From IMG/VR virus record IMGVR_UViG_3300028920_000184, positions 1 through 33,881 of that record: a stretch of 33,881 nucleotides of DNA, one strand, 5' to 3'. This document shows positions 1 through 33,881 of the stretch, piece after piece (the first letter of the stretch is position 1; the number at the start of each line of letters is the position of its first letter). The position numbers and the translations under genes were made by a program. This stretch comes from a virus. Below the pieces are notes generated by a model. The model searched no databases and was not told where the DNA came from. It saw nothing but the letters and a program-made list of their open reading frames with translations.

Positions 1-1389
1 AAGCCTGCCTTCCGGTCTGCGTTTGGGGTATCGGACGAGCAGGTACAGGAGATGCTGAAGGGGAATATGCTTATCAGCGTTGCCGATATGGCTGGCATGA
101 CTGAGGCCGATACTGAGTTTGAGCGTATGCTGGCGATGTATCATGCAACGCCAGCGCAGTTCAAGAATGGCATCCTTCGTCCGTTCCAGCGTCTCTTCCA
201 TTCCTTCCTTCAGGTTGGTGAGGCACTGGAGCGCATACCGAAGATTGCAGCCTATGACTTCCTCCAGAAGAATGGTGACATATCGGACAAGGAGATCGCT
301 CATATCGTCAGGACAAAGGCCGGATCCCCGGCGTTCTTAATCAAGGGCGAGTCTACCCGGTACACAAACAACGTCTTTCTCTTCAGCAATGCGATCATCC
401 AGTCCTGGCGGTCTGATCTTGAGGTAGTTCGTGACAATCCTTGGGAGGTTTCTGGCAAGGTGATGAAGTACGCCGTGGCGCCGAAGGTGCTCATGTGGAC
501 GCTATCGAGCGGGGCCCTTGCCTGGGCGTTCAAGCAGATGGGTGCCGATGATGATGACGAGCTCTACAAGTGGGCCGTCGGGATGGAGCGGGCTTATGCA
601 GGTGTCAGTGACTACGACATGACGAATTACACCGTCGTTCCGCTTTTCATGGCCGGGGATATGACGGTTTACCTGCGGGCGCCGATGGACGAGCAGCTCC
701 GGTTCGCTGGTGGCGTCGTCTACAAGATGATGAATCTGGCTACTGGCAAAGATAGCTCGATCAAGGGGCTCCAGGGGACGCTGGATTACACGATGGATCA
801 AGGGCCGGGCCTGAACCCTGCCTATGGACTGATATTGTCCACGATGGAGTATCTCAGCGGAAAGAACCCGATGGATAGCTCCAGGGACCGCCGGGCCGTT
901 CCGGAACAGATCTTCAAGGCCGGTGGGATGCGGGCCCATTACTCATATCTCAAGTGGATGTGGGGCCAGCTCGGACTGGGCTCGATCTACAAGATCCCGT
1001 ATGAGACGCCTGGCGAGGTCAAGAGCTGGATGGAGAATACGCTGGATCTTCCGCTGATCGGGGACACGGTCGGCCGGTTTATCAAGATCTCCAACTACGG
1101 GCTGGTAGAGAAGGCCAAGAGTATCCGTGACGAGGAGGAGTCGAAGCGGGCGCGAGAGCTGCTGAAGGTCCAAGATGCCGTCAACGCCCAACTTTCCGGG
1201 GACGATCTGACAGCGGAGGAGCGACGTGCCCTGAACAAGAACAAGAAGGCTGCGGATCGGTACAGGAAGCGTGGTAGGAACCGCGCCGCGGGCATGAACG
1301 CCAGGACGGCAGAGAGCATCGGCCGGACGAAGAAGGAAAAAGAGGCTATTCGGAAGTCGATGAGTCGGTATTTCAACGGTTTGAGGTAG
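1..1389 (+). CDS. C-terminal part of a large polyvalent (LPD38-like) virion protein, 5'-truncated by the window edge
   Basis: The reading frame is open from the first base, so the ATG at base 52 is probably internal and only the last 462 codons are visible. The segment 'LSGKNPMDSSRDRRAVPEQI' (about bases 850-915) and the helical, partly hydrophobic stretches before it resemble the C-terminal region of large polyvalent phage proteins (LPD38-type). These are thought to be packaged in the virion and injected with the DNA in podovirus-like phages. The last 90 residues are highly charged and probably helical (many Lys, Arg and Glu). Gene order agrees, because such proteins usually close the late operon and here the accessory genes follow. 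The family call rests on recollection of motifs, not an alignment. Alternative: an unrelated internal virion protein. Confidence 0.5.
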   Translation, partial: KPAFRSAFGVSDEQVQEMLKGNMLISVADMAGMTEADTEFERMLAMYHATPAQFKNGILRPFQRLFHSFLQVGEALERIPKIAAYDFLQKNGDISDKEIAHIVRTKAGSPAFLIKGESTRYTNNVFLFSNAIIQSWRSDLEVVRDNPWEVSGKVMKYAVAPKVLMWTLSSGALAWAFKQMGADDDDELYKWAVGMERAYAGVSDYDMTNYTVVPLFMAGDMTVYLRAPMDEQLRFAGGVVYKMMNLATGKDSSIKGLQGTLDYTMDQGPGLNPAYGLILSTMEYLSGKNPMDSSRDRRAVPEQIFKAGGMRAHYSYLKWMWGQLGLGSIYKIPYETPGEVKSWMENTLDLPLIGDTVGRFIKISNYGLVEKAKSIRDEEESKRARELLKVQDAVNAQLSGDDLTAEERRALNKNKKAADRYRKRGRNRAAGMNARTAESIGRTKKEKEAIRKSMSRYFNGLR

Positions 1390-1407
1390 AAAACGGAGGA
1401 AAATGCC

Positions 1408-2151
1408 ATGAGTAAGATCTGGTGGATAGTGAATGACGTGATTCTGGCGCTCCTGTTGGCCTGTCTTGCGTTCTGCTGTCTCGTAGGGTGCGATTCACCC
1501 TGGAAGACCTCGGGTGGCTCAGAACGCAAGGAAATGCGTCAGACGGTCGATCGGAAGAGCGATATGAGGGTCGATCTTGACGGTCCAGAGTTGCCGAGCA
1601 AGTCCGAATTGGTGGCTCCGAGCTCCGTGAAGGTGACGAAAGACGGAATTACGGCCAGTATCCCGCCCGGGGTGAAGGCCTCATTCCAGGTGGGGGACGA
1701 GCTGGAAACCAGGGAATCAAGCTCTTCCAGGACGCTTATCGACCGGGTGAAGGCGATGCCGTGGTATGTCTACGGGATCGGGGCCGCGGTGATCGCGGGG
1801 AGCCTCCTGGCCGGCTGGCTTCTCAAATCCGTCGTGATCGCTGCCGCTGGAGCTGCGGCAGGCCTGCTCTGGTGTACCATCTTCGTCCTTGTGGAGTCGT
1901 ACCGGTGGGTATTTCTCCTGGCCGGAGGCGCCGGCATCCTCGGGCTCTGCGCGATGGCGTATTACATCTGGTGGGCCAAGAAGGATGAGGTAGTGATTGA
2001 GGAGCTGGCCCGGGCGATCGAGGGGGCCGGGGACGATGTGAAGGCTGTCCTGAAGGGACTGCAAAAGAGCGCTCCGAAGAAGTATGAGGCGATCAAAGCG
2101 ACAATAAGTAGGGTAAAACGGGAAAAGGGTATACAGGCAGACAACCCTTAG
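1408..2151 (+). CDS. membrane-anchored lipoprotein with several transmembrane segments
   Basis: The 247-residue product starts with a hydrophobic signal segment (residues 7-27) and a lipobox-like LVGC ending at Cys28. The next residue is Asp29, which in enterobacteria keeps a lipoprotein in the inner membrane. A polar region (30-110) is followed by two or three transmembrane helices between about 115 and 190 and a basic C-terminal tail. The gene lies 18 bases behind the polyvalent virion gene with a GGAGG site and is followed by a terminator, so it is probably the last gene of the late transcript. A role in lysis (holin- or spanin-like) or in superinfection exclusion would fit the position and topology, but no family is recognised. 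Confidence 0.6.
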   Translation: MSKIWWIVNDVILALLLACLAFCCLVGCDSPWKTSGGSERKEMRQTVDRKSDMRVDLDGPELPSKSELVAPSSVKVTKDGITASIPPGVKASFQVGDELETRESSSSRTLIDRVKAMPWYVYGIGAAVIAGSLLAGWLLKSVVIAAAGAAAGLLWCTIFVLVESYRWVFLLAGGAGILGLCAMAYYIWWAKKDEVVIEELARAIEGAGDDVKAVLKGLQKSAPKKYEAIKATISRVKREKGIQADNP

Positions 2152-2153
2152 CA

Positions 2154-2175
2154 GCCCCGTACGAATCCGTGGGGC
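2154..2175 (+). other. short hairpin at the end of the late operon
   Basis: GCCCCG pairs with TGGGGC (the last pair G-T) around a 10-base loop, directly after the stop codon of the membrane lipoprotein gene. It has no U tract. It could stabilise the 3' end of the mRNA or be the first stem of the structured element that follows. Confidence 0.4.
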
Positions 2176-2201
2176 GTAGAAGAGTCAACGTGTTGTTCAT
2201 T

Positions 2202-2297
2202 CGGCTGAAGGGGACAAGAACCGGATTTTCTAAATCCATAAACCCATGTCGTTCCTGCCTTTTCCCGTTCCGGCAGTCTCCTTCAGCCGTTTTTTTT
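2202..2297 (+). terminator. long-stem intrinsic terminator or small structured RNA
   Basis: CGGCTGAAGGGGAC (2202-2215) pairs with GTCTCCTTCAGCCG (2276-2289), 14 pairs with one G-U, followed at once by eight T residues. The 60-base apical part is not a simple loop: it contains the smaller hairpins GGATT/AATCC (2223-2237) and CTGCC/GGCAG. The stem and U tract are those of a Rho-independent terminator for the late transcript. The large, itself structured loop is unusual and could mark a small RNA. Confidence 0.7.
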
Positions 2298-2379
2298 CTT
2301 GATTCCTGACCAGAATGGTGTATTGTTCCGTCAGTCCCGATCAGGACGGAAGATAAAATTCTGGCCGCAAGGCTTGTTG

Positions 2380-2424
2380 AACCTCGCCAAACTCCTCTGA
2401 TCGGGACGGCGAGGTTCTTTTTTT
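2380..2424 (+). terminator. intrinsic terminator
   Basis: AACCTCGCC (2380-2388) pairs perfectly with GGCGAGGTT (2408-2416) and is followed by CTTTTTTT. A second inverted pair, CCCGATCA (2336-2343) and TGATCGGG (2398-2405), includes the loop of this hairpin, so two alternative folds exclude each other as in an antiterminator/terminator switch. It lies about 80 bases after another strong terminator. Confidence 0.75.
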
Positions 2425-2747
2425 GCACGTCGGCTCTGCTCAACCGATAGTGGTCTTTGGTAGCCGTTAATCTGTTGACCCATACCAGGGAGATAGCGAC
2501 ATCAGATCTGGCCTGACTTGCTGCGGCAAACTCTCACCAGAACGTCGCCAGGGCATTGCCCCTGCTTCAGAGTGGTTTACGGCCTATCCAGCGTCGGTAG
2601 ACACTGGTGACAAAGACTGCTGGTTGTCTTTTCTTCTCGGGGGGGGTTCTTTTCTCTTTCTCTTTTCTTTCTTCTGGAGACTTCTTTCGGCTCTCTTTCT
2701 CTTTTCTGAAAGCATAACTTAAAACACTTGGAGGGTAGCAAACAGAT
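2425..2747 (+). other. non-coding stretch with a long pyrimidine-rich tract
   Basis: No convincing reading frame with a ribosome site was found. Small hairpins occur (for example CAGGG/CCCTG near 2551-2566). From about 2627 to 2706 the + strand is almost all C and T, interrupted by a run of eight G. Its RNA would be unstructured and G-poor, the composition preferred by Rho or RNA-binding proteins. No clear -35/-10 pair was found for the following gene. Confidence 0.4.
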
Positions 2748-3005
2748 ATGGGTAAGCAAGAGAAGAAGCGCAATATGGTCTGGAAGAGGTACCAGAAGAA
2801 GTGCGGGCATATAACAACAAATTGCGAAAACTGCAAGTCAGAGATCTCTGTTGGCGAATCATATATGCACTATACTGGATCTGTGAAAATTGGCTTTGAG
2901 TTCCTTTGTGTCCCATGCCATCAGGAAGTGAATTGGGAGCCAAGTTCTGCTATTGACAAAGAATACAGGTCGATGATTTTCGGTATGCTAGACCAGGATG
3001 ACTAA
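2748..3005 (+). CDS. small Zn-ribbon-like protein, first gene of the accessory array
   Basis: The 85-residue product has four cysteines in CENC (residues 27-30) and CVPC (54-57) spacing, followed by His58, a typical treble-clef or Zn-ribbon arrangement. The N-terminus is basic (GKQEKKRN). A GGAGGG site lies 12 bases before the ATG, which is longer than usual. It opens the run of small rightward genes after the terminator region, and its stop overlaps the next start (TAATG). Base composition is more AT-rich than the replication genes downstream. No specific family is recognised. A nucleic-acid or protein binding role is inferred only from the Cys pattern. Confidence 0.6.
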   Translation: MGKQEKKRNMVWKRYQKKCGHITTNCENCKSEISVGESYMHYTGSVKIGFEFLCVPCHQEVNWEPSSAIDKEYRSMIFGMLDQDD

Positions 3006-3160
3006 TGGACTATCTTGACCAGCTCCGAGAGTGGTGGGCGTATTATCCAACAGCGCAGGCATTACTTGAAGCTACAGGCTTTGGTTGCATTACCTACTGG
3101 ATTGTCCGGTGGTTGCTTTTTGGTGGTAAGGATATTTGGATTTCTGAGGAGGACGCATGA
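3005..3160 (+). CDS. 51-residue small protein, probably membrane-associated
   Basis: An ORF of 51 codons starts at an ATG that shares its A with the previous stop (TAATG) and ends in an ATGA overlap with the next gene, so it fills the gap exactly. The product begins acidic and aromatic (MDYLDQLREWW) and has one hydrophobic segment at residues 19-41 with several Trp, Cys and Phe, then an acidic tail (ISEEDA). Coupling at both ends is the main evidence that it is real. The function is unknown. Confidence 0.6.
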   Translation: MDYLDQLREWWAYYPTAQALLEATGFGCITYWIVRWLLFGGKDIWISEEDA

Positions 3161-3654
3161 AATATAGTGAAGTATCAATGCAGGAGGCGATTGAAGCGAT
3201 GCGAGGTGGGAAGCATGTTGAGGGCTATTGCGTCGCATATTGTTGGCGCAGGGCTATCATAGTGGACGATAGGCGCTATGAACGAGTGGTATGGAAGGAC
3301 AGTCAAGACTCAACCATCCACATGTATCTTAACCGCAAGTGGCGCATCTGCGAGGAAGAGCAAGAGTGGGAAGAGTGGGAGCGCTCAAAAGCGCATCGAA
3401 GTTCTATCCGATTTGAGCGTGGGGTTGGGACGTATGGGACTGTTGTTTGGCAGCAATGTCTCGGCTATACAGAACGCTTCGGTGGTTTCGTGTTCCGGCG
3501 TGATGGGCGAACAGACCTAGTCAATTTCGGATCTCCGGTGATGGGGCTGCACAAGAAAACCGGAGAACTGCACGCAATTTGGGATGTAGGATTCATCGAG
3601 GATTACAAAATCGTATACGCCGATGCTGTGCGTATGCGGCGGGAGGGTGAGTGA
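3157..3654 (+). CDS. hypothetical phage protein, N-terminus faintly DUF2829/Tad2-like
   Basis: The product has 165 residues. Its N-terminal 'SMQEAIEAMRGGKHVEG' resembles the opening helix of DUF2829 proteins, a family that includes Tad2, which sequesters the Thoeris signalling nucleotide. The later 'NRKWRICEEEQEWEEWE' is only vaguely like the DUF2829 C-terminal motif, and the protein continues about 90 residues beyond that domain. The similarity is therefore weak and could be chance. It starts in an ATGA overlap with the previous gene behind GAGGAGG and ends in Glu-Gly-Glu at the first of the repeated TGATG junctions. Safest description: unknown small cytoplasmic phage protein. Confidence 0.6.
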   Translation: MKYSEVSMQEAIEAMRGGKHVEGYCVAYCWRRAIIVDDRRYERVVWKDSQDSTIHMYLNRKWRICEEEQEWEEWERSKAHRSSIRFERGVGTYGTVVWQQCLGYTERFGGFVFRRDGRTDLVNFGSPVMGLHKKTGELHAIWDVGFIEDYKIVYADAVRMRREGE

Positions 3655-3905
3655 TGGACACAATCGTTATCGTTGCGGCATACATAGCCATTGGCTTCCT
3701 GCTTGTGTTGTTTGCCGTAATGCGTGGATGCGAGGATGAGGAAGCGATGCTTGGCTTGTTTATTGGGTGGCCTGCTCTCGCGATTCTTGTTGCGATCTTT
3801 CTTCCGGTCGCTGTTCCGTTATGGGTTTCGGAGTGGCTTATCCGGTGGAAAAAGAATCTTGATAAGCGAGGAAAGTTTGTCGAAGTGTTTAAGGAGGGTG
3901 AGTGA
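3654..3905 (+). CDS. small two-helix membrane protein
   Basis: The 83-residue product has two hydrophobic segments, about residues 4-23 (IVIVAAYIAIGFLLVLF) and 32-57 (LGLFIGWPALAILVAIFLPV), joined by a short acidic loop (GCEDEEA) and followed by a basic tail ending in FKEGE. This suggests an inner-membrane protein with the tail in the cytoplasm. It starts at a TGATG junction and ends at the next one. The GTG three bases upstream is rejected because of its spacing to GGAGGG. Possible roles are superinfection exclusion or lysis timing, but nothing in the sequence decides between them. Confidence 0.7.
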   Translation: MDTIVIVAAYIAIGFLLVLFAVMRGCEDEEAMLGLFIGWPALAILVAIFLPVAVPLWVSEWLIRWKKNLDKRGKFVEVFKEGE

Positions 3906-4333
3906 TGGACACGTGTGATAAGATGCGGGGGAAGACTCTAACCCTTACCGTTGGGCTTCCGCGTTCTGGGAAGTCTACCTGGGCAAGACGCGCTGGTGTG
4001 CCAATAGTAAACCCGGACTCGATCCGTTTGGCGCTACACGGCCAGAGATACGCACCAGCGGCAGAGCCGATGGTTTGGGCTATTGCGAAGTACATGGTTC
4101 ACAGCCTATTCCTTGCTGGGCACGATCATGTAGTTGTAGATGCCACCAACACAACAGAAAAGAGAAGGCGGTTCTGGGACTCCGATTTGTGGGCTGTGGA
4201 TTATGTGAGCATCGCAACAAGCAAGGAGGCGTGTATAGCGAGAGCAAGAGCGGAGAATGATCTCGAAATCATCCCGGTGATAGAGCGGATGGCAGAACAA
4301 TTTGAGCCGCTTGCGGCACAGGAGGGTGAGTGA
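3905..4333 (+). CDS. P-loop kinase, polynucleotide-kinase-like (AAA_33)
   Basis: The 142-residue product carries a clear Walker A motif GLPRSGKST (residues 17-25) after a beta strand, then NPDSIR (36-41), and a VVVDATNTTEKRRR segment (76-89) whose Asp and basic residues match the AAA_33/T4 Pnk kinase family. These enzymes transfer phosphate from ATP to 5'-OH ends or small substrates. The length equals a single kinase domain without the 3'-phosphatase domain of T4 Pnkp. It lies between a membrane protein and a coiled-coil protein, and ends in QEGE at the repeated junction. It may act in repair of cut RNA or DNA during defence, which is inference. A small-molecule kinase or zeta-toxin-like enzyme is an alternative. 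Confidence 0.8.
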   Translation: MDTCDKMRGKTLTLTVGLPRSGKSTWARRAGVPIVNPDSIRLALHGQRYAPAAEPMVWAIAKYMVHSLFLAGHDHVVVDATNTTEKRRRFWDSDLWAVDYVSIATSKEACIARARAENDLEIIPVIERMAEQFEPLAAQEGE

Positions 4334-4788
4334 TGGATATGCCAAATCCGAGTTACCCGATAGTCGACCCATGTCCTTTATGTGGAGCAGGACCATGTGA
4401 ATGTGGATGGCATGACCGAATAATGGACGTGATGCAGCGAGCAGAGAAGGCAGAGGCAGAGAACAAAGAGCTTCGGCGGGAAATAGTCAAACAAAACGTG
4501 TATGGAGTAGAGGATCTGAAGGCAGAGGTGGAGCGGCTGAATAAGACAACTCCAAAACCTCCTGTCTCGAATGACGGTGACCACTACATACGCGAGTCAG
4601 GTGTGTGGTATCGGCGACTACAGAAAGATGAATGGATAATCGCCAGTGATCTCGTTCTTGTTGACGGACCAGAATGGCAAGCGACTACCTGTGCAGGTAA
4701 ACAGGCTCCTGACCCCGCGTTTACCAGCCACCGAGTATACTATAGGCGTTTGCCGGAATGGATGCAGGAAAGCCTAAATAAGGCATAG
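4333..4788 (+). CDS. Zn-knuckle plus coiled-coil module protein, truncated by an in-frame amber codon
   Basis: The 151-residue product begins with CPLCGAGPCECGWH (residues 14-27, Cys/His cluster), followed by a coiled coil rich in KAEAENKELRRE and KAEVERLN (about 37-71) and a basic, Trp-rich domain (about 80-147). It stops at TAG (4786-4788), inside what would otherwise be another copy of the AAGGCAGAGGTGGAGCGG coding motif, with GAG changed to TAG. The same frame stays open for 27 more codons to a TGA at the standard junction, ending in EGE. The ancestral gene was thus probably 179 codons (4333-4872). Whether the shortened protein still works is unknown. Confidence 0.65.
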   Translation: MDMPNPSYPIVDPCPLCGAGPCECGWHDRIMDVMQRAEKAEAENKELRREIVKQNVYGVEDLKAEVERLNKTTPKPPVSNDGDHYIRESGVWYRRLQKDEWIIASDLVLVDGPEWQATTCAGKQAPDPAFTSHRVYYRRLPEWMQESLNKA

Positions 4789-4872
4789 GTGGAGCGGCTG
4801 CAAGAAGCCTTGTCATTTATCCATTTGGTATCGGCAGATAATCTTGGCTATGACTGCATGGAGGGTGAGTGA
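4789..4872 (+). pseudogene. cut-off 3' tail of the preceding coiled-coil gene
   Basis: After the amber codon the frame continues as VERLQEAL and 19 further residues, ending CMEGE and a TGA that overlaps the next ATG. This is the expected last heptads and Glu-Gly-Glu end of the upstream module. It has no start codon with a ribosome site of its own, so it is expressed only by readthrough or reinitiation. Confidence 0.65.
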
Positions 4873-5180
4873 TGAGCGAGAAAGATTATAGTGCTTTTGA
4901 TTACTGTGACGGATGTGGTGCTTTGCTAACCAAGGCAGAGAAACGCCACTATGACAATACCGCAGAAATGTGTTGTTCTGGGTATGAGTGCGGATGTCAA
5001 GGGCTTCCTCTATACCCTCCGCTTTGTTTTGAATGTACTGTGCCTCAACTGTACAAGGCGTATGAGAAGGCAGAGGCAGAGGTGGAGCGGTTGCGGAAGA
5101 TGGTCATAGACAACATGGGCTACATATACGGAGACTCCGACGATTTTCCTGATTGGGTGAAGGATCACTTTTTGAGATGA
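4872..5180 (+). CDS. Cys-rich N-terminus plus coiled-coil module protein
   Basis: The 102-residue product has CDGCG (residues 13-17) and a second cluster CCSGYECGC (36-44) with CFEC (54-57), consistent with one or two Zn sites. A helix KAYEKAEAEVERLRKMV (about 64-80) follows, which is the motif shared by the neighbouring modules. Unlike most genes of the array it ends DHFLR, 17 bases before the next start, and the Glu-Gly-Glu coding end lies in another frame in that gap. The end has therefore shifted relative to the ancestral module. The function is unknown. A DNA- or protein-binding adaptor is a guess from Cys pattern and coiled coil. Confidence 0.6.
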   Translation: MSEKDYSAFDYCDGCGALLTKAEKRHYDNTAEMCCSGYECGCQGLPLYPPLCFECTVPQLYKAYEKAEAEVERLRKMVIDNMGYIYGDSDDFPDWVKDHFLR

Positions 5181-5197
5181 GTGAGGAGGGTGAGTGA
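5177..5197 (+). other. six-codon minicistron, remnant of a module end
   Basis: ATGAGTGAGGAGGGTGAGTGA encodes Met-Ser-Glu-Glu-Gly-Glu. Its ATG overlaps the previous stop (ATGA) and its TGA overlaps the next start (TGATG). It bridges two genes whose stop and start are otherwise 17 bases apart and may preserve translational coupling. Confidence 0.35.
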
Positions 5198-5730
5198 TGA
5201 AAATGGATGAGTTTGTCGAGCTTACGAACGCTGTAATAGCCCAGACAGATACTTGGCGTCTTGCTTTGGAGTCTGTCCTGGACGTCATTCTTGTCGGTAA
5301 TGGATCTGCTTTCACCGAGGACCCGTCAGTAGTTCTTTGGGCTGTTAGGTCGATGCACGACATTCACGGCGGCGTTATGCCGGAATGGCTTTGCCACAAC
5401 GAGTTTGTTAATCAGGCGATTGGATCCATAGACGTCAAGTGTCCTTTGTCGTGGGGGCTCGGAGACAAGAGCTTTTGCTATGGCACTTACGTTATTGATC
5501 AGCGGGATATTATCGACGGCAATCTCTCTGAGCTTACCGCTCTCGTTCAAGATAGGGTTCGTGGCGCGTGTGCGTCTATTGGTTTTTTGATCTTGGATAA
5601 CCTTGAGAAAATGAAGTACGGAAAGCACAAGAACGATGAAGAGTGTTATTGTGAAAGCCTAAATAACACCGGCTTTCCATGCACATGCGGATGGTGTGTT
5701 TTTGAAGAGCTTTATGGGGAGGGTGATTGA
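5197..5730 (+). CDS. hypothetical protein with a C-terminal Cys cluster
   Basis: The 177-residue product starts at a TGATG junction (ATG six bases after GGAGGG; a second ATG two codons later is possible). The first 135 residues look like a globular, mostly helical domain without recognised motifs (KMDEFVELTNAVIAQ, HDIHGGVMPEWLCHNEF). The last 35 residues hold Cys at about 151, 153, 163, 165 and 168 (ECYCES, PCTCGWC), similar to the CECGW knuckle of the coiled-coil modules nearby, and the end is YGEGD at a junction with one mismatch. No family recognised. The shared Cys knuckle ties it to its neighbours. Confidence 0.6.
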   Translation: MKMDEFVELTNAVIAQTDTWRLALESVLDVILVGNGSAFTEDPSVVLWAVRSMHDIHGGVMPEWLCHNEFVNQAIGSIDVKCPLSWGLGDKSFCYGTYVIDQRDIIDGNLSELTALVQDRVRGACASIGFLILDNLEKMKYGKHKNDEECYCESLNNTGFPCTCGWCVFEELYGEGD

Positions 5731-6089
5731 TGAAGAATTGCGAGGTATGCGGAAAGAGCCACCACGCGCACACTGAGAATGACTTGAGCAACTGCCTGGT
5801 GTGGGCAAACGACGAAACAAGAAGGCTCAAGGAAGAGGTGGAGTGGCTTGGGAAGCATAGAGCAGAGTGCAAGAGACGGTATCAAGAGAGGGTGCAAGAG
5901 GTTTTAACTCTCAAGGCAGAGGTGAAGCGGTTGAAGAAACTATGCCACTCAATGGCGCAACTGCCACAAAAGCGAATGGAATACTATGCGTCACTCGCAC
6001 CAGCGGCAAAACCAAATCCAGTAATCGTTGCTATATTGGAAGAGATGGATGTTAAGTTACAGAGTATGATGCTGACGGAGGGTGAGTGA
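5730..6089 (+). CDS. CxxC plus coiled-coil module protein
   Basis: The 119-residue product begins with CEVCGKSHHAH (residues 4-14), a compact Cys/His site, then continues mainly as an alpha-helical coiled coil (about 25-85) with the module motifs KEEVEWLGKHRAE and KAEVKRLKKL, and ends LTEGE at a perfect junction. A TTG three bases before the chosen ATG is too close to GGAGGG. The layout (short metal site, then coiled coil, then EGE) repeats that of the 4333 and 6435 genes, so these look like diverged paralogues. The function is unknown. Oligomerisation is likely. Confidence 0.65.
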   Translation: MKNCEVCGKSHHAHTENDLSNCLVWANDETRRLKEEVEWLGKHRAECKRRYQERVQEVLTLKAEVKRLKKLCHSMAQLPQKRMEYYASLAPAAKPNPVIVAILEEMDVKLQSMMLTEGE

Positions 6090-6247
6090 TGTGGAAGAGG
6101 TTTGACCAGTGGATAGACCGTGGACTTGATCGCAGAGTTAGTGGCTGGCGGGAGACTATTCTGTGCGCTCCGCTCATGGCAGTGCAGTTTGTGTTGTTTC
6201 TGTGCTGTGCAATAGTCGGGCATCTGTTTGGAGAGGAAGGTGAGTGA
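6089..6247 (+). CDS. 52-residue single-pass membrane protein
   Basis: A short ORF spans exactly from one TGATG junction to the next. It has a basic N-terminus (MWKRFDQWIDRGLDRR), one strong hydrophobic helix (residues 24-47, ILCAPLMAVQFVLFLCCAIV) and the typical end GEEGE. Junctions at both ends and the classic positive-inside topology make it convincing despite its size. A possible role is a membrane-acting host-takeover or exclusion peptide, but this cannot be told from sequence. Confidence 0.7.
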   Translation: MWKRFDQWIDRGLDRRVSGWRETILCAPLMAVQFVLFLCCAIVGHLFGEEGE

Positions 6248-6435
6248 TGGGATTATACAACGTATACGAGGTCAAGACGACTAGTAGCGATGGTCCTGAA
6301 ATCTTCTGCGAAGGAGAGCCTGTCAGCCTTGAGAAAGTTGTTGCTGCCTTGAACGCATACGAGCACTTGCAACGCAAGGTAAGTCATGGCTGCATCAACT
6401 GCCATTGTTGCATCTGCGATGAGGAGGGTGAGTGA
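6247..6435 (+). CDS. small protein with a CINCHCCIC metal-binding tail
   Basis: The 62-residue product has an N-terminal beta-rich part (MGLYNVYEVKT, PEIFCEGEPVSLEK), a helix (KVVAALNAYEHLQRK) and a dense Cys/His cluster CINCHCCIC (about 49-57) directly before the DEEGE end. Five Cys in nine residues suggest a metal or redox site rather than a standard ribbon. It lies between perfect or near-perfect junctions on both sides. No family is recognised. Confidence 0.6.
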   Translation: MGLYNVYEVKTTSSDGPEIFCEGEPVSLEKVVAALNAYEHLQRKVSHGCINCHCCICDEEGE

Positions 6436-6884
6436 TGGAAGGTGAATTGGATATGGTTATCGAGGCAAACAATCATGAGGCAAGAAAAACAGAGATCCAT
6501 GGTCTTGTCATTGCATACGATTCTCGGGCGAGAAAAGATGAGGCAATACTGAGCATGGGAAGGAGAATTGAGAAGCTCCAGAAAGACAAAGAGGATTGGG
6601 TGCGCTTGGCAGGACAACGTGCTCTCCGGTTAGTGGATGTTAAGCACGATTTGAGTAAGGCTGAGGCAGAACTGGGGCGGTTGCGGAAAGGATTAGACGC
6701 ATACGAAGGAATGGATCACGCAGTTGATTATTATCGTGAACAGTGTTGCAAGGCAGAGGCAGAGAACAAGCAACTAAAGGCAGAGGTGGAGAGATTGCGG
6801 CAGGCACTACTGAAAGACCACCTGCCATGCTGCGGGATATTCGATGATGGCGTATGTGATTGTAGCTATGAGGATGGTGAGTGA
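6435..6884 (+). CDS. long coiled-coil module protein with Cys-rich end
   Basis: The 149-residue product is alpha-helical almost throughout: REAR- and KD-rich helices (about 30-65), then LSKAEAELGRLRKGLD (about 73-88) and CKAEAENKQLKAEVERLRQAL (about 105-125), the same motif as in the 4333 gene. The 20-base string AAGGCAGAGGCAGAGAACAA is identical at 4447 and 6750. A Cys cluster (LPCCGIFDDGVCDCSYE) precedes the usual DGE end. It resembles Ea22-type coiled-coil proteins of lambdoid phages in style only. Probably an oligomeric adaptor. The biochemical role is unknown. Confidence 0.65.
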   Translation: MEGELDMVIEANNHEARKTEIHGLVIAYDSRARKDEAILSMGRRIEKLQKDKEDWVRLAGQRALRLVDVKHDLSKAEAELGRLRKGLDAYEGMDHAVDYYREQCCKAEAENKQLKAEVERLRQALLKDHLPCCGIFDDGVCDCSYEDGE

Positions 6885-7141
6885 TGCGGTGTGGATACTG
6901 CTCTACTGTCGGTGATTATGGAGAAAAATGTAGGGGCTGTGGTGCGATAGTAGACACTAGGCTCCGTCTCCGTGGTAGGATAAGTGATCTTGCAAACGCC
7001 CCGAGTATGCGATTTCGAGGGATCAAGCTCGACGACATGAATAGGGATGAGCTCTACTGCGTGGTAAATGAGCTTGCCTTCAGAAAAATTCGTGAGGACC
7101 ACGACAAGCTAGGCCTAGATCTTGATGATATGTTTTCGTAG
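6884..7141 (+). CDS. Zn-ribbon protein, last gene of the array
   Basis: The 85-residue product opens with CGYC (residues 3-6) and CRGCG (16-20), a rubredoxin-type Zn ribbon, followed by a basic segment (RLRLRGRISDLANA) and an acidic helical C-terminus (KIREDHDKLGLDLDDMF). It starts at the last repeated junction (one mismatch) but ends with DMFS and no junction, so it closes the array. A new promoter begins about 20 bases downstream. A nucleic-acid binding role is plausible from the ribbon plus basic stretch, without family support. Confidence 0.6.
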   Translation: MRCGYCSTVGDYGEKCRGCGAIVDTRLRLRGRISDLANAPSMRFRGIKLDDMNRDELYCVVNELAFRKIREDHDKLGLDLDDMFS

Positions 7142-7162
7142 GTTATAAACGAGAAAATGGTA

Positions 7163-7190
7163 TTGACAATCCGGGCCATTTCGGTACAAT
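7163..7190 (+). promoter_or_regulatory. sigma70-type promoter for the replication operon leader
   Basis: A perfect TTGACA (7163-7168) and TACAAT (7185-7190) are separated by 16 bases, in the first gap after the small-gene array. Transcription would start near 7197. It is the best-matching promoter in the window and points to the leader and the helix-turn-helix gene. Confidence 0.75.
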
Positions 7191-7234
7191 GCAATCCATG
7201 ACGGACGGTGACAACGCGCACAACTCGATTATCC

Positions 7235-7263
7235 AGCGGGCGTTTCCATCTCTCTCGCCCGCT
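7235..7263 (+). other. leader hairpin
   Basis: AGCGGGCG (7235-7242) pairs perfectly with CGCCCGCT (7256-7263) around a 13-base pyrimidine-rich loop. It lies in the predicted leader RNA, five bases before the terminator hairpin. Confidence 0.55.
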
Positions 7264-7267
7264 TTCT

Positions 7268-7309
7268 GGCCCCTGGGGAGACTCGTCCTCGCCCTGGGGG
7301 CCTCTTTTT
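7268..7309 (+). terminator. strong terminator or attenuator directly upstream of the HTH gene
   Basis: GGCCCCTGGGG (7268-7278) pairs with CCCTGGGGGCC (7292-7302) over 11 pairs, two of them wobble, followed by TCTTTTT. The ribosome site GGAGG of the next gene begins two bases later, so a transcript from the promoter at 7163 must pass this terminator to express the operon. Read-through control (attenuation or antitermination) is therefore likely. Alternatively the 113-base RNA is itself the product. Confidence 0.75.
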
Positions 7310-7322
7310 AGGAGGCAATGGC

Positions 7323-7559
7323 ATGAGATACGATTACATGGCAGATAATGTTGACTGGTGGAATAGTGAGGAGGTAGCCGATTACGCGACGAAGGCCAGT
7401 GGTTGCGAGGTCACTTCCAGGGCAGTCAACTATTGGGGTCAGAAGGGCCTCATCAAGAGCCGGCGGTTCGGCCGGTTCCGTTACAATCGCGAGAGCGTCG
7501 AGAAGTTCGTTACCGAGACGTATTGCAAGGTCCGTTTTCTTGAGACAGAGGAGGAGTGA
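7323..7559 (+). CDS. MerR/excisionase-like helix-turn-helix protein
   Basis: The 78-residue product contains WNSEEVADYATKASGCEVTSRAVNYWGQKGLIKSRR-type sequence (residues about 13-48), the layout of a winged HTH in which a first helix recognises 'xxxVAxxx', a second 'VTSRAVNYW', and a basic wing (RRFGRFRYNRESVEKFV) follows. Such small proteins serve as excisionases/recombination directionality factors or as regulators. It lies directly behind the leader terminator with a well-placed GGAGG and overlaps the next gene (TGATG). It may control the operon or partner the serine recombinase at 15022-15789. Neither role can be proved here. Confidence 0.7.
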   Translation: MRYDYMADNVDWWNSEEVADYATKASGCEVTSRAVNYWGQKGLIKSRRFGRFRYNRESVEKFVTETYCKVRFLETEEE

Positions 7560-7825
7560 TGAATCATCTAGATCGGAAGGAGCGCTTGAGGTTTGATTTG
7601 TGGAAGAAGGACACGGCCAGAGAGCGGCACAGGAAGGCAGCTCATTCCGCGTTCCTTCGTCGCAAGCGGGCTGTTGAGTGCTGCGAGTGTGGTTGCATGA
7701 CGAAGCGCAATCTGTCGTTCCCGGTGAGTAACATCGTCGGTGGCAAGGATCGTATCATCGGCCGCTCCTGTGCTCGGTGCATGGGTGTTCCGATGAAGAG
7801 TGCAAGGAAAGGAGGGCGAAAATGA
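7559..7825 (+). CDS. small basic Zn-binding protein
   Basis: The 88-residue product is strongly basic (KERLRFDLWKKDTARERHRKAAHSAFLRRKR) and has CCECGC (residues 41-46) and CARC (71-74), which could form a four-Cys Zn site of the kind found in HNH-like or ribbon proteins. No HNH catalytic residues are visible. It begins in a TGATG overlap and ends in an ATGA overlap. A DNA- or RNA-binding role is suggested by charge and Cys pattern only. Confidence 0.55.
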   Translation: MNHLDRKERLRFDLWKKDTARERHRKAAHSAFLRRKRAVECCECGCMTKRNLSFPVSNIVGGKDRIIGRSCARCMGVPMKSARKGGRK

Positions 7826-8013
7826 ATGGTACTTATCAGGTTTACAAGGTAGATGGTCATGGATGGCAATGGCAGATTGACGTTCGCAATCTGTTTGGTG
7901 TCGTGCCTCCAGTTGGCAGGGATTACTCCAACAAGGGTGGCGCCGTCAATGCTGCCCGCCGGGCTGCGATTAAGCTCGGTATCCAGATCGAGGAGGATCC
8001 CAACAGTGCGTGA
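7822..8013 (+). CDS. small hypothetical protein
   Basis: The 63-residue product starts at an ATG eight bases after GGAGGG, overlapping the previous stop as ATGA. It begins with two beta-type segments (TYQVYKVDGHGWQWQIDV) and has a helix containing NAARRAAIKLGIQIEED. It may be a small alpha/beta protein. No family is recognised. It overlaps the following GTG-started gene by eight bases, a normal spacing in this operon. Confidence 0.6.
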   Translation: MNGTYQVYKVDGHGWQWQIDVRNLFGVVPPVGRDYSNKGGAVNAARRAAIKLGIQIEEDPNSA

Positions 8014-8191
8014 GGAATCGAAATGCAGGGAAGAGTGTGGTTATTGGCATGGTGGGCGCCGTCGCTGTCTAGCCTGCGAGTTTGCTGACGGCAAAACACT
8101 GGTGGTTGCGAAGCGCAAGCGTCTAACTTGGCTCAAGGTCAAGACGAAGGGGGACCGATCAGATGGCGAAGGTTACTCGGGAGCAGTTTAA
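8006..8191 (+). CDS. small Cys-rich, basic protein (GTG start)
   Basis: The 61-residue product starts at GTG, nine bases after AGGAGG, in the end of the previous gene. Residues 7-25 (CREECGYWHGGRRRCLACE) give four Cys as CxxxC and CxxC, a probable Zn site, followed by a basic stretch (VAKRKRLTWLKVKTKGDR). It overlaps the next gene by 29 bases, so the two share coding DNA. The GTG choice rests on the ribosome site. No family is recognised. Confidence 0.5.
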   Translation: MREESKCREECGYWHGGRRRCLACEFADGKTLVVAKRKRLTWLKVKTKGDRSDGEGYSGAV

Positions 8192-8354
8192 GCGGTATGT
8201 CGAGGTCCAGAGCGTCGGCAGTTACAACATGATGGGCAGGAACGCAAGAGACGCGGCAGGTCTTACAAGGGAAGTTCACTTTGAGATCATCCAGAATTAC
8301 GACAAGTTTGCTTCTCAATGGCCTGACGTGATCGAGGAGGTTTTGGAGGGATGA
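8163..8354 (+). CDS. small hypothetical helical protein
   Basis: The 63-residue product (MAKVTREQFKRYVEVQ ... DVIEEVLEG) is predicted to be mainly alpha-helical and has no Cys cluster. GGGGGA precedes its ATG by about seven bases, and the stop overlaps the next start (ATGA). The helix-rich sequence with 'QSVGSYNMMGRNARDAAGLTRE' could be a small regulator, but nothing identifies it. Confidence 0.55.
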   Translation: MAKVTREQFKRYVEVQSVGSYNMMGRNARDAAGLTREVHFEIIQNYDKFASQWPDVIEEVLEG

Positions 8355-8464
8355 GTCGAGAGCAGTTGGCTTTTGCTGAGGGGTGGCTGGTTGGCTTTAT
8401 CTTCTGGCCTATAGGCTATGGGGCCTTTCTCCTCGGCTGCAAGATTTGGGAATGGGTATATTGA
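8351..8464 (+). CDS. 37-residue single-pass membrane peptide
   Basis: The ATG overlaps the previous stop (GGATGA) behind GGAGGG, and the ORF ends 12 bases before the next gene. The product has a short polar head (MSREQLAFAEG) and one hydrophobic helix, residues 12-30 (WLVGFIFWPIGYGAFLLGC), rich in Trp, Phe and Gly, ending KIWEWVY. Tight coupling and a clean transmembrane helix support it. The function is unknown. Confidence 0.55.
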   Translation: MSREQLAFAEGWLVGFIFWPIGYGAFLLGCKIWEWVY

Positions 8465-8476
8465 AAGGAGTATGAT

Positions 8477-9373
8477 ATGGACGACGACGTGATGGGTGTT
8501 GATGGCGATATTGAGGACGATCTCGATCCTCGCACCGACCGGGCTATCGTGCTGACGGCCGGGACGGCTGCACAGTTGCAGGGCCGGGCCGAGCTCATGC
8601 GGAACATCCTCCCGCATTTGGTGAAATGCTGCAACGCCCGCAACATTAAGGACCTGGATGGCAATCCCTACGTTGACAGCGACGCCTGCGAGCGCATTGC
8701 CAATATCGTTGGCATCAGCCTCGGCTCTCCGAAGATCGAGAAGTATTGGGAAGACGACGGCGATGGCAAGCGGGTATTCTGCGTTGACGTTATTGGCGAG
8801 GCCCAGGCCTTCGGACGCACCGTGACGGAGATCGGCGGCTGCACCAGCGAAGACCTGTTTTACCACAAGAGAGTCGGAGACGAGTATGTGCAGCGCCTTC
8901 CCATGTCCAAGCTGCGCCTGGAGGTCACGAAGAAGGCGATGGCTAACTGGCAGGGCCGGGCGATCCGCACCGTCCTGGGGCTCAAGGAGCTGACCTGGGA
9001 GGAGCTGGAAAAGGTCGGATTCAAGCAGTCGGAAAGCACCAGTGTCAAGTACCGCAAGGAGTCGGAGCAGGACAGCGACCGCAAGGACAAAGCGGAGGAG
9101 TGCCGCGGAAAGATCGCCGCGAAGCTGATGGCCGATTGTGGCAACAACAAGGAAGCCGCTCAGATGTTGCTCAAGAGTTTGACGACGTTTGAGAAGTCTG
9201 ACGGCAGCACGTTTGACGGCTACACGTCCACGAAGAAGCTCTCCGAGAAGTTCGCCTTCCGTCTCTGGGGTGAGATCAAGTCTGGTGGCAAGGGCGAGAA
9301 GAAGTACCTGGAGAAGCTGGTCGAGGTCCAGAAGCACTTTGGCATGACCGGAGACGGAGAGGAGGATCTGTGA
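8477..9373 (+). CDS. putative DNA-annealing/recombination protein
   Basis: The 298-residue product has an acidic N-terminus and a central part with 'RLEVTKKAMANWQGRAIRTVLGLKELTWEEL' (split around residues 147-177). This resembles the helical C-terminal part of phage single-strand annealing proteins (Rad52/Erf/RecT-like), which often carry a KKAxxNAxxRAxRxxxG stretch. The immediate downstream gene is a Cas4-like exonuclease, overlapping as GTGA. Phage annealing proteins and exonucleases usually form such pairs. The C-terminal third is charged (KESEQDSDRKDKAEE) and may be a flexible linker. The family call is by motif and context only. Alternatives are a DNA-modification or replication accessory protein. 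Confidence 0.4.
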   Translation: MDDDVMGVDGDIEDDLDPRTDRAIVLTAGTAAQLQGRAELMRNILPHLVKCCNARNIKDLDGNPYVDSDACERIANIVGISLGSPKIEKYWEDDGDGKRVFCVDVIGEAQAFGRTVTEIGGCTSEDLFYHKRVGDEYVQRLPMSKLRLEVTKKAMANWQGRAIRTVLGLKELTWEELEKVGFKQSESTSVKYRKESEQDSDRKDKAEECRGKIAAKLMADCGNNKEAAQMLLKSLTTFEKSDGSTFDGYTSTKKLSEKFAFRLWGEIKSGGKGEKKYLEKLVEVQKHFGMTGDGEEDL

Positions 9374-10296
9374 GCGTAACCAATGTCCAGCAGGTTTGCG
9401 ATGCGTACATGAGAACGCAGATTCGCGTTTATCCTCAGCACACGAACCGATCCAGTCTCATCGGTGATGATTGCCTTCGGCGCCTCGTTTATTACCGGAC
9501 GAATTGGGAGGACATTGAGCCGCATGAGGTCGGGCTCCAGTATATCTTCCGGCAGGGCAATCTCCTGGAGGAGCCAACGGTGAGGCTGTTGCAGGACAGC
9601 GGTTACAAGGTCAGTAGAGCGCAAGAGCCTTTCCTCTACAAGAGTGGAGGGAAGGTTCTCCTCTCTGGTCACATTGACGGCGTGATTGAGCATCCAGCGG
9701 ATCCGGGCTGGTATGCGGTCCTTGAGATCAAGACAATGAGCCCTCACATCTGGGATAGGACAGATACGGCCGAGGACATGGAGCGCCATCCCTGGTCGCG
9801 AAAGTATCGCCCTCAGCTCAATATGTACTGCTTCGGTCTTGAGATCCCGAATGGTTTGTGGGTCCTTGTCAACAAGGCAACGGGCCGGGTCAAGAGCATC
9901 CCGCATGAGTTGGATTATGATCTTGCCGAGGAGACTCTTCGGCGCTGTGAGACGATCAACGATCACGTCGATGCAGGTACACTCCCGGACCAACTGGCTC
10001 CGACGCACCAGAACAGCAAGATCTGTTCTGACTGCTGTTTTCAGCACATTTGCAATCCTTCTATCACCAGGGAGTCAATGCAGCTCATCGTTGACGACGA
10101 GCTCCTTGTAGATATTGACGAAATGCAATCGCTGAAGCCTACTCGGGATCGGTACGAGGAATTGAAGAAGGCGCTGAAGGCCCGCCTCGATGATGAGGTC
10201 GGGAAGAAGCGCATGGCGATCGGACGGTGGATGTATGACGGTAGCCGGAAGATCTGGGATAGCAGATGGGAATTGATGGAGGAGAAAAATGTCTGA
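9370..10296 (+). CDS. PD-(D/E)XK exonuclease, Cas4/RecB-like with Fe-S cysteines
   Basis: The 308-residue product shows the RecB/Cas4 nuclease motifs: GHIDGVI with Asp103, VLEIKT with Glu119 and Lys121, and QLNMY (149-153). Cys35 together with Cys219, Cys222 and Cys228 matches the one-plus-three cysteine layout that binds a 4Fe-4S cluster in Cas4 and AddB-type nucleases. It probably digests or trims double-strand ends for recombination together with the upstream annealing candidate. It starts at GTG overlapping the previous stop, with GGAGG four bases away. The C-terminus (about 240-308) is an extra helical region. No cas1 or cas2 is present, so it is a phage recombination nuclease, not a CRISPR gene. 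Confidence 0.85.
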   Translation: MSVTNVQQVCDAYMRTQIRVYPQHTNRSSLIGDDCLRRLVYYRTNWEDIEPHEVGLQYIFRQGNLLEEPTVRLLQDSGYKVSRAQEPFLYKSGGKVLLSGHIDGVIEHPADPGWYAVLEIKTMSPHIWDRTDTAEDMERHPWSRKYRPQLNMYCFGLEIPNGLWVLVNKATGRVKSIPHELDYDLAEETLRRCETINDHVDAGTLPDQLAPTHQNSKICSDCCFQHICNPSITRESMQLIVDDELLVDIDEMQSLKPTRDRYEELKKALKARLDDEVGKKRMAIGRWMYDGSRKIWDSRWELMEEKNV

Positions 10297-11305
10297 AGTA
10301 GTCAAAGTCAATGCAGTAAGCCTTGAGGCGGTGGATTACGGTGTTCCGGAAGCGAAGATTGCCGAGATCAAGGCGAAGACCGCCGATCTGGATGCCGCCG
10401 ATGCCGATGGTTACAAGGGGATCAAGAAGGGCCTCAGCGTTTTGACAAAGTATCGCACCAGTGTCGAGAAAAAGCGCATGGAGCTGAAGCGGCCAGCTCT
10501 TGAATACGGCCGGGCCGTGGATGCAGAGGCAAAGCGCATTACCGCTCTGATCCTGGATGTAGAAGATCCTCTTCGGGCGAAGAAGAAGGTTGTCGATGAT
10601 ATGCAGAAGAAGATCGAGGCAGAGGCGAAGCGCAAGGAGGAGGCCCGTGTCAATGCCCTGGAGGCCAAGATCCAGGGGATCCGCGCATTGGCGAGTAACA
10701 TCACGCCGAATCACACGTCCGAATATATCCAGGAGCAGATTGACGGCCTGAACGGTCTTGAGATCACTCCAGACGCGGATTCGTTCGCTGAGTTTGCCGC
10801 CTCGGCCGAGCTTGAGCGCAAATACACTCTGGAGGCCTTGGCCGGGTCGCTCCACCAGCGCAAGGCGTTTGAGACTGAGCAGGCCATCGTTCGCGAGAAC
10901 CAGAAGAAGCTGGAGGAGGAGAAAGCGAAGCTGGCCGAAGAGCGCAAGAAGCTGGAAGCACATCAGCGCAAACTTGAGGAGGCCGCGGAGAAGGAGCGCA
11001 AGGAGGCCGAGGCGAAAAGGCTGGCCGAAGCCAAGGTCGCGGCAGAGGCAAAAGCCAAAGCGGAGGCCGAGAAGGCCGAGAAAGAACGCCTTGAGCTCGC
11101 CGCCAAGCTCGCTCCTGACATGGAGAAGGTCAAGGTATGGGTCGGCAATGTTTATGAGGCCGTCCATGATATGCCCGATTTTACCGATGGTGGTGTTTCC
11201 GAGCAGATTGCAGATCTTGCGAATTGTGTCGTAGATCTGATGAGCCGGAGCCCCATCACTGAGGAGGCCGTCGATAGCCTCTTGAATGGGGGGGACAATG
11301 AGTAA
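10289..11305 (+). CDS. long coiled-coil protein (DUF1351-like)
   Basis: The 338-residue product has a helical N-terminal part (1-110), a middle part (about 115-195) and a very long Lys/Glu/Ala-rich coiled coil (about 200-275), then a small globular end. DUF1351-type proteins with this layout frequently lie beside phage exonucleases and annealing proteins, which fits its position right after the Cas4-like gene (8-base overlap). The role is unknown. A structural or regulatory partner of the recombination machinery is a reasonable inference. The low-complexity coiled coil makes any sequence match weak evidence. Confidence 0.55.
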   Translation: MSEVVKVNAVSLEAVDYGVPEAKIAEIKAKTADLDAADADGYKGIKKGLSVLTKYRTSVEKKRMELKRPALEYGRAVDAEAKRITALILDVEDPLRAKKKVVDDMQKKIEAEAKRKEEARVNALEAKIQGIRALASNITPNHTSEYIQEQIDGLNGLEITPDADSFAEFAASAELERKYTLEALAGSLHQRKAFETEQAIVRENQKKLEEEKAKLAEERKKLEAHQRKLEEAAEKERKEAEAKRLAEAKVAAEAKAKAEAEKAEKERLELAAKLAPDMEKVKVWVGNVYEAVHDMPDFTDGGVSEQIADLANCVVDLMSRSPITEEAVDSLLNGGDNE

Positions 11306-11873
11306 GCAGATTAACAAGGTGAAGTACCTCGGCCCTGGGAATGGCCTGTTTGTCGATTTCGATGAGTCGATGCCTTCCGGCAGTCTTGCCAACTGCAAAG
11401 ACTTCTTTCCGGAGGATCCCGAGGATGAGCTGATCGGTGCTCTGGCCTCGCTCCTGCCGTTTGTTGGCTATATCCTTGAGCTTCCAGGCAGCGATCCGCA
11501 GGTCCTTGAGTGGTTCGATGGCGTTGAGGTTCGGTGCTGTGGCTGGAGCCAGCGGAAGGGCGTGGAGCTTATTTCGATCACCATCTGCAAGCATGGCCTT
11601 GAGTCTACCAGCCTCGCAATGACCGTCTCAACGCCTCCTATGGCGCTCAAGACAAAGGATGGCGAATGGTCAACGGTGTACGCGAAGGCCCTTCACAGCG
11701 CATCAGAGCGCGTCAAGAAGGCCGTCATGGCGTACCTGGAAGGCGCCAGGGTGCATCCACCGAAGGAGGATAGCCTTTTCGATGAGCAGGAGGAGGAGGA
11801 TCCTCTCGCGCCTGAAGAGCAGGAGCTTGTCGAGGAAAGCCTGAAAGACGACTTGGACGATATTGGAGCATAA
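11298..11873 (+). CDS. hypothetical phage protein with acidic C-terminal tail
   Basis: The 191-residue product starts at the ATG in GGGGGGGACAATG, eight bases before the stop of the previous gene. An earlier in-frame ATG at 11286 lacks a ribosome site. The first 150 residues look like a globular alpha/beta domain (YLGPGNGLFVDFDE, GVELISITICKHGLESTSLAM). The last 40 are very acidic (DEQEEEDPLAPEEQELVEESLKDDLDD), as in proteins that bind basic partners or mimic DNA. The conserved place between the coiled-coil gene and the helicase loader suggests a replication or recombination accessory role. No family is recognised. Confidence 0.55.
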   Translation: MSKQINKVKYLGPGNGLFVDFDESMPSGSLANCKDFFPEDPEDELIGALASLLPFVGYILELPGSDPQVLEWFDGVEVRCCGWSQRKGVELISITICKHGLESTSLAMTVSTPPMALKTKDGEWSTVYAKALHSASERVKKAVMAYLEGARVHPPKEDSLFDEQEEEDPLAPEEQELVEESLKDDLDDIGA

Positions 11874-11875
11874 CT

Positions 11876-12238
11876 ATGGACATGGTAAAGCGCGTCGATG
11901 AGCTGTGTGTCGCCAGTATCGGCCATGCAAAGCATATCCTCGATCTTGAGGAGCGCATGGAACGGTTAGAGAAAAAGCTGAAGGCCATGAAGGGTGCTCC
12001 TGCGAAGCGGTTTATCGTTCCGACAGTGCAGGAGGTTGCCGACTACTGCAAGGAAAGACGCAACAACATCAAGCCGGAGGATTTTGTCAATTTCTACGAG
12101 GCCCGCGGCTGGATGATCGGCAAGAACAAAATGAAGAACTGGAAGGCTGCGATTCGCACATGGGAGACGAACGGCTTTTCCAGGGGTCAGCAGAAGCCAG
12201 TTTACAACGGAAAGGATGGCAAGGTTGAACGATATTGA
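11876..12238 (+). CDS. helicase-loader/replisome-organiser-like protein
   Basis: The 120-residue product has a short coiled coil (about 20-40) and then 'FIVPTVQEVADYCKERRNN' (46-64) followed by EDFVNFYEARGWMIGKNKMKNWKAAIRTWE (68-97). This motif is widespread at the C-terminus of phage replication initiators and primosomal (DnaT/DnaD-like) proteins, where it contacts the replicative helicase. The DnaB-type helicase gene follows with a 23-base overlap, the classical initiator/loader then helicase order. The protein lacks an N-terminal winged helix, so it is a minimal version. A start two codons downstream (ATG) is possible. Confidence 0.7.
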   Translation: MDMVKRVDELCVASIGHAKHILDLEERMERLEKKLKAMKGAPAKRFIVPTVQEVADYCKERRNNIKPEDFVNFYEARGWMIGKNKMKNWKAAIRTWETNGFSRGQQKPVYNGKDGKVERY

Positions 12239-13520
12239 TAGGCCGGATCAATACGCTGAAGCCTGTTGCATTGGCAGTATCCTACTAGACAAGAGCCACT
12301 ATTGGGATGTTGCCGAGCTCATTGGTGTAAACGATTTCTGCTACCCGCCCGCGAAGATTCTCTGGTTGGCAATGAGTGAATTGGCTGACGAGGGAAAGCC
12401 CATTGACGATGTTGTTCTCCTCCGTGATCGGCTTGGCCTCTCACCCTTCGGAGACGAGTCGGTTGCGGAGGTAATTTGCCGTCTGGTCGATTATGTACCG
12501 ACCGGTGTTCATGCTGCCCATTATGCAAAGGTGGTTGCTGAGAACAGCGCTCAGAGACAGCTCCGCGCTGTGATTCAGACTGCGGCAGAGCGTGAAGGCA
12601 CGTTCAGCGAGCAGAAGGATTGGATTCTTGGGCAGATTGATAAGATCGTCAAGAGGGAACGCGAGCACAAGAGCATCAAGGAGGCAATGGTCGATAACAG
12701 AGAAGCGCAAAGCAATGTCCGAATAACGACAGGATACGATACCCTTGACGATGCCCTCGGCGGTGGGCTCAAGGGTGGTCGTTACTGCGTTATCGGTGCA
12801 ACGCCGGGGACTGGAAAGACAGAGCTCGCTATGAACCTCGCGCTCAGCATGAGGCGGGAAGACAAAGCGGCCCGCACCTTGATAATCAGCCTGGAAATGC
12901 GATCTGATGAGATCGAGGACCGCTTGACAGCCAACATAGGCGAGATACCCAAGGGGGCCTCTGAGGCTTTGCGCGAGGGGCGAGCTCTGTCTAGTACCCG
13001 AGAAATGTATTACGATCGGTACATGAAGGCGGTCGATGATCTGGCCGCAAGGCCGATTATCCTCTGGCGTCCGTGGCAGCTCACCAGGGAGGGCCTAGAC
13101 GCGAAGCTGGCTCAATTGTCCGGTGAGTTTGATTGCTGCATCCTCGACTATCTCCAGCTCATCAAGCGTAGTCACCCGCGTGAAAGACAGTTTGAGACGG
13201 TCACAGAGGCCTCAATACTGTGCAAGCAGTTGGCCCGGCGGCATGATATACCGTTTATCGCTGTCAGCCAGCTCTCACGCTCCAGTGGGAAGGAGGCTCG
13301 TTACCCGGTCATAAGCGACCTGCGGCAGTCCGGGCAGATCGAGCAGGATGCCGATCAGGTAATTCTACTCTGGCGCCCGCATGAGCGTGGTGCATCTGAC
13401 GAGCTGATGCGCGTGGATCTGGCGAAGAATAGAGGGGGTCAGACCGTCGTGTTCAAATTGCCGTACAACATGGTTGACGGCCGCATTGGCAATATCTGGA
13501 ATGGTGAGGAGGATTTCTAA
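12216..13520 (+). CDS. dnaB: replicative DNA helicase, DnaB family
   Basis: The 434-residue product has an N-terminal DnaB-N-like helical domain (about 10-120; EACCIGSILLD, FCYPPAKILW) and a RecA-type core: Walker A GATPGTGKT (194-202), ISLEM (224-228), Walker B CCILDYLQL with Asp311, SQLSR (351-355) and DLRQSGQIEQDADQV (368-382) with the arginine-finger region. It unwinds DNA ahead of the fork as a hexamer. The length is near the usual 440-470. It follows its presumed loader and precedes RusA. The ATG is directly adjacent to a purine-rich GGAAAGG; an alternative TTG start three codons later is possible. Confidence 0.93.
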   Translation: MARLNDIDRPDQYAEACCIGSILLDKSHYWDVAELIGVNDFCYPPAKILWLAMSELADEGKPIDDVVLLRDRLGLSPFGDESVAEVICRLVDYVPTGVHAAHYAKVVAENSAQRQLRAVIQTAAEREGTFSEQKDWILGQIDKIVKREREHKSIKEAMVDNREAQSNVRITTGYDTLDDALGGGLKGGRYCVIGATPGTGKTELAMNLALSMRREDKAARTLIISLEMRSDEIEDRLTANIGEIPKGASEALREGRALSSTREMYYDRYMKAVDDLAARPIILWRPWQLTREGLDAKLAQLSGEFDCCILDYLQLIKRSHPRERQFETVTEASILCKQLARRHDIPFIAVSQLSRSSGKEARYPVISDLRQSGQIEQDADQVILLWRPHERGASDELMRVDLAKNRGGQTVVFKLPYNMVDGRIGNIWNGEEDF

Positions 13521-13978
13521 TGCCAAAGATCATTTGGCGAGTGCCTGGTGAACCGCAAGGGAAGGCTCGGCCGCGGCATGGCGTTATTTATGATAAAGGT
13601 GGGAACCCGGTCACGAAGGCTGGCCGGGTTATCACCAGGACCTACACGCCGAAGAAGACGGCCGACTATGAAAAGCTGATCCGCATGAATTTCCTGGAAG
13701 CTGCCGGGCGTGTTCTCAACCTCACCTGCGGAATCCATGTCGGTGTGATCGCATACTTCAGGATCGCCAAGAGCGACACGAAGCAGCGCCGGGCTGACAA
13801 GATAGCGCAGGTCATCCCTGTGACAAAGAGCCCAGACGTAGACAACATCCTCAAGGCGGTGAAGGATGCTTTGAATGGCGTGGCCTACAAGGATGATAGT
13901 CAAGTTGTTTCGGTTCGGTGCAAAAAGGTCTGGAGTGAGGACCCTCGGATCGTTTGCGCCTTGCAATGGGAGGAATGA
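13520..13978 (+). CDS. rusA: RusA-type Holliday junction resolvase
   Basis: The 152-residue product matches the RusA family: N-terminal VPGEPQGKARPRH with the conserved GKxRPR, then SPDVDNILKAVKDALNG with Asp106 and Asp108, and YKDDSQV with Asp125/126. These equal the catalytic Asp70, Asp72 and Asp91 of the E. coli prophage enzyme. It cuts four-way junctions made during replication and recombination so that the DNA can be packaged. It starts in a TAATG overlap with the helicase gene behind GAGGA. It is longer than the 120-residue E. coli protein because of a loop at about 25-45. Confidence 0.93.
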   Translation: MPKIIWRVPGEPQGKARPRHGVIYDKGGNPVTKAGRVITRTYTPKKTADYEKLIRMNFLEAAGRVLNLTCGIHVGVIAYFRIAKSDTKQRRADKIAQVIPVTKSPDVDNILKAVKDALNGVAYKDDSQVVSVRCKKVWSEDPRIVCALQWEE

Positions 13979-14335
13979 ATGGAAGAAGAAAAGACGGTTG
14001 CTACTTTCGGGACGTGGGTTTGTAGTAATTGCGGCAAGGAGACGACCGGGATCCTCCCGGTTGTCCAATGGTGTAATGAGTGTCGGATTGACATCGAGCA
14101 GCGTTTGATGTACGAGCATTTTGAGCGCCTGGATAGCATGAGTTTTGAGCGTCGTCTCCGGCGCCTGGAGCAAGCGGAGTTCACCAGGAAAAAAGGCAAT
14201 CCTATTCCGATCCATGTTATAGCGAGTGAGTTTGTGCCTGATGATGAAGTTTGGATGGTGAACGTCGTAGATGGTCATCCGGTTGTGGTCAAGGTCAAGA
14301 CAAAGGAGGACGACGATGAGCGGAATCATGCTTGA
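13979..14335 (+). CDS. small Zn-ribbon protein
   Basis: The 118-residue product has CSNCGKET (residues 15-22) and CNEC (32-35), a Zn ribbon, then an Arg/Glu-rich helix (FERLDSMSFERRLRRLEQAEF) and a beta-rich C-terminus (IPIHVIASEFVPDDEVWMVNVVDGHPVVV). It follows the RusA gene without a gap, with GGAGG five bases before the ATG, and overlaps the next gene by 20 bases. No specific family is recognised. Ribbon proteins at this place in phage operons are often transcription or replication accessories. Confidence 0.55.
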   Translation: MEEEKTVATFGTWVCSNCGKETTGILPVVQWCNECRIDIEQRLMYEHFERLDSMSFERRLRRLEQAEFTRKKGNPIPIHVIASEFVPDDEVWMVNVVDGHPVVVKVKTKEDDDERNHA

Positions 14336-14810
14336 TTGTGGATCTGTTGGTGTTTGGTCGGACGTGGATTTTCTTCGCGGGCGCGTTGAGCTTATGATCC
14401 AGACGGTAGACGATAAATCTATTCGCGCTTATCTGACGTGTGACAAGGCGAAGAATCTGGCCGAGCATCTGTGCGTTTACGCGAGGAAGATCGAAGAAAA
14501 GAGAGAGAACGAGATTATGCAGCAGGCGCCGAATAATTGGGCGATGTATACGAAAAAAGGCAATGATGCGCTGAAGAAAAAGGCTCAAAATCTCCTCACT
14601 GACATATCAAAGGCAGAAACTTTCATTGACAAAGCCAATGCCTTTGAGAAGTATTTTAGGTCATGGAGAAAGTTGCACAATTCAAAAACTATGAGTGAGT
14701 CAGGCGATACCGCCGTGAGAGAGTTTGTCTGGTCCTTCGCTCTGAAAGTAGGGAAAGAGGCCGGCCTTGGAGAAGAAACGATCAACGACATCTGGGAACA
14801 ATTCTCCTAG
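14316..14810 (+). CDS. hypothetical phage protein
   Basis: The 164-residue product starts at the ATG seven bases after AAGGAGG, inside the end of the previous gene. Upstream in-frame starts lack a ribosome site. It begins with a beta-rich part (LDCGSVGVWSDVDFLRGRVELMIQTVDD), then long helices (KAKNLAEHLCVYARKIEEKREN; LLTDISKAETFIDKANAFEKYF) and an ending (FVWSFALKVGKEAGLGEETINDIWEQF). No motif is recognised. It lies at the distal end of the replication operon. Confidence 0.55.
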   Translation: MSGIMLDCGSVGVWSDVDFLRGRVELMIQTVDDKSIRAYLTCDKAKNLAEHLCVYARKIEEKRENEIMQQAPNNWAMYTKKGNDALKKKAQNLLTDISKAETFIDKANAFEKYFRSWRKLHNSKTMSESGDTAVREFVWSFALKVGKEAGLGEETINDIWEQFS

Positions 14811-14958
14811 CCCAGAGTATTTCACTTGCGATGATTGCGGCGAGCATTTTCTGCCAGAAGAGGGCTGCATCATTCGACAAGCTGATGGCGGTAATGATTG
14901 CAATCCATTCGTATCGTTTGAGCATTTCTGCCCTGAGTGTGCAGTTGGAAAAGAATAA
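14767..14958 (+). CDS. small Zn-ribbon protein (TTG start), last gene of the operon
   Basis: The 63-residue product has CDDCGEHFL (residues 21-29) and CPEC (56-59), spaced like a Zn ribbon. The only usable start is TTG, 44 bases before the stop of the previous gene, with no good ribosome site, so translation probably depends on coupling. It ends immediately before the hairpin terminator. The metal site is clear, the start uncertain. The function is unknown. Confidence 0.5.
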   Translation: MEKKRSTTSGNNSPSPEYFTCDDCGEHFLPEEGCIIRQADGGNDCNPFVSFEHFCPECAVGKE

Positions 14959-14985
14959 GGGGAGGGCTTTTCTGGCCCTCCCCTT
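14957..14985. terminator. shared hairpin terminator between convergent operons
   Basis: AAGGGGAGGGC (14957-14967) pairs perfectly with GCCCTCCCCTT (14975-14985) around a seven-base loop, followed by CTCTCC on the + strand. It sits between the last rightward gene and the end of the leftward serine recombinase gene, so it can stop transcription from both sides. The T tract is poor on both strands. Confidence 0.65.
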
Positions 14986-15021
14986 CTCTCCAGTTCTAGC
15001 GTTTGTGCCAGATGCCAAGGC

Positions 15022-15789
15022 CTAGTCGGCATCGACCCATTCAACCTCCGAATCGGTAAACTGGCTCTTGGGGGCCGGCACATTCTTCCGCTTCATCATG
15101 CGGTCGATCTGTCCATGCTGAAAGGGCCCGCCCTCGCGGTTCGTCCTTCCCTCCTCGTTCATGACTCGGGCTATGCTGCGAAGGGTCAAGCCTTGGGTCC
15201 TGAGTTCTACCGCTCGCCTGATGTTGTCGGCTTCAACTTCGTTCGTAATGAGTCGGGCCGGGTCATCCGGGTCGCGTTGCTTTCCGTATGGCGGCTTACC
15301 CCCCACGGCGCGGCCGTTCTTCTGGTGGGCTCTGCTGGCCGCGCTGATCCTCGCGGCCTGCTTCTTCTTCTGGTACTCTGCCAGTACGCCCAGGATTCTC
15401 CTAATTAGCTTGTCCTCTTCGGTCGTGCTCCATGTCCCTTCTCCTCCTATGCTGAGAAGTCTGGCGCCCTTGCGCTCAAGAATCCTCTCGATGTCGAATG
15501 ACATATATACTGATCGTGCCAACCTGTCGAGCCGATGAACAATCAACGTCTCGCCCTTCTGCAAGTCCTGAAGGCACTGCCACAGTCCGGGCCGGTCAAC
15601 CTCATCGCCTTTGGCCTCCTCGTCGGTGTAACGGCCTCTGATCGCGTATCCGTGGCTCTCGCAGTATTCCCGTATCTCACGGTCCTGGTATTCGATACTC
15701 TTACACTCTGCGGCATTTGGGCGCGGGCTCCATCGCATATAGATACGGGCCGGGCTTCGCTTGTACTTGGTTTTCGGTTCCTTCTTCAT
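15022..15789 (-). CDS. serine recombinase (resolvase/invertase type)
   Basis: The 255-residue product shows the serine recombinase core: IYMRWS with catalytic Ser21, SIEYQDREIREYC (31-43), GDEVDRPGL (61-69) and the strand HRLDRLARS (85-93), then a long helix and a DNA-binding part containing GGKPPYGK, LTLRSIARVMNEEG and a basic end. It cuts and rejoins DNA through a Ser-linked intermediate. At 255 residues it is shorter than large phage integrases (450 or more) but longer than simple resolvases. It could integrate the phage or resolve dimers. The ATG has GGAGGT seven bases upstream and overlaps the previous stop (ATGA). A GTG 15 bases upstream is less likely. Confidence 0.88.
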   Translation of the reverse strand: MKKEPKTKYKRSPARIYMRWSPRPNAAECKSIEYQDREIREYCESHGYAIRGRYTDEEAKGDEVDRPGLWQCLQDLQKGETLIVHRLDRLARSVYMSFDIERILERKGARLLSIGGEGTWSTTEEDKLIRRILGVLAEYQKKKQAARISAASRAHQKNGRAVGGKPPYGKQRDPDDPARLITNEVEADNIRRAVELRTQGLTLRSIARVMNEEGRTNREGGPFQHGQIDRMMKRKNVPAPKSQFTDSEVEWVDAD

Positions 15790-16091
15790 TGCTTCGACCT
15801 CCACAGTTTAGCGGCTGCGTCAAGCAGGGCCGCGGCTAGTCGTGTATCTCCTCGCTCCATGGCTTCTTGGGCCAGGGCGATACCTTCGGCGAGGGCCGGC
15901 GTCGTCGCGATCGCCTTCCCGATCTTGCCGGGGCTCTCCCTCGGGCCGTCGTGCGTGTAGATCCATCCCGCCGGGTATCCTGCCCGGTTGATTGTCCGGG
16001 CAAGGATGACCCCGCCGTGGGCTGGGCTGTCCAGTCTCTCTGGGTTCTTATTGGTATATCGCCATCCCTGCATCTTGCGGTCCCCCCTCAT
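15786..16091 (-). CDS. hypothetical protein upstream of the recombinase
   Basis: The 101-residue product (GWRYTNKNPERLDSPAHGGVILARTI ... ALAEGIALAQEAMERGDTRLAAALLDAAAKLWRSKQ) has a beta-rich first half and an Ala-rich helical end. The ATG overlaps the stop of a 30-residue membrane peptide (ATGA). A second ATG six codons later has a better ribosome site (GAGGGG) and could be the true start. Its stop overlaps the recombinase start. Coupling suggests joint expression, but no function is recognised. Confidence 0.55.
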   Translation of the reverse strand: MRGDRKMQGWRYTNKNPERLDSPAHGGVILARTINRAGYPAGWIYTHDGPRESPGKIGKAIATTPALAEGIALAQEAMERGDTRLAAALLDAAAKLWRSKQ

Positions 16092-16180
16092 ATCGTCAGA
16101 AGCCAGAAAAGCGCGAGGGCTATGGCAACAAAGGAAAGCCCCGCAAGGGCGTCAAGTATCTCTTCGGTCTGTCTGTCCAT
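16088..16180 (-). CDS. 30-residue transmembrane peptide
   Basis: A short ORF (MDRQTEEIL then a hydrophobic helix DALAGLSFVAIALALFWLLTI) ends in an ATGA overlap with the next gene and begins behind GGAAGGA inside the end of the upstream 55-codon gene. It is small, but the clean membrane helix and precise overlap favour a real product. The function is unknown. Confidence 0.45.
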   Translation of the reverse strand: MDRQTEEILDALAGLSFVAIALALFWLLTI

Positions 16181-16319
16181 TCTTGTCCTTCCGTCTCATC
16201 TGGTTGTCCGGGGCGTCGGCCTCGGTGTATGGGTCCAGCGCAAGGCAGGCCTCAAGCCTCAAGGCCTGCTCGCGTTGTGCTGGTGTTATGGTGTGCCATC
16301 GGTAATCGTCGTTTGCCAT
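16152..16319 (-). CDS. 55-residue hypothetical protein
   Basis: The ORF starts at an ATG about seven bases after AAAGGTGG, with a TGATG overlap to a 16-codon minicistron upstream, and overlaps the 30-residue membrane peptide at its 3' end. The product (MANDDYRWHTITPAQREQALRLEACLALDPYTEADAPDNQ...) is mixed in charge and probably helical, with a basic C-terminus (MRRKDKNGQTDRRD). No family is recognised. Confidence 0.45.
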   Translation of the reverse strand: MANDDYRWHTITPAQREQALRLEACLALDPYTEADAPDNQMRRKDKNGQTDRRDT

Positions 16320-16369
16320 CAGTCCACCTTTCTGAAAACATATTCAATGGCGCTGTCCATATTGTCCAT
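16319..16369 (-). CDS. 16-codon minicistron
   Basis: ATG to TGA encodes MDNMDSAIEYVFRKVD. It starts three bases after the upstream stop behind AAGGG and ends in a TGATG overlap with the next gene, filling the gap exactly. It may serve only to carry ribosomes across the gap. Confidence 0.3.
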   Translation of the reverse strand: MDNMDSAIEYVFRKVD

Positions 16370-16371
16370 TT

Positions 16372-16650
16372 TCAATCCCTTTCTGTGTCTTTCATTGCTA
16401 AATCAAAAGACTCATCCGGGGTAAGGTGCATTGTGGCGCGTCCATCCTCGCCAACTGCGCGAATCTCAGCGTTGAACCACAGCGGGTCAAGGCCGTCGCT
16501 CGTCCGCACTCGCGACCGCAGGCACCGATACGCACCTGAGATTGTCCTGTGGTTGTGTTCGCACTCCCGATCTGTTGTCTCATACAGATTTCCGTCAGAG
16601 TCAACATTATGGCCACTACTTACAACAACTACCTGGTAAATACGTTTCAT
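16372..16650 (-). CDS. hypothetical protein
   Basis: The 92-residue product starts behind AAGGAGAACGACAATG, a one-base variant of the ribosome-site block used for other genes of this leftward operon. It begins with strands (MKRIYQVVVVSSG), contains ECEHNHRTISGAYRCLRSRVR with Cys and His that could bind metal, and ends with LTPDESFDLAMKDTERD. No family is recognised. It may be a small regulator or accessory protein of the mobile-element-like operon. Confidence 0.55.
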   Translation of the reverse strand: MKRIYQVVVVSSGHNVDSDGNLYETTDRECEHNHRTISGAYRCLRSRVRTSDGLDPLWFNAEIRAVGEDGRATMHLTPDESFDLAMKDTERD

Positions 16651-16679
16651 TGTCGTTCTCCTTGTCCGTGTCCGTCATC

Positions 16680-17120
16680 CTATGCGGTCAACTTATTGTA
16701 TAGCTCGCGGTCGTAGGGCTCGCCGGCGTCGCGCTTTACTTCACAAAGCGGTTTCGGCGTCCAGTAGAGGTCAAGCTCGGCGCCTGCGTTCAGTAGTTCT
16801 GGGATTGGGATATAGCCTAGCTCGGCCTCGAAAATGCGGGCGAGTCCGAAGGCCTGCCACTGTTCGCGCTCGGGGTCCTCGTCGCGCTCAAGGATCCACC
16901 AATCTGCGGCGGCGGTAAAGTAATGCAGGTGCGCTACTGCTGCCTCTCCTTTCCCGTCCTGCTCCATTGGGCCTGGCATCTCCCGGACAACTTGCGCCCA
17001 CTTGTTGAACATTTCAATGAAGTGTTCGCCCTCCTCGCCTCGGGTCAAATCGCCCATGACTCTGAGCTGCTGCTGGTTTATCCAGTTCCTAAGCGTGTTC
17101 GCGTCCGTCACAAGTTCCAT
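16680..17120 (-). CDS. DUF2958-like protein
   Basis: The 146-residue product contains GLARIFEAELGYIPIPELL (split at about 92-110) and GAELDLYWTPKPLCEV (about 112-127). This resembles the C-terminal half of DUF2958 proteins (GLVDLGxxELGYxSLxEL ... LPIERDLYF), which are common on plasmids and conjugative elements and of unknown function. The first half (WINQQQLRVMGDLTRGEEGEHFIEMFNKW) is helical and not part of the match. It lies in an operon with RadC-like and recombinase genes, as often on plasmids. The assignment is from motif memory. The ribosome site block AAGGAGGACGACAATG is perfect. Confidence 0.5.
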   Translation of the reverse strand: MELVTDANTLRNWINQQQLRVMGDLTRGEEGEHFIEMFNKWAQVVREMPGPMEQDGKGEAAVAHLHYFTAAADWWILERDEDPEREQWQAFGLARIFEAELGYIPIPELLNAGAELDLYWTPKPLCEVKRDAGEPYDRELYNKLTA

Positions 17121-17162
17121 TGTCGTCCTCCTTTGTCTGTGGCCTTCTGGCCGGTGGTGCCT

Positions 17163-17178
17163 CCCCCCCGAAGGGGGG
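17163..17178 (-). other. very stable UUCG-type hairpin in the leftward operon
   Basis: On the leftward transcript six C pair with six G around the tetraloop UUCG closed by C-G, one of the most stable RNA hairpins known. It lies between two genes, about 30 bases upstream of the DUF2958-like start. There is no U tract, so it is more likely an mRNA processing or stability element than a terminator. Confidence 0.6.
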
Positions 17179-17190
17179 AAGGATCACAGG

Positions 17191-17391
17191 TCAGTCTGTC
17201 AACAGGTTTTCGAGGCGGGCGCGTGTAGCCAGGGCCCACTCCTCCGGCGTCCAGTCGTCAAGGGCTGCGTCTAGGCGGGCCTGCTCGGCGGCGCGGTCGT
17301 CCTCCGGGATAAGCTGTGCCATCATAGTGGCGTAGAGCTGGCCGGCAAGGCCTGTCAATCGTGTTGCTGGTGCTTTCGTCCTCATGTCCAT
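17191..17391 (-). CDS. small hypothetical protein
   Basis: The 66-residue product (MDMRTKAPATRLTGLAGQLYATMMAQLIPEDDRAAEQARLDAALDDWTPEEWALATRARLENLLTD) is Ala-rich and predicted helical throughout, with an acidic middle. GAGGACGAACG precedes the ATG. A second ATG two codons later is possible. It lies between RadC and the DUF2958-like gene, with hairpins on both sides. No family is recognised. Confidence 0.5.
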   Translation of the reverse strand: MDMRTKAPATRLTGLAGQLYATMMAQLIPEDDRAAEQARLDAALDDWTPEEWALATRARLENLLTD

Positions 17392-17412
17392 CGTTCGTCC
17401 TCTCTCTGATAG

Positions 17413-17430
17413 GCCGGCGACATTGCCGGC
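17413..17430 (-). other. GC-rich hairpin between RadC and the next leftward gene
   Basis: GCCGGC (17413-17418) is repeated as GCCGGC (17425-17430). The sequence is self-complementary, so it forms a six-pair stem with a six-base loop. No T tract follows on the minus strand. Together with the UUCG hairpin it brackets the 66-residue gene. Confidence 0.45.
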
Positions 17431-17441
17431 GGTTTGTTTGT

Positions 17442-17930
17442 CTACATCAATCCCTTTTCGGCAAAGGAAGTGTGTCCTTCTCTTGCAATGATAACGTGAT
17501 CTAATACGCGGATCCCGAGGATCTCGCCGGCTTCAATGAGTCGCGTCGTCAGCTTGCGGTCCTCGTGGCTCGGCGTTGGGTCGCCGCTCGGGTGGTTGTG
17601 GACGAACAGCACGGCGGCAGCGCCGTCGATCAAGGCCGGCCGGTACACTTCCCGCGGGTGGACGAGCGAAGCGGTGAGAGTCCCGAGACTGACAAGGTGT
17701 CGGTCGATCTCGCGGTGTTTCTGGTCAAGCGTGAGAACCCAGAAGGCCTCTTGCGGCAGTCGGGCCGCTTCGGGGAACATTGCCGCGACGTCTCTGCTTA
17801 CGCGGGCCGGCTCTCCGTGGCTCTCTTTTATCATGTATTGCGTGGCTCTGATCTGCATCGCGTAAGTGCGGCGGGCCGGCTTCGCCTCCTGTGGCGTATC
17901 CATTCCTGGGAATAGGCTTTCTTGCTGCAT
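17442..17930 (-). CDS. RadC-like JAB/MPN metal-dependent protein
   Basis: The 162-residue product carries the RadC/JAMM motif: Glu61 (PQEAFWVLTLD), then FVHNHPSGDPTPSHED with His111, His113 and Asp124. It has the RadC core (DGAAAVLFVHNHPSGD, RVLDHVIIAREGHTSF) but not the N-terminal helix-hairpin-helix of chromosomal RadC. Such short forms are typical of plasmids, conjugative elements and phages, where the function is unclear. It is the first gene of the leftward operon, with the ribosome block AAGGAGGACGACAATG and a promoter within 65 bases. The N-terminal 25 residues are low in structure. Confidence 0.85.
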   Translation of the reverse strand: MQQESLFPGMDTPQEAKPARRTYAMQIRATQYMIKESHGEPARVSRDVAAMFPEAARLPQEAFWVLTLDQKHREIDRHLVSLGTLTASLVHPREVYRPALIDGAAAVLFVHNHPSGDPTPSHEDRKLTTRLIEAGEILGIRVLDHVIIAREGHTSFAEKGLM

Positions 17931-17965
17931 TGTCGTCCTCCTTCGTTCCGGGTTTGTATACGGTC

Positions 17966-17993
17966 AATGTACATGGTATCGGTACAATGTCAA
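17966..17993 (-). promoter_or_regulatory. promoter of the leftward RadC operon
   Basis: On the minus strand TTGACA (complement of 17988-17993) is followed 16 bases later by TACATT (17966-17971), about 35 bases before the RadC start. The -35 box is part of a CGCTTGACA operator half-site, so a bound repressor would block it. Confidence 0.5.
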
Positions 17994-17996
17994 GCG
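17988..17996 (+). promoter_or_regulatory. TGTCAAGCG operator half-site at the RadC promoter
   Basis: The nine bases TGTCAAGCG match the arms of the palindrome at 18401-18424. Here the second arm is degenerate (GACATT at 18001-18006, within the inverted pair AATGTC/GACATT). It overlaps the -35 box of the leftward promoter. Confidence 0.45.
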
Positions 17997-18064
17997 TCTA
18001 GACATTAAAAAGTCTGATAATCGTATAAGTAGCGTCTTGTCAATGAGTTGCTGGGCGAGAAAAT

Positions 18065-18073
18065 CGCTTGACG
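18065..18073 (-). promoter_or_regulatory. isolated CGCTTGAC half-site at the 3' end of the RHH gene
   Basis: CGCTTGACG differs from the operator arm CGCTTGACA in the last base and touches the last codon of the ribbon-helix-helix gene. It may be an auxiliary site for the same regulator. Weak alone, it is notable for being the fourth copy within 450 bases. Confidence 0.3.
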
Positions 18074-18370
18074 CTACAGGCCGCGGGGCGGCTTGCGTCT
18101 TGCTGCTCGGTAGGCTGAGCGTACCATATAAGCGGAGAGACTGAGGCCTGCGGCGTCGGCCATTGCCTGGAGGTCGGCGCGTTCTGCCGGCGTCAACCTG
18201 ATCGTTGCAAGGCAGGATCGGCGCTGATCGGCGTCGAGACGTGGCCGGCCGCGGTGCTCGGCCTGCGTCCTGGTCGGCGGCGTGGGCGTAGGCCTGGGAG
18301 ACTGGCCGGCCTCGGCCTCGGGTTCTTGGTGTGTGGTGGAGATGCCGAATAGGCCTGGGTCGATTGTCAT
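18074..18370 (-). CDS. ribbon-helix-helix (MobC/CopG-like) DNA-binding protein
   Basis: The 98-residue product has a Pro/Thr-rich, probably flexible N-terminus (1-45) and a C-terminal RHH domain: LATIRLTPAERADLQAMADAAGLSLSAYMVRSAYRAARR, where the strand (about 53-58) precedes two helices. Such proteins bind DNA as dimers, as plasmid relaxosome accessories or autorepressors. The ATG chosen lies seven bases after a -10 box (TAGACT), so the mRNA would be almost leaderless. A longer frame upstream exists, but it would run through the promoter and palindrome. The inverted repeat just upstream is a likely operator. It is transcribed towards the RadC operon. Confidence 0.65.
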   Translation of the reverse strand: MTIDPGLFGISTTHQEPEAEAGQSPRPTPTPPTRTQAEHRGRPRLDADQRRSCLATIRLTPAERADLQAMADAAGLSLSAYMVRSAYRAARRKPPRGL

Positions 18371-18377
18371 GGATGGC

Positions 18378-18406
18378 AGTCTACCCGGCGACCGTGTCGG
18401 TGTCAA
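18378..18406 (-). promoter_or_regulatory. promoter of the RHH gene, nearly leaderless
   Basis: On the minus strand TTGACA (complement of 18401-18406) is followed after 17 bases by TAGACT (18378-18383), and the ATG starts seven bases further on. The start of transcription would thus coincide with the start codon. There is no Shine-Dalgarno sequence, unlike nearly every other gene of the window. Confidence 0.55.
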
Positions 18407-18424
18407 GCGATTTGGCGCTTGACA
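18401..18424. promoter_or_regulatory. perfect operator palindrome TGTCAAGCG / CGCTTGACA
   Basis: Two nine-base arms, TGTCAAGCG (18401-18409) and CGCTTGACA (18416-18424), are perfect inverted copies with a six-base spacer. Each arm contains a TTGACA -35 hexamer, one facing the RHH gene and one facing away, so a bound dimer or tetramer could silence both directions. Confidence 0.6.
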
Positions 18425-19078
18425 AGGGCCGGCCTCGGGTGTAGGGTTCTGAGGTCCGACCGTCGCGACGACAGACGGACAGGGGCGCCCAACCAGCGCG
18501 CCGGCATCCCGGGGGGAGTAGGGCGAGGGCCCGCGGTCCCGGGCATATAGGACCATGAGCGAGCGGTGTCAGCCTGCGGGCTGCACGGTCCACCGCCGGC
18601 CTTCGGCCTTCCCCTGGTTGCTGTTGGGCGTAGAGCTCCGCGGATAGGTGTCGACAGGGCCGCGGGGGGGTCAGGGGGGGCGCTCTCTCCAGACATCACG
18701 ATTGCAGGCGCAAGCGCTGAGCGCTGCCGAGTCACTCCAGTGCTACCACTACCCCGAATCCATCCAACGGCCTTACAGGGCCTCTGTGGGCTTCACGTTT
18801 TGCACGTTCGGCCGTGAATCGCCGGATTCAGGCGGTCAAGGCCTGCTTCGGGCCGATGAGCGTAGGCGCTGAGCTCCGGGCCTGCCGGACTGGGCGTGAG
18901 TCTCCGGGCCCGTCGGCCTGCGGGCCTGCGGTCCTGCGGGCGGGCGCCTCGGTGGGAGCTGGCGCTGGCGCGGTGGAGAGTCGAAGCGGGTGAAGGCGTG
19001 CGGGCGCTGGCAGGCGAGTCGAGGCGAAGGTGCTGACGTGCTGACGTGGGGACGTGCGGGGGCGGGGGTGAGTGAGTG

Positions 19079-19116
19079 GGGACGGAGGGACGGAGGGACG
19101 GAGGGACGGAGGGACG
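19079..19116 (+). repeat. tandem octamer GGGACGGA, 4.75 copies
   Basis: Four perfect copies of GGGACGGA are followed by GGGACG. The preceding 40 bases hold further runs (GCGGGGGCGGGGGTG) and GACGTG repeats. The regular GGG tracts could form a G-quadruplex in single-stranded DNA or RNA. Such simple repeats in phages often lie at origins or packaging signals. Confidence 0.7.
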
Positions 19117-19554
19117 TGAGAGGATGAGGCGGCTGCGATGGCGCGAGCGAGCGGTCGCCGGCCTCGGTCGCCTGCTGACGGCCTGCGTGCCATGAGCGTG
19201 AAGGCGCTGGCCTGCTGATCCCCGCCTGCCGTACACAATGGTGTATGATCGTACCGGCCTGCAGTGCTATACAGTAGGCGCAGATGGCCTGCTGTGCGGG
19301 CGCTGGTCAGTTGAGAGGCAGAGGGGGGACCCATCGACATCAGAACTTGAACCGGACCCCCCGGCCAGAGGCTCGTCCCCCATCCCAATTACCAAGCGCG
19401 AGCGAGAACACTTCCTCAGCCCCTCCTCATGTCTCTAAACTCGGAAAAATGCTACACTTTTCGCGGGATGTCTCGTTTTTGTCCATATCTGAGACGAGCG
19501 TTAGGCTCTATTTTGGAAAAATATGGTACTTTTTTTTTCACATCTTCAGAAGTG

Positions 19555-19615
19555 GTGAAAATCCCCATATACCTAGTGAAAAGTCTCACATTTGGATGTG
19601 GTGAAAAGTCTCATG
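19555..19615 (+). repeat. three GTGAAAA direct repeats (iteron-like)
   Basis: GTGAAAATCC (19555), GTGAAAAGTCTCACA (19576) and GTGAAAAGTCTCATG (19601) lie 21 and 25 bases apart, about two helical turns. An inverted copy TTTTCAC is part of the dyad TTTTCAC/GTGAAAA just upstream (about 19535-19561). This layout is typical of sites for a repeat-binding initiator or activator. Confidence 0.55.
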
Positions 19616-19703
19616 TTGTGGGAATGTTGTTGACAAGCCGATAATGTTGGCGTATTGGGTTTTGTATTGCGGCGTGGGTATCACGGTTTGGGGGGGATAT
19701 GGG

Positions 19704-19901
19704 ATGGAAGGCGTTGTTTTGGGGGTATTTGAAGTCCCTGATGAGTCGATGGATTTGCTTTTGGCTCGGATAGAGGTAATGCGGTCGCATGATCCTCATC
19801 GTGGTACGACGCGGCTGATTGTCCATTCTTTGACTCGGAACGAGGAGCTGCATGGGCTGAAGGGTGTTTTGAATGGGGGGGGTGTTGATGAACAGGCGTA
19901 G
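19704..19901 (+). CDS. small hypothetical protein, start of the late operon
   Basis: The 65-residue product starts at an ATG a few bases after a G-rich GGGGGGATATGGG. A longer frame from 19644 lacks a ribosome site. The sequence EGVVLGVFEVPDESMDLLLARIEVMRSHDPHRGTTRLIVHSLTRNEELHGLKG suggests a small alpha/beta protein. It overlaps the following lipoprotein gene by 14 bases. It is the first frame after the repeat-rich region and so probably opens the late transcript. No family is recognised. Confidence 0.4.
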   Translation: MEGVVLGVFEVPDESMDLLLARIEVMRSHDPHRGTTRLIVHSLTRNEELHGLKGVLNGGGVDEQA

Positions 19902-20433
19902 GTTTCTTGGTGTCCTGGGCGGCATTTCTGCGGCTCTTTGTCTTGGCGGCTGCACGGTGGTGAATGACCGGTGTATTCGGCTGTCTGATGGCGAGTTGTT
20001 GGTTCCTGGGTCCATGTCTGGGTTCCTTGCTGCTGCGCGTGAGTATTCGGTTGTTGACGAGGCGCTTGTTGGTCCTGTGGTGATGTCGAAATACTATCCG
20101 TTTGTGCAGGATGCTGGCCGACCGCCTGTGATTGTGAGTCACGACTCCGCTTCTTTTGGTGGCGGTCCAGTGATAAACTCCATTCCCGCGGGCCGGCATT
20201 TTGATGTCGGCGTGTATTTTGACATTGGCTTTTGGCGTGGCAAGTCGTTGTCGTCGTTCGCTGAAGAGTGCCGGCGGCAGCGGATTTGGCAGCGCGAGGA
20301 GCTGAACCGGATGATCCGCGAGGCGACGGAGAATCGAGGCATTATCATGGCCACGGCTTTCCGCTTTGGTGATGAGATTAGCCGAAGATATGAGTCTTCT
20401 GACGGCTCCGTTCATGGAGGCTGTCAGAGTTGA
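19888..20433 (+). CDS. lipoprotein with twin-arginine type signal
   Basis: The 181-residue product begins MNRRRFLGVLGGISAALCLGGC: a twin-arginine stretch RRRFLG, a hydrophobic core and a lipobox LGGC ending at Cys22. It should be exported and lipid-anchored, possibly through Tat. The mature part (YSVVDEALVGPVVMSKYYPF ... ESSDGSVHGGC) has no motif known to me. GGGGGGG lies six bases before the chosen ATG. A start five codons upstream would put residues before the basic signal. A lipoprotein placed right before the terminase genes is unusual. Superinfection exclusion or surface masking is possible. Confidence 0.6.
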   Translation: MNRRRFLGVLGGISAALCLGGCTVVNDRCIRLSDGELLVPGSMSGFLAAAREYSVVDEALVGPVVMSKYYPFVQDAGRPPVIVSHDSASFGGGPVINSIPAGRHFDVGVYFDIGFWRGKSLSSFAEECRRQRIWQREELNRMIREATENRGIIMATAFRFGDEISRRYESSDGSVHGGCQS

Positions 20434-20543
20434 TTCCCCCTGTAGTCGTCGTCCTGCCGTCCCCCCTATCGGCATGAAGGCGCACCGGTCCCTGGGGTTC
20501 TCCTTACTAGGGAGAGCTCCGGGGAGCGTTTTTCGGAGCAGTC
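20434..20543 (+). other. intergenic hairpins before the terminase genes
   Basis: TCTCC/GGAGA (about 20500-20515) and GCTC/GAGC (20516-20527, followed by GTTTTT) are adjacent small hairpins. The second resembles a weak intrinsic terminator. Their place directly before the terminase small subunit also suits a packaging (cos/pac) signal. Confidence 0.35.
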
Positions 20544-20933
20544 ATGGAAGAGGCGACGGATTCCCTGAGTGAGCAGTTGCGGGCGGCGGCTCGCGAGCTC
20601 GGTGGGTGGGACCGGAGCGAGGGCTCTGCCCCCGCGGTCGAGCAGAAGAAGCTGAGCTTGGTCGAGATGATCGAATGGGCTCTTGAGCATTTGGATGACA
20701 AGAAGGTGAAAGGCGTCGGACACGCGCCCTGCCCCGGCGCCTGGAGCCTTCTTGAGTGGGGTCGAGACAACAAGAAGGAGTTTATGGGCGGTTTCGTGGC
20801 GAAGTTGATCCCGAGCCGCAGTCAGTTGGAAATGGCCGAGAGAATCCGCGATGATGGACGCGACCTATCAGATCGAATCTCCGAGATTCGCAGACTCAAG
20901 GATCAAGACACGCTATTTCAATCTTGTTCCTAA
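20544..20933 (+). CDS. probable terminase small subunit
   Basis: The 129-residue product is mostly helical (DSLSEQLRAAARELGGWD; KLSLVEMIEWALEHLDDKK; RSQLEMAERIRDDGRDLSDRISEIRRL) and lies immediately before, and overlapping by 83 bases, the terminase large subunit gene. Position, size and helical character fit a small terminase that recognises the packaging site and loads the large subunit. No helix-turn-helix motif is obvious, so the call rests mainly on context. The segment HAPCPGAWSLLEWGRDNKKEF may be the central domain. Confidence 0.5.
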   Translation: MEEATDSLSEQLRAAARELGGWDRSEGSAPAVEQKKLSLVEMIEWALEHLDDKKVKGVGHAPCPGAWSLLEWGRDNKKEFMGGFVAKLIPSRSQLEMAERIRDDGRDLSDRISEIRRLKDQDTLFQSCS

Positions 20934-22755
20934 CGAGTATGACGCGAATCTGGTCTTCCGTGAGAAGATCATCCGTCGTTGCGACGAGGACGATGCTTTC
21001 GCGCAAGATGTTTGGATGATGTGCGCCCGGGATCCTCTGTTTTTCGTATCGACATTTTGCTGGACGCATGATCCCCGCCGATTTGGCCGCTCCTCCCTCC
21101 CGTTTATCCCTTATCCATTCCAAGAAAAGACGATCCTGACGCTGATCTCCTGGGTGATTGACCAGCGTCCGGGGACCTGCAAGAAGTCGCGTGACATGGG
21201 CCTGAGCTGGATTGCGGTCTATGTGAGCGTTTGGCTTTGGCTGTTCCATGAGGTAGATATTCTGTTCGGCAGCCGGAAGAAGGACCTTGTTGACAAGACT
21301 GGCGACAAGGTTTCGATCTTCTGGAAGATTGATTTTGTGATTGATTGGCTCCCGAAGTTCATGCGGCCTCCGCGCACCGATCGGCGCGGTCGTGACTGCC
21401 GGACGAATATGCACTGGGAGAATCCACTCAACGGATCGACGATCGACGGCGAGAGCACGAACGACAACTTCGGCCGCGGTAACAGACGGACGGTGGTTTG
21501 GCCGGATGAGTTTGCAAGTGTGCCGGACGGCAATGCGATCATGGAAGGTGTGATGGATACGAGCCCATGCGTGATCCCATTCTCAACGCCCAAAGGGACA
21601 CAGACCGAGTTCAGGCGCCTCAATCAGAACAAGGATTGGGGCTATATTTTCTGCCATTGGTCCGAGCATCCCGAGAAGCGGATCGGGCTCTATCGGGTCA
21701 CGGATGTGAAGGGTGAGAAGAAGCTGGAGATCATCGACAAGGACTGGCACAATGAGAACCCTGACTACGAGTTCATCATGGAGCCTGGCCTGCGCGAAGG
21801 GCTGAGAAGCGTTTGGTATGATGTCCAGTGGCGCCAGCGATCACGCCTCCAGCTCGCCCAGGAAGTCGATGGCGACGACAACGCATCTGCAAACCAGTTC
21901 TTCGATGTGGTGATTGTGTCCCGAATCATGGAGGACAATACCCTGCCAGCGGTCGATCGTGGCGATCTGATCTACAGCACAGAGACGTACAAGCCTGAGA
22001 ATTGGCGGGCGAACCAGAACGGTCTTTTCAAGCTGTGGTTCATCCCGAAGGAGTTTGAGCAAGACGGCCTGAAGAAGTACCGGCCGGATGCCAAAAAGCA
22101 GTTTTCCGTTGGAGCTGATATTGCGGTGGGGACAGGTGCGAGCAACAGTACGCTCCATGTGATCGACAACGACACGAAGGAGACGGTTGCGACGTTCGCC
22201 TGCCCGAATATGCGGCCGCACCAGTTTGCGGAGTTGACCGTTGCGTTCTGCCTTTGGATGAATGAGGCATACCTGATCTGGGAGTCAAACGGGCCGGGTA
22301 AGGAGTTCGGCCAGCGCGTGATGGAGCTTGGGTACAGGAATGTCTACTACCGGAGGCAAGAGGATAGTCTGAAGAAGACACAGACGGATGTTGCCGGCTG
22401 GTGGTCTTCTGGCGGGATTGACGGCAGCAAGAGGCAGCTCCTCGGTGAGCTTAGCCGTGCAGTTGAGTGTGGTGAGTTCAAGGTGCTCGATGTCGAGACG
22501 CTAGGCGAGTGCCCTGAGATCGTCCTACTGGATGATGGTAGCGTCGGGCATAGTGCAGAGAAGAACAATCCTGATAGCTCCGGGGCGAAGTCGAACCACG
22601 CAGACCGCGTGATCGCCGCGGCTCTCGCTTGGAAGGGCGCCTGTATGCGGCCGTATGAAGAGGAGCGGGAAGAGGAAGAGCGCCCGTCCTACGAGTGTGC
22701 GAAGCGTCGTCGTCTTGAATGGGAAGATGAACAGCGAAAGGCTGAAGAATGGTAG
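20851..22755 (+). CDS. terL: terminase large subunit (ATPase and nuclease)
   Basis: The 634-residue product has a deviant Walker A KKSRDMGLSW (111-120), Walker B RRTVVWPDE with Asp219/Glu220, and the coupling motif STPKGT (245-250), then a C-terminal RNase H-like nuclease with Asp423 (GADIAVGTG), Glu478 (LIWESNGPG) and Asp585 (NHADRVIAA). It pumps DNA into the procapsid and cuts concatemers. The start is the first of two adjacent ATG codons. The long overlap with the small subunit gene is unusual, but no later in-frame start precedes conserved sequence. The C-terminal 35 residues are a charged Glu/Arg tail that probably contacts the portal. Confidence 0.93.
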   Translation: MMDATYQIESPRFADSRIKTRYFNLVPNEYDANLVFREKIIRRCDEDDAFAQDVWMMCARDPLFFVSTFCWTHDPRRFGRSSLPFIPYPFQEKTILTLISWVIDQRPGTCKKSRDMGLSWIAVYVSVWLWLFHEVDILFGSRKKDLVDKTGDKVSIFWKIDFVIDWLPKFMRPPRTDRRGRDCRTNMHWENPLNGSTIDGESTNDNFGRGNRRTVVWPDEFASVPDGNAIMEGVMDTSPCVIPFSTPKGTQTEFRRLNQNKDWGYIFCHWSEHPEKRIGLYRVTDVKGEKKLEIIDKDWHNENPDYEFIMEPGLREGLRSVWYDVQWRQRSRLQLAQEVDGDDNASANQFFDVVIVSRIMEDNTLPAVDRGDLIYSTETYKPENWRANQNGLFKLWFIPKEFEQDGLKKYRPDAKKQFSVGADIAVGTGASNSTLHVIDNDTKETVATFACPNMRPHQFAELTVAFCLWMNEAYLIWESNGPGKEFGQRVMELGYRNVYYRRQEDSLKKTQTDVAGWWSSGGIDGSKRQLLGELSRAVECGEFKVLDVETLGECPEIVLLDDGSVGHSAEKNNPDSSGAKSNHADRVIAAALAWKGACMRPYEEEREEEERPSYECAKRRRLEWEDEQRKAEEW

Positions 22756-24482
22756 ACAAGTTCAGTACGCCGAAGGTGCAAACAGACGATTACGCCAAGA
22801 GGCTTTACGACGCGATGGAGTGCAGCCAGAAGGCGATTGAACCATTCCTGAAGTTCAGAGAGAAGGCAATGCGGGTGTCTGCCGGAGGGCATTACGGTAG
22901 CACTCCTGGTAAGAGGATGCCGATCAACAAGATGTCGCAGGGCGTGAAGACCTATAGCCGATTGCTTTCCAGCCGAAACCCGGCGTTCAAGCTGAGCACA
23001 GATGACAGTACGCGCCGTTGGGTAGCAGAGCTGTTCAGGACGCATATCCAGGACGCGCTGAAGAATATCAAGTTCAAGAAGACCATGCAGGACGTGATTC
23101 AGGACGCGATCTACCTGTTCGGCGTGACGAAGACCGGGATCGCGACGAGCGACGAAGTTTGGGAATATGAGGACAGCCTTCTCGATCTCCAGGATCCGTA
23201 TATCAAGCGCGTGAGCCCGGATCACTTTCTGCCGGACATGAGCGCGAGGTCCTGGGAGGCAATGCACTGGTGCGCGGATCTGGTCGAGGAAGACTATCAG
23301 TACATGATGGAGAGCGGGCTCTACAAGAACACGGATCAGTTGAGGCAGGTTGGAAATGACGAGGACAGGAATCAGGATGGCGCTGCCGGCCTGAGCCGCG
23401 ATAGTGGTATCCATGACAATGTGCTTTACCCACGGACCCGGGTGTGGAAGGTCTACGTCCCACGCGAGCGCATTATTATCACTCTCCCGTATCACGGCGG
23501 GAAGGCTCTTCGGTATCAAGACTACTACGGCCCGGAAGGCGGTCCATATCACATCCTTGAGTTTGAGCGCATGACGGACAATCTCATGCCGGTGTCGATG
23601 GCGATGCAGTGGTTCGATCTGAACGATCTGGCGAACAAGCTGGTCCGTAAGATGATGCACCAAGCTGAGAGGCAAAAGACTTTCGGGCTGGTGCAGAAGG
23701 GTTCTGCCCGTAGCGGGAAAACAATTCTTAACGACAGCCAGGACGGCGGGATTTACGCGGTAGACAATCCGAATGGCGCACAGGAAATGTCAATCGGCGG
23801 TGTCAATGAAAAGAACTTCGGGTTCCTGAGTTGGTCTTTGGGCCAGCTCAACAATGCACAGAACAATCTTGAGCTGTTGTCTGGGACGGCCGCGCAGGCC
23901 GATACCGCCCGGCAAGAAGAAATGCTTGCACAGAGATCGAATGTGACCGTCCAGGATATGCACGACATTATCAAGGACTTCATGGAAGACAACATGAGGG
24001 ACCTTGTTTGGTACGAGAGGACCGAGCCAATCCGAGTCAGAGCACAGCAGGTACGGGTGAACGGTGTTGACGTGGAGGCGACAGACTGGTTGACGCCATC
24101 CATGCTTGAGCACGACTACTCTCTTGAGATCGAGCCGTATAGCATGATGCCGCGGAGCCCGAATGAGGACCTGAACCTTCTGAAGTCGATTCTTGGCGAG
24201 GTTGTTATGCCGCTCATGCCCAACTTCCAGCAACAGGGGATCACGCTGGACAGTGAGGAGCTACTGCGATTTGTGGGCGAGAAGAGCGATCTCAAGGAGT
24301 TGGGAGAGCTCTTTACTACGCTAACCGGCGAAGCTATGGAAGGTGCTGCTCCAGGTTTGAAGCCGGCTAAGGCAGCACACACGAAGCGTGAATATGTGAG
24401 GAGAAATGTAAGCGCCTCTACGCAGCAGGGCGCCGAGGCGCAGCTTGTTGAGGCAATGAGCCAGATGAACGCACTGGGGTAA
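22749..24482 (+). CDS. portal (head-tail connector) protein
   Basis: The 577-residue product follows the large terminase (7-base overlap) and precedes scaffold and capsid genes, the usual portal position. Sequence features agree with podovirus-type portals: an N-terminal helical part, DPYIKRVSPDHFLPDMSAR (about 153-171), the wing region with FERMTDNLMPVSMAMQWFDLNDLANKLVRKMMHQAER (split at about 270-310), GGVNEKNFGFLSWSLGQLNNAQNNLELLSG (split at about 350-380) and QEEMLAQRSNVTVQDMHD. The portal forms the dodecameric DNA channel and a docking site for the terminase. No tail protease domain is fused. Confidence 0.8.
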   Translation: MVDKFSTPKVQTDDYAKRLYDAMECSQKAIEPFLKFREKAMRVSAGGHYGSTPGKRMPINKMSQGVKTYSRLLSSRNPAFKLSTDDSTRRWVAELFRTHIQDALKNIKFKKTMQDVIQDAIYLFGVTKTGIATSDEVWEYEDSLLDLQDPYIKRVSPDHFLPDMSARSWEAMHWCADLVEEDYQYMMESGLYKNTDQLRQVGNDEDRNQDGAAGLSRDSGIHDNVLYPRTRVWKVYVPRERIIITLPYHGGKALRYQDYYGPEGGPYHILEFERMTDNLMPVSMAMQWFDLNDLANKLVRKMMHQAERQKTFGLVQKGSARSGKTILNDSQDGGIYAVDNPNGAQEMSIGGVNEKNFGFLSWSLGQLNNAQNNLELLSGTAAQADTARQEEMLAQRSNVTVQDMHDIIKDFMEDNMRDLVWYERTEPIRVRAQQVRVNGVDVEATDWLTPSMLEHDYSLEIEPYSMMPRSPNEDLNLLKSILGEVVMPLMPNFQQQGITLDSEELLRFVGEKSDLKELGELFTTLTGEAMEGAAPGLKPAKAAHTKREYVRRNVSASTQQGAEAQLVEAMSQMNALG

Positions 24483-24484
24483 TC

Positions 24485-24808
24485 ATGGACATCGACAGAC
24501 TAGCAGAGATCGTGGATCAGAAGTTTGAAAAGCTGTATACCCAAACGAACCGGAACCATGAGCAGGTCGGTACGCGACTGACTGTTCTGGAGACGAAGTT
24601 CGACGTGGCAGAGGAAGCTATCAAGAAGCACCAGAGCGGGTGCGACAAGTTGAACCATCTTGCGGATCGTGTTGATCGGCACGTCAACGATACGAATAGG
24701 CATGAGCCTCAGTTGGCGTTGAGCGGCAAGGAGCTCGTCAAGGTTGTGCTTACTGCCGTCATCATAATCGGATCCATTGGCTATATCGTCTATGAGGCAA
24801 TCAAGTAG
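24485..24808 (+). CDS. coiled-coil membrane protein, holin-like
   Basis: The 107-residue product has an N-terminal coiled coil (LAEIVDQKFEKLYTQTNRNHEQVGTRLTVLETKFDVAEEAIKKH, split at about 6-50) and one C-terminal transmembrane helix (KVVLTAVIIIGSIGYIVYEAI, about 86-106). This layout equals hemolysin XhlA-type phage proteins, which act with or as holins. Its place inside the head gene cluster is unusual, and a membrane role in assembly is an alternative. It starts three bases after the portal stop, with GGGG upstream. Confidence 0.55.
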   Translation: MDIDRLAEIVDQKFEKLYTQTNRNHEQVGTRLTVLETKFDVAEEAIKKHQSGCDKLNHLADRVDRHVNDTNRHEPQLALSGKELVKVVLTAVIIIGSIGYIVYEAIK

Positions 24809-24817
24809 GAGAAGGAA

Positions 24818-25357
24818 ATGTATAACGCCCATGTACTGACGCACTGTGAGGACCCGTCCGTGTGGACCGCGTTCGATACGGACACGGCGAATCTGGACGT
24901 GACGTTTGAGCACGTCACCAGAACCAGGGCCCTCAATTTCGACAAGGCCAATACCGCTGCGAACGCAACGATCGCAGGCATCTATCACGACGCCTGGGAC
25001 GATGATCGTAGCAACCAGTACAAGGGGCTGGATCTGAGTATGTGGTGTCCTCACGACCGACTGATCTGGGTGATGAAGATCGGTGCGCTGACGAATGTGG
25101 CGAACACGTTTATCCGGCTCGGCACAGACGCCAATAATTACACCGAATGGCGCGTTATTGATTCCGACTTGGATGCGAGCAGTTGGAATGTCTGCGACGT
25201 TCAGTTTGGCGTTCCCGCCGCCCAGGTCGGGAAGGGCCTCGATCCACGGCAGCTCCAGTATCTTGCCTTCGGTGTGACGTTCGATGCGGAGGCGAACGCT
25301 CTGACGGACATCATTCTTGACTGCGTGTACCTGATTGCAGCGAAGAGGACCTTCTAA
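24818..25357 (+). CDS. virion protein with a jelly-roll-like carbohydrate-binding fold
   Basis: The 179-residue product (ITFRLGTDANNYTEWRVIDSDLDASSWNVCDV-like, about 100-130) has the alternation of strands and the 'NYTEWRV ... GWN/SWN' wording seen in phage-tail and capsid-associated jelly-roll domains. There are no transmembrane segments. It lies between the holin-like gene and the scaffold region, so it could be a head decoration or fibre protein that binds host glycans. Its stop overlaps the next start (TAATG). The fold call is visual and tentative. Confidence 0.45.
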   Translation: MYNAHVLTHCEDPSVWTAFDTDTANLDVTFEHVTRTRALNFDKANTAANATIAGIYHDAWDDDRSNQYKGLDLSMWCPHDRLIWVMKIGALTNVANTFIRLGTDANNYTEWRVIDSDLDASSWNVCDVQFGVPAAQVGKGLDPRQLQYLAFGVTFDAEANALTDIILDCVYLIAAKRTF

Positions 25358-25899
25358 TGCTTTACGAGTTCCTGAATGAACGGACGGGGGAACGACGAGA
25401 GCTTCAGTTCACCCTTGGCGAGCTTAAACGCAAGAGCAAGACGCTCATGCGCGACGGCCGCAAGTGTGACGGCATTATGATCGACGGTGAGTGGTGGCAG
25501 AGGATCTACGAGTTTCAGGCGCCGACGCCGAAGTGGACGCGTGGGCTTCGCCTCAACTCGATCGCCTGTCACCCAGACGATGCGAGGGAGACACAGGATT
25601 ATCTTCGGCGCGTGACAGGTGAGGCCGGGATCCAGGTAGACAAGGAGACAGGCCAGGTCGTTGTCTACTCGCAGAAGCAAAAGGTTAAGGCCGCGGCAGC
25701 GATGGACGGCTGCGTGGATTTGGACGGTGGATATACGGCCGACGACAAGAACATCTTGCTCGGCCAAAAGGAACGCAAGGAGAAACAGAATGTCAGACGA
25801 AACGGTACTGGAACAGATGGCGTCAATCGCAGAAAGGGATGGCGAGAGCACTTCAAGCCAAAGCCAGTCCCAGTCGCAGGAGAGTCAAGCGGAGCCTGA
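25357..25899 (+). CDS. hypothetical head-module protein
   Basis: The 180-residue product begins LYEFLNERTGERRELQFTLGELKRKSK, weakly like the opening of FmdB-type regulators but without their cysteines, and ends in a basic, low-complexity tail (KERKEKQNVRRNGTGTDGVNRRKGWREHFKPKPVP). The last 110 bases overlap the next gene in another frame, so part of its tail shares DNA with the start of the scaffold-like protein. It probably belongs to head assembly by position. No function is recognised. Confidence 0.5.
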   Translation: MLYEFLNERTGERRELQFTLGELKRKSKTLMRDGRKCDGIMIDGEWWQRIYEFQAPTPKWTRGLRLNSIACHPDDARETQDYLRRVTGEAGIQVDKETGQVVVYSQKQKVKAAAAMDGCVDLDGGYTADDKNILLGQKERKEKQNVRRNGTGTDGVNRRKGWREHFKPKPVPVAGESSGA

Positions 25900-26767
25900 A
25901 TCCGATGCTATGCCGGATCAGGGCGGTGATGATGATTCCACCGCGTCCAAAGGCGATTCCAGCGAAGGCGAGGAAGGCAGTTCAAGCCAGGAGCTCTTTG
26001 ACCGAGCCGCTGAGATTGGGTTCAGCAAGGAGGAAGTGGAATCCTGGGGCGAGAACGCCGAAGCCATTGTGAACCGTGTGTCTACGGCCCATGCGTCAAA
26101 GATCGCTGAGCTTGGCAAGGCGATCATTGAACAGCAGGCCAAAGCCGCGCAACAGGGTGGCGAAGAGGGTGCGACTGCGGAGCAGTCCACAGTACAGATG
26201 CAGGCCGATGAGGATGTCAAGAAGGCGCTTGAGGATGCCGGGTTTGATGAGTCAGACCCGCTCTACAAGATCATGTTGCAGCAACAGACGATGCTGAAGC
26301 AGCAACAGGATTTCATCGACCAGCAAAAACAGGCAACTCAACCGGATGCTCAGGCAGCACAGGCCAAAGTGTTTGAGGAGGTCGAGGAGGTCTTTTCTGG
26401 TATGCCAGAGGACGTGAAGGCTCTCTGGGGTGGCGGGAAGATCTACGAAACCAAGTCTGGGACCGAGCAAGGCGACTTCGTGGACAGGATGTTGAACACG
26501 ATGGACGCATTGCGGGCCGGGTACGAGCATACCGGGAAAGAGGTCAAGTTGAAGGATCTCGCCAATCAGGCAATGAGTATTCATGCCGCTGATGCGCTGA
26601 AAGTAGCGCATGAGAAAGAGATCGCCGGCCGGGTGAAGAAGCGCAAAGCCGGATCAACGACGCCTCCTTCCCAACGCGAGAACACGGCCACGAAGCCCAA
26701 CACGGAAGAAAGCGCCAAGGCCGAGCTGCGTGAAGTGATGGAAGAGTTTGGCATGGGTGGCAATTAG
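25790..26767 (+). CDS. probable scaffolding protein
   Basis: The 325-residue product starts at an ATG seven bases after AAGGAG; the open frame upstream is not used. It is acidic and Gln/Ser-rich with low-complexity N-terminal repeats (SQSQSQSQESQ), long helices (EVESWGENAEAIVNRVSTAHASKIAELGKAIIEQQAKAAQQ; YKIMLQQQTMLKQQQDFIDQQKQAT) and a basic helical end near KKRKAGS. These are scaffolding traits, and it lies directly before the major capsid gene. Scaffold guides procapsid assembly and then leaves. Sequence families of scaffolds are too diverse for a firm match. Confidence 0.7.
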   Translation: MSDETVLEQMASIAERDGESTSSQSQSQSQESQAEPESDAMPDQGGDDDSTASKGDSSEGEEGSSSQELFDRAAEIGFSKEEVESWGENAEAIVNRVSTAHASKIAELGKAIIEQQAKAAQQGGEEGATAEQSTVQMQADEDVKKALEDAGFDESDPLYKIMLQQQTMLKQQQDFIDQQKQATQPDAQAAQAKVFEEVEEVFSGMPEDVKALWGGGKIYETKSGTEQGDFVDRMLNTMDALRAGYEHTGKEVKLKDLANQAMSIHAADALKVAHEKEIAGRVKKRKAGSTTPPSQRENTATKPNTEESAKAELREVMEEFGMGGN

Positions 26768-26787
26768 CCGCCTGAAGGAGAAATAAA

Positions 26788-27861
26788 ATGGGAAGCGGAG
26801 TATCCTATCCTCAGAAGAGTGATGAAGCGATGCTTGATTTCGTTCGCGCTGCGTATGCGAAGGTCATCAAGAAGGGTTTTGAAGTCATCTGCCGCGACTA
26901 CCAGGATTATCTGGTTGGTTGGTGGTTCTCGCAGGGCCGCGACAAGTCCCGCACCGGCAGTCGTTGTACTTGGTTCCTTGACTACCGCAAGGGGACGAGT
27001 GCGAAACACGCGAGCTGGACCGAGCCGGATGCCGTCAGCGTTCAGCAGAACATGAAGCAGGCCCACGCACAGTGGACCCACTTCCAGTATGACTTTGGGT
27101 GGTTCCGTCAGGAATTGCTCATGGTGCAGAACGACGCCGATGCGCTCTATGACCTGATGGCGAGCCGCCGGGTTAGCGAGCAGGTTGGCGCTATGGAAGA
27201 CGAGCTGGAGCCGAAAGTGTGGACCGCGCCCACGGATGAGGCTGATGCCGAAGACAATCCGATGGGCATCCCGTTCTGGGTTCAGAAGAACAAGACGACC
27301 GGGATCACTGGCGGCTGGAATGGTGGCGATCCTTCCGGATTCACCAATGGCGCTGGCGGGATCACTGTTGCTTCTGCCCCTGGCTGGAACAACTACACTG
27401 GCGCCTACACGGCGATCAGCAACGAAGATCTCATCAAGATCCTTCGTCGCGCCATGTATAAGCTGCGCTTCAAGGCGCCTGGGATTCTCGGCAAGGACAT
27501 CCCGAAGGAGCGCATGAACACGCACCTTCTGATGGGCCTGGAAATGCAGCTCGATCTGGTCGATGTTGCGAAGAACAACAACGACCGCCTCGGTTGGGAT
27601 CTCGGCAAGGGCGACATGGAGACGAAGTTCTACGGCCACGGCCTTGAGATTGTCCCCTATCTGGACAACGACACCGACAACCCGATCTACCTGATCGACT
27701 ACAACACCCTGTTCCCGATCACCCTGAAGGGCGACCGGTTCCGCGAGAGCAAGCCGAAGATCGACGATAAGAACCACAACTGCTACGTCGTCTTTACGGA
27801 TCTCACCTACCAGTACGTTTGCACGAACCGCAAGCGCAACGGCGTGATCTGCTCTGTGTGA
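26788..27861 (+). CDS. major capsid protein
   Basis: The 357-residue product follows scaffold, starts behind AAGGAG and is the best candidate for the major head protein: one domain of mixed alpha/beta character with a helical N-terminus (SDEAMLDFVRAAYAKVIKKGFEVI), a long insertion-like part (DPSGFTNGAGGITVASAPG), a strand-helix region ISNEDLIKILRRAMYKLRFKAP and an ending FRESKPKIDDKNHNCYVVFTDLTYQYVCTNRKRNGV, typical of HK97-fold capsid E-loop and P/A-domain arrangement. Codon use is the most regular of the window, as expected for a highly expressed gene. The fold assignment is inferred from order and length. Confidence 0.75.
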   Translation: MGSGVSYPQKSDEAMLDFVRAAYAKVIKKGFEVICRDYQDYLVGWWFSQGRDKSRTGSRCTWFLDYRKGTSAKHASWTEPDAVSVQQNMKQAHAQWTHFQYDFGWFRQELLMVQNDADALYDLMASRRVSEQVGAMEDELEPKVWTAPTDEADAEDNPMGIPFWVQKNKTTGITGGWNGGDPSGFTNGAGGITVASAPGWNNYTGAYTAISNEDLIKILRRAMYKLRFKAPGILGKDIPKERMNTHLLMGLEMQLDLVDVAKNNNDRLGWDLGKGDMETKFYGHGLEIVPYLDNDTDNPIYLIDYNTLFPITLKGDRFRESKPKIDDKNHNCYVVFTDLTYQYVCTNRKRNGVICSV

Positions 27862-27924
27862 GAGTAGGTAGTTGGACTTTTTGGATTTCGTGTTTGACCA
27901 TTTGTGATGTGAAAGGAAATAACA

Positions 27925-29028
27925 ATGCTTCACTACAACTACCCCGGAGCGGGCGTGTTCAAGAAGCGGAAGGCGTTTTTCACCGGCACGACTGCGGTGA
28001 AGAAGGGCCAAGGTCTGTGTTTTGACATGGACTATACCTCCACGGATTATTCTGCGGCAGCGACAGACGATACGGATATTCGTATGTATCGGGTCGAGAA
28101 CCCGAGCACGACGAATAACCTGCGTTTTGCTGGCGTTGCAGCGAAGTCTTATGCGGCGAACGCTCTCGGTCAGGAGATCGAGATCTACGAGCCGGGTGGC
28201 CTTGCAATGATCCTGATCGGCCAGGATACGGCCGTCCCGAGTGGGGCGACTCCAGGCACGATCTTGACCTGTAGCGCAAGCGCGACCGACGCGGGCCGGT
28301 TCACTTTCGCTGGCCTTCCTGGCCGCGGGACCGCCCAGGCGCTCCAGACGAACACCAGCGGTGCGAAGTTCACCAGCATTGACGGTTCTGCGACTGCCGC
28401 TTACAGCGGTGGCGTGACGACCATCACCAAGACCGGGATCGGGACCGCCAGCGAAGCAGGCGACCGCGTTGTGATCCTCGGTGGTGCTGATGATGCCGCC
28501 GGCGGCGATGCGTCTACCGGTGAAATGGCTACCGTTGGCATCTACACCGTCGCGAGTGCTCCGACTGCCGACACGATCACGATTGCCGATGATATTGGCG
28601 ACGTGGACGTGGCGCTCTACGTCCTTGACGACGCTGAGCAGGTGGCCTTGGCGTACCTGTATGACGGCGAAGAGAGCGGCCTCCAGGAGTTCGTGAGCCC
28701 GCAGGATGCGGTTGCCGTAAGTTGCATGGTCGGTGGGACCTCCTTCATCTGTGGCGGTTACACGATGGCGGCAGACTCCACCTTCACCCTCGCCGACACG
28801 ACTTACCCTTCTCTCAAGAAGGCGTTTGTCGGGCTCGGCACTCTGACGACCAGTGACTATGCGATTACCGTCACCAGCGGTCTTCAGGGCGACGGCTCTA
28901 CTGCCTTGGCCGGCATTGCGATTGACGCGGCCAACGAGTTCGCCGTTGTGGAGTGGAACGGATCGTTCGGCGGTGCTACTGCCGGCGTGTGGCTCTGCAA
29001 GCAGTATGCAGGCGCCACGTTGTCCTGA
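27925..29028 (+). CDS. head decoration or structural protein
   Basis: The 367-residue product is Ala/Gly/Thr-rich (TTITKTGIGTASEAGDRVVILGGADDAAGGDASTGE) and almost free of helices, i.e. beta-rich, as capsid decoration or stabilising proteins are. It follows the major capsid gene by a short gap with AAAGGA and is followed by a terminator. An N-terminal MLHYNYPGAGVFKKRKAFFTG stretch may be the capsid-binding arm. An alternative is a major tail or head-fibre protein. Confidence 0.55.
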   Translation: MLHYNYPGAGVFKKRKAFFTGTTAVKKGQGLCFDMDYTSTDYSAAATDDTDIRMYRVENPSTTNNLRFAGVAAKSYAANALGQEIEIYEPGGLAMILIGQDTAVPSGATPGTILTCSASATDAGRFTFAGLPGRGTAQALQTNTSGAKFTSIDGSATAAYSGGVTTITKTGIGTASEAGDRVVILGGADDAAGGDASTGEMATVGIYTVASAPTADTITIADDIGDVDVALYVLDDAEQVALAYLYDGEESGLQEFVSPQDAVAVSCMVGGTSFICGGYTMAADSTFTLADTTYPSLKKAFVGLGTLTTSDYAITVTSGLQGDGSTALAGIAIDAANEFAVVEWNGSFGGATAGVWLCKQYAGATLS

Positions 29029-29040
29029 CCCTAGCTTCTG

Positions 29041-29064
29041 GCCCCCCGGGACGACCTGGGGGGC
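29041..29064 (+). terminator. hairpin after the capsid and decoration genes
   Basis: GCCCCCC (29041-29047) pairs with GGGGGGC (29058-29064); two further G-C pairs follow inward with one bulged T. The downstream sequence is only weakly T-rich, so it probably stops part of the transcription, giving more capsid than tail mRNA. Confidence 0.6.
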
Positions 29065-29088
29065 TGGATTATTGATCGGAGGAACGTC

Positions 29089-29445
29089 ATGGACGCAAGG
29101 AATCTGAACCGGATTCGACATCTGTTTGGACTTACCGCAAAAGACGAGATCCCGAAGGAGCTTGTCGAAAGAGTTGAGTCTGTTGAGAAGCTGAGCGAGG
29201 CAATGCGGGCAGTTCCTTGCCTGCATCCTCATTTGCTTGCCATGTTGCTTGTCGAGCACAAAGAGGCTCTTGCGAAGAAGGGCAACAAGAAGAAGTCGAA
29301 GAAGGGCCTGACATCTGAGTATGTGAACGCCCATACAAAGGCTGAGCTCCTTGAAATGTGCGAGAGCCGCGGCCTTGATGCCTTCTCCGACAACAACAAG
29401 GGTGAGCTGGCAGCTCGTCTTGCCGAGGATGACCTCAAGGAGTAA
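29089..29445 (+). CDS. small protein with a SAP/HeH-like C-terminal domain
   Basis: The 118-residue product has an N-terminal helix pair (DARNLNRIRHLFGLTAKDEIPKELVERVES), a basic linker (KKGNKKKSKKGL) and a C-terminal 'HTKAELLEMCESRGLDAFSDNNKGELAARLAED' that resembles the helix-extended-loop-helix or SAP motif of DNA-binding proteins, often found at the head-tail end of phage structural proteins. GGAGG lies eight bases before the ATG. It may bind DNA near the portal during completion of the head. Confidence 0.6.
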   Translation: MDARNLNRIRHLFGLTAKDEIPKELVERVESVEKLSEAMRAVPCLHPHLLAMLLVEHKEALAKKGNKKKSKKGLTSEYVNAHTKAELLEMCESRGLDAFSDNNKGELAARLAEDDLKE

Positions 29446-29448
29446 GCG

Positions 29449-30438
29449 ATGGCAGATGCCTCTCTATCCCTCACCTATACCGAGTATCTGTCCGAGCTTG
29501 GTGTTTATCTTGGATGGGGTACTTCGCCCACCGGGACAAAACTGACGGATTGCCATCGGATGATGGACGGAGGGCTTCGTAAGTTCTACTCGGCTTATGA
29601 CTGGAGGTTCCGATACATCACCACCAGTCTTTCGATTGGTTCTACTACGGCAGGCACGATGAGTGGGGCGCCGTCATATAGCTCCACTACAGAGCTCAGT
29701 ACGGTTACGGCAACGACTGGAGTATTCACGGAGGCGATGATAGGTGAGGGTATCACCTTCGACACTTCCGGGACCTCTTATGAGATCTACGGATACACCA
29801 GCACGACAGAGATCACCGTTCGGAACGATGCGAGCGGTGAGGCCTCTGGCGACACGTTTGTTGTTGGCGCCGTGGCTTATTATGACCTGCCGGACAACTT
29901 TTGGAGGCTGATGCAGGATTCGTTCTACTTCACTCCGAATGATGGTTACGAAAGAGTTGTTCACCGCGACCTTGACTATATTCAACGTCAGCGCGGCCTC
30001 GCCTCTCGCACCGGTAAACCCATGTACTGCGCTATCAAACCGAAGACGAGTACGGGATCTGCCGGTGAGCGGTGGGAAGTTGTCTTTTATCCCACCCCGG
30101 ACAGCGAAATGCGGCTTTGGTATCAATACAGAGCCCAAGGATCTTACATCAGATCTTCTGCACCATATCCACTCGGCGGTGCAGAACACGCCGAGACGAT
30201 AAAGGCCTTCATTCTTGCGGAGGCCGAATACGAGAAGAAGCGGATCTTCAATGGTCCGTATCATCAACAACTGTGGACGCCTGACTATCAGCCTACCGGG
30301 CTTCTCGCGCAAAGCATACGCTTGGACGGGGAGCAGGAGCCGGGCTACTTTGGGATGATCCAGGACATCAGCGATGATTCCTCATCGGTCATGGATTATC
30401 ACAACAACGTCGATGGCGACTACTCTTATGACGATTAA
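29449..30438 (+). CDS. head-tail adaptor (tail accessory) protein
   Basis: The 329-residue product contains YYDLPDNFWRLMQDSFYFTPNDGYERVVHRDLDYIQRQRGL-like sequence (split at about 145-185) and RWEVVFYPTPDSEMRLWYQYRAQGSYI (about 208-234), as seen in podovirus gp4/tail-tubular-A type adaptors that sit between portal and tail. An inserted Thr/Ser-rich part (about 62-130, beta-type) may be an extra surface domain. It starts with GGAG inside the previous gene end, before a run of tail genes. Confidence 0.65.
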   Translation: MADASLSLTYTEYLSELGVYLGWGTSPTGTKLTDCHRMMDGGLRKFYSAYDWRFRYITTSLSIGSTTAGTMSGAPSYSSTTELSTVTATTGVFTEAMIGEGITFDTSGTSYEIYGYTSTTEITVRNDASGEASGDTFVVGAVAYYDLPDNFWRLMQDSFYFTPNDGYERVVHRDLDYIQRQRGLASRTGKPMYCAIKPKTSTGSAGERWEVVFYPTPDSEMRLWYQYRAQGSYIRSSAPYPLGGAEHAETIKAFILAEAEYEKKRIFNGPYHQQLWTPDYQPTGLLAQSIRLDGEQEPGYFGMIQDISDDSSSVMDYHNNVDGDYSYDD

Positions 30439-30448
30439 GGAGTGAAGG

Positions 30449-31297
30449 ATGATTAACCGACTTTTGGGGCTTTTCAAAAGTAAGGTCAGTGGCGGCTCGA
30501 TCCCTTCCAGCGGTGCGTGGTTCTACTCTCCGCAGGGGTATTTGATTGCCTACGGAACGACGGTCCCCACTGACGGGACGGCCGGGTATGCTCCTGGCTG
30601 CATTTTCGTTCACACGGATGGTACTGCCGGGACGACGGACTACATCAACGAAGGCACGTCTACGAGCTGTGACTTCAATCCTCTGGCGGCTTTGACTGCT
30701 GCACAGGAGGCCCTGCTCGGTGCTACGGCTGGTGTGGCGACTGCCTCCAAGGCTGTTATTCTGGATGCCAGCGGTCACGTTGCTTCCGGCGCTATGGTCC
30801 TTGATGACATTACTCCTGGGACTGGGATCTCTACCGGTACTGGGACTGTCTGTGAGCATCGTGTCACCAAGATCGGTGGCCTGTATAAGACCGAGATCTT
30901 GATTGATCTCACTGGCCTGAACGATGGCGGCACAGCCAACGACATCATTGGTGTCGATGGTGGTACGGCAAACTGTCATATCGGACAGATCACGGCGGCA
31001 AAGAACGGGACGATTATTTCCGGCCGCGTGACCTGTTTCGAGACTCCGGCAGGCGGCGATCCTGACATCGACATCTATCACGCCGATGGCGCAACGGGCG
31101 CTCAGGACGCAAATATCGACAGTGCAGACAGCGGTAGCGCTGTGCAGTTGATTAATCACGGAGACTGGACGGCAGAGGATCTTGACTATCTGACGACCAT
31201 GCCAGCCGCCGACGAGTATTTGTATCTTGCTTGCGGTACTTGCACAGGTGCAGATTACACGGCGGGGATTCTCCTCATCGAGCTGTGGGGAGTCTAA
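30449..31297 (+). CDS. virion structural protein
   Basis: The 282-residue product starts with a short basic helix (MINRLLGLFKSK) and is otherwise Thr/Gly/Ala-rich and beta-rich (GTTVPTDGTAGYAPGCIFVHTDGTAGTTDYINEGTSTS), like the outer domain of a capsid or tail fibre base. AAGGAG precedes the ATG by about ten bases. It lies between the adaptor and the nozzle protein, so it is probably a tail or head-completion component. A family could not be recognised. Confidence 0.5.
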   Translation: MINRLLGLFKSKVSGGSIPSSGAWFYSPQGYLIAYGTTVPTDGTAGYAPGCIFVHTDGTAGTTDYINEGTSTSCDFNPLAALTAAQEALLGATAGVATASKAVILDASGHVASGAMVLDDITPGTGISTGTGTVCEHRVTKIGGLYKTEILIDLTGLNDGGTANDIIGVDGGTANCHIGQITAAKNGTIISGRVTCFETPAGGDPDIDIYHADGATGAQDANIDSADSGSAVQLINHGDWTAEDLDYLTTMPAADEYLYLACGTCTGADYTAGILLIELWGV

Positions 31298-31312
31298 TAG
31301 AGGAGGCGTAAC

Positions 31313-33703
31313 GTGACGCAATCACGCAAGCGCACCCTCAAGGTTCAATGGCCGATGGCTGGCCTAAATAGGCGATACGCTTATGAGGGCCAGCCACCGT
31401 ATACCTGTGGCGATGCGAAGAATGTCAGGCCATACGATCCACTTCTGAGACGTGGCCGCGGAGGTAGCAGGCCAGGCGTCAGGACTGTGTTCACCCCACA
31501 ACTCGGCGATGCGGGCAATCGAGAGATCCGCATGATTAGCGACGTGCCTATCATATCGAATGATGGGTTCACGTTCTGGTCAGACTTCTTTGATGGCGCA
31601 TCCCTTGGATCGACGTGGAGTACCGCGAGCTGGATCGGCACACTTCCGAGCATCTTGCCTAACAATCCGCAGGCATATTCAAACGATTCGGCTGTTGGAG
31701 CTGTTCGCGACGCTGTGACGCCTGCCATAGACTCAACAGAAGCCTATGAGGTTGCGCTCTACATCAGCACCTATGCTGGCGTCCATGCCGGCAAGTACCA
31801 GATCTACGCCTGCATGGACAATACGACTCCTGTTGCGACGACTGACGGGATCGTGGTCGAGCTGATTATGACTGGCTCGACTGGTGAATGGACTGGTACG
31901 CTGAAGGAATACGACGCCGGTACGCCAACGTCCCACGCATTGACGGCTGGAACAACAGATCTCGGCTATGCCCCTTCTGGGTGGCTCCGGCTCTACAAGG
32001 ACGGAACGGCGGTAAAGGTTTACTGGCAGGACACAGAGATCCTGGACACGACTGTGAGTCTTGGAGCTGGCGCCGGCCTGCGGGTCGGATTCGGCCTTGA
32101 GGCGACCGTTGCCGGTGGCGTGGCCGTTGCCAACGGCTTCCAAGTGCAGTATTACACCGACGACACGCGAGAGCGGAGCACAAGCAAGCTGATCGCGAGC
32201 GCGAACGGGAAGGTCTACCAGCAAAGCCTTCTCGGCCAACTGACTCAGATAAGCACGAATCTGTCTCTGAACAACGACCGGGAGATCCTGGCCGTCCCGA
32301 GAGAGCAGATCCTTTACATAGCCGACTACGGCGATCCGAAGGCCGAGGGAGCTTCGGCCACTGTCGGCGGTGGTGGTAATAACGAACTGTCCAAGGGTGG
32401 TGTTGACTGGACGACCTATGGGATCAGCACATACGACGACATCTGCGTACTGTCGAATGGTAGCCCGGACACTCTTGACGGGACGTACCAGATCACGAAT
32501 GTAGCTGCCGGTGCTCTCACATTGAGCCCTGCACCGGGCGCCGGCACGGCGACTTATCGGATCGAGAGGGGGCCGAAGCAGTTGGATCCTTCCACCGGAA
32601 CACTCTCTCTTCTGATGAGCGATACCACGATCGACGGGCAGATCCCGAATGGATGCCATATCGTATTCCTGTATCGTGACCGTCTTTGTTGGGTTCGCGA
32701 GAACGTCGTCTATCAGAGCAGGGCTGGAGATCCAGACGATTACAACTATGGCGCCGATGAGGACGACACGGAGCGGGCCTGCGTTACGGATCTTGCCGAT
32801 GGCGATAGCGGTCAGATCGGAGACTTCATTACGGCCGCGGCTCCGTTCAGCGACGATTTCGTAATATACGGTTGCAGGACGAGTATCTGGAGGCAGTCTG
32901 GAGATCTTGGGTACGATGCGAACATTGACTGCATTGACAACAGAATCGGCATTGTGGGAAGCCGGGCTTGGTGCTATGGGGCTGGTGGTGAGTTCATCTT
33001 TATGAGCCAGGATGGCCTGTATATGCTTGCCCCTGGCGGCAACAGCTTTCCGCAGCCGATCAGTCCGGAGGTCCTTCCGAAAGAGTTGAAGGATATTGAG
33101 GCTGGCGTTTATGAAGTCAGGATGGAGTATGATGTCGGGCGTCGTGGCGTCCATATCTACCTTGTACCGGAGGAGCCAACAGGGAGGCTTCATTTCTGGT
33201 TTGACTGGTCAGAAAAGAGCTTCTGGCCGGAAGAGTATGACGGCGATCACGAACCGACGACGATTCACTTCTACGGCCGTTCACAGTCTTCGGCAGAGAA
33301 CCGGGTAATGCTTGGATGCCGGGATGGGTGGATCCGGGCCTTCTACGACGACGCTGAGACGGATGAGGGGACGGAGATCACCAGCTTCATCGAGTTCGGG
33401 CCATTCCACATTTGGAACGATTACGAAGAGGGTGTTCTCCTGGAAATGATTTGCAGCTTGGCAAGCAATTCTGGTGACGTAACGTGGAGTCTTCGCGTTG
33501 CTGACACTGACGAAGAGGTTGCGAATAGCACGACAAACTTTGACACAGGGACATGGAGCGAGAATCGCAATTACCATGAGTATCCTGCGGCTGGTGGTAT
33601 GTCTTGCATTATACGGCTTGAAAACGCCGACACAGACCGGGCATGGGCTCTTGAGCAACTTCTGCTCATCGCTGAACAGCATGGGATGGAAAGGCTGTAC
33701 TGA
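31313..33703 (+). CDS. tail nozzle/propeller protein with an inserted jelly-roll-like domain
   Basis: The 796-residue product (GTG start, GAGGAGG eight bases upstream) begins 'LKVQWPMAGLNRRYAY' and later has the beta-propeller wording of P22 gp10/tail-tubular-B type nozzles: KVYQQSLLGQLTQIS, RLCWVRENVVYQSRAGDPDDYNY, CRTSIWRQSGDLG and FMSQDGLYMLAPGG. Residues about 80-285 (FWSDFFDGASLGSTWS ... GWLRLYKDGTAVKVYWQ) read like a concanavalin-type jelly roll placed inside the propeller. It probably forms the tail nozzle below the adaptor. The insertion could bind host surface glycans. Family assignment from wording, not alignment. Confidence 0.65.
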   Translation: MTQSRKRTLKVQWPMAGLNRRYAYEGQPPYTCGDAKNVRPYDPLLRRGRGGSRPGVRTVFTPQLGDAGNREIRMISDVPIISNDGFTFWSDFFDGASLGSTWSTASWIGTLPSILPNNPQAYSNDSAVGAVRDAVTPAIDSTEAYEVALYISTYAGVHAGKYQIYACMDNTTPVATTDGIVVELIMTGSTGEWTGTLKEYDAGTPTSHALTAGTTDLGYAPSGWLRLYKDGTAVKVYWQDTEILDTTVSLGAGAGLRVGFGLEATVAGGVAVANGFQVQYYTDDTRERSTSKLIASANGKVYQQSLLGQLTQISTNLSLNNDREILAVPREQILYIADYGDPKAEGASATVGGGGNNELSKGGVDWTTYGISTYDDICVLSNGSPDTLDGTYQITNVAAGALTLSPAPGAGTATYRIERGPKQLDPSTGTLSLLMSDTTIDGQIPNGCHIVFLYRDRLCWVRENVVYQSRAGDPDDYNYGADEDDTERACVTDLADGDSGQIGDFITAAAPFSDDFVIYGCRTSIWRQSGDLGYDANIDCIDNRIGIVGSRAWCYGAGGEFIFMSQDGLYMLAPGGNSFPQPISPEVLPKELKDIEAGVYEVRMEYDVGRRGVHIYLVPEEPTGRLHFWFDWSEKSFWPEEYDGDHEPTTIHFYGRSQSSAENRVMLGCRDGWIRAFYDDAETDEGTEITSFIEFGPFHIWNDYEEGVLLEMICSLASNSGDVTWSLRVADTDEEVANSTTNFDTGTWSENRNYHEYPAAGGMSCIIRLENADTDRAWALEQLLLIAEQHGMERLY

Positions 33704-33881
33704 TGAAGGGTTTTAGATCATCAGCTCTGACAATGAAGGGGATTCGGCAGACGTTTGAGCGTTTGAGGAAGGGCATAGACGACGAGTTTGGCGACTATCT
33801 CAGAAAGGACGGCACGATCCCCCTCACCGGCAACTGGGACGCCGGAGCCTATGACATCACGATTGGCGGCGACATCAAGGT
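33703..33881 (+). CDS. N-terminal part of a tail fibre/spike protein, 3'-truncated by the window edge
   Basis: The ATG overlaps the previous stop (TGATG). The visible 59 residues (MKGFRSSALTMKGIRQTFERLRKGIDDEFGDY then LRKDGTIPLTGNWDAGAYDI) include the typical fibre phrase 'DGTxPLTGNWDxGxxxI' that opens many phage tail fibres and spikes. The rest, with the receptor-binding domain, lies beyond the window. The short helical start probably attaches to the nozzle. Confidence 0.65.
   Translation, partial: MKGFRSSALTMKGIRQTFERLRKGIDDEFGDYLRKDGTIPLTGNWDAGAYDITIGGDIK

Follow-up and report, generated by a model that had tools for sequence, protein, structure and literature searches.

An IMG/VR virus record, IMGVR_UViG_3300028920_000184, raises the question of how a small ribbon–helix–helix (RHH) gene is controlled when a perfect palindrome covers its -35 box and its start codon follows almost directly on its -10 box. 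The whole 33,881-nt stretch of the record (the window) was analyzed, and the features concerned are collected in table 1. We consider it moderately probable that the gene encodes a near-leaderless autorepressor that would also restrain the neighboring cluster of radC and recombinase genes. An initial annotation had described an autoregulated lysogeny or copy-control switch; its RHH fold, near-leaderless geometry, and palindrome over the -35 box were all recovered here, and copy control was not.

Table 1. Coordinates of the RHH locus and related features in the window
Feature	Position	Strand	Detail
RHH regulator gene, 98 aa	18074..18370	-	ATG 18370; frame open to stop 18074
-10 hexamer TAGACT of RHH promoter	18378..18383	-	7 nt (GCCATCC) ahead of ATG 18370
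-35 hexamer TTGACA of RHH promoter	18401..18406	-	within proximal palindrome arm
Perfect inverted repeat TGTCAAGCG-N6-CGCTTGACA, proposed operator O1	18401..18424	.	centre at -41.5 or -42.5
Weak divergent promoter-like site	18419..18447	+	TTGACA in distal arm, 17 nt, TAGGGT
AAATCGCTTGACG	18061..18073	+	first 12 nt = O1 inner half-site; directly after RHH stop codon
Second exact TGTCAAGCG (CGCTTGACA on minus strand), proposed half-operator O2	17988..17996	+	contains radC -35
radC promoter TTGACA-16-TACATT	17966..17993	-	10/12
RadC-like JAB-domain protein	17442..17930	-	good Shine–Dalgarno site
Serine recombinase	15022..15804	-	final gene of leftward cluster
Second leaderless-type start	7163..7202	+	TTGACA-16-TACAAT-GCAATCC-ATGAC

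Residues 50–86 of the product matched the NikA-like family (Pfam PF21983) with an E-value of 9.6e-10 and 38.9 bits, the cut-off being 27 (39 bits in a repeat scan), the match spanning only positions 2–39 of the 72 in the profile. The TacA1 profile of Pfam scored just under its cut-off, NCBIfam MobA and RelB matches were both below cut-off, and a PHROGs scan gave only a weak Arc-like repressor. An AlphaFold2 model of the monomer, built on a four-row alignment, places this C-terminal domain behind a proline-rich N-terminal tail (residues ~1–49); the N-terminal half is of low confidence, and block means of pLDDT reach at least 90 over residues 61–90. Helices are confident at 61–74 and 78–91, and DSSP assigns no strand in the monomer model. 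Two fold searches with the model returned the RHH proteins AtaR, TacA, CopG, Arc, and NikA as the nearest solved structures, the matches being modest (Z-scores of 6 to 7, Foldseek E-values above 0.3). The profile match above cut-off and the fold matches agree with the initial call of an RHH gene, and the model supports assigning this fold to the 98-residue product.

The gene is foreign to the phage in its codon usage (-0.28 per codon, the lowest of the 40 training genes scoring -0.07), and an antisense frame scores slightly better, also over residues 1–49 alone, so that the exact N-terminus is uncertain. ATG 18370 is nevertheless the natural start because codons 2–49 contain no in-frame ATG, GTG, or TTG, codon usage being unable to confirm residues 1–49. 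Two upstream in-frame starts were discarded: ATG 18556, for which the stretch 18371–18556 scores -0.56 per codon, and TTG 18406, which sits within the -35 box.

The two hexamers of the RHH promoter are separated by 17 nt and match the consensus at 10 of 12 letters, and the -10 box ends seven bases before the ATG as first noted. Judged from the usual promoter spacing, the transcript would begin at 18370–18374, leaving 0–4 nt before the AUG. With a pairing energy to the anti-Shine–Dalgarno sequence of -3.8 kcal/mol and no purine box, the gene has no usable Shine–Dalgarno site. The initial annotation was right in this and slightly overstated in adding that almost all other genes have one: 40 of the 49 gene calls pair at -4 kcal/mol or better, and the eight that fail besides the RHH gene may include wrong start calls (two belong to the RHH cluster). 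None of the other calls in this set of 49 carries a -10-like box (at least 4/6, with A2 and T6) 6–9 nt before its start. “TA-led” leaderless genes, which occur widely among bacteria, are defined by a TAnnnT box some 10–12 bp ahead of the start codon together with the lack of a Shine–Dalgarno site (PMC3160421). By its sequence the RHH gene fits this definition, the first base of TAGACT lying 13 nt ahead of its ATG. For the plus-strand TTGACA at 18419–18424, the best available -10 is only TAGGGT (3/6).

The palindrome has 9-bp arms that are 100% complementary around a 6-nt spacer, ATTTGG, and spans about -54 to -31. Both arms contain TTGACA, as the initial annotation had observed, and the proximal one supplies the RHH -35 box. 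Inverted repeats of this size are not rare by themselves; the window has four perfect ones (9 bp or longer, loop no longer than 20 nt), and six Markov controls had between 0 and 3. The exact 9-mer (TGTCAAGCG/CGCTTGACA), however, occurs four times in the window versus 0.39 expected, a number reached in none of 100 shuffles, and no strong promoter with its NNN-35 9-mer returning within 20 nt as a perfect inverted repeat was found in 100 Markov windows.

One further exact copy of the 9-mer covers the radC -35 box and a fourth lies at 12921 inside a DnaB-like gene, and AAATCGCTTGAC is seen again at 18061–18072, past the RHH stop codon. Within the 143-bp gap at 17931–18073, TTGAC/GTCAA occurs four times versus 0.48 expected (p 0.0008, 5,000 simulations). 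Based mainly on the radC -35 copy, the copy at 18061–18072, and this excess in the gap, we propose that the 9-mer may be a shared operator half-site, the radC and intergenic copies being single half-sites and not full palindromes. The region between the RHH gene and radC (17986–18077) is also rich in dyads, namely GTCTAGAC, AATGTC-N9-GACATT, and GTAGCGTC...GACGCTAC.

The RHH gene heads a leftward cluster followed by RadC, a 66-aa protein, a phrog_5203 protein, 92- and 101-aa proteins, and the serine recombinase; genes for DnaB/RusA/Cas4-like replication proteins run opposite to it, as do those for the terminase, portal, and capsid. In the proposed mechanism, RNA polymerase with a sigma-70-type factor would start the RHH transcript ~0–4 nt from the AUG. 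As the protein accumulates, RHH dimers would occupy both palindrome arms, mask the -35 box, and silence their own promoter, and through the half-site over the radC -35 the protein would restrain radC and the genes behind it as far as the serine recombinase. If so, one promoter, one palindrome, and one small protein with no 5′ untranslated region would make up a minimal switch, in a phage that resembles none in the collections searched, and its translation would rest on leaderless initiation and not on a Shine–Dalgarno site.

The RHH protein is the only regulator found above a Pfam cut-off in the record. It is the only strong candidate repressor of the phage because the profile search that matched the NikA-like family found no HTH_3, Phage_CI_repr, AAA_31, or Relaxase in the record, and the MerR/HTH_17 protein encoded at 7323–7559 is weak. 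The palindrome over the -35 box and the 9-mer at the radC -35 fit the autoregulation proposed in the initial annotation as well as control of the cluster. Its lysogeny component is only plausible, judging from the serine recombinase in the cluster and the lack of an HTH_3 or Phage_CI_repr match in the record. Of what would mark a lysogeny repressor, control of lytic promoters and upkeep of the prophage, the locus offers only its cluster context and the weak divergent promoter-like site. Copy control is not supported: a copy-control or partition protein should have a partner rep or ParA, and neither the AAA_31 search of the record for a ParA-type ATPase nor the scanned cluster genes yielded one, nor was a relaxase matched. 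No RNA family was found in the whole window, and a tRNA scan likewise found nothing.

Four other explanations were weighed against autorepression. It is rather unlikely that the palindrome is the operator of another regulator, either a host factor or the 7323–7559 protein, with the RHH protein serving for example as an antitoxin or a relaxosome-type DNA-bending factor. RHH proteins of the NikA-like family often belong to relaxosomes or toxin–antitoxin pairs, in keeping with the MobA, RelB, and TacA1 matches below cut-off, and the 7323 protein could supply the regulator. However, a relaxosome accessory protein should have a relaxase on the same element, and Pfam Relaxase (PF03432) had no match in the record, which may be a fragment; the cluster has no defence or toxin match except weak JAB and PD-Lambda-5, and the palindrome abuts the RHH gene itself.

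Autoactivation, in which the RHH protein would activate its own leaderless promoter through the palindrome, is improbable. Lambda CI acts in this way at PRM from an operator near -42, which we take to be the classical class II activator position; the palindrome is centred in the same place, and the RHH mRNA is probably leaderless like that of lambda cI. Yet the -35 box is a perfect TTGACA inside the site, leaving little to activate, and a protein bound to that arm should compete with sigma. More improbable still is a coincidence of promoter, palindrome, and start codon, the gene being read from another promoter: chance alone gives 0 to 3 perfect inverted repeats this long (9 bp or more) in a random window of equal size, but none lay on a strong promoter in the 100 Markov windows, and the 9-mer is present again on the neighboring radC promoter.

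The dif-site, attachment-site, and terminator readings of the palindrome were all dropped as very improbable: dif sites have arms flanking a 6-bp centre, which the palindrome resembles, and a serine recombinase is encoded within the cluster, but the core lacks the inner arm sequence of dif, the recombinase gene is ~2.6 kb away, neither strand has a T-run after the hairpin, and no terminator was called there.

Autorepression through an operator that includes the -35 region is the habit of CopG, whose RHH fold the phage protein shares according to the fold matches (CopG of pMV158, PDB 1ea4 and 2cpg). CopG has a rep partner, whereas no rep or par partner was seen beside the phage RHH gene. CopG is cotranscribed with the rep gene and sets copy number (PMC5717011). 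The RHH protein MobC of plasmid RA3 represses its own operon, mobC-nic, through a promoter palindrome (PMC4175270). Like MobC, the phage protein is an RHH protein of the relaxosome-accessory kind whose gene comes first in its operon and has a palindrome, here a candidate operator, within its promoter. The MobC operator lies between -35 and -10 and mobC has a ribosome binding site, a relaxase, and an oriT, whereas the phage palindrome covers the -35 box and the phage gene has no Shine–Dalgarno site and no Relaxase match in the record. As a separate lead only, AGCGTCTnG occurs twice in the RHH–radC gap (17993 and 18031, its sole plus-strand copies in the window) and resembles the RA3 MobC operator arm AGCGTCTG (PMC4175270).

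The leaderless start has its own precedents among phage regulators. CI and Cro of PY54 and lambda are helix–turn–helix (HTH) proteins. Mapping showed the cI and cro mRNAs of PY54 to be leaderless (PMC4488713), and the cI mRNA of lambda naturally lacks a leader too (PMC4965119, PMC9031893). The phage gene shares with these a regulator, a leaderless mRNA, and an operator-controlled promoter (the last two predicted here); PY54 and lambda have paired CI and Cro and mapped transcripts, whereas here the protein is RHH, no partner repressor was found in the record, and the start is a prediction. Leaderless repressor mRNAs and RHH autorepression through a promoter palindrome are thus already known separately, and the phage locus is a new combination and not a new kind of system.

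Searches of the collections turned up no close relative, and the palindrome is known as an RHH operator candidate from this one sequence. Relatives of the RHH protein were not recovered from viral_contigs by single-sequence search, by a search with the four-row alignment, or from plasmids, and the phages collection gave only a 48-residue match to an inovirus gene at an E-value of 0.04. Three of 299 pattern hits in genome_contigs are relatives (from Opitutaceae, Ruminococcaceae, and Bacillota MAGs), and inspection by eye of the 80 nt before their candidate starts showed an RHH-type promoter in none of the three. No related phage emerged when viral_contigs was searched with terminase and integrase. 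The pairing with RadC is not conserved, a NikA-like match above cut-off being present in 0 and below it in 1 of 30 radC-bearing virus records, taken from 64 radC loci.

The palindrome pattern itself occurs in 42 stretches of viral_contigs, which by their flanks (assigned by eye) comprise 39 from one phage lineage, two from the L076/L078 phage, and one other (L103); downstream frames were inspected for eight of the 42. A family-wide operator was rejected, the 39 stretches being a single lineage in which the palindrome precedes an AAA-type gene having a leader. That lineage (L066-L075, L077, L079-L102, L104-L107) keeps the exact TGTCAAGCG-N6-CGCTTGACA as the -35 region of this gene, which also has a Shine–Dalgarno site. 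The L076/L078 phage has arms and spacing identical to O1, TTGACA in the arm, and a 51-aa HTH gene whose ATG follows TAGGAT by 7 nt; the HTH protein is unrelated to the RHH protein and the promoter spacer is 18 nt, and the likeness would appear to be convergent or due to chance.

A second leaderless-type start was found within the window itself. The window has five promoter-like sites of at least 10/12 versus 1.69 expected (the largest of 100 controls having six), and two of the five, the RHH promoter and that at 7163 (+), have an ATG exactly 7 nt past the -10 box, the chance expectation being 0.25 for any start codon 5–8 nt past it. The RHH and 7198 starts have GCMATCCATGAC in common at 11 of 12 letters, and a third exact copy of GCNATCCATGAC lies at 7856 (-), inside a coding gene. 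The 37-codon frame from 7198 crosses a strong hairpin with a U-run and ends at a UAG within the Shine–Dalgarno site of the 7323 HTH gene; the region 7163–7322 (+), with its strong promoter and a frame running through an intrinsic terminator, is thus a possible attenuator with a leaderless upstream frame. The leader fold is unexceptional (16 of 200 shuffles fold as well or better), and the frame is a lead only because open frames of 37 codons are expected by chance fairly often. Upstream frames at the 5′ terminus that affect downstream genes are known in E. coli (PMC4965119). Just before this region, the small early genes at 3654–7141 (+) have mostly GGAGGGTGAGTGATG-like junctions, which suggests translational coupling.

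Scanning viral contigs twice for the pattern TTGACA-16..18-TAnnnT-7-ATGA produced 77 rows, of which 44 had a frame of at least 40 codons and 29 remained after similar ones were removed; the 20 of 40–120 aa were scanned and the nine longer ones set aside. Seven of the 20 match HTH families at E-values up to 0.01, and one more is WhiB; HTH matches were seen in at most three of 83 Shine–Dalgarno-led frames of like size in the same loci (25 of the 27 families displayed; Fisher p 0.0003), both frame sets being mechanical, HTH membership being judged by the analyst, and L076 belonging to both the palindrome and the leaderless set. Small HTH genes are thus over-represented behind leaderless-type starts in other phages. 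That unrelated phages repeatedly place such starts ahead of small DNA-binding genes hints at a testable general rule for how phages produce a regulator in low, self-limiting amounts. ATCC before the ATG was rejected as a leaderless motif (38 stretches with the real pattern, 39 with a scrambled control).

It is a long shot that all of these observations belong together: in a tailed phage, a relaxosome-type NikA-like RHH protein would have come to serve as the only repressor, with CGCTTGACA half-sites over -35 boxes controlling its own leaderless gene and the radC–recombinase cluster, the start module TAnAnTGCMATCCATGAC would tie it to the translation-gated attenuator at 7198, and small leaderless autoregulators with a palindrome on the -35 box would arise repeatedly in unrelated phages.

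Upstream of the RHH locus, ~1.2 kb at 18430–19640 has no convincing coding frame, is mostly of 65–75% GC versus ~55% for the phage, has no similarity in the phages collection, and includes 4.8 copies of GGGACGGA at 19079–19116. Among the leaderless-type promoters of other phages, palindromes are visible over several, most of them not beyond shuffles. In L144, the region from the -10 box to the ATG of a leaderless-type 238-codon gene (frame 7917–7204, minus strand) is a perfect 28-bp palindrome with 14-bp arms.
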